From assembly GCA_945890485.1 (NCBI GenBank), contig CAMDCN010000001.1, forward strand, positions 558,001 to 622,000: DNA of 64,000 bases, given 5' to 3'. A program made the position numbers and the translations under genes. Positions 1 to 64,000 of this stretch are shown in pieces. The notes below the pieces were generated by a model. That model saw only the letters and a program-made list of their open reading frames with translations. It was not told the origin of the DNA and did not search any database. Source of the DNA: Candidatus Sulfopaludibacter sp. SbA3 (GTDB lineage Bacteria > Acidobacteriota > Terriglobia > Bryobacterales > Bryobacteraceae). Numbering within the stretch: position 1 is the stretch's first letter; the number at the start of each line of letters is the position of its first letter.

Positions 1-440
1 GGCGTACCAATCCATTACAAATCAGTTTATCAGGCCCGGCCACGCCGATTGCGCATAGCCTTACATGCCGATCCCAGTGCGTTTCAATTTTTCTTTTGTT
101 CTTTTTCAACTACTTACGGAAGGTGATATCCCGGAATACCGGGTTCCTCCAACCTACGATCGGGTTGGGAGTTGGCGAGCGACAAGGCGCCAACTGCCAA
201 GGAAAAACGATGGATCCGATCATCATCATTATCATCTCCGATCTGTGGTAGTTCGAGCGGCGCAAGCCGCTCTTTTCATGTGTACACAGACACATGTTGC
301 TCAAAAATTGAAACTTCAGTACTGGGTCATCTCAGTAATTCCTCTGGTATGATTCCTAGGAGTACCCCTGCTAAGGGTACTCCTAGGGACGCCAGCCTCG
401 CGTTTTCTTTCTCGTACTTGCTCGTAGTCCGTCCAAAGAA
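1..440. other. 5' intergenic region, no gene recognised
   Basis: No reading frame here has a recognisable product. The open frames overlap on both strands and are short. The base composition is less GC-rich than in the genes that follow, as expected of an intergenic or leader region. The notable element is a perfect inverted repeat at 355-387, about 50 bases before the CHAT gene. A gene ending left of position 1 cannot be excluded. Confidence 0.6.
355..387. repeat. 13-bp perfect inverted repeat upstream of the CHAT gene
   Basis: CCTAGGAGTACCC at 355-367 is the exact reverse complement of 375-387, with a 7-nt spacer. It could fold as a hairpin in the leader of the gene starting at 441, or act as a terminator for something upstream. 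No T-run follows it, so a classical intrinsic terminator on the plus strand is not clear. A dyad binding site for a regulator is also possible. Confidence 0.6.
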
Positions 441-2876
441 ATGCGCATCGCTGGTTTTCTGCTTTTATTTATTCCCGCACTTTTCTACACCAACAGCCTT
501 CGTTGGCGTACCCCCGGCACGGCATCCTCGTCGTTTGACATCTCCTGGAAACACCCCGCTTATATCCCATTTAAACAGTCTGCTGGCCAGAGTATGGCGC
601 GTAACGATTACCGGGCCGCGGCTGAATCGTATGGCCAAGGCGCCGACGCGGCCCTGCGCCGGGGCGATCGCTCTTCGGCCTCCCGTTTCTTCGTTAACCG
701 GTCCAGTACTCTCATGGCGGAAGGCCGTTTTCGCGATGCGTTAACGACCTATCAACAGGCGCGGCACTACGCGGAGGCTAGCGGCGACCGGCGGACCACC
801 CAGGCGCTTTATTTCGCCTTGGCCAACCTCTATATGGCGTTCGGAGACCGAACGGCCGCAAGGATCGCCGCCCGGCAAGGACTCTCCGCCATTAATTCTT
901 TGGGCGACCTGACGTCTCGCATGCCCCTGCTGCTGCTCCTTGGCAGGCTGGAGATTCGCGAACGCGGCCTCGCCAGCGCCCAGCCGTACTTTTTCGAGGC
1001 CATCGCGGCAGGCCAGGAACTCGATGCCGCTCCAGAGTCGGGAGCACAGTCCCATGAGGCCGAAGCCTGGGATAACTTCGGGTTTGAAGTGATGCAGTTA
1101 GGAATGCTGGACGCGGCTGAAGATGCCTTCTGCCGGGCTTGGCGGCTGCGGGCCCGGCGGGGCGACCCTCGGCTCGCACAATCGTACCCGTTGCTCGCCA
1201 GTGTGTATTTTGCCCGCCAGGATCTGCCCCGCGCGAAATTCTGGAACGATCGGGCCGCTGCGAATGTTGCCCATCTCAGGATGCGCAAACCCTGGATGCT
1301 GGAGCATCGCCGGGGCCAGATTGCCGAGTCCGAAGGAGACCGGCCGAACGCATATCTTGCTTACCAAAAAGCGCTGGATGAGGCCCGCCGTTGGCGAACG
1401 AGTTTGATTCCGTCCGACCACTTCCGGACGCACGCCGAAGTGGAAATCAGCGATCTATTTGATGACCTATTGCGCGTCGCGATCGCCCTGCCGCAGACCG
1501 CGTCTCTGCGCGAATCGACCTTTCTGGCTCTCCAGGAGAGCCATGCGTGGAGCCTGCAAGCGCAACTTGAAGCCTCGGCCGACCTGTCGGCGCGTCTCCC
1601 GGCGGCGTACCGGGAAGAACTCACCAAAGTGCGGCAATTAGAGGCGCGGTTGTTGGGCAAAGACGATCCGGCGGCGCGGGCTGAGGCCGACCAAAGGCGC
1701 GTGCGTCTGTTGGAAATGGAAGCGGCGGCGGGGATGCCCGTCCAAATCAGCGGAAAACCAAACCTGCACTTGGAGCCCCTGCACGAGAGCGAAGCGGTGT
1801 TGACGTTCCACACCGCGGAACCGGCGTCGCAGTTATGGCTTTTGACACGCCATGGCTTGCAGGTGGCCCAACTGCCGGGCCGCAAGGCGTTGTCCGCCGC
1901 GGCGGCGGCCTTTCACCAGAGTGTTTACACCAACGCCCCCGAATTGCGGGAGCAGGGCGAGCAGTTGTTGACCATGCTTCTCGGGTCGCTCCGGGAACCG
2001 GCGCTCGCGGCTACGGAATGGCGGCTGGTATTGGACGATGGCCTGTTTGACATTCCTTTTGCGGCTTTATCCGTAAACAAAAGAGATTTTTTGGCCGAGA
2101 GCCACACTGTATTGCAAGTGCCTACTCTTGGCGTCTCGGTAACCGGCAAGCCCTTGCGTGGGTCTTGGCTGGGCGTTGCGGATCCGATCTTCAACCGTGC
2201 CGATGCCCGCTATCCCAAGTCCTCACCCGCATTCTGGCCGCATTGGCCGTTTGCGTCGGCTGGTTCGACGGGGTTGGAGTTGCCGCGACTGCCGGCATCC
2301 TTGCTGGAGACGCGGCAGGCGCTGGCAATCTGGGGCTCGGGGCGGATTCTGAGCGGAGCGGCGGCATCGACCGAGGAGTTGATGCAGGTGCTGCGGACAG
2401 AATCGCCAGCCGTGCTGCATCTGGCTACCCACGCGATTCCACTGGCGGCGGCAGGCGCACCGGAGACAACCGGCTTGGCTTTGAGTTTAGGCGAAGACGG
2501 CCAGACGCGGTTTTTCGCCCAGCGCGATATTGTGACGCTGCCGGCGGCGCCGGCGCTGGTGGTGATGAGCGCATGCCAATCCGGGAAAGGGGAACAACGA
2601 CCGGGGGTAGGCGTGGTGGGCTTAACCCGTTCGTGGCTAATGGCCGGCAGTGAGAACGTGATGGCCACTTACTGGCCGGTGAAAGACGATGCCGGCCCCT
2701 TCTTTACAACGTTTTACCGTCATATTGTGCAGGATGCTGCGTCGCAACCCAATGGCCGCGGGCGTTTCGCCGTCGCAGCCGCACTTCGCCGTTCGCAACA
2801 GGCCTGCCTTCGTTCGGAGACATTCCGGGCTGAGCCACGGTACTGGGCAGGATTTTTTGTAGCAGGAAAAGGATAA
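441..2876 (+). CDS. TPR repeat protein with C-terminal CHAT (caspase-like) protease domain
   Basis: 811 residues. A hydrophobic N-terminus (residues 1-20) suggests a signal anchor or export. Residues about 45-330 are Ala-rich helical repeats of TPR type (for example FRDALTTYQQARHYAEASGD). A helical linker runs to about residue 440 and a CHAT domain occupies the C-terminal third. The two expected catalytic residues are visible: His664 in LATHA and Cys712 in MSACQSG, so the domain looks catalytically competent. CHAT domains belong to the caspase-HetF clan of cysteine proteases. The next gene, an ECF sigma factor, starts 4 bases after the stop, so the two are probably cotranscribed. The substrate is unknown. 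A role in controlling the sigma factor or another regulator is inference. Confidence 0.9.
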   Translation: MRIAGFLLLFIPALFYTNSLRWRTPGTASSSFDISWKHPAYIPFKQSAGQSMARNDYRAAAESYGQGADAALRRGDRSSASRFFVNRSSTLMAEGRFRDALTTYQQARHYAEASGDRRTTQALYFALANLYMAFGDRTAARIAARQGLSAINSLGDLTSRMPLLLLLGRLEIRERGLASAQPYFFEAIAAGQELDAAPESGAQSHEAEAWDNFGFEVMQLGMLDAAEDAFCRAWRLRARRGDPRLAQSYPLLASVYFARQDLPRAKFWNDRAAANVAHLRMRKPWMLEHRRGQIAESEGDRPNAYLAYQKALDEARRWRTSLIPSDHFRTHAEVEISDLFDDLLRVAIALPQTASLRESTFLALQESHAWSLQAQLEASADLSARLPAAYREELTKVRQLEARLLGKDDPAARAEADQRRVRLLEMEAAAGMPVQISGKPNLHLEPLHESEAVLTFHTAEPASQLWLLTRHGLQVAQLPGRKALSAAAAAFHQSVYTNAPELREQGEQLLTMLLGSLREPALAATEWRLVLDDGLFDIPFAALSVNKRDFLAESHTVLQVPTLGVSVTGKPLRGSWLGVADPIFNRADARYPKSSPAFWPHWPFASAGSTGLELPRLPASLLETRQALAIWGSGRILSGAAASTEELMQVLRTESPAVLHLATHAIPLAAAGAPETTGLALSLGEDGQTRFFAQRDIVTLPAAPALVVMSACQSGKGEQRPGVGVVGLTRSWLMAGSENVMATYWPVKDDAGPFFTTFYRHIVQDAASQPNGRGRFAVAAALRRSQQACLRSETFRAEPRYWAGFFVAGKG

Positions 2877-2880
2877 CCTT

Positions 2881-3546
2881 GTGATATTCGCCGTGGGTGA
2901 CCACCCTAACATTCCAGAAAACTCGGAAACCACGCCCTCCCCGAACGACGCCGTGAATTGGAACGAACTCGTCGCGGCGGTGCAGCGCGGAGACAACGAG
3001 GGAATGGAGCGGCTCTATGCCGTCTTCGCTCGCGGAATCCGTTTCTTGCTGATTCGTCAATTGGGCTACCAGGATGTCGAAGACAAGATTCACGACACAT
3101 TTCTGATTGTCGTCAACGCCATCCGCCGCGGCGACCTGCGGGAACCGGAGCGGCTGATGGGTTACGTCCGCACCGTCGTCAGGCGGCAGGTGGCGACGCA
3201 CATCGACGGTCTCGTGCAGAGCCGGCGCGACATGGGCGACGTGGAACTGGGCTACAAACTGGTCGACGACCGGCATGACCCAGAGGCCGAAGTGCTCGGC
3301 AAGCAGCGGTTCCGGATCATGGAACAGATTCTGCGGGCGATCTCGCGGCGGGATCGGGAGATTCTGACGCGGTTTTACCTGCACGAGCAAACCCAGGAGC
3401 AGATCTGCACCGAGATGGGGCTGACCGAAACCCAGTTCCGGCTGCTGAAATCCCGCGCCAAAGCTCGTTTCGGCGAACTCGGGCGGCGGAAGCTGGGCAA
3501 TAAACCCCCGGATACCAAGAGCTTCCGGCAAGCTGGCGGCGCCTAG
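2881..3546 (+). CDS. ECF-type RNA polymerase sigma factor
   Basis: 221 residues from a GTG start, 4 bases after the CHAT stop. Region 2 lies at about residues 25-100 (AVQRGDNEGMERLYAVFARG, then a DVEDKIHDTFL segment). Region 4 is the helix-turn-helix near residues 155-205 (EQTQEQICTEMGLTETQFRL). Region 3 is absent, as usual for ECF sigma factors, which direct RNA polymerase to a small regulon. No anti-sigma gene follows. The only partner in the operon is the TPR-CHAT protein, which makes that protein the obvious candidate regulator, though nothing in the sequence proves it. A short C-terminal tail (about 15 residues, basic and polar) follows region 4. Confidence 0.9.
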   Translation: MIFAVGDHPNIPENSETTPSPNDAVNWNELVAAVQRGDNEGMERLYAVFARGIRFLLIRQLGYQDVEDKIHDTFLIVVNAIRRGDLREPERLMGYVRTVVRRQVATHIDGLVQSRRDMGDVELGYKLVDDRHDPEAEVLGKQRFRIMEQILRAISRRDREILTRFYLHEQTQEQICTEMGLTETQFRLLKSRAKARFGELGRRKLGNKPPDTKSFRQAGGA

Positions 3547-3625
3547 AAAAAACATCGCACGGGCCGCTTGACGGCGACATCAGGGAAGCGGACAATAGCC
3601 TTTGTAGAGAACAAAAGGCGAAAAC

Positions 3626-4264
3626 GTGGCCCTCCCTGTGTTGTCATTGGCGGAACTGATCCGGCGGAAACCGCCGACGGTAGAGCTTTGCGCCTATACG
3701 CCAGCCGATTTGACGGGGCTGCTGCCGGGCTTGGCGCCAGGGACGATTACCGAAATTACCGGGGCGCGCTCTTCGGGGCGGACGGCACTGGTGCAGGCGG
3801 CGCTGGCGGCGGCGACGCAAGAGGGTGAACTGTGCGCGCTGGTGGACGGCGGGAGCACGTTTTGTCCGGCTTCGGGGCAGGCGGCGGGCATGACGCTGGA
3901 CCGGCTGCTGTGGGTGCAGTGCGGACGGCATTTACAGAACGCACTGCAGGCAGCGGACATGATTCTGCACGGGGGCGGCTTCCGCGTGACGGTGTTGGAC
4001 CTGTGCGAGTTCCGGGCCGAGGAGCTGCAGCGGGTGCCGCTTTCGTGGTGGCACCGGTTCCGGCTGGCGGTGGAGAATACGCCGGGGCTGCTGCTGATTA
4101 CAGCGGGGCAGCCGGTGGCGCGGCAATCAGCGGCGACGCAGATTCAATTGGCCCCGCGGACGGCGAAATGGAGCGGGAACCTGCTGCGGGGTTTGGACCT
4201 GGAGGCTTGTCTGCGCAAACCGATGCGCGCGGAGACGGCGCGGCTGCGAGCCCAGGCGGGATGA
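3626..4264 (+). CDS. ImuA-like RecA-fold protein
   Basis: 212 residues, GTG start with a purine-rich stretch (AAAAGGCG) upstream. It resembles ImuA, the RecA/SulA-like partner of the translesion polymerase ImuB in the imuA-imuB-dnaE2 mutasome. The P-loop position near residues 45-52 reads GARSSGRTAL. This keeps the fold signature but lacks the canonical GxxxxGKT lysine, as in many ImuA/SulA-like proteins. The Walker B-like stretch is FRVTVLDLCEF near residue 120. The ImuB-like gene starts 3 bases after the stop, so the pair is cotranscribed. No LexA-box was identified with confidence. Assignment rests on gene order and overall pattern; the sequence is diverged. Confidence 0.65.
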   Translation: MALPVLSLAELIRRKPPTVELCAYTPADLTGLLPGLAPGTITEITGARSSGRTALVQAALAAATQEGELCALVDGGSTFCPASGQAAGMTLDRLLWVQCGRHLQNALQAADMILHGGGFRVTVLDLCEFRAEELQRVPLSWWHRFRLAVENTPGLLLITAGQPVARQSAATQIQLAPRTAKWSGNLLRGLDLEACLRKPMRAETARLRAQAG

Positions 4265-4267
4265 GCC

Positions 4268-5536
4268 ATGTTTGCCTGCATCCATCGCCAGAGCGGCTTA
4301 GCCGAGCATTTGCCGGTATTGGCGGCGCAGTTCGCCAACGGCTATGAACAACTAGACGAAGACACGATTGTGTTTTCCGTGGCGGGGTTAGGGCGGCTGT
4401 TCGGCCCGGCGCCGCAGTTGGCGGCGGAGATTGCGCGGCAGGGGGAGATGCTGAGCGTGGCCGGGAACATCGCCATGGCGCGGCATCCGGATACGGCGGC
4501 GCTGGCGGCGCGGCACTGCACGGGGGTGACGATTCTGCCGCCGGGGCAGGAGGGGGAGATTCTGGGGCCCCTATCGGTGACGGTGCTGCCGGCGAGCCCG
4601 GCCACGCTCGATACGCTGGCGCGATGGGGCGTCGAGACGATCGCCGACTTTCTGGCTCTGCCGCCGCTGGGGGTTTTGGAACGGCTGGGGGAAGAGGGCG
4701 GGCGCTTGCAGGCGCTGGCCGAAGGGCGCGGGCAGCGCGTTTTGCAACTGGCGCGGGCGGCCGAACAGTTCACGGCGGTGCGGGAGTTAGAAGCGCCGCT
4801 GAGCAATTTGGAGCCGCTGCTGTTTGTGGTTTCGAGCTTGCTGCACGATCTGGTGAGGCGGGTGGTGGCGACGGGCAACGCCGTAATCGAATTAAGCCTG
4901 CAACTGGAGATGGAACGGTGGGAGGTGAGCGAGCGGACGATCGGCTTCCCTGCCCCGGTGCAGGATCTGCGGACGATGTTGAAGCAGGTGCAGTTGGCGC
5001 TGGAGGCGGACCGGCCGCGGAGGCCGGTGGTGGGGGTGCGGCTGGAGCTGCGGCCGACGCCGCCACGGGCGGTGCAGAAGGGGATGTTTACGCCGAACGC
5101 GCCGGAGCCGGAGCGGCTGCAGACGCTGCTGGGTCGGCTGGCGGCGTTGACGGGTCAGGGGACGGTGGGGTCGCCGGAGCTGTTGAACACGTATCGGCCG
5201 GACGCGTGGCGGCTGCGGCAGCGGAACTTGTTTGCCGCGGGGACGGCGACGGCGGTGGCAGCGGCTCCGGCACTGCAGTTGGCGCTACGGCTGTTCCGGC
5301 CGGCGCTGCCGGCGCGGGTTCGTTTGGTAGAAGGGCGGCCGGTGGAGTTGCGGGCACCGGGCGTGGAAGGGGCGGTGGCTGCGGCGGCGGGACCGTGGCG
5401 GACGACGGGCGAATGGTGGGCGGAGACCGCGTGGGCGCGGGATGAGTGGGACGTGGCGGTGCCGGGCGCGGGGCTGTACCGGATCTACCGGCAGCATCTG
5501 GGCGACGTCTGGTTCGTGGACGGGATCTATGACTAA
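4268..5536 (+). CDS. ImuB-like Y-family DNA polymerase, N-terminally short
   Basis: 422 residues, 3 bases after the ImuA-like gene. The stretch FSVAGLGRLFG near residues 37-47 matches the Y-family segment that in usual ImuB proteins follows a first palm portion of roughly 80-100 residues. Helix-hairpin-helix-like thumb and little-finger regions follow. ImuB proteins typically lack catalytic acidic residues and act as a non-catalytic hub. Here even the N-terminal palm strand that would carry the first metal-binding Asp seems absent. No dnaE2 lies downstream. The 3' end overlaps the convergent YbaK gene by 4 bases. Very GC-rich codon use. The family is fairly sure; truncation versus a compact lineage form is not decided. 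Confidence 0.75.
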   Translation: MFACIHRQSGLAEHLPVLAAQFANGYEQLDEDTIVFSVAGLGRLFGPAPQLAAEIARQGEMLSVAGNIAMARHPDTAALAARHCTGVTILPPGQEGEILGPLSVTVLPASPATLDTLARWGVETIADFLALPPLGVLERLGEEGGRLQALAEGRGQRVLQLARAAEQFTAVRELEAPLSNLEPLLFVVSSLLHDLVRRVVATGNAVIELSLQLEMERWEVSERTIGFPAPVQDLRTMLKQVQLALEADRPRRPVVGVRLELRPTPPRAVQKGMFTPNAPEPERLQTLLGRLAALTGQGTVGSPELLNTYRPDAWRLRQRNLFAAGTATAVAAAPALQLALRLFRPALPARVRLVEGRPVELRAPGVEGAVAAAAGPWRTTGEWWAETAWARDEWDVAVPGAGLYRIYRQHLGDVWFVDGIYD

Positions 5537-6009
5537 GTGCCGAAGCGGGCGATTTCGCCTTGAGTGGCCGAGGTCGCACGGGCGTAGGCATCGGGATGGA
5601 GCAGAATCTGCGTGCCGCGGACGCCGGCCGAAATCGAGATGATATCCCAGAGCTGGGCGGTCTCGTCGAGGTAGACCGGGAAGTCTTTCTTCGGGCCGAG
5701 CGCGGTAACGCCACCGCGGATGTAGCCCGTCAACGGCTGCACCTCTTTGAGCGGAACGAGTTCAACCTTACGGTCGCCGCTGAGCTTGGCGAGAGCCTTC
5801 AAATCGAGTTCCATGTTGCCGGGGATGACGGCGAAGCAGAGGCCTTCGCGGTCGCCGCGGACGAGGAGCGTTTTGAAAACCTGCTCCGGCGGCAGGCCAA
5901 CTTTGGCGGCAACGGTGATGGCGTCGAGGTGATCTTCGTCAACCTCGTAAGTGCGCAGCTCGTGGGAAATGCCCATGGTTTCGAGCAGGCGGACGGCGTT
6001 CGTTTTCAT
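5533..6009 (-). CDS. ybaK: YbaK/EbsC-family Cys-tRNA(Pro) deacylase
   Basis: 158 residues. The family hydrolyses Cys-tRNA(Pro) formed by prolyl-tRNA synthetase, acting in trans as a proofreading factor in the cytoplasm. Typical features are the N-terminal KTNAVRLLE segment, the VFKTLLVRGD strand, and the LSGDRKVELVPLKEVQPLTG and GVTALGPKKDFPVYLD blocks around residues 75-115, which include the conserved glycine-rich loop. Length is normal for the family. It is monocistronic and convergent with the ImuB-like gene, overlapping its stop by 4 bases. The divergent TPR gene starts 26 bases from its start codon. Confidence 0.92.
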   Translation of the reverse strand: MKTNAVRLLETMGISHELRTYEVDEDHLDAITVAAKVGLPPEQVFKTLLVRGDREGLCFAVIPGNMELDLKALAKLSGDRKVELVPLKEVQPLTGYIRGGVTALGPKKDFPVYLDETAQLWDIISISAGVRGTQILLHPDAYARATSATQGEIARFGT

Positions 6010-6035
6010 GACGGCTATGCCTTATTCTAAAGGCC

Positions 6036-6638
6036 ATGCGCTGGTTCGTTTTTCTATTCGCGGCCGTGATGGGCGCGCAGTCCCCGGACGCCTGGCAGAA
6101 GAAGGGAGAAGACGCCTTTCGCGCGGGGAAGTTCGCCGAAAGCGTGGCAGCTTTTGACGAAGTCCTGAAGCAGGTGCCCACGTACTCGGCGCAGCACTGG
6201 CAGCGGGGCATCTCGCTCTACTACGCCGGACGGTTTGAAGACTGCCGGAAGCAGTTTACGCTGCACCGGACGGTGAACCCGGAAGACGTAGAGAACGCCG
6301 TGTTCCATATGCTGTGCGCGGCGCGGATCGACGGGTTGGCGAAGGCGCGGGCGAATCTGATTCCGATTACCTCGGATTCGCGGCCGGGCATGATGGAAGT
6401 TCATGCTTTATTCGCGGGCACGGGGACGACCACGCAAGTGATGAACGCGGCCAGAAACGGGGGCCCGACGGCGATGTTCTACGCCTTCCTCTACCTGGGC
6501 TATTACGAAGAGACGGCGGGACGGCGCGACGCGTCGAAGCAGTATTTCCGCGAGGCCAACCGGCTGGCCGGGGCGGACTATATGGGTGATACGGCGCGGG
6601 TGCACTGGAAGGCGTTGCAGGACGGGAAGCTACCGTAA
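6036..6638 (+). CDS. Secreted TPR-like protein
   Basis: 200 residues with a short signal peptide (MRWFVFLFAAVMGAQS). Helical TPR-like repeats cover most of the rest. The clearest is at residues 20-55 (AWQKKGEDAFRAGKFAESVA). A second lies at about 150-185 (FYAFLYLGYYEETAGRRDA), a pattern also seen in lipoprotein NlpI-like proteins. No lipobox cysteine is present. It probably serves as a periplasmic protein-interaction module; no partner can be named. The stop codon overlaps the ATG of the next gene by one base (TAATG), so the two are translationally coupled. Confidence 0.75.
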   Translation: MRWFVFLFAAVMGAQSPDAWQKKGEDAFRAGKFAESVAAFDEVLKQVPTYSAQHWQRGISLYYAGRFEDCRKQFTLHRTVNPEDVENAVFHMLCAARIDGLAKARANLIPITSDSRPGMMEVHALFAGTGTTTQVMNAARNGGPTAMFYAFLYLGYYEETAGRRDASKQYFREANRLAGADYMGDTARVHWKALQDGKLP

Positions 6639-7228
6639 TGGCGAAGAGCCCGGCGGAGATGTTGGCCGTAATGCTCGGCAACCTGGAGGCGAGAACCGGG
6701 AAGCCGCTCGCCGAGTGGATCGCGATTGTGGAGGCCGAAGGGCCGGCGACACGGGCCGAACGGCAGAAGTGGCTGAAGCAAGCCTACGGCCTGGGGCAGA
6801 ATACGGCAATGCTGATTCTGGGCAAAATGGACGGAACCGCGGACGCCTATGAGGACGCCGCGGGGCTGCTGGACGGGCAGTACGCTGGGCCGAAGGCGGC
6901 GCTGCGGCCTCTGTATGAGACGCTGGCCGCGATGGGACAGGCGCTGGGCGAGGACGTAACATTGAAGCCGTGCCGGACGTATGTGACGCTGTCGCGGCGA
7001 AGCCAGTTTGCCGTGATCCAGGCGACGACGCAGACGCGGATCGACTTGGGAGTGAGCCTGCGCGGCATCGAATGCGACCTGACACCGGCGAAAAACCTGG
7101 GCGGCGGCGACGCGATTACACACCGGATTCCGATCGCCGCGGCGGCCGACATTACGCCGGCCGTGCGGAAGTGGTTGGCGAAGGCCTACGCGCTTAACGC
7201 AAAAAGCGCTGGATCACGTTCGAAGTAA
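6638..7228 (+). CDS. DUF4287 and DUF5655 domain protein
   Basis: 196 residues. The N-terminal 65 residues (KSPAEMLAVMLGNLEARTGK, then WIAIVEAEGP) match the DUF4287 helical domain. Residues about 75-190 (GPKAALRPLYETLAAMGQAL, then VTLSRRSQFAVIQATTQTRI) match DUF5655, found in cytoplasmic proteins of unknown function. It is cotranscribed with the upstream TPR gene through a TAATG junction. The last 35 bases overlap, tail to tail, the end of the minus-strand gene at 7194-8780. Function unknown. Confidence 0.85.
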   Translation: MAKSPAEMLAVMLGNLEARTGKPLAEWIAIVEAEGPATRAERQKWLKQAYGLGQNTAMLILGKMDGTADAYEDAAGLLDGQYAGPKAALRPLYETLAAMGQALGEDVTLKPCRTYVTLSRRSQFAVIQATTQTRIDLGVSLRGIECDLTPAKNLGGGDAITHRIPIAAAADITPAVRKWLAKAYALNAKSAGSRSK

Positions 7229-8780
7229 TTCGAGAAACATCGGCGTCTGGGAAGAGCGCCGAGACCCAGGTGATGGAGCCGACCGAGAATACAGCGCCGC
7301 CGGAGGGAGTATCGAAGGTGACGATCTCCGCGCCGCCGTCGTCGATGTTGGTGCCCTTGGCCAGCAAGACGGTGTTGGCCGGGGATGACGCGCTGCGCTT
7401 GTCGGTTTCGTGGCCGGAAGCGCCGCCGGGGACGCGTTCGTGGAGCGTTTTGTGGCCGAACTCGTCGCCGTTCTTCAGGCCCGTGCCGGCGAAGATCCAA
7501 TGATCGGCGTCGATGACGCGATACGGGGCCGAGGTCATGATGCCGGTCTCCGTGCAGACGACTCCAAGGAGGTTGGCCTCCGATTCGAACGTGCGGGCCA
7601 TGCGGCTTTCAAACCGGCCGCACATTTCGCCGTGCTCGCTGTAAAGGTGGGAGAGGCAGCGCATGGTGCCGTCCGCGGCAAGGGTGACTTCGCAGTTGAG
7701 GCCGTTGCCGGCGAGGTAGAGAAATTTGCCACCACGTTCGAAGACCCAGCTTTTTACGCGCAGATACATCTCCCGTGTCCAGTATTCGGGATGAACTGCG
7801 ACGATCAGCATCTGATAGGAGTCGAGATCGAGGGTGCCGTCGTGGAGTTGGGCTTCGGCGTATAGGTCGTAGTCGAAGCCTTGGCGTTCGAGCCAGCCGT
7901 ACAGACGCCATTCGCCGGGGACTTGGCCGCATTGGACGCGGCCCGGAATCGGGTCTGTGATCTCGCCATCGACGAGTAAGTGGTTGTTGGGTTCCGGGCG
8001 GTCGAAGGAGAGAGGGAGATACTCCTCGTCGGCGGGTCGCCAGCTACCGAAGGGAAGACCGTCGGTGTACCGGTTCAGGTCCTGCCGGGAGTTGACCACC
8101 GGCGTTACTGGCAGGTGGGTCGGATTGACGTAGTTACTGCGGCCGCCGTAGTTATTGTAAGCGTTCCAATTGTTCGTGGCGGCGAGGACAGCGATTTTGG
8201 CCGTGGGGCGCGCCGGGGAGACGATCCAAGGAAAGCTGAACGAGCGGCCGGAGGGGGTGCGGGCCCAGAGGTAGTACAGACCCGAACGTTCGGGGGCTTC
8301 GACGATCGGCGGCGAAGGGTAGCCGTCGTTGTTCCAGTGGACGCCGGTCTGGGTGAAGTCGCCGTCGGGGAGGATCTGCCGGTTGGCTTGGGGGCCGTGT
8401 TCGTCCACCCAGCCGACCATGCGGACGTACTCTTTCTTGAGGCCGTAGCGCCAGAGCGTGAGCTGATACTGCTCGTTCGAATGGACGCGGTATTCGCTCT
8501 TGCCGCCGGCGGCGACCCACTTGGGCCACATATAGCCGATGAGGCCGTCGGAAAGAAGACGGAACTGCGGCGGGTTAGTCAGGTCGACGGAGACCGTCTT
8601 TGAGCCGAAGCCATCCTTGGCGAGAGTTACTTTGTAAGTGCCGGGGGGCAGGTCGCCGTAGAAGGCGCCGCGGGCGGAGGAGTGGAGGACGGTCACCTCG
8701 CCGTTGGAGGATTCAAAGTCGGCGATGACGCCGGGAAGCGCGAGGTACATCTCGTCGCTGACATAGGCTAGGACACGCAT
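7194..8780 (-). CDS. N,N-dimethylformamidase beta-subunit-like protein
   Basis: 528 residues starting at MRVLAYVSDEMYLALPG. An open frame continues upstream, but it runs through the divergent creatininase gene and is not protein-like there. The N-terminal 95 residues resemble a small beta domain (SARGAFYGDLPPGTYKVTL). The remainder matches the C-terminal domain of DMFA large subunits: the SFPWIVSP segment, AATNNWNAYNNYGG, and a glutamine-amidotransferase-like region with VAVHPEYWTREM and KFLYLAGNGLN. The family contains N,N-dimethylformamidase, which releases dimethylamine, but most members are uncharacterised. Only 28 bases separate its start from the creatininase-family start on the other strand. 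The substrate is unknown. Confidence 0.8.
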   Translation of the reverse strand: MRVLAYVSDEMYLALPGVIADFESSNGEVTVLHSSARGAFYGDLPPGTYKVTLAKDGFGSKTVSVDLTNPPQFRLLSDGLIGYMWPKWVAAGGKSEYRVHSNEQYQLTLWRYGLKKEYVRMVGWVDEHGPQANRQILPDGDFTQTGVHWNNDGYPSPPIVEAPERSGLYYLWARTPSGRSFSFPWIVSPARPTAKIAVLAATNNWNAYNNYGGRSNYVNPTHLPVTPVVNSRQDLNRYTDGLPFGSWRPADEEYLPLSFDRPEPNNHLLVDGEITDPIPGRVQCGQVPGEWRLYGWLERQGFDYDLYAEAQLHDGTLDLDSYQMLIVAVHPEYWTREMYLRVKSWVFERGGKFLYLAGNGLNCEVTLAADGTMRCLSHLYSEHGEMCGRFESRMARTFESEANLLGVVCTETGIMTSAPYRVIDADHWIFAGTGLKNGDEFGHKTLHERVPGGASGHETDKRSASSPANTVLLAKGTNIDDGGAEIVTFDTPSGGAVFSVGSITWVSALFPDADVSRITSNVIQRFLR

Positions 8781-8808
8781 GTTCCTCGAATTGTATAGCA
8801 TGGGCGGA

Positions 8809-9489
8809 ATGCGACTTTTTGCGGAAATGAACCGGGAGCAGCTCCGTGCGGCGGCTCCGGAGAGCTTGGCGATTCTGCCGATTGGGGCTACCGAACAGCA
8901 TGGCCCGCACCTGGCGACGGGCATGGATTTCCTGACCGTTGAGCGGATTACGCGGGCGGCGGCGGAGCGCAGCGGCGTGGCGGCGATTGTGACGCCGACG
9001 CTGCCTTTCGGCTCCTCGCACCACCATCTCGTGTTCGGCGCGACGCTTTCCCTGGGGACGGAGACGTATCTGGCGGTGTTGAAGGACCTGCTGAACTGCT
9101 TGGTGGATGATGGGTTCCGGCAGATTTTCGTCGTGAACGGGCACGGCGGCAATCAGGACCTGATGCGCCTGGCGGTGCGGGATGTGCGGCGGGAGCGGAA
9201 CGTGCTGCTGGGCTGCGCGGCGTACTGGGGACCGCGCGGACCGGGCCATGCCGGAGAGTGGGAGACGTCTTTGATGATGGCGGCGCGGCCGGAGCTGATT
9301 GATTTGGCGGCCGATTTCTGGAACCCGGAGCGGGAGCCGGACTGCCGGCAGGATCGTCCAGACTTCTGGAAGGCGATCCATGGCTACACGGATGATCCGC
9401 GGGCGGCGACCGTGGAGCGGGGGCAAGCGCTGACGGAGGAGATTGTCACCGAACTGGCTGGAATTTTCCGTGATTTCGTGATGAAGTAA
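8809..9489 (+). CDS. Creatininase-family amidohydrolase
   Basis: 226 residues from MRLFAEMNREQL. In-frame ATGs at 8779 and 8800 also exist, but 8809 gives the usual family N-terminus and avoids overlap with the divergent start. Metal-ligand motifs are intact: GATEQHGPHLATGMD (Glu, His, Asp), NGHGGNQD and GHAGEWETS. The family holds two Zn/Mn ions and hydrolyses cyclic or linear amides (creatinine, 2-amino-5-formylamino-pyrimidine, mycofactocin precursors). No mycofactocin gene is nearby. The amidohydrolase gene follows 6 bases later in the same operon. The true substrate cannot be told from sequence. Confidence 0.88.
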   Translation: MRLFAEMNREQLRAAAPESLAILPIGATEQHGPHLATGMDFLTVERITRAAAERSGVAAIVTPTLPFGSSHHHLVFGATLSLGTETYLAVLKDLLNCLVDDGFRQIFVVNGHGGNQDLMRLAVRDVRRERNVLLGCAAYWGPRGPGHAGEWETSLMMAARPELIDLAADFWNPEREPDCRQDRPDFWKAIHGYTDDPRAATVERGQALTEEIVTELAGIFRDFVMK

Positions 9490-9495
9490 GGGCCT

Positions 9496-10365
9496 ATGAC
9501 ACGCCGCGAACTGCTTGCCTTGGCCACTGCTGCTGCCGTCCAGGCCGCGCCCGGAGCGCCGGTAATTGATACCCACGTCCACCTGTGGGAGCCGGCCAAG
9601 TTCCCCTATCATCCGAAGGGGACGTATGCGCCTCCGGCCGAGCCCCTCGAGCCGTATGTTGAGTTCGTGAAGAAGGCTGGGATCGATCACACCGTGATTG
9701 TGCATCCGGAGCCGTATCAGGACGACCATTCGTACTTGTGGCACTGCCTGAAGGAGCCGCGGTTCAAGGGGACGTTGCTCCTCGACACGATCGACCCAGC
9801 CACGCCGGGCAAGATGCGGGAACTGGTCAAGGCGCATCCGAAACGGCTGGTGGCCTTGCGGATTCATGCGATGAACGGTGCGACGCAAGCACCGGAACGG
9901 GGCGGAGCGATCAAGAATCGCGACCTGACCGACCCCGGCGTGGCCAACTGCTGGAAGACTGCAGCGGACATTGGCCTGGCAATCCAGATGCATTTTGTGC
10001 CGGATCAGGCGGCGAAGATTGGAGCGCTCTGTGCCAAGTTTCCGGGGGTTACCGTGGTGCTGGATCACATGGGCCGGTGCGGGACGAAGAAGGGCGGCAT
10101 GGAGGCCGTGATGGCCTTGGCGAAACATCCCCGGACGATCTTCAAGTATTCGGGCTGGAGCTACTTCGAGACGCCGGTCGCGCCGGTGGTGAAACGGGCA
10201 TATGAAGTGTTTGGGCCGGACCGGATCATCTGGGGCGGGCTAGGGATGAACGCGGCCGCGTATGCCAAGAACAAGGCGCTGTTTGCCGAGCACTTGGCGT
10301 TTGCGAGCGCGGCGGAGCAGGCGAAGATCCGCGGTGGGAATGCGGCGCGCATTTATGGCTTCTAG
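9496..10365 (+). CDS. Amidohydrolase-2 family metal-dependent hydrolase, exported
   Basis: 289 residues. A Tat-like or Sec signal (MTRRELLALATAAAVQAAPG) is followed by the first metal motif VIDTHVHLWEP. His in IQMHFVP and the DHMGR segment match the later barrel strands of PF04909 hydrolases/decarboxylases. The usual C-terminal WGSD motif, whose Asp is catalytic, reads WGGLGMN here, so that Asp is missing. The gene follows the creatininase-family gene by 6 bases. It may be a lactonase or decarboxylase-type enzyme that uses another residue, or a member with altered activity. Confidence 0.85.
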   Translation: MTRRELLALATAAAVQAAPGAPVIDTHVHLWEPAKFPYHPKGTYAPPAEPLEPYVEFVKKAGIDHTVIVHPEPYQDDHSYLWHCLKEPRFKGTLLLDTIDPATPGKMRELVKAHPKRLVALRIHAMNGATQAPERGGAIKNRDLTDPGVANCWKTAADIGLAIQMHFVPDQAAKIGALCAKFPGVTVVLDHMGRCGTKKGGMEAVMALAKHPRTIFKYSGWSYFETPVAPVVKRAYEVFGPDRIIWGGLGMNAAAYAKNKALFAEHLAFASAAEQAKIRGGNAARIYGF

Positions 10366-10396
10366 CAGATTCTTAGCGTAGGCTTAGCACTCCTTA

Positions 10397-10412
10397 ACTC
10401 GGTAATCCGAGT
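10397..10412. repeat. Short perfect hairpin before the EF-hand operon
   Basis: ACTCGG, a TAAT loop, then CCGAGT: a 6-bp perfect stem between the amidohydrolase stop and the EF-hand start. It could be a weak terminator or an operator; there is no T-run after it. Confidence 0.35.
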
Positions 10413-10442
10413 GGGCGCCCGTAGAGTGGGGTTGGAACTACT

Positions 10443-11078
10443 ATGAAACACCTCACTCTTTTCTTCGCGCTGAGCACGCTGATGCTCGCCCAACCCCGGC
10501 GCGGCGGTCCCGCGATGATGCTGCTGGATACCGACCGGGACGGCACGATTACGGCCGCGGAGTGGAAGAACGCTCCCTCCGCCTTGGCCAAACTGGACAA
10601 GAACAGCGACGGGAAAGTGTCGCCGGATGAGTTGCGGCCTCCGGGCGGTGGCCCTGGGGGGCCGGGCGGCGAGGATATGGTCGCGCGGCTGATGTCGTTC
10701 GACAAGGACAACGACGGTAAGCTGAGCGCGGCCGAACTACCCGAGCGCATGCAAGGCATGATGACGCGGGCGGACAAGAATAGCGACGGCTTCCTGACGA
10801 AGGAAGAGTTGACGGCGGCAGCGCCGTCCGGTCCTCCGCAGGGCGAAGGCCGCGGCGGACCGCGGGGTGAAGGCGGGCCACGGGGCGGCATGATGCGGAT
10901 GGACCCGATCCTGTCGGCGGTCGATGCCGATCAAGATGGGACACTGTCGGCAACGGAAATCCAGGGCTCGGCGGCGGCGATCGCGAAGCTGGACAAAGAC
11001 GGCGACGGCAAGTTGACCCGCGAAGAGGTTCGCCCAGCGTTCGGCGGCCGCCGGGGAGAAGGCAGGCCGCGGCCGTGA
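10443..11078 (+). CDS. Secreted EF-hand calcium-binding protein
   Basis: 211 residues with signal peptide MKHLTLFFALSTLMLAQP. Six canonical EF-hand loops are visible: DTDRDGTITAAE, DKNSDGKVSPDE, DKDNDGKLSAAE, DKNSDGFLTKEE, DADQDGTLSATE and DKDGDGKLTREE. All keep Asp at positions 1, 3 and 5 or close equivalents and Glu at 12. Gly/Pro/Arg-rich linkers separate pairs of hands (near residues 68-76 and 128-150) and the C-terminus is Arg-rich. It is the first gene of an operon with ApbE-DUF2271 and PepSY-TM genes; its stop overlaps the GTG start of the next gene by 4 bases. Calcium buffering or sensing outside the cytoplasm is likely; the partner is not known. Confidence 0.9.
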   Translation: MKHLTLFFALSTLMLAQPRRGGPAMMLLDTDRDGTITAAEWKNAPSALAKLDKNSDGKVSPDELRPPGGGPGGPGGEDMVARLMSFDKDNDGKLSAAELPERMQGMMTRADKNSDGFLTKEELTAAAPSGPPQGEGRGGPRGEGGPRGGMMRMDPILSAVDADQDGTLSATEIQGSAAAIAKLDKDGDGKLTREEVRPAFGGRRGEGRPRP

Positions 11079-12478
11079 CCCGGCGGCAACTGTTGTTAGC
11101 GAGCCTGGACGGGCACCGGGAGACGGTGTTCGCCTTCGGCCACGAAGATGTGCTGGGCACTTCGCTCGACATGCAGTTCGCCGCGGACTCCGCGGCCGAC
11201 GCCGAGGTGGCGGAGGCCATGGTCCTGGCCGAGATCGACCGGCTGCGCGGGGTGCTGAGCACGTGGGACCCGGGCTCGGAAGCCAGCCGATGGCTCAAAT
11301 TACGAAACGAAGCCATTGTGGTTTCTGAGGACCTCGCGGCGGTGCTGCGGGCTTACGATACGTGGCGTGAGCGCACCGGCGGCGCCGTGGATCCGGCCGT
11401 GGGCGCGGCAACGGCACTGTGGGAGGGCGCCAGCCGGGAGCCGGACGCGGCAATGCGGGCGACCGCGGCAGCGGCTATCGCCCAACGCCATTGGGAACTC
11501 GACGGGCGCGTGGCCACGCGGAGGGGCACGACGCCGATGGTGTTCGCCAGCTTGGCGAAGGGCTACGTGCTGGACCGGGCCGTCGAGGCGGCGATGGCAG
11601 GGCCAGTGCGGGGCGCGTTGATCAACATCGGCGGCGACCTGGTGGTGCGGGGCGAACTCCGACCGCGCATCGACGTCCGGAGCCCAGAGGAAGGCACCGC
11701 CGCGCGGATTGCCGTGGCGGATATGGCGGTGGCCACGAGCGGCGACTACCGGCGCGGCTACGAGATCGGCGGGCGGCGGTATTCGCATCTGTTAGACCCG
11801 CGTACGGCGGCGCCGGCAACGGGCGTACGCAGTGCGACGGTAATGGCGCGGGACGCCGTGACGGCCGGAGCGCTGGCGACAGCGCTCGCCGTGATGGATC
11901 CGGCCGAAGGGCAACGACTGGGCGATAGCATAGCGGGGACGGAGTATCTGCTGCTGGCGGCGAATGGGCGGCCGATTCTGAGCCGAGGCTGGGGCGCGTT
12001 GGCGCAGGCGCCACCGGCCGACGGGATGGAGCTGGCGGTAGAGTTCGAGATCGCCCGCGTGGACGGGCAGCGCTACCGGCGGCCTTACATTTCGGTGTGG
12101 ATAGAAGACAAAGACAAGTTCCCGTTACGAACACTGGCGTTCTGGGTAGAGAAATCCCGCTGGTGGCCGGACTTGAAATCGTGGTACCGGGGCGACCGGA
12201 TGCGGGCGATGGCCGAAGGGACCGAGATCACGGCAACTGTCGCGAGCGCGACCCGGGCGCCGGGCAAATACACCGTGAAGTGGGACGGCAAGGATAGCCA
12301 GGGCAAGCCAGTAAAGCCCGGCCGGTACGCCGTCTGTATTGAAGCCGCGCGCGAACACGGCACCTACCAACTGATTCGTCACGAAATGGAGTTCAACGGC
12401 ACGGCGCAATCCGTACCGCTCAAAGGCAATGTCGAAATCGCTGCTGCAAACCTTGCATACCGAAAAGCTGCGCGCTGA
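11075..12478 (+). CDS. ApbE flavin transferase fused to DUF2271
   Basis: 467 residues, GTG start inside a GTGA overlap with the EF-hand stop. Residues about 25-300 are ApbE (FAD:protein FMN transferase), which attaches FMN to Thr of target proteins in a Mg-dependent reaction. Visible motifs are LSTWDPGSEASR, GGAVDPAVG, SLAKGYVLDRAVE, INIGGDLVVRG and SHLLDPRTAAPA. Residues about 315-450 are DUF2271 (RRPYISVWIEDKDKFPLRTL), a domain often linked to PepSY membrane proteins. A cleavable signal peptide is not obvious. The start of the PepSY gene lies inside its last 50 bases. The FMN target is not identified; none of the neighbours shows an obvious flavinylation motif. Confidence 0.9.
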   Translation: MTRRQLLLASLDGHRETVFAFGHEDVLGTSLDMQFAADSAADAEVAEAMVLAEIDRLRGVLSTWDPGSEASRWLKLRNEAIVVSEDLAAVLRAYDTWRERTGGAVDPAVGAATALWEGASREPDAAMRATAAAAIAQRHWELDGRVATRRGTTPMVFASLAKGYVLDRAVEAAMAGPVRGALINIGGDLVVRGELRPRIDVRSPEEGTAARIAVADMAVATSGDYRRGYEIGGRRYSHLLDPRTAAPATGVRSATVMARDAVTAGALATALAVMDPAEGQRLGDSIAGTEYLLLAANGRPILSRGWGALAQAPPADGMELAVEFEIARVDGQRYRRPYISVWIEDKDKFPLRTLAFWVEKSRWWPDLKSWYRGDRMRAMAEGTEITATVASATRAPGKYTVKWDGKDSQGKPVKPGRYAVCIEAAREHGTYQLIRHEMEFNGTAQSVPLKGNVEIAAANLAYRKAAR

Positions 12479-13070
12479 AGCGCGGCGGGGCGTCTGGAAA
12501 CGGCGGACGGCGACGGCCGCGCGATGGCTGCATATCTATGGATCGATGGTGAGCCTTTCGCTGCTGCTGTTCTTCTCCGCCACGGGATTGGCGTTAAACC
12601 ACGCCGACTGGTTCGCGGCCCAACAGCGGACGGCTCAGTTCCAGGGCCAAGTGCCGGTGGCGTGGACGAATGTCGATCTCGCAAAGCTTGAAATCGTGGA
12701 GCATCTGCGGCGAAACCACGGCATCAAAACCGGGATGAGCGAGTTCCGCGCCGAGGACGGGCAAGCGTCGATCTCTTTCAAAGGGCCGGGCTACACGGCC
12801 GATGTCGTGATGGACCGGGCAACCGGCCGCTACGACGTGACGGAGACGCGCATGGGCGTGGCCGCGGTGCTGAACGACCTGCACAAAGGCCGCGATACGG
12901 GCCCGGCCTGGAGCCTGTTGCTGGATGTCTCGGCCGGGCTGATGGTGCTGGTGTCGTTCACGGGCCTGGTGCTGCTGTGGTACCTGCAGCGGAAGCGCGT
13001 GGCGGGGCTGCTGAGCCTTGCCGGCGGTACGCTGGCCTGCTATCTGGTCTACGCGATTTGGGTGCCGTAG
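12429..13070 (+). CDS. PepSY-associated transmembrane protein
   Basis: 213 residues. The first TM helix (WLHIYGSMVSLSLLLFFSAT) is followed by the typical GLALNHADWF. A PepSY-like periplasmic domain covers about residues 60-150. Two C-terminal helices follow (GLMVLVSFTGLVLLWYLQRK and LAGGTLACYLVYAIWV). It overlaps the ApbE-DUF2271 gene by 50 bases and has AAAGG just before the ATG, so coupling is likely. Proteins of this type are often encoded with ApbE/DUF2271 and iron or flavin reductase functions. The stop abuts the convergent DUF1553 gene with no space between. Confidence 0.88.
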   Translation: MSKSLLQTLHTEKLRAEARRGVWKRRTATAARWLHIYGSMVSLSLLLFFSATGLALNHADWFAAQQRTAQFQGQVPVAWTNVDLAKLEIVEHLRRNHGIKTGMSEFRAEDGQASISFKGPGYTADVVMDRATGRYDVTETRMGVAAVLNDLHKGRDTGPAWSLLLDVSAGLMVLVSFTGLVLLWYLQRKRVAGLLSLAGGTLACYLVYAIWVP

Positions 13071-16001
13071 CTACTTGTTCAGCACTTCGTCGAGATTCAG
13101 AAGCTGATTGGCGAGCATGGTGAGCGCGGCCCCTTCCGCCGGGGCCACCTTCGCATCGACGGGCGCTTCGCCGGTGGCGAGCAGCTTCTTGGCATCCGTT
13201 GGGTTCGAATCGTAAAAACGAAGATAGTCCTGATAGGCCTTACGGGCGATCTGGCGTTCGGGATCGGCGAGGGGCCGGCGGAGGACGGCACCAGCGAGGA
13301 AATCGGCGCGGGGATCGAACTCAGCGCCGACGTGATAGGCTCGCTGAGCGAGGACCCGGGCGGCTTCGACGAACTGCGTGTCGTTCATCGTCACAAGGGC
13401 CTGGAGCGGCGTGTTGGTGCGTTCGCGGCGGACGGTGCAGGCTTCGCGGGTGGGAGCGTTGAAGATGTCGAGGCTCGCCGGCGGGGCGCTGCGCTTCCAG
13501 AACCAGTAGACGGAGCGACGGTAGAGTTTGTCGCCGGAGTCAGGCTTATAGAAGCGCGTGTTGGAGCCGTTCATGGCGACGGTCTCCCAAACGCCGGCGG
13601 GCTGATAGGGCTTCACGCTGGGGCCGCCGATCTGCGGCGAGAGCAGGCCGCTCGAAGCGAGAGCATAGTCGCGGACCATCTCGCCGTCCATGCGGAAGCG
13701 GGGGCCACGGCTGAGGAGGCGGTTCTCGGGATCCTTAGCGAGCTTCTCGGGCGTCGAGAGCGCCGCTTGGCGGTAGGTGGCCGAGAGCATCACCTGCTTA
13801 TAGAAGCGCTTAATGTCCCAGCCGTTGTCGCGGAAGTCGATGGCGAGCCAATCGAGGAGTTCCTGGTTGACGGGCGGCTGGCCCTGGCTGCCGAAGTCTT
13901 CGGCGGTGCGGACGAGGCCGTCGCCGAACAGCTCCTGCCACATGCGGTTGACGGCGACGCGGGCCACGATGGGATTCTCTTTGCTGACGAGCCAAGCGGC
14001 GAGGCCGAGGCGGTTGCGGGGCAGGCTGGCGGGCATGGGCGGGAGAGCGCTGGGCGTATTGGCCTCGACGCGATCGCGCTTCTGGTCGTAGGCGCCACGA
14101 TAGAGCAGATGCGCGAAGGGCATTTGGCCCGTGCGTTCCTGCATGACGTGGGTGACTGCGCCGCGGCGGGCGATGGCTTTGGCCTCGAGCTGCAGCTTGG
14201 CTTGCTCAGCGGCAAGCTTCTGATAGGCGGAGTCGCGATGGAAAAGGTAATAGGTGCGAAGGGCTTCGCGATCTTCGCCCTTGCGGATGGTGGCCCAATC
14301 GGCGAGGAGGCGGGCTTCAGTTTCGCTAACGACACGCTTCAGGATACGGAAGTCGGCGATCTCGCCGCCGGGGAGAGACTTGCCCAGCGTGAGCGGGACG
14401 ACCGAGTCGATGCGGCCGGGGAGTTCGATGTTCTGGTTGCCGCCGCCCTGGGTGGGGATGGCGCGGCCGTTGAGATAGAGGCTGAGGCCGGACTGATGGC
14501 GGGAACCATCGTAGGTAGCGACGATGTGGTTCCAGGTGCCGTGGACAAGCTGGTTCAGGTGACCGGCCCGGATCTCGATGTTGCGGCCGTCGTCGCCGAA
14601 CATGCGGAAGGCGGGGACGCGGCTGCCGACGTCGATCATCCAGCCGCGGTTCTTGTCACTGGCGTCCTGCTGGGAGGCGATGACATAGCCCTGTTCGGCC
14701 TTCGGGAAGAAGAAGGAGACAGAGATGGTGAAGGGCTGGTCGGCGAGGAGTTTGGGAGCGTTCGGGATGGGCTTGCCGTCGGTGGCGATGGCGAGCGGCG
14801 CGGGGAGGGCGTAGAGCTGATCCTTGGCCGGGAGGGGGTGGGCGGCGATGGCTTTGTTCGACGAACGAAGCCACTTTTCAAAGCGAGGGTCGGTGGCGGC
14901 GCGGCGGCGGTTGAGCTCGGCGGTGAGTTCGGCGCGGCGGGCGGAGACCTGGTCCCAGCGGGCGCGGTCTTCGGCGCGGGGGACAACGAGAACGGGCGGC
15001 GTATCGGGGATGTTGTCGTCCATCACGTTCTGCGTCGTGTTGCGGAAGAAGGCGCCGAGCGAATAGAAATCCTTCTGCGTGATGGGATCGAACTTGTGAT
15101 CATGGCAGGCGGCGCAGCCGACGGTCATACCGAGCCAGACGGCTCCGACGGTGTCGGCGCGGTCCTTGGCGTAGACTTCGGCGTACTCGTCTTCGATGAG
15201 GCCGGCTTCGTTGGTGGTGGGGTTGCAGCGCTGGAAACCAGTGGCGATGCGTTGTTCGAGCGTCGGGTTCGGCAGGAGGTCGCCGGCGAGTTGTTCGGTA
15301 GTGAACTTGTCGAAGCTGAGGTTGCGATTGAAGGCTTGGATGACCCAGTCGCGATAGGGCCACATTTCGCGATAGTTGTCGACGTGAATGCCGTGGGTAT
15401 CGGCGTAGCGGGCGGCGTCGAGCCAATAGCGGGCGCGGTGTTCGCCGTAGCGGGGCGAGGCGAGGAGGCGGTCGAGGAGCTTCTCGTAGGCCTGGGTGGA
15501 GGAGTCGTTGAGGAAGGCTTCGAGGTCGGCGGGTTCGGGCGGGAGGCCGGTGAGGTCGAGGGCGGCGCGGCGGGCGAGGGTGCGTTTATCGGCTTCAGGG
15601 GCCGGGGTGAGACCGAGGGGGCGGAGCTTGGCGAGGACGAGTTCGTCGATGCTGTTGGCGGTGGGGCGGACGGGGGCTTCGTAGGCCCAGTGGGCGGTCC
15701 AGGGAGCGCCTTCGTCGATCCAGGCTTTGAGAGTGGCGACTTGTTCAGGGGAGAGCTTCTTGTGGGATTGGGGCGGGGGCATGACGCGCTGGGGGCGCGT
15801 GTCGGTGATGCGGGCGAGGATCGCGCTGCGTTTGGCGTGGACGGCGTCTTTCTGATCGAGGCGGAGATTCGCCATGCGGGCGCCGGCGTCCGGGCCGTGG
15901 CACTGGAAGCAGTTGTCAGAAAGGATGGGCCGGACTTGGCGCTGGAAGTCCACGGCCGGGAGGGCGGAGACGGTGGCGCAAACGAGGAGCAACGTACGCA
16001 T
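13071..16001 (-). CDS. PSD1-type protein: cytochrome-like, DUF1549, LamG, DUF1553
   Basis: 976 residues with a signal peptide (MRTLLLVCATVSALPAVD). The N-terminal cytochrome-like domain carries heme motif CFQCH near residue 32 and the DEGAPW block. DUF1549 covers about residues 110-330 and includes a second CAACHDHKFDP motif. A LamG/concanavalin-like insert lies near 415-570 (ISVSFFFPKAEQGYVIASQQ, then a GLSLYLNGRAIPT stretch). DUF1553 is C-terminal, with RTNTPLQALVTMNDTQFVEA. This architecture is abundant in Planctomycetes and Solibacter-like Acidobacteria and is thought to act outside the cytoplasm on polysaccharides or in electron transfer. No function is proven. It is transcribed alone and ends directly against the PepSY gene. 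Confidence 0.92.
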   Translation of the reverse strand: MRTLLLVCATVSALPAVDFQRQVRPILSDNCFQCHGPDAGARMANLRLDQKDAVHAKRSAILARITDTRPQRVMPPPQSHKKLSPEQVATLKAWIDEGAPWTAHWAYEAPVRPTANSIDELVLAKLRPLGLTPAPEADKRTLARRAALDLTGLPPEPADLEAFLNDSSTQAYEKLLDRLLASPRYGEHRARYWLDAARYADTHGIHVDNYREMWPYRDWVIQAFNRNLSFDKFTTEQLAGDLLPNPTLEQRIATGFQRCNPTTNEAGLIEDEYAEVYAKDRADTVGAVWLGMTVGCAACHDHKFDPITQKDFYSLGAFFRNTTQNVMDDNIPDTPPVLVVPRAEDRARWDQVSARRAELTAELNRRRAATDPRFEKWLRSSNKAIAAHPLPAKDQLYALPAPLAIATDGKPIPNAPKLLADQPFTISVSFFFPKAEQGYVIASQQDASDKNRGWMIDVGSRVPAFRMFGDDGRNIEIRAGHLNQLVHGTWNHIVATYDGSRHQSGLSLYLNGRAIPTQGGGNQNIELPGRIDSVVPLTLGKSLPGGEIADFRILKRVVSETEARLLADWATIRKGEDREALRTYYLFHRDSAYQKLAAEQAKLQLEAKAIARRGAVTHVMQERTGQMPFAHLLYRGAYDQKRDRVEANTPSALPPMPASLPRNRLGLAAWLVSKENPIVARVAVNRMWQELFGDGLVRTAEDFGSQGQPPVNQELLDWLAIDFRDNGWDIKRFYKQVMLSATYRQAALSTPEKLAKDPENRLLSRGPRFRMDGEMVRDYALASSGLLSPQIGGPSVKPYQPAGVWETVAMNGSNTRFYKPDSGDKLYRRSVYWFWKRSAPPASLDIFNAPTREACTVRRERTNTPLQALVTMNDTQFVEAARVLAQRAYHVGAEFDPRADFLAGAVLRRPLADPERQIARKAYQDYLRFYDSNPTDAKKLLATGEAPVDAKVAPAEGAALTMLANQLLNLDEVLNK

Positions 16002-16035
16002 ACGCCTCTAGTTTATGCCCTTTGGGCTGGATGCT

Positions 16036-16644
16036 CTATCGGTGGAGGGACAAAGGCCGAAAGTTGGCTTCGCGTATTGCGATTTCTTGAAGGAGCAGGT
16101 CTTTCGATCGCCGGGCGAGGTTGGCGAATTGGCGGAATTCAGCGCCGCGCGTTAGTGCGGCCCGGTCTCGTTTTTTGTTTTCTTCATTGAACATTCGAGT
16201 GAATTCGGCTTCCAGCTCTTCCGTGGTCCGGTGTTGGGCGAGCAGAGATCGAATCTCTGCCTGAGCGCTGAGAACACCTTCCAGGCCAGCGAGTGTGCCG
16301 CCCTCGTCCGGGCCGAGGACCTTGCCGGAATCTAGGATCACAAGATCGATAGAGATGGTCATGGTGACGAAGGAGCGGCCGCTGCGATCAGGATCCCGTA
16401 GCATGACTGAGCGGGTGGCGCCGTCGGGGATCTCGACCCCGTTGCTCTTGACGCCGAAGTTGTAAAGCACCCGGTGGTGGCCGAAGGGCTCACCAAATTC
16501 CGGCGTGCAGAAGCCGCGCACGGTGTAGCCGATGATGGTGGAGCCCAGGTTGTTGGTCAACAGCAGGGAGCCGGGCTCCAGCGGAACCGATTGCAGGAGG
16601 AGTCCGTCAGAGAAGGGCCGGATGATCACCTGCGGCTCTGCCAT
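16036..16644 (-). CDS. Hypothetical protein, third gene of the RND operon
   Basis: 202 residues from MAEPQVIIRPFSDG. The open frame continues upstream only as a shadow of the RND gene. The start is 2 bases after the RND stop, so translation is probably coupled. There is no signal peptide or TM helix. Residues 1-110 look beta-rich (SLLLTNNLGSTIIGYTVRGF); residues 130-195 are charged and helical (TRMFNEENKKRDRAALTRG), perhaps coiled coil. I do not recognise the family. Its position suggests a role linked to efflux, but an unrelated passenger gene is equally possible. Confidence 0.7.
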   Translation of the reverse strand: MAEPQVIIRPFSDGLLLQSVPLEPGSLLLTNNLGSTIIGYTVRGFCTPEFGEPFGHHRVLYNFGVKSNGVEIPDGATRSVMLRDPDRSGRSFVTMTISIDLVILDSGKVLGPDEGGTLAGLEGVLSAQAEIRSLLAQHRTTEELEAEFTRMFNEENKKRDRAALTRGAEFRQFANLARRSKDLLLQEIAIREANFRPLSLHR

Positions 16645-16646
16645 TT

Positions 16647-19600
16647 TTAATCCCCGGAGGTGGCGGGCGCGGGGCTGTGAGCGACGCCGCGGCGTTGGCT
16701 GACCCAGAGGCCGGCGTCGTCGAGGAGACTGTAGACGACCGGCGTCAGGATGAGCGTCAGTAGCAGCGAAAGGCTCTGGCCGCCGATGACGATGATGGCG
16801 ATGGAGCGGCGCTCTTCGGCTCCCGGGCCGGTGCCGAGGGCGAGAGGCATCATGCCGGCGACCAGCGTGATGGTCGTCATCAGGATGGGCCGCAGACGGT
16901 CCTTGTTCGCCTGCAGAATCGCCTGCAGGCGGGCCAGGCCTTCGCGACGAAGATTGTTCGTGTGATCGATCTGCAGAATGCTGTTCTTCTTCACGACGCC
17001 GAACAGGACCAGGATGCCGAGCGCGGAATAGAGATTCAACGTTTCGCCGAAGAACCACAGCGACAGGAAGCCGAACGGGACGGCTAGCGGCAGGCTAAGC
17101 AGAATCGTCACCGGATGGAGCAGGCTTTCAAACTGCGAGGCGAGGATCATGTACATGAACACGACCGAGAGCGCGAAGGCGAGGAGAAATTCGTTCAGCG
17201 TCCGTTCAAACTCGCGGCCGCGGCCGACGATGGTGGTCGAGTACGTCGCGGGCATGTTCATCGCTTCGGCGGCTTTGAACATCTCGGGAAGACGGTCACC
17301 GAGGCCGTAGCCCGGGAGGATGTTGGCGCGGATACCGACCTGGCGCTGGCGGTCCAAACCTTCGATGCGGAAGGCCGACATCGCTTCCTTGAGTTCAACC
17401 ACGTTATCGAGGCGGACGAGGCCGATGCGCGATTTGTTCGAGGGCACGTAGAGTTTGGAGACGGTGGCCATCGAGTTGCGGTCGCTATCCTTGAGGCGGA
17501 CTTCGACGTCGTACTCTTCGGCGAGTTTATCGTCGCGGAAGCGGGAGACTTCGTCATCGCCGCCAACCATCAACCGGAGAGAGCTGGCGATGTCGGAGGC
17601 GTCGACGCCGAGGTCGGCGGCGCGGTTGCGGTCGATGACGACACGCAACTCCGGCTTGTTCATGCGGAGAGTGGTGTCGACGTCGACGAGTCCGGGAATG
17701 TTGATCGCTGTTTTACGGAGGCGCTCGGAGTAGGTATTGAGTTCGGTGAGTTCGGGGCCGCGGATGACGAAGTCGATATCGTAGGGCGAGGAGCCTTGGT
17801 TGAGCGATTGGATGTTGCCAACGCGGGTGCGGATATCGGGGATCAGCTTCAGCTTGGCGCGCACGGCGGCCATGACGTCGCGCTGGGAGTAGATGCCCTG
17901 GAAGGCTTCGGCGGGCTTGCCTTCGAGCGTCTTCTTCCAGAGCCGGGAGAGCGAGAAAACACGGTTCTCGATGTCTTCGAGCTGGATGTAGACGCGGCCG
18001 CTGTTCACCGCCTGCAGGTATCCCGCGCCGACAATGGCCACGACGTGCTTGATGCCGGGCATGGGCTTCAGATCTTCGTACACGCGGTCGAGCACGGACT
18101 GCATGGACTGCAAGCTGGTTCCTTCTGGCGTGTTGATGCTGACTTCGATTTCGCTCTCGTCCATGTTGGTGGGCAGGTACTCCTGCCGGACGAGCTTGAA
18201 CAAGGGAACCATGCTAAGGATGGTGACGACGCCCAGCGCGCTGATGATGACCCGATGCCGCATAGACCAGCCGAGCATGCGCATGTACAGCCGCTCCATG
18301 GCTCCGTAGACGCCCTCGCTCGCCGTATGCTGTGCCTCGCCGGGGCGCAGCATGCGCGAACACATCATGGGCGTCAGGCTGAAGCTGACGACTAAAGAGA
18401 CGAGAATGGCAACCGTGGCGGTAACGCCAAACGAGTAGAGGAAGCGGCCGGAGATGGACGACATGAACGACACCGGCAGGAAGACGACCACCAGGCTGAG
18501 CGTCGTAGCCATGACAGCGAGGCCGATGTCCTTGGTGGCTTTTACGGCGGCTTCCATCGGGTGCATCTTCTTCTCGTCGACGAAGCGGAAGATGTTCTCG
18601 AGCACGACAATGGCGTCGTCAATCACGACGCCGACCATCAGCACGAGAGCGAGCATCGTGATGTTGTTGAGCGTGAAGTTCATGGCGCGCATAGCGCCGA
18701 AGGTGGCAATGATTGAGGCCGGGATGGCGACGGCGCCAATGACGGTGGCGCGCCAATCCTTCATGAAGACGAAGACGACGAGCGAAGCCAGAATGGAGCC
18801 CAGGATGAGATGGAGCAGGACTTCATGGAAGGCCGCTTCGATGTAGCGCGACTGGTCCTGCAGGATGTCGAGTTGCACCCCGGGTGGGAGCAGTTTTGTG
18901 ACGCGGGTGAGCCGGGCCTTGACGTTATTGACCACGTCGATGGTGTTGGCGCCGGACTGGCGGCGGATTTCTATGGCGACCGCGGAACGGCCATCAAAGC
19001 GGGCGGCGGTGCGCTGTTCTTTGTGGCCATCTTCGGCATAGCCGATGTCCCGGATGCGGACGGGCGAATTGCCGATGGTGGCGACGACGAGTTCGTTGAA
19101 CGTCTTGGGATCGGGAAAGCGGCCGAGGGTGCGGAGCACGAGCTCGCGGGCACCTTCGTCGACGCGGCCGCCGGGGATGTCGGAATTCTGACGCGAGACG
19201 GCGTCGCGGACACTGAGAATCGGAATCTTGTAGGCGGCGAGGCGATCGGCATCCACCCAGATGTTGATGGCGCGTTTTTGTCCGCCGACGAGTTGCACCT
19301 GCCCGACGCCGCCGACGCTTTCAATCGAGTCCTTGATTTCGCGTTCCGCGATCTCGTAGAGCTCACGGGGAGTCTTGTCCCCACTGAGGACGAGCGTCAT
19401 GATGGGCGAAGCGTCGGTATCGAGCTTCTTGATGAGCGGCGGCTTGGCGTCGCGCGGGAGCTGGACGATGATGCTGGCAATGGCATCGCGCACGTCCTGG
19501 GCGGCGACGTCGATGTTGCGATTGAGGTTGAACGTGATGGTGACGATGGAGATGGATTCGGTGGAGGTGGACCGGATATTGTCGATGCCTTCGACGGTGG

Positions 19601-19817
19601 AGACCGAGTCCTCAACGAAGCGGGTGACCGTGCTCTCCATCTCTTCGGGAGAGGCGCCGAGGAGTTGCGTGCGGACCGAGATGATGGGCATGTCCACATC
19701 AGGGAACCGGTCGATGCCCAACTTGGCGTAGGAGACGCCGCCGATGACGACCATGGCGAGGATGAGCATGACCGCGAAGACGGGACGGGCGACGCAGACT
19801 TCGGCTAGCTTTTGCAT
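16647..19817 (-). CDS. RND-family efflux transporter (AcrB/HAE1-like)
   Basis: 1056 residues, the normal length for this family. Two repeats of one TM helix, a large periplasmic loop and five further helices are visible. The first begins RPVFAVMLILAMVVIGGVSY and TM4 near residue 400 carries the proton-relay Asp pair in GVVIDDAIVVLEN. The C-terminal half has the matching FEFLL-like helices and the GVVKKNSILQIDHTN segment; the Lys expected in TM10 fits here. The protein exports drugs or other hydrophobic compounds by proton antiport. It works with the membrane fusion protein encoded immediately upstream (stop at 19818, start at 19817). No outer-membrane channel gene is in the window, so TolC must be elsewhere. 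Confidence 0.95.
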   Translation of the reverse strand: MQKLAEVCVARPVFAVMLILAMVVIGGVSYAKLGIDRFPDVDMPIISVRTQLLGASPEEMESTVTRFVEDSVSTVEGIDNIRSTSTESISIVTITFNLNRNIDVAAQDVRDAIASIIVQLPRDAKPPLIKKLDTDASPIMTLVLSGDKTPRELYEIAEREIKDSIESVGGVGQVQLVGGQKRAINIWVDADRLAAYKIPILSVRDAVSRQNSDIPGGRVDEGARELVLRTLGRFPDPKTFNELVVATIGNSPVRIRDIGYAEDGHKEQRTAARFDGRSAVAIEIRRQSGANTIDVVNNVKARLTRVTKLLPPGVQLDILQDQSRYIEAAFHEVLLHLILGSILASLVVFVFMKDWRATVIGAVAIPASIIATFGAMRAMNFTLNNITMLALVLMVGVVIDDAIVVLENIFRFVDEKKMHPMEAAVKATKDIGLAVMATTLSLVVVFLPVSFMSSISGRFLYSFGVTATVAILVSLVVSFSLTPMMCSRMLRPGEAQHTASEGVYGAMERLYMRMLGWSMRHRVIISALGVVTILSMVPLFKLVRQEYLPTNMDESEIEVSINTPEGTSLQSMQSVLDRVYEDLKPMPGIKHVVAIVGAGYLQAVNSGRVYIQLEDIENRVFSLSRLWKKTLEGKPAEAFQGIYSQRDVMAAVRAKLKLIPDIRTRVGNIQSLNQGSSPYDIDFVIRGPELTELNTYSERLRKTAINIPGLVDVDTTLRMNKPELRVVIDRNRAADLGVDASDIASSLRLMVGGDDEVSRFRDDKLAEEYDVEVRLKDSDRNSMATVSKLYVPSNKSRIGLVRLDNVVELKEAMSAFRIEGLDRQRQVGIRANILPGYGLGDRLPEMFKAAEAMNMPATYSTTIVGRGREFERTLNEFLLAFALSVVFMYMILASQFESLLHPVTILLSLPLAVPFGFLSLWFFGETLNLYSALGILVLFGVVKKNSILQIDHTNNLRREGLARLQAILQANKDRLRPILMTTITLVAGMMPLALGTGPGAEERRSIAIIVIGGQSLSLLLTLILTPVVYSLLDDAGLWVSQRRGVAHSPAPATSGD

Positions 19818-21011
19818 CTAGTTTTCCTTCACTTTCTGGCCCTTGGTCATGCGATCCGTGGCAGGGTTGACAAGGCGGTCTCCCGCCGCGAGCCCTTCCA
19901 ACACTTCGATGCGATCGCCGTCGAGACGGCGTCCCGTTTTCACGATTCGATCTTCGAGAACGCCATTGTTGACCACGAACGCCCGTTCCGTACCGGCGAA
20001 TCCGAGCACCGCGTTGCGGGGCACGACGATTCCCTGCGCGTTCGGATTCAACGTGATGGTCCCCTGCACGAACGAACCGGGGCGCAGCACGCCATCAAGA
20101 TTGGGAATTTCGCCCTCCACCACCAGCGAACGCCCTTGGGCTTCAATGGCGGGGCTGAGACGAACGACGCGTCCCGTGCGGACCACTGGCGCACCTTCGA
20201 GGCGCACCTCAATCATCTGGCCCCGTTCGACGCGCGCGGCGAGGCGTTCGGGAACCTCTAGGCGCACCCGAAGCGGATTCTGACGAACCAGGGTAAGGAT
20301 CGGCGCATTCACGCCGAGGTATTCGCCTGGGGACGAGGGACGGCGGGTCACGGCGCCGCTAAACGGGGCCCGGATAGTGCAATCATCCAACTGCTGACGA
20401 GCCAGAGCCAGGTTCGCCCTCCGCTCACTGAGCTGGGCGCGCAGTTGCATGACGTCGGCCACGACGGCGGCGTAGTGAGCCTCGACGCCATCGCGGCGAA
20501 CTTGGGCTTTTTCGAATTCGATACGGGAAACGACCCCTTCTTTCTGCAGTTTTGCCGTGGTGTCGAAGATGAAGCGGGCTTCTTTCAACGCCGCTGCCGC
20601 CTCGCGAACGGTAGCGGTGCGTTCGGGATCGAACTCCTCGTCGGGGCGGTTCGACAGCGCGAGCCGGGCGCGGATCTGGTCAACGGCGGCTTCACTCTGG
20701 CGGACTCGGAACTCGTATTCAGTTTTCTCCAACTCAGCGATGACTTCGCCTGCTTTGAGTACGCTGCCCAGATCGGCGTAGAGCTTCAACACGCGGCCTG
20801 GCACCTTTGCGGAGACAGTGGTGAGCTCTTCGGCGAACAGCTCGCCATTGGCGCTGATCACCTCCGGGAGGGTACTTAAGGTGACCGCGGCGGTCCTGAC
20901 GCTCACGAGAGCCGGCTCCGTCTTAGCCGCCGCCCCGCTTCCCTCGCCATAGGGGCCGGAGCAACTGGTCAACAGCAGCCCGAAGGCCGGAACAATGCCG
21001 AGTAATCGCAT
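19818..21011 (-). CDS. RND efflux periplasmic adaptor lipoprotein
   Basis: 397 residues. The chosen start MRLLGIVPAFGLLLTSCSGP gives a clean lipoprotein signal with lipobox LTSC. An upstream in-frame start at 21044 would add an unneeded 11 residues. The lipoyl/barrel-sandwich halves (KVPGRVLKLYADLGSVLKAG and DCTIRAPFSGAVTRRPSSPG) flank a coiled-coil hairpin of about 90 residues. Beta-barrel and membrane-proximal domains follow (EVLEGLAAGDRLVNPATD). It bridges the RND pump encoded next to an outer-membrane channel. It is the first gene of the three-gene operon. The upstream region is shared with the divergent PEP-CTERM gene. Confidence 0.93.
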   Translation of the reverse strand: MRLLGIVPAFGLLLTSCSGPYGEGSGAAAKTEPALVSVRTAAVTLSTLPEVISANGELFAEELTTVSAKVPGRVLKLYADLGSVLKAGEVIAELEKTEYEFRVRQSEAAVDQIRARLALSNRPDEEFDPERTATVREAAAALKEARFIFDTTAKLQKEGVVSRIEFEKAQVRRDGVEAHYAAVVADVMQLRAQLSERRANLALARQQLDDCTIRAPFSGAVTRRPSSPGEYLGVNAPILTLVRQNPLRVRLEVPERLAARVERGQMIEVRLEGAPVVRTGRVVRLSPAIEAQGRSLVVEGEIPNLDGVLRPGSFVQGTITLNPNAQGIVVPRNAVLGFAGTERAFVVNNGVLEDRIVKTGRRLDGDRIEVLEGLAAGDRLVNPATDRMTKGQKVKEN

Positions 21012-21208
21012 GAAAATATGAACCTTTATTCTTCCACAAACCACGGACTTCCTTAGAGGCGTTGTGCGGCGGGCCGCCGGTTACCACGGGTCCCTACCTA
21101 TGGGGGGATAGGGTTCTGGAACTACGCCTATTCCCTCAGGCTATCTGCCTCAGGGTTCGAGAACGGTTCCCAATAGGAACTGCGGCGGTACAGGATCACT
21201 ATGGATTC

Positions 21209-21871
21209 ATGAAGACCTCAGCAATCACAACGAACTTTCTGATGGCTCTAGCTTTGATCAGCTTTCCGATGTCGGCCTCGACGTTGTCGGTGACCGGGGT
21301 CGACTATAGCCTAGGGCAAGTCGTGGACTTATCAGCAAACGGTCAGAGCAAGATGACCTTTGCAGGAATTATTTTTGCGGAATACGAGAACACGCCAGTC
21401 GCGACGTTCTGTGTAGACCTTTACACGGCAATCGGCATTGAGACCTTCGGGGTCATTGCCAATCCGGTGGACCAAGTTGTAAACGGACGGCGCGCCGCGT
21501 GGCTGATCCAGAATTTCCTTCCGGAAGTTTTGAATGCCGACCAAGCCGCTGCCCTGCAGGTGGCGATCTGGGATGTGGTCCACGACGCAGGAAACGGTTT
21601 GGCGACCGGATCCCTGCAGGCAGGGGCGGCCCCGGAGCCAGTGGTTCTGTTGGCGGACCAGTACATCGCAGCCAGTGCCGGGCAAGAGGTTACCACGGGT
21701 AGCGTGTTCACGCACACGAATGGTCCTCTCGAGCGGCAGCAACTGATGACGTCGACGAGCTTCACGCCCACGGCATTCGGAGTCCCGGTTCCGGAACCAG
21801 CCACCTTCATGGTGATGGGCGCCGGGTTGCTTCTGCTCGGAGTAGCTCGCCGCCGCCGGAACGTGCGGTAG
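21209..21871 (+). CDS. PEP-CTERM sorting-domain secreted protein
   Basis: 220 residues from MKTSAITTNFLMALALISFP (signal peptide). The C-terminus has the exact tripartite sorting signal: VPEPAT, a hydrophobic helix (MVMGAGLLLLGVA) and an Arg cluster (RRRR). This is recognised by exosortase in bacteria that make extracellular polysaccharide. The mature part holds a Cys- and Ala-rich region resembling thioester-like surface domains (ATFCVDLYTAIGIE, AALQVAIWDVVHDAGNG), a pattern often seen in acidobacterial PEP-CTERM proteins. The exosortase itself is not in the window. An open frame extends 49 codons upstream without homology and is ignored. Confidence 0.9.
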   Translation: MKTSAITTNFLMALALISFPMSASTLSVTGVDYSLGQVVDLSANGQSKMTFAGIIFAEYENTPVATFCVDLYTAIGIETFGVIANPVDQVVNGRRAAWLIQNFLPEVLNADQAAALQVAIWDVVHDAGNGLATGSLQAGAAPEPVVLLADQYIAASAGQEVTTGSVFTHTNGPLERQQLMTSTSFTPTAFGVPVPEPATFMVMGAGLLLLGVARRRRNVR

Positions 21872-21896
21872 GCTCGCTGGGCAGTATACTGCCTAG

Positions 21897-22892
21897 ATGG
21901 CCGCTCACTCCCAAGCAAGTGTTGGTGAGTTAATCGAACTCCGGGAGCTTGCTCCGGGTTCGTTACACAATCTCCTGATCGAGGAGATAGCCGTCTGGCG
22001 ACGGGATCTGCGTTGGGACTTCGATTCCTCCGCTGCGCTGGTCCGTCAGTTCGCCGATGAGCAAACCCTAGGCGGCCACGCTTTGGTTTCCGGCCGCGAA
22101 GTTCTCGGCTACGCATACACCGTAGCCGAGAACGAGAAGGGTCTCGTAGGGGACTTGTTCGTGAGAGAACAGTTCCGTACGGTGGAGATGGAAAATCGCC
22201 TCTTGGCGGCTTGTATCGATTCGCTCGCTAAGATGCGCGCGATTCGTAGGATTGAGGCGCAGATTCTGCTCCTATCCTCCCCGCGGCGGATGCCGGCGGC
22301 GTATCACGATCAACTGCAACTGCACGAACGGCAGTTTATGAGCTGCGAGTTGCGGCCGTGGCCGGAGTGGCCGAGGCGCGTGGAGCAGTGCCGGCTAGAC
22401 GTCGATGTTTGGCATGAGCGCTACCACGATGAAGCGGCGCGCATGCTGGCCGATTCCTATGACGGCCATGTGGACAGCCTGATCAACGATCAGTACCGGA
22501 GCATCGGCGGTGCCCGGCGCTTCCTGACAAACATCGTTGAGTACCCGGGCTGCGGCAGTTTCGACGAAAGGGCTTCCTTACTCGCGTGGAACCGGGACAC
22601 GGGACGCTTGGTGGGCATGTGTCTGGCCAGCCGAGTGGCGAGGGAGGTCGGCCACATCACGCAGGTCTGCGTACACCAGGCAATGCGGGGACGAGGGGTT
22701 GGCTACGCCCTAATGGTGGAATCGATGCGAGCGATGCAAGCCGAGGGATGTGCGCATTGCAGCCTGACGGTCACGACCGCCAACCGGAAGGCGATCAATC
22801 TGTATGAGCGCCTGGGGTTCGTGACCCGGCGAACGTTTGCGGCGATGATATGGGACGGCATCCGGCCGCCCAAGCGAAGCTTCTTCTTCTAG
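21897..22892 (+). CDS. GNAT-family N-acetyltransferase with two GNAT-like halves
   Basis: 331 residues. The C-terminal domain (about residues 165-320) carries the acetyl-CoA binding motif A (QVCVHQAMRGRGVGYALM) and motif B (ANRKAINLYERLGFV). The N-terminal half looks like a degenerate GNAT fold (GYAYTVAENEKGLVGDLFVR) without a clear acetyl-CoA loop. Double-GNAT proteins modify amino groups of small molecules or proteins; no substrate can be named. It follows the PEP-CTERM gene by 25 bases and ends 4 bases from the convergent sulfatase gene. Confidence 0.88.
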   Translation: MAAHSQASVGELIELRELAPGSLHNLLIEEIAVWRRDLRWDFDSSAALVRQFADEQTLGGHALVSGREVLGYAYTVAENEKGLVGDLFVREQFRTVEMENRLLAACIDSLAKMRAIRRIEAQILLLSSPRRMPAAYHDQLQLHERQFMSCELRPWPEWPRRVEQCRLDVDVWHERYHDEAARMLADSYDGHVDSLINDQYRSIGGARRFLTNIVEYPGCGSFDERASLLAWNRDTGRLVGMCLASRVAREVGHITQVCVHQAMRGRGVGYALMVESMRAMQAEGCAHCSLTVTTANRKAINLYERLGFVTRRTFAAMIWDGIRPPKRSFFF

Positions 22893-22896
22893 CGGT

Positions 22897-24327
22897 TCAG
22901 GCTTTATCGGGATGGGCCGCGGCCCAGTCCAGATACTCCCGTACCGAGTTGAACGTCTGGTGTTTGTATAGCCGCCCCGCGTCTTCGACGGGAGCCGTCC
23001 AGTTGTACGACCAGGAGTCGCCGGTCTCCGCCATCTTCTTCGTCAAGCGGCGGTCGAGACTGGCTTCGAGCGGCTTGCGCTTCCCGATCAGGTTGGTTTG
23101 TTGATAGGGATCTTTCTGCAGATCGTAGAGGACCCACGGACGATCCGCGTAGCGGGCGTAAACATAGCGATCCGTCCGAATACCTCGCCACCCGCCATCG
23201 GTACCATCGCCGGCGTACGGGCCAAATATCTGGAAGAAGGCTTCGCGGGGCCCGGTTCCCTTCCCCCGTAGCAGATCCCGGCTCAGATCTTTGCCTTGCA
23301 TCCCGCTTGGGATCCGGACTTCGGCGAGACCAAGCAACGTCGGAGCGAAGTCCACGTGGGTGAAAAACGCCGGGGTCGACGTGCCGGGAGCAATCTTGCC
23401 GGGCCACCGCAGGAAACCCGGGACGCGGATGGACTCTTCCCATGGCTTCCGCTTCAATCGCTCTCCCTGAGAACCCAACATGTCGCCGTGATCGGAGGAG
23501 TAGAGAACAATCGTGTTTTCGGCGAGGCCAAGGGAGTCGAGCGCGCGAAGGATTTTGCCGGTAGCGTCGTCGATCGCCGTGACCATGCCGTAGTACTCAG
23601 CAATTTGTTCCGGTCCAGGGACACCCGGTTTCGCCTGCCAGTTTGGCCGCATGGTGAGCTTGGCGGGATCGTACTGATTCCGGTATTCCGGCGGAGCTTT
23701 GTAGGGGTCGTGCGGCGGCCCCCATTGCACGGTGAGATAGAACGGCTGGCCGGCGGTTTTCGATTGTTGGAGGAACTCAATGGCATAGTCCGCATAGGCA
23801 TCGGCCTCGAAGCGGTCGAGCTTGATCGGTTCAGGACTGTCTCGAAAAATGGTGTTGTTGAAATGTTGATGGCTGCACTGGTTGGCGGCCCAGTATTGAT
23901 AGCCTTGGCGCCGGGGACCGGGCGGCACAAAGCCGGGCAGGCGTGGCCCGCCATCCAAGTGCCATTTCCCCACGAATCCGGTGCGATACCCGGCGGCTGA
24001 GAGTGCCTTGGCGAGGGACGGTCCATCTTCACGAAGATGGAGGTCGTTGGCGACCATGCCATTGCGATGACAATATTGCCCGGTTAGCAGAACTGCGCGC
24101 GCGGGACAGCAGACGGGGGTATTGGCGAATGTATTGGGGATCGTCAGGCCCTGGCGGGCGAGGGCGTCAATGTGGGGAGTTTTGACCTCCTGGTTTCCCA
24201 GGCACCCGACCGATTGGGCGCGGTGCTGGTCCGGCATCAGGAAGAGGATGTTGGGGCGGGATGCGGAGGGAGGAGGAAAAGCAGCGGCGGAAGCCGTCGC
24301 GAGAAACTGCCGTCGTGTGGTTGCCAT
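22897..24327 (-). CDS. Secreted type I sulfatase
   Basis: 476 residues. The N-terminus MATTRRQFLATASAAAF is Tat-like. The alkaline-phosphatase-fold catalytic core has the formylglycine motif C-x-P-x-R at residues 73-77 (CCPAR, first Cys modified), a metal-site Asp at residue 33 in LMPDQHR, and KWHLDGG near 120. DHGDMLGSQGERLKRKPWEE carries the later metal ligands. It hydrolyses sulfate esters after maturation by a formylglycine-generating enzyme, not seen here. It is the last member of the minus-strand run that includes DUF1592, DUF1552 and two LRR genes, 58 bases behind the second LRR gene, so an operon is plausible. Confidence 0.93.
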   Translation of the reverse strand: MATTRRQFLATASAAAFPPPSASRPNILFLMPDQHRAQSVGCLGNQEVKTPHIDALARQGLTIPNTFANTPVCCPARAVLLTGQYCHRNGMVANDLHLREDGPSLAKALSAAGYRTGFVGKWHLDGGPRLPGFVPPGPRRQGYQYWAANQCSHQHFNNTIFRDSPEPIKLDRFEADAYADYAIEFLQQSKTAGQPFYLTVQWGPPHDPYKAPPEYRNQYDPAKLTMRPNWQAKPGVPGPEQIAEYYGMVTAIDDATGKILRALDSLGLAENTIVLYSSDHGDMLGSQGERLKRKPWEESIRVPGFLRWPGKIAPGTSTPAFFTHVDFAPTLLGLAEVRIPSGMQGKDLSRDLLRGKGTGPREAFFQIFGPYAGDGTDGGWRGIRTDRYVYARYADRPWVLYDLQKDPYQQTNLIGKRKPLEASLDRRLTKKMAETGDSWSYNWTAPVEDAGRLYKHQTFNSVREYLDWAAAHPDKA

Positions 24328-24385
24328 GGCAACGGCAGTTTATCGCAAGGCGCGGGCGAAAGGTAATGCCTCTCGGCCCGCCAGG

Positions 24386-25381
24386 CTAGTTGTTTCGGAA
24401 GTTGGCCGCCTTGGCTTCCCAAGGCCCATGGAGTACACGCAGCTTGGGCCGCGCGGCGCGCAAGGCAGCAACGCCCTTCGCGGTCACACCGGTACCCTTC
24501 AGATCCACTTCCTCGAGGTTCGGGAAGCCGGTCAACAATGCGACAGAGTCGTCGTTGATGCGGTCGCAGCCTTCCAGTTTCAAGCGCTGCAGTTTGGTGA
24601 GCGCTTTCATCTTCTCGAGTCGCCGGGGGGTGACGCTCATGGCGCTTACCGTGGCAAAGCGGGTTCCCTCGGAGCCGACGCCAATGGATGTGCATCCAAA
24701 CCGAAGCTCCCGAAGTTGCGTCAAGGTTACGATCGCGTCGAGCCCCACCTCAGACATGTTGACGGACCAGACGTTCGAGTCCGTGCCCTGGCGGCCGCTC
24801 AGATCAAGGAATTGGAGCCCTGGCATCTGCCGCAGCGCCTGCAATCCGGCATCGCCCAACTCATTGCCACCGATGGTCAAAGACTTCAAATTAGTCAGAA
24901 CGGTCAGCCGCTCGAGGCCCACGTCAGTCAGCATCAGCGAACCCAGGTCTAGCGATTCGAGCGATACGATCCCGGCGATGTGGTCGAGCGATGTGTCGCT
25001 GGCCTTGGTGCCATGCAGATCCAGCCGCTTCAGCTTCTTCCAGTTTTTGATCGCCGCCACGCCTTCGTCCGTTACATATTCCGCAAAGCGAAGATCGAGG
25101 TCCACGATTCCGGTCAGGTTCCGCAGTTCCTGCATTCCCTGGTCCGTGACGCGAGATAAAGACAGGTTCAACGAGGTCAGCCCGGGCATGCGCGCCACCT
25201 TACGCATGTCCGCATCGGTCACCCAGCTAGCCCGGAAATCGAGCCCGGTGACCCGGCCGCTCGCATCCCGGACGGCTGTACCGCCGACATCAGAGATCCA
25301 TTGCAGATCGTCCGCGCCTTCAGCGCTCCAGACTGGCGCACAAAGCGCAAACGCAGAGAGCAGGATGGCCATGGGTTTCAT
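24386..25381 (-). CDS. Secreted leucine-rich repeat protein (shorter of two)
   Basis: 331 residues with signal peptide [20 protein letters not shown]. About ten LRR units of roughly 24 residues follow the bacterial pattern L-x-x-L-x-x-L-x-L-x-x-T-x-V-T-D-x-G, for example [19 protein letters not shown] and [20 protein letters not shown]. One unit (residues about 195-245) is longer and irregular. Its ATG follows directly the stop of the longer LRR gene (TAAATG), so the two are coupled and are probably paralogues. LRR domains bind proteins or glycans; a role with the neighbouring DUF1552/1592 proteins or sulfatase is inference. Confidence 0.9.
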
Positions 25382-27355
25382 TTAGCGGGTCCTCCGGTGC
25401 GGCAGCGCCGAATCGCGATCGAAAGTTATCTGGCACGCGGATAGGGTGCCCTTTAGTTCTTCGTAGCCCTTCTCGGAAACCAACGTGTGATAGAGGTTCA
25501 ACGACCGCAAACTCGCCATCGCCTTCAGCGGTGCGATCCCTTTATCGGTGACGTTCGTATTGTCGATGCTCAAGTCGGTAAGCTTCGGCAGAGTCTGCAG
25601 CAGTTCGATGCCTTTGTCATTGAGGGCAGTGTAATCCAGGACAATGACTTTGAGGTTCTTGAGCGAAGCCAAGGTTTGCGCACTTACACTCCCCGCCAGG
25701 GTTCGAAACATCGAAATTCGTTCGAGGTTGGCCAGGGGCGCCAGGGCCGCCAAACCGCCATCGAGAAATCGTGTCTGATTCAGATTCAAATCCCGCATCC
25801 GGGTGAATTTGGCAATCCGGACCAGCGAGTCGTTGCCGATGTCCGTCCCCGCCAGGTGCAGCGTCTCCAGTTGGTCCAGGCCAGCGATCTGCTTGAACCC
25901 ACCGTCGGTAATCTCGGTGTAGCTCAAACGGAGGTTCGTCAATCCCGCCAACTTACCGATGGCCGGCAGCGCCCGATCATCCAGTTTAGTGGCGCCGAGA
26001 TCCAACTCCCGCAGCTTGGGCAAGGCAGCCAAGGCACCCAGGCCCGGCCCCTCAACCAGCGTTCCCGCCAGCCGCAATATTTCCAGGGTGCCCAGTTTCG
26101 AAATTGCCGCCAAGCCTGCGTCGGAAACCGTCGTGTTGCTCACATCGAGCAGCCGGAGGCGAGGTAGCGCAACCAGGGAGGCCATGCCCAGATCGCCGAC
26201 CTGCGTCGCCTGAAGGTGCAACTCTTCGAGCATGCCGAGCCTGGATAGAAACGCCAACTGCGCGTCACTTACCGGGGTAGTCGATAAATCAATCGAGTGG
26301 AGCTGCCCATTGCGTAGCGTTGACTTCCCACCGATCGCGGTTACCCATGCCACGATGGCCTCTGGAGTCTCCGCCGCGGGTTTTTCAGCCCCGGAGTTCT
26401 TGGCCCGAATCGCCGCGGCGCCAACGTACTGCACCTTTGCCTGGGGTAACGCCGCACGCAAAGCTTCGACGCCGTTTCCGGTTACGCGGCTGTAGCGCAG
26501 ATCGACATCGGTCAAATGCTTCAGGGATTGCAGCCGGGCTACACCAGCGTTCGTAATCCGAGTCCGGTAGAGATCCAGTCCCCGCAGGTTCGTCATGCCC
26601 GCCAGCACGGCCAAGCTTTCATCGGTCGCCTCGGCGCCGCGCAGGTTCAAAACCCGCAAAGCAGTCAACTTCTTCAAATGGTCGATGCCCTTGTCGGAGA
26701 CCCGAACGCCCGAAAGATCGAGCTCCTCTAGTTGGGTCAGCTCAGCCAAATGGCGCATGCCTTCATCCGTCACCATGGAATCCCGGAGGAGTAACCGGCG
26801 CAAGTCCTTGAGGTTCGCAAGACTCGCCAGCCCAGCATCGGTGAAGCGCGTGTTGTTCAAATCAAGACTGCGCAAGCCCGTGAAACCCGAGAAATCAACC
26901 TTCGAAAGGCGGCACTGGGAACATCGAAAATCGCGCAGCTTCTTTAAGCCTTGCAAGGACTGAATGCCCTTATCGCTGATGTTGATATTCGTGGCAAAGT
27001 GCCAACCGACGAAGAGCCGCTCGAGGTTCGTCAGCGTGGCGAGTGTCTTGAAGACCTCATTGGCGTCCTCATTGCCTCCGCCTGGATTCCAAACTGGCCC
27101 CGGCAGAAACAGGTCTCGCAGGCCCGTTAAGCCCGCCAGCTTTGCAAGCTCTGTCGCCGGCATTACAGACCCTGTCAGGTCGATCCCGGTGATCTTAACC
27201 TCGCCCGGAGGCAACTGACCCAAGCTACGCAAGGGTTGCTTACCGCCCTCCAGCGTCACCGTGCCTTCCCAACGGATCACCCATTCCGCCAACTCGCGCT
27301 CGGAAGCAAGCGCGAGGGTTGCTGACAACAAACACAACAGCAAGGTTCGCAACAT
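25382..27355 (-). CDS. Secreted leucine-rich repeat protein (longer of two)
   Basis: 657 residues with signal peptide MLRTLLLCLLSATLALAS. Two LRR arrays are separated by a linker near residues 305-345 (AKNSGAEKPAAETPEAIVAW). Each array has about ten repeats of the L-x-x-T-x-V-T-D-x-G type, such as LTQLEELDLSGVRVSDKGID and LPKLRELDLGATKLDDRAL. The second array begins with a domain like the N-terminus of the shorter LRR protein (IVAWVTAIGGKSTLR versus [14 protein letters not shown]), pointing to duplication. It starts 6 bases after the DUF1552 stop. Confidence 0.9.
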   Translation of the reverse strand: MLRTLLLCLLSATLALASERELAEWVIRWEGTVTLEGGKQPLRSLGQLPPGEVKITGIDLTGSVMPATELAKLAGLTGLRDLFLPGPVWNPGGGNEDANEVFKTLATLTNLERLFVGWHFATNINISDKGIQSLQGLKKLRDFRCSQCRLSKVDFSGFTGLRSLDLNNTRFTDAGLASLANLKDLRRLLLRDSMVTDEGMRHLAELTQLEELDLSGVRVSDKGIDHLKKLTALRVLNLRGAEATDESLAVLAGMTNLRGLDLYRTRITNAGVARLQSLKHLTDVDLRYSRVTGNGVEALRAALPQAKVQYVGAAAIRAKNSGAEKPAAETPEAIVAWVTAIGGKSTLRNGQLHSIDLSTTPVSDAQLAFLSRLGMLEELHLQATQVGDLGMASLVALPRLRLLDVSNTTVSDAGLAAISKLGTLEILRLAGTLVEGPGLGALAALPKLRELDLGATKLDDRALPAIGKLAGLTNLRLSYTEITDGGFKQIAGLDQLETLHLAGTDIGNDSLVRIAKFTRMRDLNLNQTRFLDGGLAALAPLANLERISMFRTLAGSVSAQTLASLKNLKVIVLDYTALNDKGIELLQTLPKLTDLSIDNTNVTDKGIAPLKAMASLRSLNLYHTLVSEKGYEELKGTLSACQITFDRDSALPHRRTR

Positions 27356-27361
27356 GGAGTT

Positions 27362-28693
27362 CTAGGCCAAAAGGCTATTGATCTTGCGGGTCGCGGTCGG
27401 GAACTTCCCGATGCCAGCACCCACAATTTCATCGGCCACCGTCATGTACACGTCGCCCGCGGTACCGGTCACTCGGGTATGGCGGCCCTTCGCCATCTTG
27501 CCGACGCCACCGGCCACCAGCATTGCCAAGCCGCTGTTCTTGTGGGGGTTGGCTTCGGCATGCTCATGGACGAAGATCAGGGCCGTGCGGTCGAACACGC
27601 TGCCGTCACCCTCGGGGATCGACTTGAGCTTGGCGACGAGATACGCGAACTCTTCCACGTGCCACTTGCAGATATCCCGCAGAACGCGCTGCCCTTCCGC
27701 TCCATCCGCGCCGCTTACGCGGCCTTCGGCGTGAGTGTAGTCGTGATGGCGTGCCGAGGTGTAGCCTAGCCAGGGGAATCGGGAAATGCTCTGGCACTTC
27801 GTCAACATGTACGACGCGACCCGCGTTTGCCGCGTCGCGAGAGCCTGCACGAGAAGATCGCTCTGCAGTTTTGCGATGCGGGGCCAGTCCTTCATGTCGC
27901 CATCAAAATCCGGTGGATCCACCCGGCGGTACTCTTCCGGCAGGGCGGCAATGGAACGCTCCAGGTCCCGGATGCCCGACATGTGTTCTTCTAATCGGTT
28001 CTGGTCGTCGGTCGGCAGCTTTTTCTTGAGGGCCGAGGCATCGTTCTGCACGGCGTCGAGGATACTACGTTTGCGGTTCACCCAACCCTCTTCGCGCTGG
28101 CCGAACAGCCGGTCGAACAGGCGGTGCGGAATCATTTCCGGTGGCAGCGCGCGCTCATAGCCCGCCCAGCTCATATTCCGCTGCATGCTCTCGCCAAACG
28201 ATTCCTGCGCGACACCAATCTGCAGCGAGCGGAAACGGGATTCGCCGCCAATCTTCGCCGCAATTACTTGGTCGACGGAAGGGCCGGACGGACCGCGTCC
28301 TGTAAACAGGGTGCCGGTCATCAGGCCACTCATCGAGTTGGTATGACCATTGCCCTGCCCGGAGGCGGCAGCGTTGTCCACGCCGCTCAGGACATGAAAA
28401 TCACGGCGGAACTGCGCCAACGGTGACAGGCATGGCGTCATGCGGTAGTCGGTGCCTTCCTCGGCTGGAATCCAGTAGCGCTCCGGAATACCGTTGCCGT
28501 TGAACCAAAGGACGAAACGGGTTTCAATCGGCTTGGCCGGCACGGCCGGGGCGGCGGCATATGCCGTGCCGTGCGAATTGAACATGGAGACGAGTGGCGG
28601 CAGGCCCACCATCACCGGGCTGCCAGCGGCGGTAAGGCCCTGTAACAGCGCCCGGCGCGAGATCCTAACGCGATTGGTAATTACGTGCGGCAT
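27362..28693 (-). CDS. DUF1552 family protein with Tat signal
   Basis: 443 residues. The N-terminus [20 protein letters not shown] is a twin-arginine signal, so the protein folds in the cytoplasm before export. The rest matches DUF1552: [17 protein letters not shown], a HVLSGVDN block and [13 protein letters not shown]. Members are abundant in Planctomycetes, Verrucomicrobia and Solibacter-like Acidobacteria and nearly always follow a DUF1592 gene, as here (29-base overlap with the upstream gene). The fold is related to the alkaline phosphatase/DUF1501 group; no activity is established. Confidence 0.92.
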
Positions 28694-30644
28694 GAACTGT
28701 CCCTCCAGGAGTTTCCCGAGATAGCATTAACGATAATATGAGCTCTTTGAAGCGAAACTGAGAGCGTCGGAAGTCGTCGGTCATCTTGCGGATGATGGGC
28801 CGGTCGGCGGCGGTTTCGGTCCGCCCGTAGGTATAGCGGAAATACTGTTTGGCGATGCACTCCTGGCACTGCGTGCTCTGTCCGAGCACCGCGCCAAGCT
28901 TTTCGGGCGAAGAGAACTGCGACGACGCCACGCCGGCCACAAAGCCGGTTGAGTCAATCTCCAACTCCCAAGCCTTGATCGTCTTGCCACGGTCCTCGCG
29001 GGTGCGGCCGGGCGACGTTAAGACGAATTTATCGCGCCGGGCACCGACGGCATCGAATTTCTCAAAGCCAAAACCGATCGGGTCGATCAAGCTATGGCAC
29101 GCCGCGCAGCCGGGGTTCGTCACGTGCTCCGACAGCCGCTCCCGATTCGTCTGCGGGCGGTCAGCGGAAAAGGGCGGCAGGTTCGTGTTCACACCGGCTG
29201 GAGGATCCGGGACATGCTGGCAGAGGAACTGTTCTCGAATGAAGAGGCCGCGGGCGGTCGGCGACGATTCGTCCGGTTTCGCGGTGCTGGCTAAAAACAG
29301 CGCCTGCCCCAGAATGCCTGCCCGCTCGGAAGCGGCGGGGAAGTTCACTTTCCCAAACTCCTGGGCGGGGGCGGGGACACCGTAAATCGACGCCAATTCC
29401 CCATTCACGTAGCCGTAGGGAGCCGTAAACAACTCCATGAAATTCTTGTCGTTCCACACGAGATCGTTTACGAACAGCTTGGCCTCTTCCGTCATTGCCA
29501 CCGCGGTTTCGCGGGTAAACGAAGGGTGCTTCCGCCGATCCTTGCTGGCCGTCAGGATTCTGTCGAAACGAAGCCATTGGCCGACGAACTCATTCAGCGC
29601 CTGCTTGGCGCGCGGATGGTCCATCATGCGCCGCACCTGCGCTTCGACACCCTTTGGTGTCGAAAGCTGGCCCTTTTCCGCAGCGGCAAATAGGTCCGCA
29701 TCCGGCATCGTATCCCACAGTCCGTAGGAGAGCCGGCTCGCGGTGGCATAGGGCTTCCACTTCGGGTCAGAGGTATCCTCCAGACGGAAGAGGAAATTTG
29801 ACGATTGCAACATCGCCTCAATCACCAATTGCGCACCTTTCAGAAACTCTTTCTCCGCCGAGAACAAAGCCTCATAGCGCTTCTGTTCGCCAGCGTCCAG
29901 TGGCCGGCGGAACGCTTTCAAACCGAAGTCCTTCACGAATTTCGTGCGACAGGCAGGTGAGGCGGCCTTGCATCCGATGAGGCCGCGCGTATCGCCACCA
30001 CGCAACGCGCTCTGCGCGATCTTTTCGGCCGCTTCGCTGTATCCTTCGATCAGCAGCGGCGACAAGCTTTGCGCCTGAATCTGATTCCGGAAGCCGTTCA
30101 CGAAATCTTCGGGCGGAAAGCGGTCCGCTGGACGCGAGCCGTCGCCCAACAGATCCTTCACGGTCTGATTGTACTGGCTATGGGTAAGGCGTCGAAGTTC
30201 AACGCGGGGTGCCGGACGCCCACCGCCAGATTCTTCTTCCTCTCGATATTGCAGCGCTTTAGCCAACTCATCGCCCGAGAGCTTCGTCAGTTGGTCGATC
30301 CAAGCGCGCACAGTTGCCTCTTCCGGGCTCCCAGGCTTGATCCGTTCGCCGCCTACGTGGCCTACCCGCTTGGTCGGCTTCTCGAGCAACAAAGACTTGG
30401 CCGGATCCAGGCGCTCCACCAGATTCACGAGCGAGCGCCCAAACGCTTCAATCCGATCCGGAGACACTTCCCCTTCCGGGAAAAGTAGGCGAGTTCCAGC
30501 GGCCACGCCGTCGGAGTTATGGCAAGAACGACACTCCGCTTTTTCAAATACAGCGTAGGCACCCTTGGCAAAAGAGGCACGTGCTTCTTGCGCCAGCAAA
30601 GAAAACGAAAGCATAAGAAAGACGATCGAAATCCTGATGAGCAA
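28665..30644 (-). CDS. DUF1587/1592/1588/1585 cytochrome-like protein
   Basis: 659 residues with a TTG start supported by GGAGG seven bases upstream. After the signal peptide come a heme-type motif CRSCHN near residue 38 and then DUF1587 ([18 protein letters not shown]). DUF1595/1592 follow ([13 protein letters not shown] and [16 protein letters not shown]), then DUF1588 with a second heme-type motif [19 protein letters not shown], and DUF1585 at the end (RMDDFRR-like [17 protein letters not shown]). It probably binds c-type heme and acts with the DUF1552 protein, whose gene overlaps its 3' end by 29 bases. It is the first gene of the run ending at the sulfatase. Confidence 0.92.
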
Positions 30645-30649
30645 AAATG

Positions 30650-30654
30650 CCTCC
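30650..30654 (-). promoter_or_regulatory. Ribosome binding site that fixes a TTG start
   Basis: GGAGG on the minus strand lies 7 bases before the TTG at 30644 and gives the DUF1592 gene its signal peptide. The next in-frame ATG lies 10 codons downstream, inside the signal peptide, and has no comparable site. Confidence 0.7.
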
Positions 30655-30689
30655 TATCGCGATACCAAACATAATATCGCTTGCGAAAA
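30655..30689. promoter_or_regulatory. Dyad elements upstream of the DUF1592 gene, possible operator
   Basis: TATCGCGATA (30655-30664) is a perfect palindrome. Its right half plus 30675-30680 forms a second dyad, GCGATA-N10-TATCGC. The region also has a loose resemblance to a Xer/dif site (minus strand CGCAAGCGATATTATG), but about 2 bases shorter than the 28-bp standard. An operator for the operon is the simpler reading. Confidence 0.3.
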
Positions 30690-30756
30690 ACTTTTGCCAC
30701 GGGGTCGTTTCAAAATTTTCATTTCGCCGAAGTGGCAGATCAGGTTGGCGCTAGGA

Positions 30757-31053
30757 CTATAAGTCAATGTCACGGAGAGGCGGCGGGGCATCGTCACGCT
30801 CCTTGGCCTTCTGAAAAAGGTCGTCGAACCGGCGCGACAGTGTCTCCTGCTGTCGCCGATGCCCGGCGAGCGCATCGGAAAATTGCTGATCCCGCTGAGA
30901 TCCGCTCTGCTTTAGCTTGGCGACCTCACTTGCCAGATCAAATGTCGCTGCTTTCGACTCGGGCCCACGGTGCCCAAGCACCGTTTTCCGCTCCGGATCG
31001 ATGGTGAGTACGCCCTGGCAGCAAGGGCAGGTGACGTCGAACGGGTCCCACAT
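30757..31053 (-). CDS. Small zinc-ribbon-like protein with coiled-coil tail
   Basis: 98 residues. The N-terminus has a CPCC knuckle (VTCPCCQGVLTIDPE). A second Cys pair is not present, so full zinc binding by four cysteines is not seen. Residues about 40-90 are charged and Gln-rich and probably form a helix or coiled coil (EVAKLKQSGSQRDQQFSDAL). The family is unknown to me; similar short proteins occur in Acidobacteria. It stands alone between the DUF1592 operon and the CpaE-like gene. Confidence 0.65.
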   Translation of the reverse strand: MWDPFDVTCPCCQGVLTIDPERKTVLGHRGPESKAATFDLASEVAKLKQSGSQRDQQFSDALAGHRRQQETLSRRFDDLFQKAKERDDAPPPLRDIDL

Positions 31054-31214
31054 GACTTCAGCTTATCCGAAAGTCAGGTATTTTCCCGAATACTCCTCGA
31101 AAATCTGTTGGTCTCTCTAAAGCTCTTTCCTAAGGCAGCCGATAATCCCCATATGGACTCGGAGTCTGTTTCTAATCCATTCAGCGCGCCGGTTCTCGTG
31201 AGGAGGCAATTCTG

Positions 31215-32435
31215 ATGTTGCGAGGAATCATCATCAGTCCTGACCGGGAGCTCGCCGATCAACTCGACGACCTGCTGGCTCAGGTGGGAATGGTCGGCGT
31301 TACCCGAACGCTCGACCGTTACCCCAATGCCGTCGATCTACAACGTACGCTCCGTGCTCACGCACCGCAAGTTGTGTTCCTCAGCCTGGCGTCAGTGGAT
31401 GATGCCATTTCCACAGCGCAAGCGGCAGAGGTCGCCTCTCCCGGCATTCAGATCATCACGATCAATCATACGACCAACCCCCAAGCCCTCCTTGAGCTGA
31501 TGCGGGTGGGTATCCGGGAGTTCCTTGGAGCGCCGTTCAAAGCCGATGAACTGATCGATGCCATTGGCCGAATCAGTGAGAACCTTCAGCGGAATCCGAT
31601 CGCATCCTTCGAGTCGGACTACATCTACTCTTTTCTTCCCGCGAAGCCAGGGGTTGGCGCCTCCACCATCGCGATGAACGTGTCGGCCGCGGCCGCCAAG
31701 CTTGGCAACTGCAAGACGGTTTTGGTCGACCTCGACCTGAACTCCGGAATGCAGCGCTTCATGATGAAGCTCGACAACGAGTTCTGTATCACCGATGCCG
31801 CCGAGAACTCTTTCAAAATGGACGAGGCGCTCTGGCCGCAGTTGGTGACGTCCCTCGGAGACCTGGACGTTCTCCACTCAGGCCGCCTCAATCCCGGCCA
31901 CCGAATCGAGCCGTCCCAAATGCGCCATCTCGTCGAATTCATGCGCCGCTACTACCGGCTCATCGCGATCGACTTGTCTGGCAACATGGAGAAGTACTCG
32001 ATCGAGATCATGGAGGAATCGCGCCGGATCTTTCTGGTTACGACCGCCGAGATTTCGTCGCTACACCTTGCTCGCGAACGCTACAACTATCTAAAGACGC
32101 TTGATCTCGGCGACCGGATCGAACTCGTTCTGAACCGCAGCCACAAGCGGTCGGCCATCGACACCAAGCAAATCGAAGATCTGCTCGGACTTCCCGTAAA
32201 GGTTGCTTTACCGAACGACTACCAAGGTGTCAGCCGGGCCCTCACGGCCGGCAAGCCGGTCGATACCAACTCTGACCTCGGCCGGGAGTTCAAAAAGTTA
32301 GCCTACGCTCTCGTCGAACGCGATCCATCGCAAGAAGTTGCCAAGACCAAACAGAAGCAAAGCGCTCTCAGTGGCATACTGTCGATTCTGCCTGGCACGG
32401 GTTCCTTGTTTTCCGAGAAAAAGTCTACCGCCTGA
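31215..32435 (+). CDS. CpaE/TadZ-like pilus-assembly ATPase
   Basis: 406 residues; AGGAGG sits 8 bases before the ATG. The N-terminal 125 residues form a receiver-like domain (MLRGIIISPDRELADQLDDL, VVFLSLASVDDA). The C-terminal domain is a MinD/ParA-type ATPase with a deviant Walker A at about residues 143-152 (KPGVGASTIAMN), VLVDLDLNSG and LIAIDLSGNMEKYS. CpaE/TadZ proteins localise Tad pilus machinery at the cell pole or membrane. The Flp pilin genes are 7.4 kb downstream; the secretion ATPase, platform and prepilin peptidase genes are not in the window. The tail (about 35 residues) is low-complexity. Confidence 0.9.
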   Translation: MLRGIIISPDRELADQLDDLLAQVGMVGVTRTLDRYPNAVDLQRTLRAHAPQVVFLSLASVDDAISTAQAAEVASPGIQIITINHTTNPQALLELMRVGIREFLGAPFKADELIDAIGRISENLQRNPIASFESDYIYSFLPAKPGVGASTIAMNVSAAAAKLGNCKTVLVDLDLNSGMQRFMMKLDNEFCITDAAENSFKMDEALWPQLVTSLGDLDVLHSGRLNPGHRIEPSQMRHLVEFMRRYYRLIAIDLSGNMEKYSIEIMEESRRIFLVTTAEISSLHLARERYNYLKTLDLGDRIELVLNRSHKRSAIDTKQIEDLLGLPVKVALPNDYQGVSRALTAGKPVDTNSDLGREFKKLAYALVERDPSQEVAKTKQKQSALSGILSILPGTGSLFSEKKSTA

Positions 32436-32686
32436 CCTGTCGGTTCAAACCGGCTACCCGACTCGAACATCGCAACATAGTCCAACCAACGTGCGACGGT
32501 GGACAGGAGACAGCAAGCGTCCGGGTTTTCTTAGAGAACTTGCCCGAGAAGGCCGGTGGCGATGTCAGCGGCCTAGTAGGCAAGTAACCGCGAAACTCAC
32601 ACGACTCGACCGGGGCAATTTTGGTTGAGCGTTCTATCACTTAATAAAGGTGAAAGAGCCGATTAAACTGGCGTAGGAGCGGACTC

Positions 32687-34462
32687 CTAAAAGATGAACG
32701 CCAGGCCGCCTCGCAAGGTCCGCGGGGTCGGCATTAGGAGAACTCCTCGGCCTTGCCCACCGTCCAAGCGCTGGTACCCGTTCGAGAGTGCGTTGCGCAA
32801 CTCGACAATCGCTTCCAGGCGTCCCGACCACAGCCCCAACCCTGGCAGCGGCTGTCGTATCTGAATATTTAAACCTAGTTCCGGAGAGAATCCTTGCGTC
32901 AAATGCCGATGCATCGGCAGCGAGCTCTCTCCGTCGGTATGCAGGTAACTTACGACGAACCGTGTCGAAGTGCCAGGAGCCACTCCCGACGTACGCACCG
33001 CTATCCAATTCCGCTGCACTTGCCGCAAAACGCGACGCACATCGCCAGCCGTCGCCACGATCGCCGCCGAGGAGTTTGCGTCCAGTGTTCCCGCGTTTCC
33101 CACTGCCACCGAAGTGCTCCAATTGCTCGTCCACTGGTGCGTCGCCGAGATCATGGCTCCCCTTCGTTGGTAGCTCCCGACATTGAGCACGGCACCGCTC
33201 GAAAACGGATCCGGCAACACCTCGGCCCGATCCAAAACGTCAGTAGCCCCCAGGGCAAGCATCGTCCCGTTGGCTACCCGCTCCTCAAACAACGCCGCGG
33301 TCACTTCCGTATCCCGTCCGAGCTTCCGCCGGTATGCTAGCTCAAAATTGCCAGTTCGCTGAACATGCACGCGACCATCTCGCAGCGAAACCCGCGGAAA
33401 GGCGCTGACGGTGCCAACATCCTGACCCAACTGCGCTTCGTTCGCCCCACCCTGTGATCGGAAGATCTCTTCGGGAGGAGCGCCGCTGGAGAACGCAGCT
33501 TGGATTTCATCATTGGCCGTGATTTTGTATGTCAACCGCGCAAACGGACTCAACAGGTTGAGCCGGTCGTAAAACGTGACAGACTCCAACTGGGCTCCGT
33601 ACAATACGTCGAGGCGGTCGCCCACCGATATCCTGTCGAGCGCCGCAGTCGACAACGTCCGGACGGGCGGCGCCTGCGCGCCTTGGCCGACCACGAACAA
33701 CTGTCGCACCGTCAGAAGGACTTCCGGAGAAAAGCCGCCGTTCAGAGCCGAGTTTTCGGCCGAGCGGCTGAGCCTAGTCCGTAGCGACGCAGCGGGCGCG
33801 CCGCCCCGCGATGCATAGCCAAGGTTTCCCGTCACCTGGAGTTCGTGCTTGTTCAATACCGAGGTCGCCACCGCGAAAGCCGTCCCGAGATCGGGCTGCC
33901 CGCCGAACACCCCGTTCGCGCTGTCCCCCGCCTGCACCCGGACCACACCGCGAGTATCCCCAAACACGGTAGTCGACTGTCGATCCGCTTCCGGTAAGAA
34001 CCGCAGTACCGGCCGTGTCGACATGGAACTGCGCAAAACCCACTTCCAGTCGTCCGTCATGAGATTGGCCGGCGACTGGGTTGAATAAACCAATTCGACC
34101 GAACTCATCAAACTGGCCAGATTGATAGCCAGGAAGCTGCGCATGCCGGGCTGAATCATAATGTTCTGGCGCACGGCTGGCAAAAAGGAGGGTAGGCTCA
34201 CCCGGACGCTATACGAATCTGGCGGCAAAAAGTCGAACCCAAATGCGCCTTTCTCGTTGGTCATCACCTTCTTGACCAGCTTGTCAAAGCGATTAAACAG
34301 GTAGACCGCCGCGCCCAACTGCCCACTGCCGGATGCGTCAGAAACCACACCCACGATCGTTCCGTGCAACCGTCCCACCGGATCACCGGCCGCCGAACAC
34401 ACTCCGCCTGCCGCGCCCCAGAGAAGCGCCATTGCGGCGAGCTGACGACAGCTCAATCTCAT
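32687..34462 (-). CDS. Outer-membrane beta-barrel protein with carboxypeptidase-regulatory-like N-domain
   Basis: 591 residues with a signal peptide (MRLSCRQLAAMALLWGAAGG). Residues about 30-110 form a CarboxypepD_reg-like beta sandwich (GTIVGVVSDASGSGQLGAAV, FGFDFLPPDSYSVRVSLPSF), as at the start of Solibacter TonB-dependent receptors. The remainder is a beta-strand-rich barrel ending in phenylalanine (GGLAFIF), the usual outer-membrane insertion signal. A TonB box and canonical plug domain are not recognisable, so it may be a reduced receptor or a non-TonB barrel. It lies 17 bases behind the GWxTD gene and is probably cotranscribed with it. Confidence 0.8.
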   Translation of the reverse strand: MRLSCRQLAAMALLWGAAGGVCSAAGDPVGRLHGTIVGVVSDASGSGQLGAAVYLFNRFDKLVKKVMTNEKGAFGFDFLPPDSYSVRVSLPSFLPAVRQNIMIQPGMRSFLAINLASLMSSVELVYSTQSPANLMTDDWKWVLRSSMSTRPVLRFLPEADRQSTTVFGDTRGVVRVQAGDSANGVFGGQPDLGTAFAVATSVLNKHELQVTGNLGYASRGGAPAASLRTRLSRSAENSALNGGFSPEVLLTVRQLFVVGQGAQAPPVRTLSTAALDRISVGDRLDVLYGAQLESVTFYDRLNLLSPFARLTYKITANDEIQAAFSSGAPPEEIFRSQGGANEAQLGQDVGTVSAFPRVSLRDGRVHVQRTGNFELAYRRKLGRDTEVTAALFEERVANGTMLALGATDVLDRAEVLPDPFSSGAVLNVGSYQRRGAMISATHQWTSNWSTSVAVGNAGTLDANSSAAIVATAGDVRRVLRQVQRNWIAVRTSGVAPGTSTRFVVSYLHTDGESSLPMHRHLTQGFSPELGLNIQIRQPLPGLGLWSGRLEAIVELRNALSNGYQRLDGGQGRGVLLMPTPRTLRGGLAFIF

Positions 34463-34479
34463 GAACTCCAGGAAAATAG

Positions 34480-36153
34480 CTAGGTTACCGTAAACTTCGT
34501 GACGGAGGGAAGGGTTTGGTTCCGGACCTTGTCCGTGACCTTCATCCGCAATTCATACTTGCCTGGCTCAAAAGAATTGAGCGGCAACACTTTTTCAATC
34601 GTTACCTCGGTCGCGCTGTTTGAGTTCGTCAGGTCTTCGCTGAACTCGAAGATCTTGGTGTCCGTACCCGCCTTGACGACTTCATATTGCACCTGCGCGT
34701 TTGGCTTCCGGGTCTTCTCATCGGGCTCGAAGTTGTAGAACTTCACATAGATGCCCATCTTTTCGTTGCGGCCGAAACTCTCGGTCACACGCGGTCGAAC
34801 CTTGGTCGTGCCGATAACGAACTGCCCGTTTCCAATCGACCGCGTCGGAACTTTTTCAATCAAGTCCGCCAGCACCACGCTCGACATCCCAAAAACGTCG
34901 TCCTCAAGACGAGGCACATTCAAGGCCATCTCGTAGTTGTTCATATTGCCGCCATAGACATCCTTGGCCACAATATTGATCCGGTACGTTCCAGGAGGCA
35001 GGGGAATCGACTTCTGATAGACCGATGCGCCCTTCGATGCGGCTTCGAGCATGTCCGACGGAACTTCCATCGTCACCACGTCTTCAAAAACATTCACGAC
35101 CCGACGCGACATCGAAGTAATCCGCGCGTAGAGGTTGACGGCCGACTTCGCAATCCCGTCCTTATCCTGGAACTGCAGGTCCTTCTTTTCCAGCAGAACG
35201 GTCACGTTGGTCTGCACCGTGCTCGCCGTCATCCGCATGAAATCAGCGCGGACCCGCATCGGAAGCAGGTTGAACTTCACGGTGGAATTCACCGCCGCTT
35301 CCAGGTCCTTAAACTTTACCGCGGGCGCCTTCTGCAATTGCGAGAACTGGCGTAAGCGCTCGAACTGGTTCATCCGCTGCGGCAACGGCTGTGTGCCCGT
35401 ACCGAGCCGGGTTCCGTCCGTTCGGCTGAACCGGTCCGCCTTTGACGACATGCCCATCTGTTCCATCAGCGTCAGACCCGCGTTCGGCACGTAAAGCAGC
35501 GCGTCTTTTTCGGACGGATCCATCGTCATCCGATACTCGCCCGTCATCGTGGGATCGACAAACTCGATCATGATGTCGGAGCCGATGTCCTGAATCCACC
35601 GGTAACGCCACTTCTCAAACGGGAAGGTCGACGTCGTACCGCCGCCCTCTTCAAAGGGGCGCTCGTATGTGCCACCCGAGGGATGCGACTCAATCTCGTC
35701 CGGAGGACCAAACGTAATGTAGATCCGGCCCCGGTCCGTCTTCCATCCCGGAATGCCCGAGGCGTACCGTTCGTTCGTATACGCGATCCGGCGGTAATGC
35801 TCTTCTTTGAACTCGTTTTCCTGGGAATCCGGCGACGGATCCCGACGCAACCAAAACTGCTCAATAAACTGTTCGCGCTCTTCGTCCGTGGCCAACCGCT
35901 TGAAGGCGGTCCGCTCTTCGTCGGTGATGATGTACAGCACGTCCTCGGAAAGCCACTTCCGATAGGGGCCCTCCAACTCCTTGCGCAATTTCTCTTCCCG
36001 CTTCCGCTTCTCCTTCTCGGAGAGAGGCTTCGCCACGGTCTCGCGCGCACCTTCGGGCTGCTTGCCCTTCTTGTCGGCCGTATGTGCCGCCGGCGGGATC
36101 AGCAGGGCCCCGCAGGCCGCGGCAGCAATTAAGAGATTGCGATGGAGTTTCAT
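34480..36153 (-). CDS. GWxTD domain-containing secreted protein
   Basis: 557 residues with a signal peptide (NLLIAAAACGALLIPPAAHT). A basic/acidic linker is followed by KWLSEDVLYIITDEERTAF, LATDEEREQFIEQFWLRRD and the name-giving GWKTDRGRIYITFGPPDEIE near residue 140. The second half (from about 270) is a beta-rich domain found in acidobacterial members (FKDLEAAVNSTVKFNLLPMR). The family is common and often multi-copy in Acidobacteria; it is periplasmic and of unknown function. First gene of a two-gene unit with the outer-membrane barrel protein. Confidence 0.92.
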   Translation of the reverse strand: MKLHRNLLIAAAACGALLIPPAAHTADKKGKQPEGARETVAKPLSEKEKRKREEKLRKELEGPYRKWLSEDVLYIITDEERTAFKRLATDEEREQFIEQFWLRRDPSPDSQENEFKEEHYRRIAYTNERYASGIPGWKTDRGRIYITFGPPDEIESHPSGGTYERPFEEGGGTTSTFPFEKWRYRWIQDIGSDIMIEFVDPTMTGEYRMTMDPSEKDALLYVPNAGLTLMEQMGMSSKADRFSRTDGTRLGTGTQPLPQRMNQFERLRQFSQLQKAPAVKFKDLEAAVNSTVKFNLLPMRVRADFMRMTASTVQTNVTVLLEKKDLQFQDKDGIAKSAVNLYARITSMSRRVVNVFEDVVTMEVPSDMLEAASKGASVYQKSIPLPPGTYRINIVAKDVYGGNMNNYEMALNVPRLEDDVFGMSSVVLADLIEKVPTRSIGNGQFVIGTTKVRPRVTESFGRNEKMGIYVKFYNFEPDEKTRKPNAQVQYEVVKAGTDTKIFEFSEDLTNSNSATEVTIEKVLPLNSFEPGKYELRMKVTDKVRNQTLPSVTKFTVT

Positions 36154-36212
36154 ACAGCTACCTAGATTCTAAGGAGATCATTTCAACAGGTCAAGGCTCG
36201 TGATCGTAAACA

Positions 36213-36698
36213 CTACTCGCTACCCAACTCACGGTACCCACTCGCATAATACAGCAAGGGAGCCCCGTCAGCGTGCCGCGCCGCCACGACCTCTCCCAAA
36301 AACACCAGGTGATCGCCCGCCTCCCACACCTCGCGGCGCTGACATTCAAACTGCGCGAGCGCCCCATCAAGCAACGGAATCTCGCCGACGCCGAGCCGCC
36401 AAGGCACTCCGCTGAATCGGTCCAGCCCCCGCGACGCAAAACGCATGGACAGTTCCTTCTGCTCCACACTCAGCACATTGATCCCAAAATAATCCGCGGC
36501 CGAGAAATGTGGCAGGACATTCGCCCGCCGGTCGATGCAGATCAACACCATCGGCGGCTCAGCCGAAACACTCGTGAACGAGTTCGCCGTAAATCCATGG
36601 GGCGTTCCATCCGCCGCCATCGCCGTGGCAATCGTAATCCCGGTGGCGAACCGGGAACAGGCCCGGCGGAAGGAGAGGGAATCAACTACGCTTGACAT
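36213..36698 (-). CDS. Flavin reductase-like domain protein
   Basis: 161 residues from MSSVVDSLSFRRACSRFATG; the open frame continues upstream only as the shadow of the HU gene. It matches the FMN-binding split-barrel flavin reductases (GITIATAMAADGTPHGFTAN, SVSAEPPMVLICIDRRANVL, FGINVLSVEQKELSMRF). Such enzymes reduce flavin with NAD(P)H, often feeding a monooxygenase, but none is adjacent. The HU gene is divergent with 60 bases between the starts. Length is normal. Confidence 0.9.
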   Translation of the reverse strand: MSSVVDSLSFRRACSRFATGITIATAMAADGTPHGFTANSFTSVSAEPPMVLICIDRRANVLPHFSAADYFGINVLSVEQKELSMRFASRGLDRFSGVPWRLGVGEIPLLDGALAQFECQRREVWEAGDHLVFLGEVVAARHADGAPLLYYASGYRELGSE

Positions 36699-36758
36699 GA
36701 CCCTAAACCTAATCTTATCATGGAGTTTCAGTGAGAAGGCGCCCGGGAGACGATTCCA

Positions 36759-37028
36759 ATGATCAAGCTCGACATTATTAACGAAGTAGTGAACCGCACC
36801 GGCATCACCAAAACGAAAGCGGAAATGGCTGTCGAAACCGTTTTCGACACTATGAAGAAGGCACTTGCCGATGGCGAGCGCATCGAACTCCGCGGCTTCG
36901 GTATTTTTAACGTCCGCCCCCGGAAAACCGGCATTGGTCGCAATCCCCGCACCGGCGCCGAGGTTGCGATCCCACCCGGCAAAGCAGTCCGCTTCAAGCC
37001 CGGCAAAGAACTGCAGCAGCTCCAGTAA
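36759..37028 (+). CDS. HU/IHF-family DNA-binding protein
   Basis: 89 residues, the normal size. Typical features are the helical N-terminus (IINEVVNRTGITKTKAEMAV), the beta-saddle start ERIELRGFGIFNVRPRK and the DNA-intercalating arm GRNPRTG. GGGAGA lies about 8 bases upstream of the ATG. It bends DNA and compacts the nucleoid. A monocistronic gene or the first gene before the site-2 protease (22 bases). Confidence 0.95.
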   Translation: MIKLDIINEVVNRTGITKTKAEMAVETVFDTMKKALADGERIELRGFGIFNVRPRKTGIGRNPRTGAEVAIPPGKAVRFKPGKELQQLQ

Positions 37029-37049
37029 CAAGGATTCCGGCACACCGCC

Positions 37050-37970
37050 ATGTCTTCCGGCTTCGGGCGCCAAGCCGCCCACCCGTCCCGGCTCTGGCTC
37101 CACGCCGTCCTTCTGCTGCTGACGCTTCTCACAACCACGATTGTCGGGGCGCGCCTCGCTACGAACTTTGAACAGAACCTGCCCGCCTTTCAGTTTGACG
37201 AGGACTTCAATTTCCTCTTCGTTCTTTGGGAACGGCCCCTTCTGCTCGCCGCTGGCCTCCCATTTTCGCTGACCCTTCTCGCCATCCTACTCGCCCACGA
37301 GTTCGGCCATTATTTCACCTGTCTCTACCATCGCATCGACGCCTCCCTGCCCTATTTTTTACCAGCGCCCACGCTCATCGGGACCTTCGGAGCATTCATT
37401 CGAATCCGCGCGCCGATCTTCTCCCGCCGTGACCTTTTCGATGTGGGGGTCGCCGGCCCGCTCGCCGGATTCGTATTCCTAGTGCCCGCCCTCGGCATTG
37501 GCCTCGCCCTCAGCAAAGTCATCCCCGGTATCGCCAACCAAGGCGACCTCACCTTTGGCACGCCCCCGCTCCTCTGGCTCTCCCTCCAAGCCGTCTTTCC
37601 CGGAGTTGCCACCGCCGACGTCTATCTCCATCCCGTCGCCCGCGCAGCGTGGATCGGACTGTTCGCGACGGCCCTCAATCTCCTCCCCATCGGTCAACTC
37701 GATGGCGGTCATATCCTCTATGCTTTCACCGGTCCCCTCCACCGCCGCCTTTCTCAGGTGTTCGCCGTCGTCCTCATTCCGCTGGGCTACTTCTATTGGA
37801 CCGGATGGATCCTGTGGGCCGTATTTTTCCTAATCACGGGACTCCGCCGGCCTGCCATTATCGATGAATCTCCTGTCGGCGCCGGCCGGCTCCGCCTTGC
37901 TCTTATCGCCGCCGCCATCTTTCTCCTGTCGTTCACCCCGGATCCGATCCAGACCGCCATGGCACTCTAG
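37050..37970 (+). CDS. Site-2 protease family membrane metalloprotease (M50)
   Basis: 306 residues with about six TM helices. The zinc-binding HEFGH motif is at residues 83-87 (LLAHEFGHYF) and the third ligand lies in LLPIGQLDGGH, with Asp218. It resembles the soluble-domain-free S2P group found in cyanobacteria, plants (EGY-like) and Acidobacteria. It cleaves membrane proteins within the bilayer; the substrate is unknown. The gene is between HU and a glycosyltransferase, 13 bases before the latter. Confidence 0.93.
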   Translation: MSSGFGRQAAHPSRLWLHAVLLLLTLLTTTIVGARLATNFEQNLPAFQFDEDFNFLFVLWERPLLLAAGLPFSLTLLAILLAHEFGHYFTCLYHRIDASLPYFLPAPTLIGTFGAFIRIRAPIFSRRDLFDVGVAGPLAGFVFLVPALGIGLALSKVIPGIANQGDLTFGTPPLLWLSLQAVFPGVATADVYLHPVARAAWIGLFATALNLLPIGQLDGGHILYAFTGPLHRRLSQVFAVVLIPLGYFYWTGWILWAVFFLITGLRRPAIIDESPVGAGRLRLALIAAAIFLLSFTPDPIQTAMAL

Positions 37971-37983
37971 AGGAATACGGCGG

Positions 37984-38733
37984 ATGAAGATATCAGCCAC
38001 CATCATTACCTACAATGAAGAGCGGAACATCGCCCGCGCCATTGAAAGCCTCCGTTGCGTTGATGAAATCCTGGTGGTTGACTCCGGCTCCACGGACCGC
38101 ACGGTAGAAATCGCTGCCAAGCTCGGCGCCCGCGTCATCGACCGCGCCTGGGCCGGTTATTCCAGTCAAAAAAACTGGGCGGCCGACCAAGCTGCGCATG
38201 ACTGGATTCTATCCATTGACGCCGACGAAGCCCTGTCCGAGCTCCTCGAAGCCGAAATCTGGCAACTCAAGAAGAACGGCACTGCCCACAACGCCTACAC
38301 GATGCCCCGGCTCGCCCAGTACCTCGGCAAGTGGATTCTTCACTCCGGCTGGTATCCCGATCGGAAGGTACGCCTCTACAATCGCCGGCACGCCTCCTGG
38401 ACCGGCGATTTCGTGCATGAGTCCCTCACCGTCGAAGGACCGATCGGAAGCCTCGACGCGACTCTGCTCCATTTCACCTGCGACTCCCTCAGCGAACACC
38501 TCCGTACGCTCGACCGCTACACGACGCTGGCCGCCGAGCAGATCGTTGAGCAGAAGAGGCCCATCACCTTCTACCATCTGTTCTTTAAACCGTGGTGGGA
38601 ATTCTTCCGCACCTACTTCCTCAAACGCGGTTTCCTCGACGGCCCCGAGGGTCTGGCCATTGCCTGGCTCGGCGCTGTTTATCAGTTCCTGAAATACGCC
38701 AAAGCCCGCTACATGCAGCCCGGCCGCGATTAA
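37984..38733 (+). CDS. Family 2 glycosyltransferase (WaaE/KdtX-like)
   Basis: 249 residues from MKISATIITYNEERN. An in-frame open stretch before it overlaps the S2P gene and is not used. The GT-A fold has VVDSGSTDRT, ILSIDADEAL (DxD-like metal site near residue 80) and WYPDRKVRLYNR. This is the pattern of LPS-core glycosyltransferases that add glucose or heptose. The C-terminal part is membrane-associated (FFKPWWEFFRTYFLKRGFLD). It is likely in envelope glycan synthesis. It follows the S2P gene by 13 bases. Confidence 0.9.
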   Translation: MKISATIITYNEERNIARAIESLRCVDEILVVDSGSTDRTVEIAAKLGARVIDRAWAGYSSQKNWAADQAAHDWILSIDADEALSELLEAEIWQLKKNGTAHNAYTMPRLAQYLGKWILHSGWYPDRKVRLYNRRHASWTGDFVHESLTVEGPIGSLDATLLHFTCDSLSEHLRTLDRYTTLAAEQIVEQKRPITFYHLFFKPWWEFFRTYFLKRGFLDGPEGLAIAWLGAVYQFLKYAKARYMQPGRD

Positions 38734-38760
38734 GATCCGGTGATAAACTGACGGAGTCGT

Positions 38761-39594
38761 ATGTATACCCGTCGAACATTCACCACCTCCCTGCTGGCCG
38801 CCAGCGCCTTTGCCGCCAAGCCTGCGGGCGTCATCATGGGCGCCCAGACGTATTCCCTCCGCGATCGCGACGCCGACAAGGCCATCCTCGCCCTCAAAGA
38901 GCTTCAGATCAACACCGTCGAGATGTGGTCCGGTCACGCCGAACCCTTCTCCGGTAAAGTCGACCGCGAAGAGGTCCGCAAATGGCGGCTTTCCGTCCCC
39001 CTGACCCATTTCACCGACATCCGGAAGAAGTTCAACGATAACGGCATCACCATCCACGCCTACAACTACTCTTTCCGTGAGGACTTCACCGATCCAGAAA
39101 TGGCCCGCGGTTTTGAGTTCGCTGACGCCCTCGGCGCGAAGATCATCACTGCCTCCTCGAACGTCACCACCGCAAAACGGGTAGATCCCTTCGCGAAAAA
39201 GGCCAAGATCCGCGTTGGTATGCATAATCACTCCCGCATCGTCGCCAACGAGTTCGCTACACCGGAAAACTTTCTCGACGCCATGAACGGGATGAGCAAA
39301 TTCATCTGCATCAACCTCGACATAGGCCACTTCACCGCCGCGAACTTCGATCCCGTTGACTTCCTCAGCAAGTGGCACAAACGCATCGTCACCCTGCACA
39401 TCAAAGATCGCCGGAAAAACCAGGGACCTAACGTCGTATTCGGCGAAGGGGACACCCCAATTAAGGCCACCCTTCAGTGGTTGAAGCAAAATAGATCGTC
39501 CATCCCTGCAAATATTGAGTACGAATACCGCGGAGCGGACACCGTAGCCGAAATGCGGCGCTGCATCGAGTACATGCGGAAGGTCGTCGCCTAG
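38761..39594 (+). CDS. Exported sugar phosphate isomerase/epimerase family protein
   Basis: 277 residues with a Tat-like signal (MYTRRTFTTSLLAASAFA). The TIM-barrel Xyl-isomerase-like domain has IMGAQTYSLRD near residue 25, VGMHNHSRI, INLDIGHFTA and TLHIKDRRKNQGPNVVFGEG. These supply the usual metal-binding His/Asp/Glu positions (NIEYEYRG at the end). Many Solibacter and Planctomycetes proteins of this type are exported and uncharacterised. The gene is followed by a strong inverted repeat. Confidence 0.9.
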   Translation: MYTRRTFTTSLLAASAFAAKPAGVIMGAQTYSLRDRDADKAILALKELQINTVEMWSGHAEPFSGKVDREEVRKWRLSVPLTHFTDIRKKFNDNGITIHAYNYSFREDFTDPEMARGFEFADALGAKIITASSNVTTAKRVDPFAKKAKIRVGMHNHSRIVANEFATPENFLDAMNGMSKFICINLDIGHFTAANFDPVDFLSKWHKRIVTLHIKDRRKNQGPNVVFGEGDTPIKATLQWLKQNRSSIPANIEYEYRGADTVAEMRRCIEYMRKVVA

Positions 39595-39620
39595 ACCGAT
39601 CGACCCGTAAGTACTAGAAA

Positions 39621-39663
39621 AACAGGGGGGAAAACAGCGTCGAAGCGCGATTTCCCCCCTGTT
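39621..39663. terminator. 13-bp perfect hairpin after the epimerase gene
   Basis: AACAGGGGGGAAA at 39621-39633 pairs exactly with TTTCCCCCCTGTT at 39651-39663, with a 17-nt loop. It lies 27 bases after the stop codon. No strong T-run follows; the right arm itself begins with TTT. It probably ends transcription before the pilin unit. Confidence 0.6.
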
Positions 39664-39784
39664 GCATTCCAGGTACCAGTACCCCACTCACCTTAGTTTC
39701 CCCAACCAGTACCTTGGTTTGCCACCCAGGAAAAACCCTGAGTTAAATTCAGTTTTGAACTAGGTATTCCTGCTGATTTCTGGT

Positions 39785-39794
39785 CCCCCCCCCC
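39785..39794. repeat. C10 homopolymer upstream of the first pilin gene
   Basis: Ten consecutive C residues lie about 64 bases before the pilin start, in a region otherwise of mixed composition. Such tracts can change length by polymerase slippage. They may also be miscounted in sequencing. Confidence 0.75.
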
Positions 39795-39858
39795 AATGTT
39801 AACTTACTAACAGCAACTGACAAATATAAACAAGTTGCAGGGAGAGGAAAACACTACT

Positions 39859-40059
39859 ATGAATCGCATCAAGAATTTTATCCTGAAAGTTCAGATCCTG
39901 AAGGACACCAAGGGCCAGGACCTTATTGAATACGCTTTGATGGCTGGCTTCGTTGCCGTCGCCGCTGGCGCCATCATGCCGGGCGTTTCCACCTCGATCA
40001 GCACGATCTTCTCGAAGGTCGCCTCCTCGATGTCCCAGGCCGCCGGTCAGGGCAGCTAA
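39859..40059 (+). CDS. flp: Flp-family type IVb pilin 1
   Basis: 66 residues from MNRIKNFILKVQILKDTKG, with GGAGAGG about 11 bases upstream. The prepilin leader (19 residues) ends in Gly, followed by the mature start QDLIEYALMAGFVAVAAGAI. The Glu at +5 and Tyr at +6 match class IVb Flp pilins processed by TadV-type peptidases. The mature protein is 47 residues. Flp pili mediate surface attachment and need the Tad machinery; the CpaE-like gene at 31215-32435 is the only other Tad-like gene here. A strong terminator follows immediately. Confidence 0.95.
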   Translation: MNRIKNFILKVQILKDTKGQDLIEYALMAGFVAVAAGAIMPGVSTSISTIFSKVASSMSQAAGQGS

Positions 40060-40085
40060 TCCACCAACGCTTAACCTAGCAGTAC

Positions 40086-40128
40086 AAGCCACCGGCCGAT
40101 GGATCCCCTCCATCGGCCGGTGGCTTTT
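40086..40128 (+). terminator. Intrinsic terminator after pilin 1
   Basis: An 18-bp perfect stem (40086-40103 with 40109-40126) with a 5-nt loop TCCCC, followed by TT, so the run reads CTTTTG. This is the strongest intrinsic terminator in the window. The second pilin gene therefore needs its own promoter or depends on read-through. Confidence 0.9.
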
Positions 40129-40261
40129 GTATTCCTGCTCAGGTCGCAGCGCAAACAAACTAGGGCAAGTCCGAAGTGGCTCTCAGTGCTAGTCCTGATT
40201 TTATAGTACTGGAGCAAAAGTCATACTCAGACTATCCCAACCTCCTCAGGAGAAACAATTT

Positions 40262-40456
40262 ATGAACACCCTCTACCTCTTCGCCAGCCGACTCCTCCGC
40301 GATCGCAAAGGCCAGGACCTGATTGAATACGCCTTGATGGCTGGTTTCGTGGCGGTTGCCGCGGGCGCTATCATGCCCGGCGTCTCCACCTCGATCAGCA
40401 CGATCTTCTCAAAGGTCGCCTCCTCCATGTCGCAGGCCGCCACGCAGGGCAACTAG
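40262..40456 (+). CDS. flp: Flp-family type IVb pilin 2
   Basis: 64 residues, AGGAG about 8 bases before the ATG. The leader MNTLYLFASRLLRDRKG (17 residues) is unlike that of pilin 1. The mature part differs from pilin 1 at only two of 47 positions, both near the C-terminus (QAATQGN versus QAAGQGS). At the DNA level many silent differences separate the two copies, so this is not a recent exact duplication. It follows the first gene after a terminator, with 133 bases between that terminator and its start. Confidence 0.95.
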   Translation: MNTLYLFASRLLRDRKGQDLIEYALMAGFVAVAAGAIMPGVSTSISTIFSKVASSMSQAATQGN

Positions 40457-40473
40457 CCCTCTCCCCAAGCGAC

Positions 40474-40504
40474 AACGGCCGACGGCTTCCCTCCGTCGGC
40501 CGTT
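40474..40504. terminator. Hairpin between pilin 2 and the convergent membrane gene
   Basis: AACGGCCGACGG (40474-40485) pairs exactly with CCGTCGGCCGTT (40493-40504), with a 7-nt loop. It lies between two converging genes, 18 bases after the pilin 2 stop and 6 bases beyond the stop of the gene at 40510, and probably terminates both strands. Confidence 0.7.
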
Positions 40505-40509
40505 CAGTT

Positions 40510-42066
40510 CTACTGCCCGGTGCGCAGCCGGTAAAGTTCCACCCCTTCCCAGCTCCGCACCCGCTCCCAAGCGCCATCCGCCCGCAACTCAGCCAACAGC
40601 CGTTGGTGCATCTCCACATCCATATCCCGGCTGAAGTCACTCTCCCGCAACAAAAACCACTTCACGCCCTGCCGCCGCGCATACCCCGCCGCATCCCGAA
40701 ACGCGGCCCGCCTCGCCTCCCAATCCTCCCGGTACCAGTTCAAGGTGGGCACCAGCAAACTCACACTCGGTCTGCCCGTCGCCAAATAGATTAGAGTATC
40801 GTCCTCTGTCAGCACCGCCTCACTCCCCTTTCGTAGCTCCGCAAACACCGGCTCCAATCGCCGCAGCTCCTTCCGGTGCCCTTCCATGAACTCCGGTAAC
40901 AGCTGCGTCAACACGCGAACCTGCCCTTCCACCGCCAACCCGGCCGCCAGCACCCCAATCCCCGATAGCACCCACGCTGCCCGCCGCTGCCCGGCATCCG
41001 ATCCGCGCCGCAACTCCGTGACTCGCCGCCCCAACCGGCCGAACTCCGCGGTCCAACCTACCAAAAGTAGGGGCAGTAGCGGCAGCACAAACCGTTCATT
41101 CGGCGCAAAATGCCAGACGACGAGTTGACCCGCATAGAACAACCCAAACCATGCGTACCCTCGGACCGTCTCGTTCCCCTCGCGCACTACCCGCCACAAC
41201 CCGCTCAACCCCGCCACGGCCATCACCTGAGCCAATATCTTTTCGCCTAATCCCCCTCCCGCCTTGGGCATGATGTAGGAACCCAATCCCTGCATGAGAC
41301 CATCCAAATTCTTCCAGAGGAAGAGGTGGGCCTCGCCTAAGCGGAAATTCAGCAGATGGTAGCCGAGGTAGTTCGTATAGTATAAGGCGACGATATCGTC
41401 GCCCGCAGGCAGATTCCACCGCGCCCAGGCCATCCAACCGACGACGAATGGCAGCATAGACACGCCGAAAAGCGCGGCGCCGCGCCGGTCGCGCCGCCAC
41501 AGCAGCCACAAGATCCCGGCCGGCAACAGGGCAACTCCCGCCGTCCGCCACAGATATGCCGTTCCCGCCAAGCCACCCGCCAAGCCGGGCCGTCCTCGCT
41601 CTAACAAAAGCCAAGACGCCAGGACCAACGCCGTGAACGAAACCTCCGTAAACATGCTGATGCTGAATAGCACTAAGTACGGATTCACCATCACCAAAGC
41701 CGTCAGTCCGTCCCGCCACCAACCGGTTATCCCCGCTCTGCCCAGCCAAACCCACAGAAGCGCAGCCAACACCGGAAGCCAGACGACACACAATCCCGTA
41801 GCCCACCGCAAATTCCCCGGAAACTCTCCGCCAAACAGCCATGCGGCCGCCAGCCACGCGGGAAACCCTGGCGGATACTTGGTCTGCGCCGGCTGTCCCG
41901 GCAGATTGAGGATTTTGTATCCCTGCCCGGTCGCCAGCGATTTCGCGCCAATAAAGTACAGTCCGTCGTCCTGATACTCTGTCGCGTGGGGCATGTCGCC
42001 CCACCCGCCCAAAATCAGCACCCACGCCAAGCCCACCAACAGAGCCAAACCGGCCCGGAACATCAT
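40510..42066 (-). CDS. Polytopic membrane glycosyltransferase-like protein (GT39/ArnT-like)
   Basis: 518 residues from MMFRAGLALLVGLAW. A start 13 codons earlier would overlap the upstream gene, whereas this start lies 4 bases after its stop. About ten TM helices are visible. The first periplasmic loop has ATEYQDDGLYFIGAKSLATG, with the Asp-Asp/Glu region typical of PMT/ArnT/GT-C enzymes, followed by KYPPGFPAWLAAAWLFGG. It probably transfers a sugar from a lipid-linked donor outside the membrane. Acceptor and donor are unknown. The C-terminal domain of about 130 residues is soluble. Confidence 0.8.
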   Translation of the reverse strand: MMFRAGLALLVGLAWVLILGGWGDMPHATEYQDDGLYFIGAKSLATGQGYKILNLPGQPAQTKYPPGFPAWLAAAWLFGGEFPGNLRWATGLCVVWLPVLAALLWVWLGRAGITGWWRDGLTALVMVNPYLVLFSISMFTEVSFTALVLASWLLLERGRPGLAGGLAGTAYLWRTAGVALLPAGILWLLWRRDRRGAALFGVSMLPFVVGWMAWARWNLPAGDDIVALYYTNYLGYHLLNFRLGEAHLFLWKNLDGLMQGLGSYIMPKAGGGLGEKILAQVMAVAGLSGLWRVVREGNETVRGYAWFGLFYAGQLVVWHFAPNERFVLPLLPLLLVGWTAEFGRLGRRVTELRRGSDAGQRRAAWVLSGIGVLAAGLAVEGQVRVLTQLLPEFMEGHRKELRRLEPVFAELRKGSEAVLTEDDTLIYLATGRPSVSLLVPTLNWYREDWEARRAAFRDAAGYARRQGVKWFLLRESDFSRDMDVEMHQRLLAELRADGAWERVRSWEGVELYRLRTGQ

Positions 42067-42070
42067 CGGC

Positions 42071-43372
42071 TTAGTGCCGCGCCGCCGCCAACTCCTCGGC
42101 CGCAAAAAGTGATGTCAGAAAATTCCCCTGCGGATCGAGTTCAATTGCCTCCGGATCGCTAATGACCTCTAGAATCGGATTCTTAGCAATCTCCGGCAGC
42201 AGATTTTCACTCAAGGCCAGCGGCGTCAGCTCCATCGTATTCTTGATCCAGCCCAAAGTAACTGCGCTTTCATCCAACTTACCCACAGTCGGCCAAAGGG
42301 TCCGTAGGCACTCATAGTCGCTGCCAAAGTGGATCGGGGTCCGAATCGCCCCGGGCGTCGAGGCGGTCAGCGAGTTGATCCGCGTCGGCGTCCAATCAAC
42401 CTTTGCGAGTAACCGGTCGTGGATCAGATCGGCCATGCCAAGTCCCACCGCGTTCCCATAGCTCTTACTGGACAGGTCGCGCAGGTACACCCGCTCAAAC
42501 CGCGGTCCGGGCCAGGGATTCGCCTCGCCGTTCACGCTCCGGTTCACCACTTTCGTGTCCATTCCGGCCCCGGAAATTGTCTTTCCGATCTCGTCCAGCA
42601 TGAGGATGTCGAGGTCGAACGGCACCCGGGCCATCCAACTCTTTACCAGCGCCAGTAACTCCTCCTCGCGCTTTTCCATCGTCTCTACCGGCACGGCTTC
42701 CACGTGCGCCGTGTGATGATAGGCGTCCTCGAGAATTGCCAGACCACCGAGAATCTTACCCGAGGCCAGCACCTGCCGTCCCACGCTCCGGATCACGTGC
42801 CCCAGCCCTAATTTGTAAGCATAGGTGTGATACCGCTGCGCCCCGGCGAACTTACCCAGCCCGATCGCCATCATCTTGAACAGGCCGCTCTCAATTTCGC
42901 CAGCGAAATCGGTATGCCACTTCACGCGGCCGACTAACATCACGCCGTCAGCGTCATACGCCTGTTTGTCCAGAAACGCCTCGATCCCGTTGGCATCGCG
43001 ACCAAGCGAAACAACTTCGAGCTGGCTGATCACCGGGCAGCCCATGGTCGCCTCGGTAATCTTGTAGTTGGCCAGCACATGGGCCTGCCCTTCTGCCGTC
43101 GCCGCGCCATGGCTCCCCATCGCCGGAAAAATGAACGGCTTGCAGCCCGCCTCCTGCCAATAGGTCACGACGGCTTTGACAATCCCGTCGATGTTGGTGA
43201 TGCCCCGGCTACCAACCCCGATAGCGACTCGGGCACCCGGAGCCAGACGCCCGGCCATCCCGGCGCTCCGCAGCGCCTCCGACACCGAGCCTGGCACATC
43301 GGCCAGCGCGCGATTGGGAAAATTCTGTTTTACCCGTACAATTCGGGGCAGTTGAAATGTGGTCTCCGGCAT
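42071..43372 (-). CDS. LarA-like nickel-pincer isomerase family protein
   Basis: 433 residues. It resembles the lactate racemase (LarA) superfamily: an N-terminal domain with VAIGVGSRGITN, GSHGAATAEG (His88) and VKWHTDFAGEIESGLFKM near residues 150-167. The family depends on a nickel pincer nucleotide made by LarB, LarC and LarE, none of which is in the window. Members of the several LarA groups isomerise different 2-hydroxy acids, so the substrate is open. It precedes the membrane glycosyltransferase by 4 bases and starts about 94 bases after the HemQ stop. Confidence 0.75.
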   Translation of the reverse strand: MPETTFQLPRIVRVKQNFPNRALADVPGSVSEALRSAGMAGRLAPGARVAIGVGSRGITNIDGIVKAVVTYWQEAGCKPFIFPAMGSHGAATAEGQAHVLANYKITEATMGCPVISQLEVVSLGRDANGIEAFLDKQAYDADGVMLVGRVKWHTDFAGEIESGLFKMMAIGLGKFAGAQRYHTYAYKLGLGHVIRSVGRQVLASGKILGGLAILEDAYHHTAHVEAVPVETMEKREEELLALVKSWMARVPFDLDILMLDEIGKTISGAGMDTKVVNRSVNGEANPWPGPRFERVYLRDLSSKSYGNAVGLGMADLIHDRLLAKVDWTPTRINSLTASTPGAIRTPIHFGSDYECLRTLWPTVGKLDESAVTLGWIKNTMELTPLALSENLLPEIAKNPILEVISDPEAIELDPQGNFLTSLFAAEELAAARH

Positions 43373-43466
43373 CAGGCGCAGTATATCAATTCAACGTTAG
43401 ATTGCGAAGGTCAGGGCCTTTGGCGTCGACAACTCAAACACGCCCCGACCTCGCACCGCGGCCTCA

Positions 43467-44306
43467 CTATCCGAACAGCTTTTCTTCGACGTCCTCCGGC
43501 TTGCAGTGGACCCCGACGTAAAACTTCCCGAATTTCGCGTACACGGCACTGACCTCATCGAAACGCATCTCATAGATCAGTTTCTTGAACACCACCGGAT
43601 CGTCCGCGAACAGGTCGACGCCCCATTCCCAATCGTCCAGTCCAATCGATCCTGTAATGATCTGCTTTACCGTTCCCGCATACCGCCGGCCCACCATCCC
43701 GTGTTCGTGCATCATCCGCGCACGCTCTTCAATCGACACGGTGTACCAGTTTTTGCTCTCTCCGCGCAGCCGATCCATCGGATAGAAGCAAACGTATTGG
43801 GCTTCGGGAATTCGGGGATACAACCGCGGCGCCATGGCCTCGGTCTGCCGGTCAAGGGTCTCCTGCACGGCGGCCTGCCATTCCTCCGAGTGGCGCTCCA
43901 GCCCTTTCTCATCCAGCGCCCTGAATGTCTTTACCGACGATTCGTACAGCCCGAGCTCCACCACCGAGGTGTAGTCGGCAACCGGGATTAGGTACCCGGC
44001 CAAATCGCTGCGCAAAAAGTCCCTCTGCGCCTCTTGCAATGCTTCGAGAGTTGCGCGGAAGAAGATCAACATCAGGTCGCCCTTGCCAACCATCGCATAC
44101 GCGGCAGTCTGGCCGGTTTCCTGGCCCTGTGCGAAGCGCAAATCGGAGGCAAACTCCCGCAGAATATCGCGCCGGGTCAAGTTATCAAGCGCGTTCCAGC
44201 GACGCCGGTTGATCCGGAACATCAGATGAAGCACCCAAGCGCCTTCAATCGTCAGAGGAACCGCGGGCAATGCCGCCGGAAGGGAATTCGAAGTTTGTTC
44301 AGACAT
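43467..44306 (-). CDS. hemQ: HemQ, coproheme decarboxylase (chlorite dismutase family)
   Basis: 279 residues. The hallmark block is YPMDRLRGESKNWYTVSIEE followed by ERARMMHEHGMVGRRYAGTV, KQIITGSIGLDDWEWGVDL and FADDPVVFKKLIYEMRFDEV. The glutamine in VKQIITG stands where true chlorite dismutases have arginine, which points to HemQ. The enzyme converts coproheme to heme b with hydrogen peroxide, the last step of the coproporphyrin-dependent heme pathway. No other hem gene is nearby. The divergent start of the Solibacter-type protein lies 129 bases away. Confidence 0.93.
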   Translation of the reverse strand: MSEQTSNSLPAALPAVPLTIEGAWVLHLMFRINRRRWNALDNLTRRDILREFASDLRFAQGQETGQTAAYAMVGKGDLMLIFFRATLEALQEAQRDFLRSDLAGYLIPVADYTSVVELGLYESSVKTFRALDEKGLERHSEEWQAAVQETLDRQTEAMAPRLYPRIPEAQYVCFYPMDRLRGESKNWYTVSIEERARMMHEHGMVGRRYAGTVKQIITGSIGLDDWEWGVDLFADDPVVFKKLIYEMRFDEVSAVYAKFGKFYVGVHCKPEDVEEKLFG

Positions 44307-44434
44307 TGGTCTACTCTCTCTACTCTAAACTGTCGATTCCCTACTATTGCGAAGTGCCCCCGTTTCAGCCTAAGGTCTTTTCCTTATGCAGAAAGTACCG
44401 CCTCCGGTCGAAAGACCCTGTAGGACAACGTGTA

Positions 44435-46801
44435 ATGAAATTTCTTGCCGGTTCGCGCCTTTTTATCCTGGCCTTCCTCACCGCCCTCCTCGCCGGAAGC
44501 GGCTGGTCGCAGACTGCGTCGCAGGTGCGGATCTTCGCCGATCCCCCCGATGCGTACTTCCTGGTGGATGGCATCCGCTACCGCGGATCTCAGTCGTTTG
44601 TGTGGACTACTGGCAGTAAACACACTCTCGAAGCGGATGTCCTGATCCAGACAGGCACGATCGACACACGATTCAACTTCAGCAATTGGGAAGATGATCG
44701 CGGTCTCATCGGAGACGCTGGCGCGCCCGTCCAGACAGTGACGGCCAATCCTGCGCTGTCCTTTTTCAAGGTGACGTACACCCGCGAGCACAGGCTGCAG
44801 TTCATTTTCTATTCCGCTCCAGGCGTCGATAACGGCGCCGCGTGCGGTAGTTCTGGCGGTGGCGCCTCCGCGTTTCCAGGCAAGGTCTACATCAACGGCA
44901 CGTGCTACCAGTCGTCCCTCTCGATTTATTACCCCGCCGGGCAGGCCCTTAACCTGGGAGCGGTCCCGAATCCCGGATTCGTGTTTACCGGATGGCTGGT
45001 CAATGGCAATCCTCCGGGAGACGCGTTTCTTCGGACCTATACCGTCCGCGGGCCGGCTATCATCGCCCCGCAGTTCGCTCCGGCCAAGCGTGTCCTCTTC
45101 TACACGGACCCGGAGGAACTCCAGGTTTCCATCGACCAGACGCCTTTCAACACCGTCACGCGGTTTGAAGACGTCGGCCGGACCAATCCCGGTCTCCGCG
45201 AACTCGCCGTTGGTACTCGCCACGCCCTCAGCGCCCCTAGCCCCCAGCAGGATCGCCAGGGACGCTACTGGGTTTTCGACTCGTTTGACATTCCGCTCGG
45301 CCCTGGCGGACTGTACGAAGTTGCCAATGCGAACATTATGCAGACGATCACGGCCAAGTTTGTCCGGGCCGCCTCGGTGTCGTTCCTAACCCAGCCTGTA
45401 GGCCTCAAACTAGCCGTCAATGGCCGCGAAAACTGGCCTTCCTACAATTTCGTCTGGGCTGTCGGCAGCGCCAACACAGTTACCGCTCCAGCCATTACTA
45501 CCGATAGCCGAGGTCGCAAATACCGCTTCTTGAATTGGTCCAACGGCGGACCCGCCACGCAGGAGATCACTACGCCGGTCGATACGGCCACCGGCGGATT
45601 CCGCCTCATTGCCAACTACGAACTCATGCCCCGGGTGATCATCTCGACCAATCAACCTGCTGGCCAACTGTTGGTCAACGGGCAAACCTGCGCCATGCCC
45701 TGTATACTCGACGGCGCTGCTGGATCGACCGCATCGCTCGACGCCTCCGCGAAAGTAGAGTTTGGAGCGGATTCCCGCGCCGAGTTCTCCGGTTGGTCGG
45801 ACGCTGCCGATCGTGCCCGCACCCTCACGTTCTCCGGTGATGAGCGGCGCATCACACTCAACTACAGCATGTCCAATGCTCTCCGCGCAGTCTCTGACCT
45901 GGCCGATGGCGTGGACTTCAGCTTCGATCCGCCCTCCGCCGACGGCTTCTATCCCTCCAACGCGACGGTCCGCGTCACGGCTACCGCCCGCGAAGGCTTC
46001 CGCTTCCGGCGCTGGGCCGGCGACTTGGAAGGTACTTCCGATGTCGGATTTGTATCGCTCGGCACCCCTCGCCTCGTACGAGCACTTCTCGACAAAATCC
46101 CCACGATTCCCACTGCCGGAATTCGCAACGCCGCCGGTGAAACCCCGGATCTGGTCGTCGCCCCGGGCAGTATCATCTCGGTTTTCGGCAGCCTGCTCGC
46201 CCCCGACTATGCCGCCGCCCCCGCCGGCCCCCTGGCGCAGACCCTTGCCGATACGGTTGTTCAATGGAACAATCGTCTTCTGCCTCTACTCTTCGTCTCA
46301 CCCGACCAGATCAACGCGCAGGTGCCCTCCGACTTCGCGGAAGGCGAACAAACCCTGGGGGTTCGGACAGGGAATCAACCCGCCATCCAGGGGAAGGTCC
46401 AAGTCGTCCGCAACGCTCCGGGTCTGTTTGGCTTCACGCTCGACGAGAAGTTCTATCTCGCCGCCACACACGAAGACGGCAGCGTTATCTCGCCGGACAA
46501 TCCGGCCCGCCGAGGCGAAACGATAACAATTCTGGGCACCGGCTTCGGCCCCTATCAGCGCCCGCTCTTGGACGGATTCCCCGCCCCGCTCGCCCCGCCG
46601 AATCCGCTTGTCGACCCAGTCGAGATCCGGCTCGGCGAACTCACGCTCACCCCGGCCAGCGCAATTGCCAGTCCCGGGCAAGTCGGCTTGGTCGCCCTCA
46701 AGCTTGTCATCCCGGAGGACCTGGCTCCCGCCGGCGAACTCCCGGTCACGGCCATCGTCAATGGACGTAGCTCTAACTCAGCCCTACTCCCGTTACGCTA
46801 A
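44435..46801 (+). CDS. Secreted repeat protein with Solibacter-type C-terminal domain (TIGR03437-like)
   Basis: 788 residues from MKFLAGSRLFILAFLTALLA (signal peptide); an in-frame stretch upstream lies in the divergent promoter region. Residues about 25-575 hold several copies of an extracellular repeat with G-F-x-F-x-G-W (GFVFTGWLVNG, YRFLNWSNGG, FRFRRWAGDLEG). The C-terminal 230 residues match the domain seen almost only in Solibacter-group Acidobacteria: ISVFGSLLAP, LPLLFVSPDQINAQVPSDFA, PGLFGF, TILGTGFGPYQ and LVIPEDLAPAGELPVT. Function is unknown, surface adhesion or sorting being the usual guess. It is a good lineage marker. Confidence 0.9.
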   Translation: MKFLAGSRLFILAFLTALLAGSGWSQTASQVRIFADPPDAYFLVDGIRYRGSQSFVWTTGSKHTLEADVLIQTGTIDTRFNFSNWEDDRGLIGDAGAPVQTVTANPALSFFKVTYTREHRLQFIFYSAPGVDNGAACGSSGGGASAFPGKVYINGTCYQSSLSIYYPAGQALNLGAVPNPGFVFTGWLVNGNPPGDAFLRTYTVRGPAIIAPQFAPAKRVLFYTDPEELQVSIDQTPFNTVTRFEDVGRTNPGLRELAVGTRHALSAPSPQQDRQGRYWVFDSFDIPLGPGGLYEVANANIMQTITAKFVRAASVSFLTQPVGLKLAVNGRENWPSYNFVWAVGSANTVTAPAITTDSRGRKYRFLNWSNGGPATQEITTPVDTATGGFRLIANYELMPRVIISTNQPAGQLLVNGQTCAMPCILDGAAGSTASLDASAKVEFGADSRAEFSGWSDAADRARTLTFSGDERRITLNYSMSNALRAVSDLADGVDFSFDPPSADGFYPSNATVRVTATAREGFRFRRWAGDLEGTSDVGFVSLGTPRLVRALLDKIPTIPTAGIRNAAGETPDLVVAPGSIISVFGSLLAPDYAAAPAGPLAQTLADTVVQWNNRLLPLLFVSPDQINAQVPSDFAEGEQTLGVRTGNQPAIQGKVQVVRNAPGLFGFTLDEKFYLAATHEDGSVISPDNPARRGETITILGTGFGPYQRPLLDGFPAPLAPPNPLVDPVEIRLGELTLTPASAIASPGQVGLVALKLVIPEDLAPAGELPVTAIVNGRSSNSALLPLR

Positions 46802-46807
46802 ACCGAA

Positions 46808-47839
46808 ATGAACTCGTTCCCATCGCTCTTCCGAATTCTGCCGCTGCTCGCACTACCGCTCGTCGCCGCACCGGAAGTCGAAACCCGTCCGGAGCCCTCG
46901 GCTTGGCGCTTCGCCCACCCCGATGCCCAGATCCTGGCCGGGGCCGACCTCTTCCGACTCGGCCAGTCCCCCCTCGGCGAGAAGCTCCGTCAGCGCTTCC
47001 TCGCCGCCATGGGCCCGGAATTGTCTCGTCACGTCCAGCGCCTGCTCGTCTCCACCGCCTTCGCCCCAGACGGGAGCGCCGACTCCATCCTGATCCTTTC
47101 CGGGCCACTCAACTCTGCGCGCATCAAGCAAATGGCCGCCCAGGGTCAGGCGCCAATCAAAAACTACAAAGGCGTCGAGGTAATTCTCCCGCCCAGCGGC
47201 TCCCCCGACGAGACCCATTTCGCCATCGTTGATTCGCAAACCGCGCTTCTCGGTACCCGATTGGGAGTGGCCGGGGCAATCGACCGCAGCCTCCGCACCC
47301 CTCGTCCCCATGGCGAAACCAACCCACTATTCTCCCGGGCCCTCGAACTCGGCAGTGAAGCCGAAGTCTGGGTCCTCACCGACGAACTACCAGCGGGGTT
47401 CGGCCCCGTGTCTTGGGACGCCCAGGCCGGACTCGAACTGGTCCTGACCGTCAAACACGACGCCGGGCTCGCCATCGGAATCGCCCTGGCGGACCCGTCT
47501 CAAGTAGACGCCGCACTCCAACCTATCGAAGCAGATCGCTTCGCCAAGCCCCAAGCGCGTTATGTGCTGGCCTCTTGGCTCCCCAAACTCGCGGCCCTCC
47601 GCCAGACCAGCGGACTGGTCTTGTCAGGGCAGCTGAGCGAGCCCGCCACCCTTGAAGAATTTCCCACTCTCGCCGCCGCACTCGGCCTACCCATCAAGCC
47701 AGCCGTCCGCCCAACGCGACTCGAAGTCACGCCCCCACAGCCCAAACCGGCTCCGCCGGTTGAACCGCCTGTGCTTCGGGTCCGCATCGAGGGTCTCGAC
47801 AACGGTCCCCTCGAGATCCCCTACCAAACCAAAAAGTAG
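46808..47839 (+). CDS. Secreted protein of unknown family
   Basis: 343 residues with signal peptide (SLFRILPLLALPLVAAPE). The body alternates helices and strands (LSRHVQRLLVSTAFAPDGSA, LLGTRLGVAGAIDRSLRTP) without a motif I can name; the C-terminal 55 residues are Pro-rich (PPQPKPAPPVEPP). It starts 6 bases after the preceding stop and may be cotranscribed with it. Similar secreted proteins of unknown role occur in Acidobacteria; I cannot assign a function. Confidence 0.75.
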   Translation: MNSFPSLFRILPLLALPLVAAPEVETRPEPSAWRFAHPDAQILAGADLFRLGQSPLGEKLRQRFLAAMGPELSRHVQRLLVSTAFAPDGSADSILILSGPLNSARIKQMAAQGQAPIKNYKGVEVILPPSGSPDETHFAIVDSQTALLGTRLGVAGAIDRSLRTPRPHGETNPLFSRALELGSEAEVWVLTDELPAGFGPVSWDAQAGLELVLTVKHDAGLAIGIALADPSQVDAALQPIEADRFAKPQARYVLASWLPKLAALRQTSGLVLSGQLSEPATLEEFPTLAAALGLPIKPAVRPTRLEVTPPQPKPAPPVEPPVLRVRIEGLDNGPLEIPYQTKK

Positions 47840-47866
47840 TCCCCGGCTGTTATAAACTCTTCGGTC

Positions 47867-48634
47867 ATGCCTCCTTCCCGGCTCCTGGCCGAACTTGCCG
47901 CCGAATTCTTCGGCACCATGATGATCCTCCTGATCGGTGCTGGCGTCGTCGCCTCCGTCGTGCTATTCAGCACCGGCACACCTGGAGAAGTTGTCAACGG
48001 CGGCGTCACCAATATCAATTTCGCCTGGGGCTTCGGCGTCACGTTCGGCATCCTGGTCGCGGGAAAAATCAGCGGAGCCCACCTCAACCCCGCCGTCACT
48101 CTCGCCCTCGCCGTCTTCCGTAGCTTCCCCTGGTCGAAAGTCCTCCCGTACTCCCTCGCCCAAATCGCCGGCGCTTTTGCCGGGGCCGCTCTCGTCTTCG
48201 TCAACTACCGCGAAGCGTTCCAGAAATTCGATCCTGCCCTCGAAAAAACCGCGGGCATCTTCGCCACCTTCCCCGCCTTCCCCGCCGCCCCCATGGCCGG
48301 CCTCTTCGATCAAGTCCTGGGCACCGCCATCCTCCTCTTCCTCGTTTTTGCCGTCATCGACGAGCACAACAACCCGTCCCCTGCCTACTTCACCCCCCTT
48401 CTCGTCGGGCTCATCGTTGTCGCCATCGGCATGTCCTTTGGCCCAATGCATGGATACGCCATCAACCCCGCCCGCGATTTCGGACCTCGCCTTTTCACCG
48501 TGCTGGCCGGTTTCCGGAATAATGGCCTTACCGACGGCACCGGCGTCTTCTGGGTGCCCATCGCGGGCCCCCTCCTCGGCGGTCTTCTCGGCGCAGCCGC
48601 CTATGACTTCGGAATCCGCCGCTTTCTTCGCTGA
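47867..48634 (+). CDS. MIP-family aquaporin/glycerol facilitator
   Basis: 255 residues with six TM helices and two NPA half-helices: GAHLNPAVTLAL near residue 70 and GYAINPARDFGPRL near residue 200. The Asp after the second NPAR and a somewhat long periplasmic loop are typical of glycerol-conducting members, but water selectivity cannot be excluded. It conducts water or small polyols passively. The start lies 27 bases after the preceding gene. Confidence 0.95.
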   Translation: MPPSRLLAELAAEFFGTMMILLIGAGVVASVVLFSTGTPGEVVNGGVTNINFAWGFGVTFGILVAGKISGAHLNPAVTLALAVFRSFPWSKVLPYSLAQIAGAFAGAALVFVNYREAFQKFDPALEKTAGIFATFPAFPAAPMAGLFDQVLGTAILLFLVFAVIDEHNNPSPAYFTPLLVGLIVVAIGMSFGPMHGYAINPARDFGPRLFTVLAGFRNNGLTDGTGVFWVPIAGPLLGGLLGAAAYDFGIRRFLR

Positions 48635-48659
48635 CCTGCTAGCCTGAAGGAAGAAGTAA

Positions 48660-49172
48660 ATGTTTATCTCCGTCCGCGAGCTCGACCTCGCTCCCGTCAA
48701 ATTCCGCGAGTCCGTTGCCCCCGGCGTCATTGATTGGACCACCAACGCCACGCAAGTCGGCCCCTTGGTCGCCGAAGGCGAAGCCAGCCTCGACGAGATG
48801 ACCCAGGAAATCCGGTTCTCTGGCCACCTTGCTGTCCCGCTCCATCTCGAGTGCGACCGCTGTCTGGCCCCCATTGATATCGCCGTCGATACCGACTTCG
48901 AACTCGTCTACGAACCTCTCCCGGAAGCCGTTCCCGGCCAGGAACTGGAACTCCACGCCGGTGACATCGACCTGGGGTTCTACGAAGGCGACGGCATGGA
49001 ACTGAACGATGTCCTCCGGGAGCAAGTCCTTCTCGAATTCCCCTCCCGTGCTCTCTGCTCTCCGGAGTGCAAAGGCCTCTGCCCGGTCTGCGGAGTCAAT
49101 CGAAACGAACAAACTTGTTCCTGCACCACCACTATTCCTGACGAACGTTGGGCCGCGCTGCGCAACTTGTAG
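48660..49172 (+). CDS. yceD: YceD (DUF177) protein
   Basis: 170 residues. It matches DUF177: FSGHLAVPLHLECDRCLAPI, a LPEAVPGQELELHAGDIDL segment and a C-terminal Cys cluster (SRALCSPECKGLCPVCGVNR). The gene is classically placed just before rpmF, as here (46 bases), and YceD has been linked to 23S rRNA accumulation. Length is normal. It begins a conserved cluster yceD-rpmF-plsX. Confidence 0.93.
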   Translation: MFISVRELDLAPVKFRESVAPGVIDWTTNATQVGPLVAEGEASLDEMTQEIRFSGHLAVPLHLECDRCLAPIDIAVDTDFELVYEPLPEAVPGQELELHAGDIDLGFYEGDGMELNDVLREQVLLEFPSRALCSPECKGLCPVCGVNRNEQTCSCTTTIPDERWAALRNL

Positions 49173-49218
49173 CGCATTCGATAATTATTCGCTATACTCA
49201 GAAGTTTGAGTTCTAGCC

Positions 49219-49401
49219 ATGCCTAATCCAAAACGACGTCACTCCAAGCGCCGCACCTCCTCCCGTCGCGCGCATGACTTTCTGGTTCGCCCGATTATGT
49301 CGGAGTGTCCCAATTGCCACGCCATCAAACTCCCGCATCGTGTATGCGGCAGCTGTGGCTTCTACAAGGGCCGCGCCGTAATCGAAGTCGCCGAGCAGTA
49401 A
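49219..49401 (+). CDS. rpmF: 50S ribosomal protein L32
   Basis: 60 residues, the usual length. The basic N-terminus MPNPKRRHSKRRTSSRRAHD and a four-cysteine zinc ribbon (Cys30, Cys33, Cys43, Cys46; CPNC and CGSC) identify L32 of the zinc-binding form. It is part of the large ribosomal subunit. It sits between yceD and plsX. Confidence 0.97.
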   Translation: MPNPKRRHSKRRTSSRRAHDFLVRPIMSECPNCHAIKLPHRVCGSCGFYKGRAVIEVAEQ

Positions 49402-49428
49402 ACCCGCTCTGCCTTTCATTCCAATCCT

Positions 49429-50433
49429 ATGGTGACAATCGCCGTAGACGCGATGGGCGGGGACCACGCCCCCAAATCGGAAGTCGAAGGCGCCATTCGC
49501 GCCGTCCGCCAATTGCCCGTTTCCGTCATCCTCGTTGGCCAGGAGAATGTGGTGCGCACGGAGCTTTCCGCCCATCCGGGCTGGGAAAAGCTCCCCATCA
49601 CGATTCACCACGCCAGCGAGGTTGTCACTATGGACGATAGCGCCGGCAAAGCTCTTCGAACGAAGAGAGATAGTTCTATCCGGGTCGCCCTTCGCTTGGC
49701 TCGCGATGGACATGCCCAGGGTGTTGTCAGCGCCGGGAATACCGGTGCGGTTATGGCTATGGCCAAAACGGTCTGCGGCATGGTGAAAGGCGTCGACCGC
49801 CCCGCTTTGGCTTCCGTCTTCCCGACGCTAAAGGGCAAGCCCGCCGTGATGCTCGATGTCGGCGCCAACGTCGACGTGTCGCCGGAGATGCTGGCTCAGT
49901 TCGCCATGATGGGCGAATTGTATTCCAGGCTCATCTTCCATACGGAAAATCCGCGCGTTGGCCTGCTTTCCATCGGCGAAGAGGATCATAAGGGCAACGA
50001 ATTGACCAAAGGCGCGATGCCCTTGCTCAAACAACTGCCGATCCACTTCATCGGCAATGTCGAAGGCCGCGACCTCTACACTGGGCACGCCGATGTCATC
50101 GTCTGCGACGGCTTCACTGGCAATGTGGCTCTGAAGGTCAGCGAAGGCCTCGTCGACGTCATCAAGCACCTCCTCCAGGAATCGCTCAAGGCCAGCCTCT
50201 CAGGCAAAATCGGTTACATGCTCTCCCGGTCAGCCTATACGAATTTCAAGAAGCGGGTCGACTACTCCGAGTTTGGCGGAGCGCCCCTCCTCGGCGTGAA
50301 GGGCTGCACAATCATTTGCCACGGCCGTTCCAACGCCAACGCCATTAAGAACGCGGTCCGCGTCGCTGCGGAGTTTGCAAGCTCCAATCTCAACGAACGC
50401 CTTCACCAAGGTCTGACCAGCGAAAAGGTTTGA
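49429..50433 (+). CDS. plsX: Phosphate acyltransferase PlsX
   Basis: 334 residues. Diagnostic segments are [20 protein letters not shown] at the start, [39 protein letters not shown] and [16 protein letters not shown]. It makes acyl-phosphate from acyl-ACP, the first step of phospholipid synthesis with PlsY and PlsC. It follows rpmF by 27 bases in the classic gene order; fabH does not follow. Confidence 0.97.
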
Positions 50434-50477
50434 CCAACTAAATCAGCTCCCGCCGCGTCACAATAGAAAGACACGGC

Positions 50478-52646
50478 ATGCGCATTTTCTTAATCTTCCC
50501 CCTCCTCGCCGCTGCTGCATTCGCTGCGGCTCCGTGTGAGGACGAAGCCCGCGCTCTCCGCAATACTCCGTCCAAACCTGGCGTCCGTGCCGTACTCGAA
50601 TCCTGTGCCACTCGCCACAACGCCCCTACCGCCCGCCTGGCGTTGGCGGTCGCCGCCCTCGAAGGAAACGATTTCTCTGGCGCCCTCCGTCATCTAAAAG
50701 GGCTCAAGCTACCCGCCCTCCCGGACTACGTCGCCCTGTTCACGGCCCAAGCTCACGCGGGCCTCGAAGACAAACCTGCCACCCTCGCTGCGCTAGCCCC
50801 CGTGCTCGCGCCCAGTGCCAACTCGCCCCTGCTCCACAAAGCGGCCCTCCTGGCGGCCGCCGCCAGCGAGCCTTCAGCCGCAGTAACGCTGCTTGAGCGC
50901 TTCCGCCCGCAACTCCAGCAGCCCGCCGCCGACTTGGCCCTCGCACAGGCCTACCAGGCCGCCGGCCGCCTCGACCTCGCCGGGCTCACCTTCGCCCGGG
51001 TGTACTTCTATTACCCTCTTTCGAAGGAAGCTACCGTCGCCGAACCCGCCTGGCGTGAACTCGGCACCCCGGACAATACGCCCGAAAACATCATGGCCCG
51101 CGTCGAAAAGCTCCTCCCCTCCCTTCCCGGCCGGGCCCGGCAGGATCTACAGGGCATCTCCGGCGAGTTGGCCGACGTCCGCCGGGCCGCCGCCGACTAC
51201 TACACCCGCCAATACCCGGCCGCCCTCGCCGCCCTTACCGCTCTCACGCCCCAGGACCCCGCCATTGACGCCGAACGCACCTACTATCTTTATCAAACCG
51301 CCCGCCGCTCCAACCGCGACGCCGACCGCCAAGCGGCCTTCGCCCGCCTCGCCCAGCACCACTCCCGATCCCCACGCTTCCTCGACGTACTCCTCCCCGA
51401 AGCCTACCGCCACCTCACCGAAAACGAATTCGAGGCCTACGAGCCTCTTTATCAAACTTGCGTCACAAATTTCCCCTCGGACCCACGCGCCGCTTTCTGC
51501 CATTGGAAGATTACCTGGTCCAATTACATCCGCCGGCGCCCCGCAGCGCTCAACTTGCTGCGCGAACACGCCGAAAAGTATCCAAACTCGGATAAGGTCA
51601 GCGCGGCACTCTACTTTCTCGGCCGCCTATCCAACGACCCCACTTACTATCAAACCGTCGTCGCCCGCTATCCCAATACGTATTACTCCCTCATCGCCTC
51701 CGATCGTCTGAAGGAGAACGCCGTCACCCTCCGGCCCAACGCTTGGCTCGGCCAACTTCGTTATACGGCCCCGCCAGTGATTCCGGCCCAGGAATCGGTC
51801 TCCTCTCGGCTGCGGATTGAGCGCGCCCGTCTCCTCCTCTCGGCGGGCCTCGACGCTCTCGCCGAAGCCGAACTCCGCTTCGGCGCCCGGGAAGACCAAG
51901 TGCCGCTCCACGTCGCGATGGAGCTGGCTGGTGCGCTGCAAAGGGCCGGTAAAGTAGACCGCGGAGTTCGCACCATTAAAGGGCTCCTCCCGGGTTATCT
52001 TACCTTCCCGTTTACCGCGGTCAACGAGAAGTTCTGGCAGCTCGCCTTCCCCATCCCCTACCGGGCGTCGCTCGAAAAGTACGCCCGCCAGGCCGAAATC
52101 GATCCCTTCGTCTTCGCCGGCCTCATTCGTCAGGAGTCTGAGTTCAACGCCTCCGTCGTCTCCCCGTCCAACGCCTATGGACTCTCGCAAATCCTCCCCT
52201 CCACCGGCCGGGACCTCTCTCGCCGAGTGGGATTGAAGGGCTTCACGCCGCGCATGCTCTTTGATCCCACGACCAATATCCACTTAGGAACTTACTACAT
52301 CCGCCACTTGCTCAATTCCCTTGAAGGCAACTGGCACGAAGCGCTGGCCGCCTACAACGGAGGCCGCACCCGGGTAATTAAGTGGAGGACGTTCGCCCAG
52401 TACCGCGAACCAGCCGAGTTCATCGAGACGATTCCGTTTGATGAAACTCGCGGCTATGTTCAGGCGGTGCTCCGCAACGCCGCGGTCTACAAGCAGCTGT
52501 ACGAAGGCAAGTCCGCCGAAATCGCCTATCCGGATCCTCCCGCTCCGCCGGCGGTGGCCGTCGCCAAGCCCGCGGTCCGCAAGGCCTCCCCGGCCAAACC
52601 GGCGGCGCGCCGCCCCGTTCGCCGCCCGGCCAACAAACACAAGTAG
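50478..52646 (+). CDS. slt: Soluble lytic murein transglycosylase (Slt70-like)
   Basis: 722 residues with signal peptide MRIFLIFPLLAAAAFAAAPC. A long superhelical, Ala-rich alpha domain (residues about 25-530) precedes a lysozyme-like SLT domain near 540-690. The domain has FAGLIRQESEFNASVVSPSN, where Glu is the catalytic acid, then AYGLSQILPSTGRDLSRRVG and NWHEALAAYNGGRTRV. It cleaves peptidoglycan with 1,6-anhydro product formation. A Pro/Ala/Lys-rich tail ends the protein. Confidence 0.94.
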   Translation: MRIFLIFPLLAAAAFAAAPCEDEARALRNTPSKPGVRAVLESCATRHNAPTARLALAVAALEGNDFSGALRHLKGLKLPALPDYVALFTAQAHAGLEDKPATLAALAPVLAPSANSPLLHKAALLAAAASEPSAAVTLLERFRPQLQQPAADLALAQAYQAAGRLDLAGLTFARVYFYYPLSKEATVAEPAWRELGTPDNTPENIMARVEKLLPSLPGRARQDLQGISGELADVRRAAADYYTRQYPAALAALTALTPQDPAIDAERTYYLYQTARRSNRDADRQAAFARLAQHHSRSPRFLDVLLPEAYRHLTENEFEAYEPLYQTCVTNFPSDPRAAFCHWKITWSNYIRRRPAALNLLREHAEKYPNSDKVSAALYFLGRLSNDPTYYQTVVARYPNTYYSLIASDRLKENAVTLRPNAWLGQLRYTAPPVIPAQESVSSRLRIERARLLLSAGLDALAEAELRFGAREDQVPLHVAMELAGALQRAGKVDRGVRTIKGLLPGYLTFPFTAVNEKFWQLAFPIPYRASLEKYARQAEIDPFVFAGLIRQESEFNASVVSPSNAYGLSQILPSTGRDLSRRVGLKGFTPRMLFDPTTNIHLGTYYIRHLLNSLEGNWHEALAAYNGGRTRVIKWRTFAQYREPAEFIETIPFDETRGYVQAVLRNAAVYKQLYEGKSAEIAYPDPPAPPAVAVAKPAVRKASPAKPAARRPVRRPANKHK

Positions 52647-52667
52647 CAGCCGTGCTCCTCCGGGTTT

Positions 52668-53843
52668 CTATGGGATGGCGCCGCCTCTCGGAAGTGGATC
52701 TTTCACGGGGTTCTCGTACCAAATCAAACCTAATGGGCTCTGTTCCTCAGTCGTAATCACGTCCAGGTCGCCATCCCCGTCCATATCCAACAGCTCAATC
52801 CGGTCAAACTTGATGCCTTCCGGACCGCTGAGCCGATGCGGCCGCCACTCCCCGTCCGCCAGTTGCTGCAGCCACCAAACCCCCTCCTTTCCGGCGCTCC
52901 GTTCGCACGTCAAAACCAGATCGTTCCGGCCGTCGCCGTTGAGGTCCCCAATTGCCACCGCCTTCGCCGTGCCAGCGCCCGCTGGATATCGCAACGCATG
53001 CTCCTTCCAGCGGTCGCCTGATTCGTCCAGCCGCTCCCACCACACCACCGCGTTCTCCCGCACCGCCGCCGCCACGTCCGTCTGCCCGTCTCCGTTGATA
53101 TCCCCCAAGGCGGCAAACATCACCTCCCGCCCTTTCGCGCCAATGTCGTGGCGCTCCCAGCGCGGATACCGCAGCCAGTAAACTCCGCTTGTCTTGCCCC
53201 TCCGGTCGCTTACCAGGATGTCGTCGTTCCCGTCGCCATCCATATCCTGCGATGCCAGCGTCATCGTCCAGCCCACCTTCGCCAGCCGCCGACCCGTCCA
53301 CTTCGCCAGCTCGCGCGCGCTGCCCTGCGCCGGCGGCGACAGCAACACCAGCTCCGCCTCAGGCAGCTTGGCCGTCGACTTCCCACCCGCCACAATATGC
53401 TGCCGTCGATCGTCCGGTAGCCAAATCGGCAGCGCATAGATCCAGCGTTTGGCCGGGTCGGCCGCCGGAATCGCCTGCGTCTTCCAATCGGGCCCCCAGT
53501 GCACGAATACGCCCGTCGGCTGGCCTTCCTCGCAGGAACTGATGACGTCCTGCGTTCCATCCCGATCCACATCGGCAAATACAGCATCTTCCGCCGCGCA
53601 AATCTGCCCCACCGTCTCCCGTTTCCAAGGCTCCCACGGCTTCGCCGGTTGCAGATACACCCGCACGGTGCGCCCTTCCTCCCAACCTGTCGCAATGTCC
53701 AGCCGTCGATCCCGGTTCACGTCCCCCAACCGGACCCCATCCGCACCCTTTAATGAGGCATCAATGGTATGCCGTCTCCACGGCTCCTCCGCGTGCAGGG
53801 TGGTTGCGGCAAGAATCAGCGATCGAATCACCCGCAGTTTCAC
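52668..53843 (-). CDS. FG-GAP/VCBS repeat protein
   Basis: 391 residues from a GTG start that overlaps the preceding gene by GTGA; an earlier in-frame ATG at 53864 lies inside that gene. A signal peptide (LRVIRSLILAATTLHA) is followed by about five beta-propeller units with Asp-rich calcium loops: DVNRDRRLDI, DVDRDGTQDV, DMDGDGNDDI, DINGDGQTDV, DLNGDGRNDL and DMDGDGDLDV. Such propellers bind partners outside the cell. It is coupled to the upstream DUF6807 gene. Confidence 0.9.
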   Translation of the reverse strand: MKLRVIRSLILAATTLHAEEPWRRHTIDASLKGADGVRLGDVNRDRRLDIATGWEEGRTVRVYLQPAKPWEPWKRETVGQICAAEDAVFADVDRDGTQDVISSCEEGQPTGVFVHWGPDWKTQAIPAADPAKRWIYALPIWLPDDRRQHIVAGGKSTAKLPEAELVLLSPPAQGSARELAKWTGRRLAKVGWTMTLASQDMDGDGNDDILVSDRRGKTSGVYWLRYPRWERHDIGAKGREVMFAALGDINGDGQTDVAAAVRENAVVWWERLDESGDRWKEHALRYPAGAGTAKAVAIGDLNGDGRNDLVLTCERSAGKEGVWWLQQLADGEWRPHRLSGPEGIKFDRIELLDMDGDGDLDVITTEEQSPLGLIWYENPVKDPLPRGGAIP

Positions 53844-54751
53844 TTCGATTGCTCCCTGGTCCACTGCTCGAATCGTCCGGCCAAATTCTGCGGCAAGCCT
53901 TCGTGCAGAATCAACCGGTACCGCAGCCGCAGGGAGGCGCCCGCCGCCAGTTCATACGCGCCACGCTGGCCGTTCTTCTCGCCGGCAAAACTACTGGCTG
54001 CAAATGGGTTGGCGCTGTTCAGCCCGTAGTTCCGTGCATGCCAGCCGGAAGGATGCCGCGGATTCGATGGGTGGCTCATCATAGCGACGCCGTACGGCTT
54101 TCCGGCCACGGTAGCCTCGTAATGCGTCCAGGCGGAGGCCTTGCCCCAAATCTGCGCCGCCCCGCGCAGCCCTTCGGCGTTGGCCAGTTTCGCGCCGCGG
54201 TCTTCCCGAAACTCTTCCCGGAGCCGGATGCCCGTGCCCCCGTCGTCGGTGTCGCCGAAGATTAGGGGCTGTTCGCCACGGAGGGCCATCGCAAAGTCGA
54301 TCACCCGCACCCGGCCGTCGTCCCACACGGTCCAAGTTGTTTCGAGCCTGGCGATCCGTTGGCCTGTGCGCGTCTCGAGGTGGTGCTGGCCGCGCAAAGC
54401 AAACCGGTCGCCCTGCTTGCGGCCACTGGCGCGGCTGGTCCGGATGAAACCGCTGGCGCCTGGCTTCTCTCGCCAGAAGTCTTCGCCATTGATCACGCCA
54501 TGGCCCCACCACAAGCCCCTGTGCCAGGCATGGTCCTGGTTGTCGCCGGGGCGTGCGGCCACCGGCCAACCTCGGGATAGTTCGGTGCCGTCCACGGCCC
54601 GCAGCGGATAGAGAAACGGCTTATCCCACTCCTTGCCGACGTAGAGCCCTGCAATCGTTTCCCCGCCCCGCACGATCTGAACCACCCCTGGCTTCTCTTC
54701 GAGCCGCCATCCATCCGCGGCCAGCCCCAGCAGAAATTTGCGTCGCAACAT
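53840..54751 (-). CDS. DUF6807 (PmoA-annotated) family protein
   Basis: 303 residues from MLRRKFLLGLAADGWRLE; an alternative start five codons earlier is possible. A signal-like N-terminus is followed by the family pattern: AGLYVGKEWDKPFLYPLRAV, DNQDHAWHRGLWWGHGVING, FGDTDDGGTGIRLREEF and MMSHPSNPRHPSGWHARNYG. These proteins are annotated as PmoA but are not methane monooxygenase; sugar or secondary-metabolite processing is suspected. The stop overlaps the next gene by 4 bases. Confidence 0.85.
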   Translation of the reverse strand: MLRRKFLLGLAADGWRLEEKPGVVQIVRGGETIAGLYVGKEWDKPFLYPLRAVDGTELSRGWPVAARPGDNQDHAWHRGLWWGHGVINGEDFWREKPGASGFIRTSRASGRKQGDRFALRGQHHLETRTGQRIARLETTWTVWDDGRVRVIDFAMALRGEQPLIFGDTDDGGTGIRLREEFREDRGAKLANAEGLRGAAQIWGKASAWTHYEATVAGKPYGVAMMSHPSNPRHPSGWHARNYGLNSANPFAASSFAGEKNGQRGAYELAAGASLRLRYRLILHEGLPQNLAGRFEQWTREQSK

Positions 54752-55075
54752 CCCTCTATCATCCATCGCCGGGGAAACAGCCGCACATCGGCGGTGGAGC
54801 CCATTTACACAATGCCTCCACCCGGTGCGTTTCTTCTTGGAGCCCTTGCCGTTCCGGCATCTCAAGCTCCTTCACTGAGTCCAGTGATCCCAGGCAAACA
54901 GCAAGCTCCGAAGGATTGTGACGTGCCTCCGGTACGGCTGGAGTGCTGGAGAAGGCACCCGAGTCCCAACCAATTGAAATTTTTTCAGCCAATAACCACG
55001 GGCCTCCCGCGCACCCCCTCCCCGGAATCCGCTTGACCCACTGTCACCGTGGAACCAGGAGGGAGAACCATCACG
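54752..55075. other. Intergenic region upstream of the patatin unit
   Basis: About 320 bases without a convincing gene. Two short open frames here have no family resemblance. The region probably carries the promoters for the divergent DUF6807 gene and the patatin unit. GGAGGGAGA at 55057-55066 serves the small gene that follows. Confidence 0.6.
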
Positions 55076-55315
55076 GTGAATGAGCAGCAACCCCAAACAA
55101 ACGGAGCCAACGGTGGCGGACCTCGCACCTCGGAACCCTGGAACAAATCGATCGAGGGCGAGCAGCGGCCTTTTGACAACCCAGAAAATCCGTTCAGAAC
55201 GGAACGAACCAATCCACCCGAACCGACAACTGCAACAAAAAACACGACTTCTCCAACGCCGGCCACAGCCGGAATGGAAACATTCGCGCCACCGCGAAAA
55301 CGAAGCCGGCCCTAA
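55076..55315 (+). CDS. Small Pro/Thr-rich protein upstream of patatin
   Basis: 79 residues from a GTG start preceded by AGGAGGGAGA about 10 bases away. An earlier in-frame GTG at 55049 is before this ribosome site. It is composed almost only of disorder-promoting residues (NEQQPQTNGANGGGPRTSE, NPPEPTTATKNTTSPTPATA). It has no signal peptide, TM helix or motif. The patatin start is 17 bases after the stop, so the two are probably cotranscribed. A coding function is supported mainly by the ribosome site and spacing. Confidence 0.5.
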   Translation: MNEQQPQTNGANGGGPRTSEPWNKSIEGEQRPFDNPENPFRTERTNPPEPTTATKNTTSPTPATAGMETFAPPRKRSRP

Positions 55316-55332
55316 AAAGGAGACCTCAATCC

Positions 55333-56316
55333 ATGCCAAAAACGATCAGAATCCTGTCCCTCGATGGCGGGGGCATCCGCGGGCTCATTCCCGCGGTAAT
55401 CCTCGGGAAACTCGAAAGGCTCACCGGCCAACCAACCGCCAGCCTGTTCGACCTCGTCGCCGGAACGTCCACCGGCGGCATCCTGGCGCTCGGCCTCTCC
55501 AGGCCCGGGCCTGATGGGCGGCCGCTGTATGCCGCTGAACAGATGGCCGAGCTCTATGAGAAGGAGGGCAGTACCATCTTCAGCACCTCGCTTTGGAGGA
55601 AGATCCGGTCCGTCGGAAGTCTCACCGAAGAGCGTTATCCGGCACATGGCATTGAATCGGTACTCCAACGGTTCTTTGGCGCCTCCCGGCTCAAAGACGC
55701 TTGTACCGACGTGCTTGTACCGAGCTATGAAATCGAGCGCCGGACGCCGTTTTTCTTCCGCAGCGCGATGGCGCGGGAACGCGCTGACTACGATTTCCCT
55801 ATGTGGCTGGCGGCCAGGGCGACGTCTGCTGCGCCAACCTACTTTGAACCGGTCAAAGTACCCGCTGGGAAGGATTATTGGGCCCTCATCGACGGCGGTA
55901 TGTTCGCCAACAATCCAGCCATGTGCGCCTTGGTCGAGGCGCGTTCGCGCCATCCGGAGGCCACCGAATTCGTGGTGGTCAGCGTCGGCACCGGGGTACG
56001 CGTGAAGCGCTTCGCCGTCGAAGAGGCCCAAAAGTGGGGCGCCGCCCGGTGGATACGGCCAGTCCTCGATATCGTCCTCGATGGCAGCAGCGCGACGGTC
56101 GACTACCAGTTGCGGCAACTCTTAGAGAGCGACTATCATCGCTTTCAAGTCAGTCTGCAGCCCGGCGAAGATGCCATGGATGACGTACGGCCCCAGACCC
56201 TGCGAAAGCTCAGATTGCAGGCCGAAGGGCTCTGCCGGGAGCGCACCGTCGAACTCTTCACTCTGGCCGATCGGCTGACCACGATCGGCCACAGCCGCCA
56301 AAAACTGGCCGCCTGA
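55333..56316 (+). CDS. Patatin-like phospholipase (CapV-like)
   Basis: 327 residues with AAAAGGAGA upstream. All patatin motifs are intact: the oxyanion hole DGGGIRG near residue 11, nucleophile elbow GTSTGG with Ser near residue 46, and catalytic Asp in ALIDGGMFANNPA near residue 187. The sequence pattern (RILSLDGGGIRGLIPAVILG, ATSAAPTYFEPVKV) is like CapV, the cGAMP-activated phospholipase of CBASS. No cyclase (CD-NTase) or ancillary Cap gene is in the window, so a defence role is unsupported. It probably acts on membrane phospholipids. Confidence 0.92.
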   Translation: MPKTIRILSLDGGGIRGLIPAVILGKLERLTGQPTASLFDLVAGTSTGGILALGLSRPGPDGRPLYAAEQMAELYEKEGSTIFSTSLWRKIRSVGSLTEERYPAHGIESVLQRFFGASRLKDACTDVLVPSYEIERRTPFFFRSAMARERADYDFPMWLAARATSAAPTYFEPVKVPAGKDYWALIDGGMFANNPAMCALVEARSRHPEATEFVVVSVGTGVRVKRFAVEEAQKWGAARWIRPVLDIVLDGSSATVDYQLRQLLESDYHRFQVSLQPGEDAMDDVRPQTLRKLRLQAEGLCRERTVELFTLADRLTTIGHSRQKLAA

Positions 56317-56392
56317 GACCGCGACGGGCGGCGGCGAAGTGAAATCAAAAGAAACAGCTTCGCCGCCGCCGCGTCCGAAACAACATAGGATA

Positions 56393-58015
56393 ATGGCAAG
56401 AACTCGAAGCATGACGAAACTCCCGCAACTGCTGCTGATCGCCATCGCACCGCTCAGTGCGCAAACGGTCTGTGAGCCAACGCCGATGTACGCCATCTGC
56501 GATCTCATCTTCGACGCTCCAGCCGGCGCCACGCTCCAGGCGGAAGTTCGCTCGCCGCGACATCGTACGTTTCTCATGCCGGCATTCGCCTCCGCACCTG
56601 GCAAGTTAACCATCCGTGTCTCGCCAACCCTGGCCGGCCAGTGGGACTACCGGCTCACCTCCAGCCTACCCGCGTTCAATGGAAAAACCGGCAGCTTCGA
56701 AGCGCTCCCGAATGACCATCCCGGCTTCGTCGTGCCCGCAAATCTGCGGCATTGGGCCACCGGCGAGGACCGGCAGCCCCACCTCTGGCTCGGCGCCACC
56801 GGAGGGGATCCCGAACTGCTCTCGACCCAGAAATTCAATCATGTCCGCCTGGTACTCGATCAATCGAAGCTCGACGAAATCGAAAAGCAAATCCGCGCGT
56901 ACAACGAAAAGCGCATCACCGTCGACCTCGTTCTGAGCAACCTGCCCGCCATGTGGCAAGAGCGCGAAAAGGCCCTGAAATACCTCATCGGCCGCTTTTC
57001 AGCGTTCAATATCACATGGCAGCTCGAAGGCTCCCGCGCCGCGCTGAAAGAAACCGGCCTCGCCCTCAAGAAACTCGATCCCTATGGCCATCCTCGCACC
57101 GCCGTCACCAGCGACACCACCGCACCGCTGCTCGCCGACGGTTGGGCCAACTATATCGTCTACTCGACCGTCGACGACCAACTCGGCGCCATCGAACATC
57201 AGCTCTACACCGCCCCCAAAGTCAGCATCGCGCTCGAAGAACGTGCCGACCCGGAGGAGTTCCGCCGCCGACTTTGGAACATGTGGTTCAACGGGCAATA
57301 CCCCACCGTCAAACTCTCGAGCGAGAAAGGCGCCAAGTACGTCGCCGCTTGGCAGGAACTCTTCGCCCGCACGCGCCACTGGGACATCGAGCCCTATTTT
57401 GACGTGGACGGCGCCCGGTCCCTAGCCCTCGAAGGCGTCGAGTACATCGTTTACATCGAAAAGCCGTCCATCCCGGTCGAGGTCCTCGTCGAAAAGCACT
57501 CTTATGACGTGTACTGGTTCAATCCCTTAACCGGTGAATACACGAAAGAGAAGAAAGACTGGAAGGGCGAGAAGTTCGTGGCCCAGCCTCCCTCCACGGA
57601 TCACGATTGGGTGCTCCACTTGAGCCGTGATGGGCGCAAAGAGGGCATGCTCAAGAGCTACAAATTCGAGTCCCGCCTTCCCATGGTGCAGGAACTGGAA
57701 ATGCAGGACAAGATGTTGCCCTTCGAGATCGTCGAGCCCCAAGCCGACACCATCAGCCGTAAAAATCCGCCCGCCTTCTCCGTTAAAATCCGCCGTCCCA
57801 CGCGCGCAACCAGGACCATGATGTTCCTCTGGACCGGCGAGGTGGTCACTGGAGGCCAAGGCGCCCGCGTCCTCGGCACTGGCGAGAAAGGCCAGCTCAA
57901 AATCCCCCCCGATATGACCCTGCAATATCCCGCCGTGCTCAGCCTGCGCGTCGTTGGCATGAACGCCAACGGCAAAATTTACGCCGCTGACAAGGTCCTC
58001 CGGCTTACCGAATGA
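56393..58015 (+). CDS. Secreted DUF5060/apiosidase-like glycoside hydrolase-like protein
   Basis: 540 residues from MARTRSMTKLPQLLLIAIAP (signal peptide; an ATG six codons on is also possible). Residues about 25-105 form a beta sandwich (ATLQAEVRSPRHRTFLMPAF, AGQWDYRLTS) like DUF5060. A TIM-barrel-like region follows (HLWLGATGGDPELLSTQKFN, ITWQLEGSRAA). The usual catalytic Glu pair of apiosidase/DUF4038 members is not clearly placed, so activity is uncertain. The C-terminus is beta-rich. The TsaB gene overlaps the stop by 4 bases (ATGA). Confidence 0.65.
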   Translation: MARTRSMTKLPQLLLIAIAPLSAQTVCEPTPMYAICDLIFDAPAGATLQAEVRSPRHRTFLMPAFASAPGKLTIRVSPTLAGQWDYRLTSSLPAFNGKTGSFEALPNDHPGFVVPANLRHWATGEDRQPHLWLGATGGDPELLSTQKFNHVRLVLDQSKLDEIEKQIRAYNEKRITVDLVLSNLPAMWQEREKALKYLIGRFSAFNITWQLEGSRAALKETGLALKKLDPYGHPRTAVTSDTTAPLLADGWANYIVYSTVDDQLGAIEHQLYTAPKVSIALEERADPEEFRRRLWNMWFNGQYPTVKLSSEKGAKYVAAWQELFARTRHWDIEPYFDVDGARSLALEGVEYIVYIEKPSIPVEVLVEKHSYDVYWFNPLTGEYTKEKKDWKGEKFVAQPPSTDHDWVLHLSRDGRKEGMLKSYKFESRLPMVQELEMQDKMLPFEIVEPQADTISRKNPPAFSVKIRRPTRATRTMMFLWTGEVVTGGQGARVLGTGEKGQLKIPPDMTLQYPAVLSLRVVGMNANGKIYAADKVLRLTE

Positions 58016-58587
58016 TTCTCGCCATCGACGTGTGCAACGAGGTCGGCTCCATCGCTCTGCTCGACGGAACCGACCTGATCGAGGAACGCCGCCTCGAATC
58101 GCCGGACGGCTTCGGCCATATTCTGTTTGGCGCCATCGAGGATCTGTTGGCCGCTCACGGCGTCCCCGCCAGCGCCATCAACCTCTACGCCGTCGCCACC
58201 GGCCCCGGCTCATTCACCGGTGTCCGTGTCGGCGTTACAGCGGCCAAGGGCCTCGCTTTCGCCAGCGGCAAGCCCCTGGCCGGAGTTACCAATCTCGAAG
58301 CCCTGGCCAGCCTCGGAAGCGGCCCGCTGCGCGCTCCGATCTTCGATGCCCGTCGCGGCGACGTCTACGCCGCAGTTTACGACGACGCGCTCAACGTAAT
58401 CGTCCCACCCGCGGTGTGTCCCATCGAAAACTTCCCGCTCGGCGAAGCCACCCGTATTGACGCCGGTCCTCTGCTCGCCGCCGCCGTCGGCCGCATCGCG
58501 GCGCGGCGCGGCGGCGTTCACCCCGCCGCGGTCGATGCCACCTATGTCCGGCCCTCGGACGCTGAACTGCTCAAGACCTCTTCGTGA
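58012..58587 (+). CDS. tsaB: tRNA t6A biosynthesis protein TsaB
   Basis: 191 residues. The ASKHA-fold hallmarks are ILAIDVCNEVGSIALLDG at the start and ATGPGSFTGVRVGVTAAKGL near residue 63. With TsaD, TsaE and TsaC it forms N6-threonylcarbamoyladenosine on ANN-decoding tRNAs. A typical alternative gene partner (rimI) is not next to it. The start overlaps the preceding stop (ATGA). The last 46 bases overlap, antisense, the 3' end of the radical SAM gene. Confidence 0.93.
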   Translation: MILAIDVCNEVGSIALLDGTDLIEERRLESPDGFGHILFGAIEDLLAAHGVPASAINLYAVATGPGSFTGVRVGVTAAKGLAFASGKPLAGVTNLEALASLGSGPLRAPIFDARRGDVYAAVYDDALNVIVPPAVCPIENFPLGEATRIDAGPLLAAAVGRIAARRGGVHPAAVDATYVRPSDAELLKTSS

Positions 58588-59420
58588 AACCGGTCGCACC
58601 CGATGCAAAGGTTCTCATAGACCCGGCCGTCTTCGAGAATGATCCGGCTCTTCCGCCGGAACTCCTCGTCCGTCCATCCGTAGGTTAGCCCCATCTCCTG
58701 TGGCTGCCCGCGATTGATCGCAACATAAACCGGTTCGCGGCTCCGCCGCGCCAGTATCCTTTCGAGCGGCTCCGCATGCAGGTTGCCCACCGGCAACTTG
58801 GTCTTCAGGCAACACGGGTAGACGTTCCCGTTCGGCTCAATTGACACCTCGGAGCCCTCGCCACGCAGAAAATTCAGCCCGCCGCTCCACTGATTGCAGA
58901 AGTTGTCCGCCATCGTCGCCGTCGAAAGCCGATTCTTCCACGCCCGCCCTCGGGGCCACAGCTTGCCGATCCACTGCTCTGGCGTCGCGCCGAACATGCT
59001 GTAATCGCCGCCATCGGCTTCGAGCATCGCGATCACCTTTTCCCGTCGGTCCAACATCCCGGCATGAAAATCATCCATGCCGGAAACCGAGATCGTCGTC
59101 ACATGATGCGCGCGCAATTCGGCGATCAGCTTCGGCGTCAGCAGGTCGCCTGTTGTCTGCACGATGATCCGCGTCCGGTCGCCGTACTTGGCATAAAGCA
59201 GGTCGAGCACCGGATAGAGCACGGGCTCCCGGACCGCATCAAGCAGCACTTCCCCGCCGGCTAGTATCACCTTGCCCAGTTCATCGGGAAAGTTGGCGAT
59301 GATCGGCCCGGGATCGGTATGCTCCGGCATTCCCTGCGGATAGGGCCGGAAGCGGTCGTCGTAGCAGTGGTCGCAGGTCCGGTGGCAGAGCCACGTAATC
59401 ACGTAGTAGATCGAATCCAT
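58542..59420 (-). CDS. Radical SAM protein with SPASM-like Cys tail
   Basis: 292 residues. The N-terminal CxxxCxxC motif (CHRTCDHCYDD) near residues 12-19 binds the [4Fe-4S] cluster that cleaves SAM. Further cysteines lie at FCNQWSG, YPCCLKTK and CIGCDRF, which fit a SPASM or twitch auxiliary-cluster domain. A glycine-rich segment (VILAGGEVLLD) completes the core. Its ATG follows directly the stop of the selenoprotein gene (TAAATG), so the two form one transcription unit. The substrate is unknown; peptide modification or sulfatase maturation are typical roles for SPASM proteins. Confidence 0.85.
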   Translation of the reverse strand: MDSIYYVITWLCHRTCDHCYDDRFRPYPQGMPEHTDPGPIIANFPDELGKVILAGGEVLLDAVREPVLYPVLDLLYAKYGDRTRIIVQTTGDLLTPKLIAELRAHHVTTISVSGMDDFHAGMLDRREKVIAMLEADGGDYSMFGATPEQWIGKLWPRGRAWKNRLSTATMADNFCNQWSGGLNFLRGEGSEVSIEPNGNVYPCCLKTKLPVGNLHAEPLERILARRSREPVYVAINRGQPQEMGLTYGWTDEEFRRKSRIILEDGRVYENLCIGCDRFHEEVLSSSASEGRT

Positions 59421-60878
59421 TTACTTGCGCCGCAGCTCCGCCGGCGCCCGCTCCCGGTCATGACTTTCACTCACAAACTTCCACTCCACCGGCACTGTCT
59501 CTGGCGGATAGCAGATCCGGTCCGTACAACTTTGATACCGGAAGGTGCCCTTGATGACCAAGGTTTCGTCCTTCAACTGCGGAGGCAGCGTGATGTCGCG
59601 CGCTGCGCTGAAGACTCCGCTGTACTGCGAGTTCTTATCGGCCTTCGGCCACACCGGATCGGTTGCCTTCACCCCTTCGAGAGACCACGCCACCGGGATG
59701 AACTCCTCGGGAGCGCCGGGCGCGTAGACGTGCAGTCCCTTTCCTAACGCGCCTTCGAGCGTCAATCGGATTCGCTGTCCGCCGCGAACTACCGAAGCAC
59801 TCGCGCCGGTAGTCACTTTGATTCTTTTGCCGGTGAACTCGCCAAGCGGCGCTGCCTTTTGGCCAAACCGCCCGCTCAGCACGGACGAGATCGTGAACCG
59901 CTCGCGAAAATCCTCTTCGAAGTACTTCGCCGTCACCCGTCCCTGGCCGTCGAGCAGAAACACGCCGGGATGCGGAATACCCTGCATAAAATCGATGTTC
60001 ACCGCCTTGTTTCGCAACCCAAACGCATCGATTAACTTCGAGTCCGTATCCGACAAGAAGGGATAATCGAGCTTCTTCCGGGCAAAGAAGTAGCGCCAGA
60101 CCGCTTCACTGTCATAGCTCACAGCTAGCACATTCATTCCGAGTTTCCGCACATTCGCCACCTGTTGTCCCAACTCCACGAGTTGGGTTTTGCAGTACGG
60201 TCACCAATCCGCTGAGCGGACAAACAAGACGAACAGGCCCTTCGGTCCCGCCAGTTTCTTGAAGTCTGGAACCAGCGGACCCACGTTCTCGCCGATCACC
60301 GGCCCCGGCGGCAGCTCCGTCAACTGCAGATCTTTGAAGTGCACCGTGATGCCCGGCCCACTATGCACCTGCAGCGCGATGAAACCGGTTCTCTCAATGC
60401 CCGGTTCGGTCTCCCGATAGTCCACCGTTTTTTTGCCATCGAGTTCGAGGGTGATGCGGTCGCCGTCGGCGGTAATCACATACTTGTGCCACGCCTTCGT
60501 ATCGAGGTTCGGCACCGCGGTCTGCGCCAACACTTTTTTCCGCCGCGACTCATCGTAGAGAGCGCCCCAATACTTCTCGCCGATGTCGGCCTGATAGCCT
60601 TCCACCTCGTGCGAATCCGGCACCGGTTTTGAACGAAACTGCACTCCGCTATTGCCTACGCCATCAACAAGCTGAAACTGCAGCGCCAGCCGGAAATTGC
60701 CATAGTGCTTCTTCGTCCGCAGGAAATCGTTGTACTTCAATCCGGAGTGCTTTCCGGTGATCACGCCGCCCGACTCGCTCCAAAGTCCGGGCGTATCGAC
60801 GACGAAATCGGAAAATTTCAGTTCCGCGGCCAGAGCCAAGCCCGGAAGAAGAAGAGCCGGCAGCAGCAAGCGGGTCAT
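59421..60878 (-). CDS. Selenoprotein: DUF1080, Sec-peroxiredoxin-like and DsbD-N-like fusion
   Basis: 485 residues if the in-frame TGA at 60201-60203 is read as selenocysteine (U226 from the chosen start). The signal peptide is MTRLLLPALLLPGLALA; starts at 60887 or 60890 are also possible. Residues about 18-195 are a DUF1080/3-keto-disaccharide hydrolase-like lectin fold (VDGVGNSGVQFRSKPVPDS, VHSGPGITVHFKDL). Residues about 205-350 are a peroxiredoxin/thioredoxin fold with SADW-U-PYCKTQL, where homologues have CPYC. Residues about 365-475 resemble the DsbD N-terminal domain with YQSCTDRICYPP. A bacterial SECIS-like hairpin follows the TGA. It probably acts in periplasmic thiol or peroxide chemistry. 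Read conventionally, the gene is split into two frames that make no sense as separate proteins. Confidence 0.85.
60169..60187 (-). promoter_or_regulatory. Bacterial SECIS-like stem-loop after the Sec TGA
   Basis: Read on the mRNA, CCCAACUC, loop GUG, GAGUUGGG: a perfect 8-bp stem with a 3-nt apical loop whose first base is G. The loop begins 22 nt after the UGA. The published bacterial SECIS rules ask for an upper stem of at least 4 bp, a G in the first two loop bases and a loop 16-37 nt from UGA, and all are met. SelB would bind here to recruit Sec-tRNA. Confidence 0.8.
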
Positions 60879-60896
60879 ACTAGTCATCATACGCCC

Positions 60897-62654
60897 ATGG
60901 ACTTTGCCGCACACCTCAAGAGCGTCGTCGACATCGTAAAGGTGATCGGCGCCTACGTTCCGCTTAAAAAGCGCGGCGCGAACAGCTATATCGGGCTTTG
61001 TCCGTTCCATAGCGAAAAGTCTCCGTCGTTTAACGTCCACCCGACACAGCAGTTCTACAAGTGCTTCGGCTGCGGGGCCGGAGGCGACGTGATCAAGTTC
61101 GTCATGGAGTACGAAAAAGTTACGTTTCAGGAAGCGATCGCCTCGCTAGCGGAACAGTTTGGGGTTCCACTTCCCGAGAAGAAGCAGAGTTTCAACGATC
61201 CTGAGGCTCGACTTCGAACGGCGTTATTGGCGATGCACGATCTGGCCGCGAAGGTTTTTCAACAGAATCTCGCCGGCCCCTCCGGCGCGGACGCCCGGGC
61301 TTATCTCGAAAAGCGCCGGTTGCCCCTGAGCCGCGCGGCGGAGTTTGGCGTCGGGTTCAGCGAACGCAGCGGCCAGGGACTCGTCCGGGTTCTGAAAGCC
61401 CAAGGCTTTACGTCACAGGAGATTGAAGATTCGGGTCTGGCCGGCAAACGCGACGACGGTACGCTTTACGACAAGTTCCGAGGCCGATTGATGTTCCCGA
61501 TTCACAACGAAAGCGGGAAGATTATTGCATTCGGTGGCCGGGCGCTCTACGAAGGCGACGAACCCAAGTATTTGAATTCGCCAGGCACGGCCATCTATAC
61601 GAAAAGCTTGGTTCTGTACCACCTGCATCGCGCCAGAGAGGCGGCGCGGAAGACGGGCCGCCTCGTACTGGTGGAAGGTTACATGGACGTGATCGGCGCC
61701 TGGGCTGCGGGCGTGAAAGAGGCCGTCGCGCCCTGCGGCACTGCCTTGACGCAGCAACAGGTGAAGATCATGAGCAAGTACGCGCCACAGGTGGTCGTCA
61801 ACTTCGACCCCGACAACGCGGGCGCTAACGCGGCGGAAAAGTCGATTGCGATTCTACTTGAAGAGCACATGCGCATCCGCATCGCCACGCTCGAAGGCGG
61901 GCTTGACCCGGACGAGTACGTGGCGACCCACGGCGCTGAGGCATATGTGAATCGCATCGACAAAGCCCAGAACTATTTTCACTGGCTGGCGGGACGGGCT
62001 CAGCAGCGCTTTGACACGAAGACGGCCGAAGGCAAGGTGCAGGCGCTTGAGTTCCTGTTGCCGGCGATCCGTCGGGTGCAGGATCCGATGGAGCGCGCAT
62101 CGCTCGCCGCTGAATTGGCGAATCGGTTGGGCGTCGAGCAGGCGATGCTGCTCGACCAGTTCCGCCGCATGGCCGTGCAACGTTCCGAGCAGCGGATGGC
62201 CGCACCGACGCTGGATCTATCGCCGGCGGAAAAAGTTCTGCTGCAGTTGCTGCTGCAGTCGCCCGAGGTTTGTGAGTTCGCCGCGCCGGTCCTACTCGAC
62301 GACGAACGGCTGGAGCACTTCGCGCTGACGAGTTCGCAGGCGTGGCCGCTCTGGCAGAAGGTGCTTCGCGAGGCCGCCGAGGGCCCTTTGCAATTTTCTC
62401 AGCTTGAGGAGCAACTCAACCCGGCCGAGAAATCTCTAATGGCAACCTTGGTTTTCGCCGATAGAACAGCAGACGAACAAGAAGCGATGATGCAAGCAGC
62501 AGCCTGTCTGGCACAATTTGCCGCAGCGGGGCGGCGTGCGCGCATTAATGAGCTGAAGCGTCATATCCGAACGCTGGAGCAAGGCGGGTCGCTGGCTGAA
62601 GCTCTATCGATCACCGAGGAGTTATATGCGCTCGAACGGCAAGAGAGAGCCTGA
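60897..62654 (+). CDS. dnaG: DNA primase DnaG
   Basis: 585 residues from [20 protein letters not shown]; the start is very close to the divergent selenoprotein start. The N-terminal zinc-binding CHC2 domain has Cys35, His38, Cys56 and Cys59 ([12 protein letters not shown] and [10 protein letters not shown]). The TOPRIM domain holds VEGYMDVI (Glu260) and NFDPDNAG (Asp304). A C-terminal helicase-binding region (from about 450) is diverged. It makes RNA primers at the replication fork and pairs with DnaB. The following rpoD fits the macromolecular-synthesis operon order, without rpsU. Confidence 0.96.
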
Positions 62655-62671
62655 CGGCGTGTTGTAGACTA

Positions 62672-64000
<1,329 letters not shown>

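Follow-up and report, generated by a model that had tools for sequence, protein, structure and literature searches.

Does an in-frame TGA in the stretch of Candidatus Sulfopaludibacter sp. SbA3 DNA analysed here (64,000 nucleotides, the window) end a gene, or does it encode selenocysteine? The minus-strand frame from 60878 to 59424 contains one internal TGA, at codon 226, and no other stop, and reads ...RSADW-TGA-PYCKTQLVELG... around that codon. The ATG at 60878 was taken as the start (ATG 60887 and ATG 60890 are also possible). Without recoding the frame breaks into two entries of the ORF list, and a standard-code gene caller would split the selenoprotein at the UGA. The original prediction placed a selenocysteine at residue 226, at the first Cys of a C-P-Y-C motif; the frame bears out its coordinates and numbering, and Cys-containing homologues align exactly over the TGA codon. 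The features of the locus are listed in Table 1.

Table 1. Coordinates of the predicted selenoprotein gene, its parts and its downstream neighbour in the window.
Feature	Position	Strand	Basis or detail
Predicted selenoprotein gene, 485 codons including Sec	59421..60878	-	frame reading; stop TAA 59423-59421
In-frame TGA, predicted selenocysteine codon (U226)	60201..60203	-	frame and homologue alignment
PF06439 3-keto-disaccharide-hydrolase-like domain, residues 35-186	60321..60776	-	Pfam 97.9 bits vs 26.8; folds 4jqt, 3u1x, CBM66
AhpC-TSA / Prx-TlpA-like thioredoxin fold with UxxC, residues 214-317	59928..60239	-	PF00578 76 bits vs cut-off 26
Cys229, second residue of UxxC	60192..60194	-	invariant in aligned rows
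DsbD_N-like domain, residues 366-461	59496..59783	-	Pfam 32.2 bits vs 25; folds 1l6p, 3pfu, 5nhi
Cys451-x4-Cys456 pair of DsbD_N-like domain	59511..59528	-	spacing as in the genome's own DsbD
SECIS hairpin	60169..60187	-	5' arm 60187-60180, loop GUG 60179-60177, 3' arm 60176-60169
SECIS core pairs	60185/60171 to 60181/60175	-	plus alternative loop-closing pair C60180-G60177
Radical SAM/SPASM gene	58542..59420	-	starts on the base right after the selenoprotein stop (TAA-ATG)

The codon at the aligned site was read in 191 homologous loci: 133 have TGA, 43 have TGC, 15 have TGT and none has any other codon. These loci comprise 151 of 152 from the named relatives and the order plus 40 of 40 from a phylum sample; they were drawn from the better matches listed and are partly dependent, as some genomes are present in two collections and some sequences are identical. 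The 151 named and order loci that cover the site have 98 TGA, 40 TGC and 13 TGT codons, and the 98 TGA rows represent 88 distinct 60-nt sequences. Cys rows were favoured by the search, because the queries had Cys at the site and one search pattern was ADWCPYCK. Among the named relatives, found in part with this Cys-containing pattern, 8 of 55 have TGA and 47 have Cys. The eight TGA relatives (57-90% identity) are all titled Acidobacteria or groups within, such as Bryobacteraceae, and more distant named relatives include other phyla. Within the order, matches at E <= 1e-15 were found in 158 of 257 genomes, many of them to the N-terminal PF06439 domain only (hereafter the sugar domain), and every site-spanning row among the matches listed was read. 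Only 46 of 396 genomes in the phylum sample have a match at E <= 1e-20. A single TGA is present in 43 of 53 rows among the phylum matches listed (the window's own included); the 40 of these 53 rows that were fetched have 35 TGA, 3 TGC and 2 TGT, all at the same aligned codon, a count that leaves out seven TGA rows and three other site-spanning rows. The 35 TGA rows, among the matches listed, place the TGA form in at least 15 acidobacterial family groups besides the window's own.

A search for the sel genes, which the original prediction had proposed as a check, found all of them in the genome that contains the window (7.1 Mb, 97% complete). Model searches gave 455.9 bits for selA, 378.8 for selB and 354.9 for selD, all above curated cut-offs, and tRNA-Sec (selC) scored 70.6 bits, above its cut-off, with a UCA anticodon. 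Across the order, tRNA-Sec was found in 78 of the 86 genomes in which the TGA form was read; a strict-filter scan did not find it in the other eight (58-99% complete). Three of five Cys-only genomes have no tRNA-Sec match and two have tRNA-Sec. Comparison of the TGA genomes with the 171 other genomes of the order, which are mostly unclassed, gave a Fisher p of 3e-5 with kinship ignored.

The same genome contains other genes with an in-frame TGA. Its selD (L025, contig 9) is likely a selenoprotein gene itself, with an in-frame TGA (AAG-U-ASK) and a hairpin downstream. Two of its 21 AhpC-TSA matches contain a TGA. A second selenoprotein candidate is an AhpC-type peroxiredoxin (L197, contig 8, TGA at 1384-1382, minus strand) with TGG-TGA in a TxxU motif, followed by a hairpin, GGAUUCCA-GGC-UGGAAUCC, that has a z of only -1.2. 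A degenerate copy adjoins L197; it has CGC (Arg) in place of the Sec codon, and a TAG follows shortly after.

In the window, a hairpin starts 13 nt downstream of the TGA. With numbering from the T of TGA as position 0, core pairs 18-32, 19-31, 20-30, 21-29 and 22-28 hold in 87, 88, 87, 88 and 88 of the 88 distinct TGA rows, respectively, and the loop-closing pair 23-26 around GU holds in 83. Pair 20-30 is GC in 48 rows, AT in 35, GT in 4 and AC in 1, while pair 23-26 is CG in 47, GC in 34, GT in 2 and CC in 5. The paired changes are mostly synonymous (CAG...CTG versus CAA...TTG; CTC-GTG versus CTG-GTC). When codons were permuted among TGA rows that have the same amino acid, the observed pairing was reached in 0 of 300 trials; pair 20-30 held in at most 74 of 88 permuted rows (87 observed) and pair 23-26 in at most 57 (83 observed). 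In the Cys rows these two pairs are at the codon null, and the rows are slightly above it for the whole stem (reached by 3 of 300 permutations) and the outer pairs (31 of 300). A second count, over 79 distinct rows, showed pairing in 97.3% of cells and changes on both sides in 75. Its paired cells, double-changed cells and covariation score were each reached by 0 of 500 shuffles, and weaker measures were reached by a few (7 of 500 for pairs with a double change, 30 of 500 for further pair types). Slid versions of the hairpin pair in only 6.7-51.9% of cells in these rows, and RNAalifold predicted the same stem from the alignment.

Shared ancestry was taken into account through a 136-protein tree, inferred after masking of the SECIS codons and the Sec site. 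On its starred branches, the loop pair changed in concert in about 12 of 13 independent contrasts (0 opposite, median p 0.0005); for the stem pair the figure was about 8 of 11 (0 opposite, median p 0.008). The hairpin energy (nt 16-36) is -7.5 kcal/mol or lower in 82 of 88 TGA rows versus 2 of 48 Cys rows, and Val234, whose codon supplies the loop GU, is present in 88 of 88 versus 10 of 48. All 35 TGA rows of the phylum set have a QLVEL or QLVQL stretch. The hairpin is conserved in TGA genes by compensatory synonymous changes and is mostly absent from Cys genes. Synonymous codon choice thus follows the SECIS hairpin inside a coding region, and the Cys homologues serve as a natural control.

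The bacterial SECIS model, as given in the available text of PMC13188914, has a loop of 3-9 nt with G in the first two positions, a spacing of 16-37 nt and an energy of -7.5 or lower; the legend of Fig. 2 in that paper gives N1-G[G/U]-N2 with N1 and N2 paired. The window hairpin, with a GUG (or CGUGG) loop and a spacing of 20-21 nt, agrees with this model. Folded as a single sequence, it is modestly better than shuffles (z of -1.2 to -2.05). A search of the region with Rfam gave no SECIS match, its sole match being at chance level on the other strand. A model built from the SECIS hairpins (R1) had a meaningful E-value in the window's genome at the U226 site only, and missed the hairpins of selD and of the second peroxiredoxin. 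Because the U226 site is its only meaningful match there, R1 did not serve to find further selenoproteins. We regard it as almost certain that U226 is a selenocysteine, inserted from Sec-tRNA(UCA) that SelB, bound to the SECIS hairpin 13 nt past the UGA, would bring to that codon.

Other readings of the UGA were weighed against selenocysteine. It could be a plain stop, either in a pseudogene or through a one-base sequencing or assembly error in a Cys codon: TGA is a single base from TGC and TGT, and Cys is the residue in 47 of the 55 named relatives. We give this almost no weight; the original prediction had held that a chance stop or sequencing error would seldom fall on this codon. Of the 191 loci, drawn from many assemblies, 133 have TGA at the aligned position, the frames are open on both sides of it, and the hairpin goes with TGA. 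A sequencing error is very unlikely because the identical TGA is present in other assemblies, and the conservation of TGA in other genomes in practice refutes both error and pseudogene. A negligible chance likewise attaches to decoding of UGA as Trp or Cys, through near-cognate readthrough or a changed code, in favour of which there is nothing beyond the open frame. Against such decoding, the genome has the Sec machinery, all 58 non-TGA loci that were read encode Cys at the aligned position, and three neighbouring genes terminate at TGA (56339-58015, 58012-58587 and dnaG, which ends at 62654). An altered code was rejected, as TGA is the ordinary stop of these three genes in a genome with Sec machinery.

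More weight, though still little, goes to a regulated stop that would yield a short product (signal and sugar domain) at low selenium and the full selenoprotein at high selenium, which we consider improbable. The UGA follows a complete PF06439 domain, and therefore termination would still yield a whole domain. However, 15 loci (L104-L119) have only 71-149 codons open before the UGA, Pfam shows no extra domain in one of these (L107), and two loci of the genus (L031 and L032) lack the sugar domain. Because of these short upstream frames and sugar-domain-free loci, a useful short product is not the general reason for the UGA.

The distribution of Sec and Cys on the 136-protein tree, which is a quick tree with several long branches and no inferred root, requires six changes, three of them forced by starred branches, and some Cys rows fall inside Sec groups. 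One Cys case is in the window's own genus (L103, genome G086): here the codon is TGT, 5 of the 7 hairpin pairs are retained (-6.8 kcal/mol), and tRNA-Sec is still present in the genome. Natural Sec/Cys pairs are thus available, one of them inside the same genus, and with them it can be tested what makes selenocysteine worth its cost to the cell in an envelope redox protein. One homologue (L055) comes from a metagenome bin titled Bifidobacterium breve and groups with Acidobacteria in the tree; this bin is most likely mislabelled or mixed.

The start of the protein, MTRLLLPALLLPGLALAA, looks like a signal peptide by eye, and the selenoprotein is predicted to be exported. Besides the domains in Table 1, Pfam matched Redoxin (PF08534) at 49.6 bits, and the combination of AhpC-TSA and DsbD_N recurs in four scanned relatives from other genera and families. 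AlphaFold models with Cys replacing Sec had a mean pLDDT of 88.3 (93.3 for the two-domain core). Foldseek matches were to DUF1080 proteins and CBM66 for the N-terminal domain, and to PrxQ/AhpC, ResA and nDsbD for the two-domain core. Across 52 aligned rows D224, W225, Sec/Cys226 and C229 are invariant, and conservation is at least 90% for C451 and C456; the latter two are invariant in the 47 rows left after removal of five single-domain rows. The genome's one DsbD_TM match is a full DsbD of 603 aa, with ACNDKLC in its N domain where the selenoprotein has SCTDRIC.

Alignment to solved structures with phmmer placed Sec226 over the first Cys of the ResA CxxC and over the Thr of the Prx2 TxxC, and the peroxidatic Cys of Prx2 aligned with C229. 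Because of these positions, the Sec is read as a thioredoxin/TlpA-type nucleophile and not as a canonical peroxidatic residue. The original prediction had called U226 the peroxidatic or redox residue; the redox role, as a thioredoxin-type nucleophile, stands, and the canonical peroxidatic position does not. The SECIS hairpin, the DsbD_N domain and the distribution among acidobacteria are additions to that prediction. The expected chemistry would have Sec226 as the nucleophile and C229 as its resolving partner. A canonical peroxiredoxin was rejected, as the Sec is at the Thr position of TxxC/TxxU and C229 is at the Cys. The peroxiredoxin motif PxxxTxxC/U with a reactive last residue, as described in the available text of PMC13188914, is absent from the window protein.

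The likeliest function of the protein is that of a selenol oxidoreductase or peroxidase in the periplasm, which would be re-reduced via its own DsbD-like domain. Its substrate could be a peroxide or a protein disulfide, with no strong choice between them. A narrower assignment, to a TlpA/ResA-type thiol-disulfide reductase or isomerase that acts on cytochrome c or envelope disulfides and is not a peroxidase, falls a little below an even chance. The position of UxxC at the ResA CxxC, the ranking of ResA with the top matches in profile and fold searches, and the fused DsbD_N domain, whose known partners are thiol-disulfide reductases of the TlpA/ResA type, all speak for a reductase, but the PrxQ/BCP and AhpC models match about equally well. 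For the broader oxidoreductase-or-peroxidase assignment, we propose a relay in the envelope, at roughly even confidence. Sec226 and Cys229 would form the UxxC site of the Prx/TlpA-like thioredoxin fold, and the Sec226 selenolate would attack a peroxide or protein disulfide. Resolution by Cys229 would give a selenenylsulfide, which Cys451/Cys456 of the attached DsbD_N-like domain could reduce before being recharged by the membrane DsbD encoded in the genome. Both this electron route and the role of the sugar domain are proposed from domain identity.

The sugar domain varies within the genus. The two loci without it (L031 and L032) are 88-90% identical over the core, and in three others (L033, L034 and L102) what stands in its place is shorter or degenerate. 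Judging from these loci, the N-terminal domain is dispensable. Outside the genus, the order search gave no row spanning both sugar domain and core among the matches listed. Separate relatives of the sugar domain in other genomes have 55-68% identity, whereas the next-best relative in the window's own genome has 34%, which suits a fusion of the sugar domain within the genus. The domain possibly only binds sugar, because CBM66 modules have the same fold. As a DUF1080-like domain in part of the genus only, it may tie the protein to carbohydrate.

The radical SAM/SPASM gene downstream adjoins the selenoprotein gene in L028-L035, L091-L096, L100 and L101 (82-91% identical) and also in L107 and L108 from another genus (about 50%), that is, in two lineages in all. 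The remaining loci retrieved together with 1.5-3 kb of flanking sequence gave no match to it at E <= 1e-4, a result that excludes L120-L186 (sequences without flanks). In L029 (4459-4592) and L091 (2959-3092) the match has a gap from query residue 21 to 44, and its two pieces lie 70 bases apart, which is not a multiple of three; these two loci look like one sequence in two collections. Upstream, dnaG is divergent, with its ATG at 60897 separated by 18 bases (60879-60896) from the selenoprotein ATG. After dnaG, an ORF that starts at 62672 looks, by eye, like an RpoD-type sigma factor. Among the best 10 of 11 plasmid records with a match, none has 80% coverage of the protein.

Our overall interpretation, which we hold with about equal belief and doubt, is of a selenoprotein family scattered over Acidobacteriota in which a UxxC thioredoxin fold carries its own DsbD-like reductase domain. 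Such a selenoenzyme would work in the periplasm as a self-contained unit that draws electrons from the membrane DsbD, and in part of the genus it would also be fused to a carbohydrate-directed domain. Selection would long have kept the Sec and the SECIS. Occasionally Sec would have given way to Cys, and no tRNA-Sec was detected in the genomes of at least one such group. The family may be one reason that the Sec system is kept.

The 2005 Sargasso Sea paper, in the text available (PMC1088965), already treats Prx-like UxxC selenoproteins as known, and a 2026 inventory of 119 selenoprotein families has a Prx-like UxxC entry in Table 1 of its available text (PMC13188914). The available text of one study gives Acidobacteria three selenoprotein families and four selenoproteins (PMC1794560); their names are absent from that text, so an earlier sighting is possible. 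The acidobacterium Occallatibacter riparius has three known selenoproteins, whose names are likewise absent from the text consulted (PMC12013277). A literature search that covered main texts, with a minority of subscription papers, found no account of the selenoprotein in acidobacteria. No NCBIfam model matched the window protein at its cut-off; the SelL-related redox protein model (NF040769) gave 36.9 bits against a cut-off of 120. A family combining Prx-like and DsbD_N domains is unnamed in Table 1 of PMC13188914, where the nearest entries are the rhodanese/DsbD fusion-like and Redoxin UxxC families. That table assigns each family a single domain id, so its Prx-like entry could conceal a member.

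The window protein is like the Prx-like thiol:disulfide oxidoreductase selenoproteins (PF00578) in its AhpC-TSA fold and in having Sec first in UxxC (U226-P-Y-C229). It differs from the Prx-like entry, compared by its description in Table 1 of PMC13188914, in its DsbD_N and PF06439 parts, which are unnamed there. The Redoxin family selenoprotein (PF08534) of the same table, also compared by description, shares UxxC and an overlapping Pfam family. TsoB (NF045694), a rhodanese/DsbD fusion-like selenoprotein, is also DsbD-linked by name, but it has two Sec in UxxxxU and a rhodanese domain according to that table, and its model did not match the window protein at E <= 0.001. The Sec-peroxiredoxin (TxxU), of which L197 in the window's own genome is a likely member, also belongs to PF00578, but its Sec is last in TxxU whereas that of the window protein is at the Thr position. 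In the literature searched, part of it available only as partial text, Prx-like UxxC selenoproteins are known, and the architecture with DsbD_N (and PF06439) was not found. The locus adds a strongly supported selenoprotein architecture, present in many acidobacterial families. Its C-terminal domain resembles the DsbD N-terminal domain in its Pfam score above cut-off, its matched folds and its conserved Cys pair; in contrast to DsbD, the membrane part is missing and the N-type domain is joined to a thioredoxin-fold selenoprotein.
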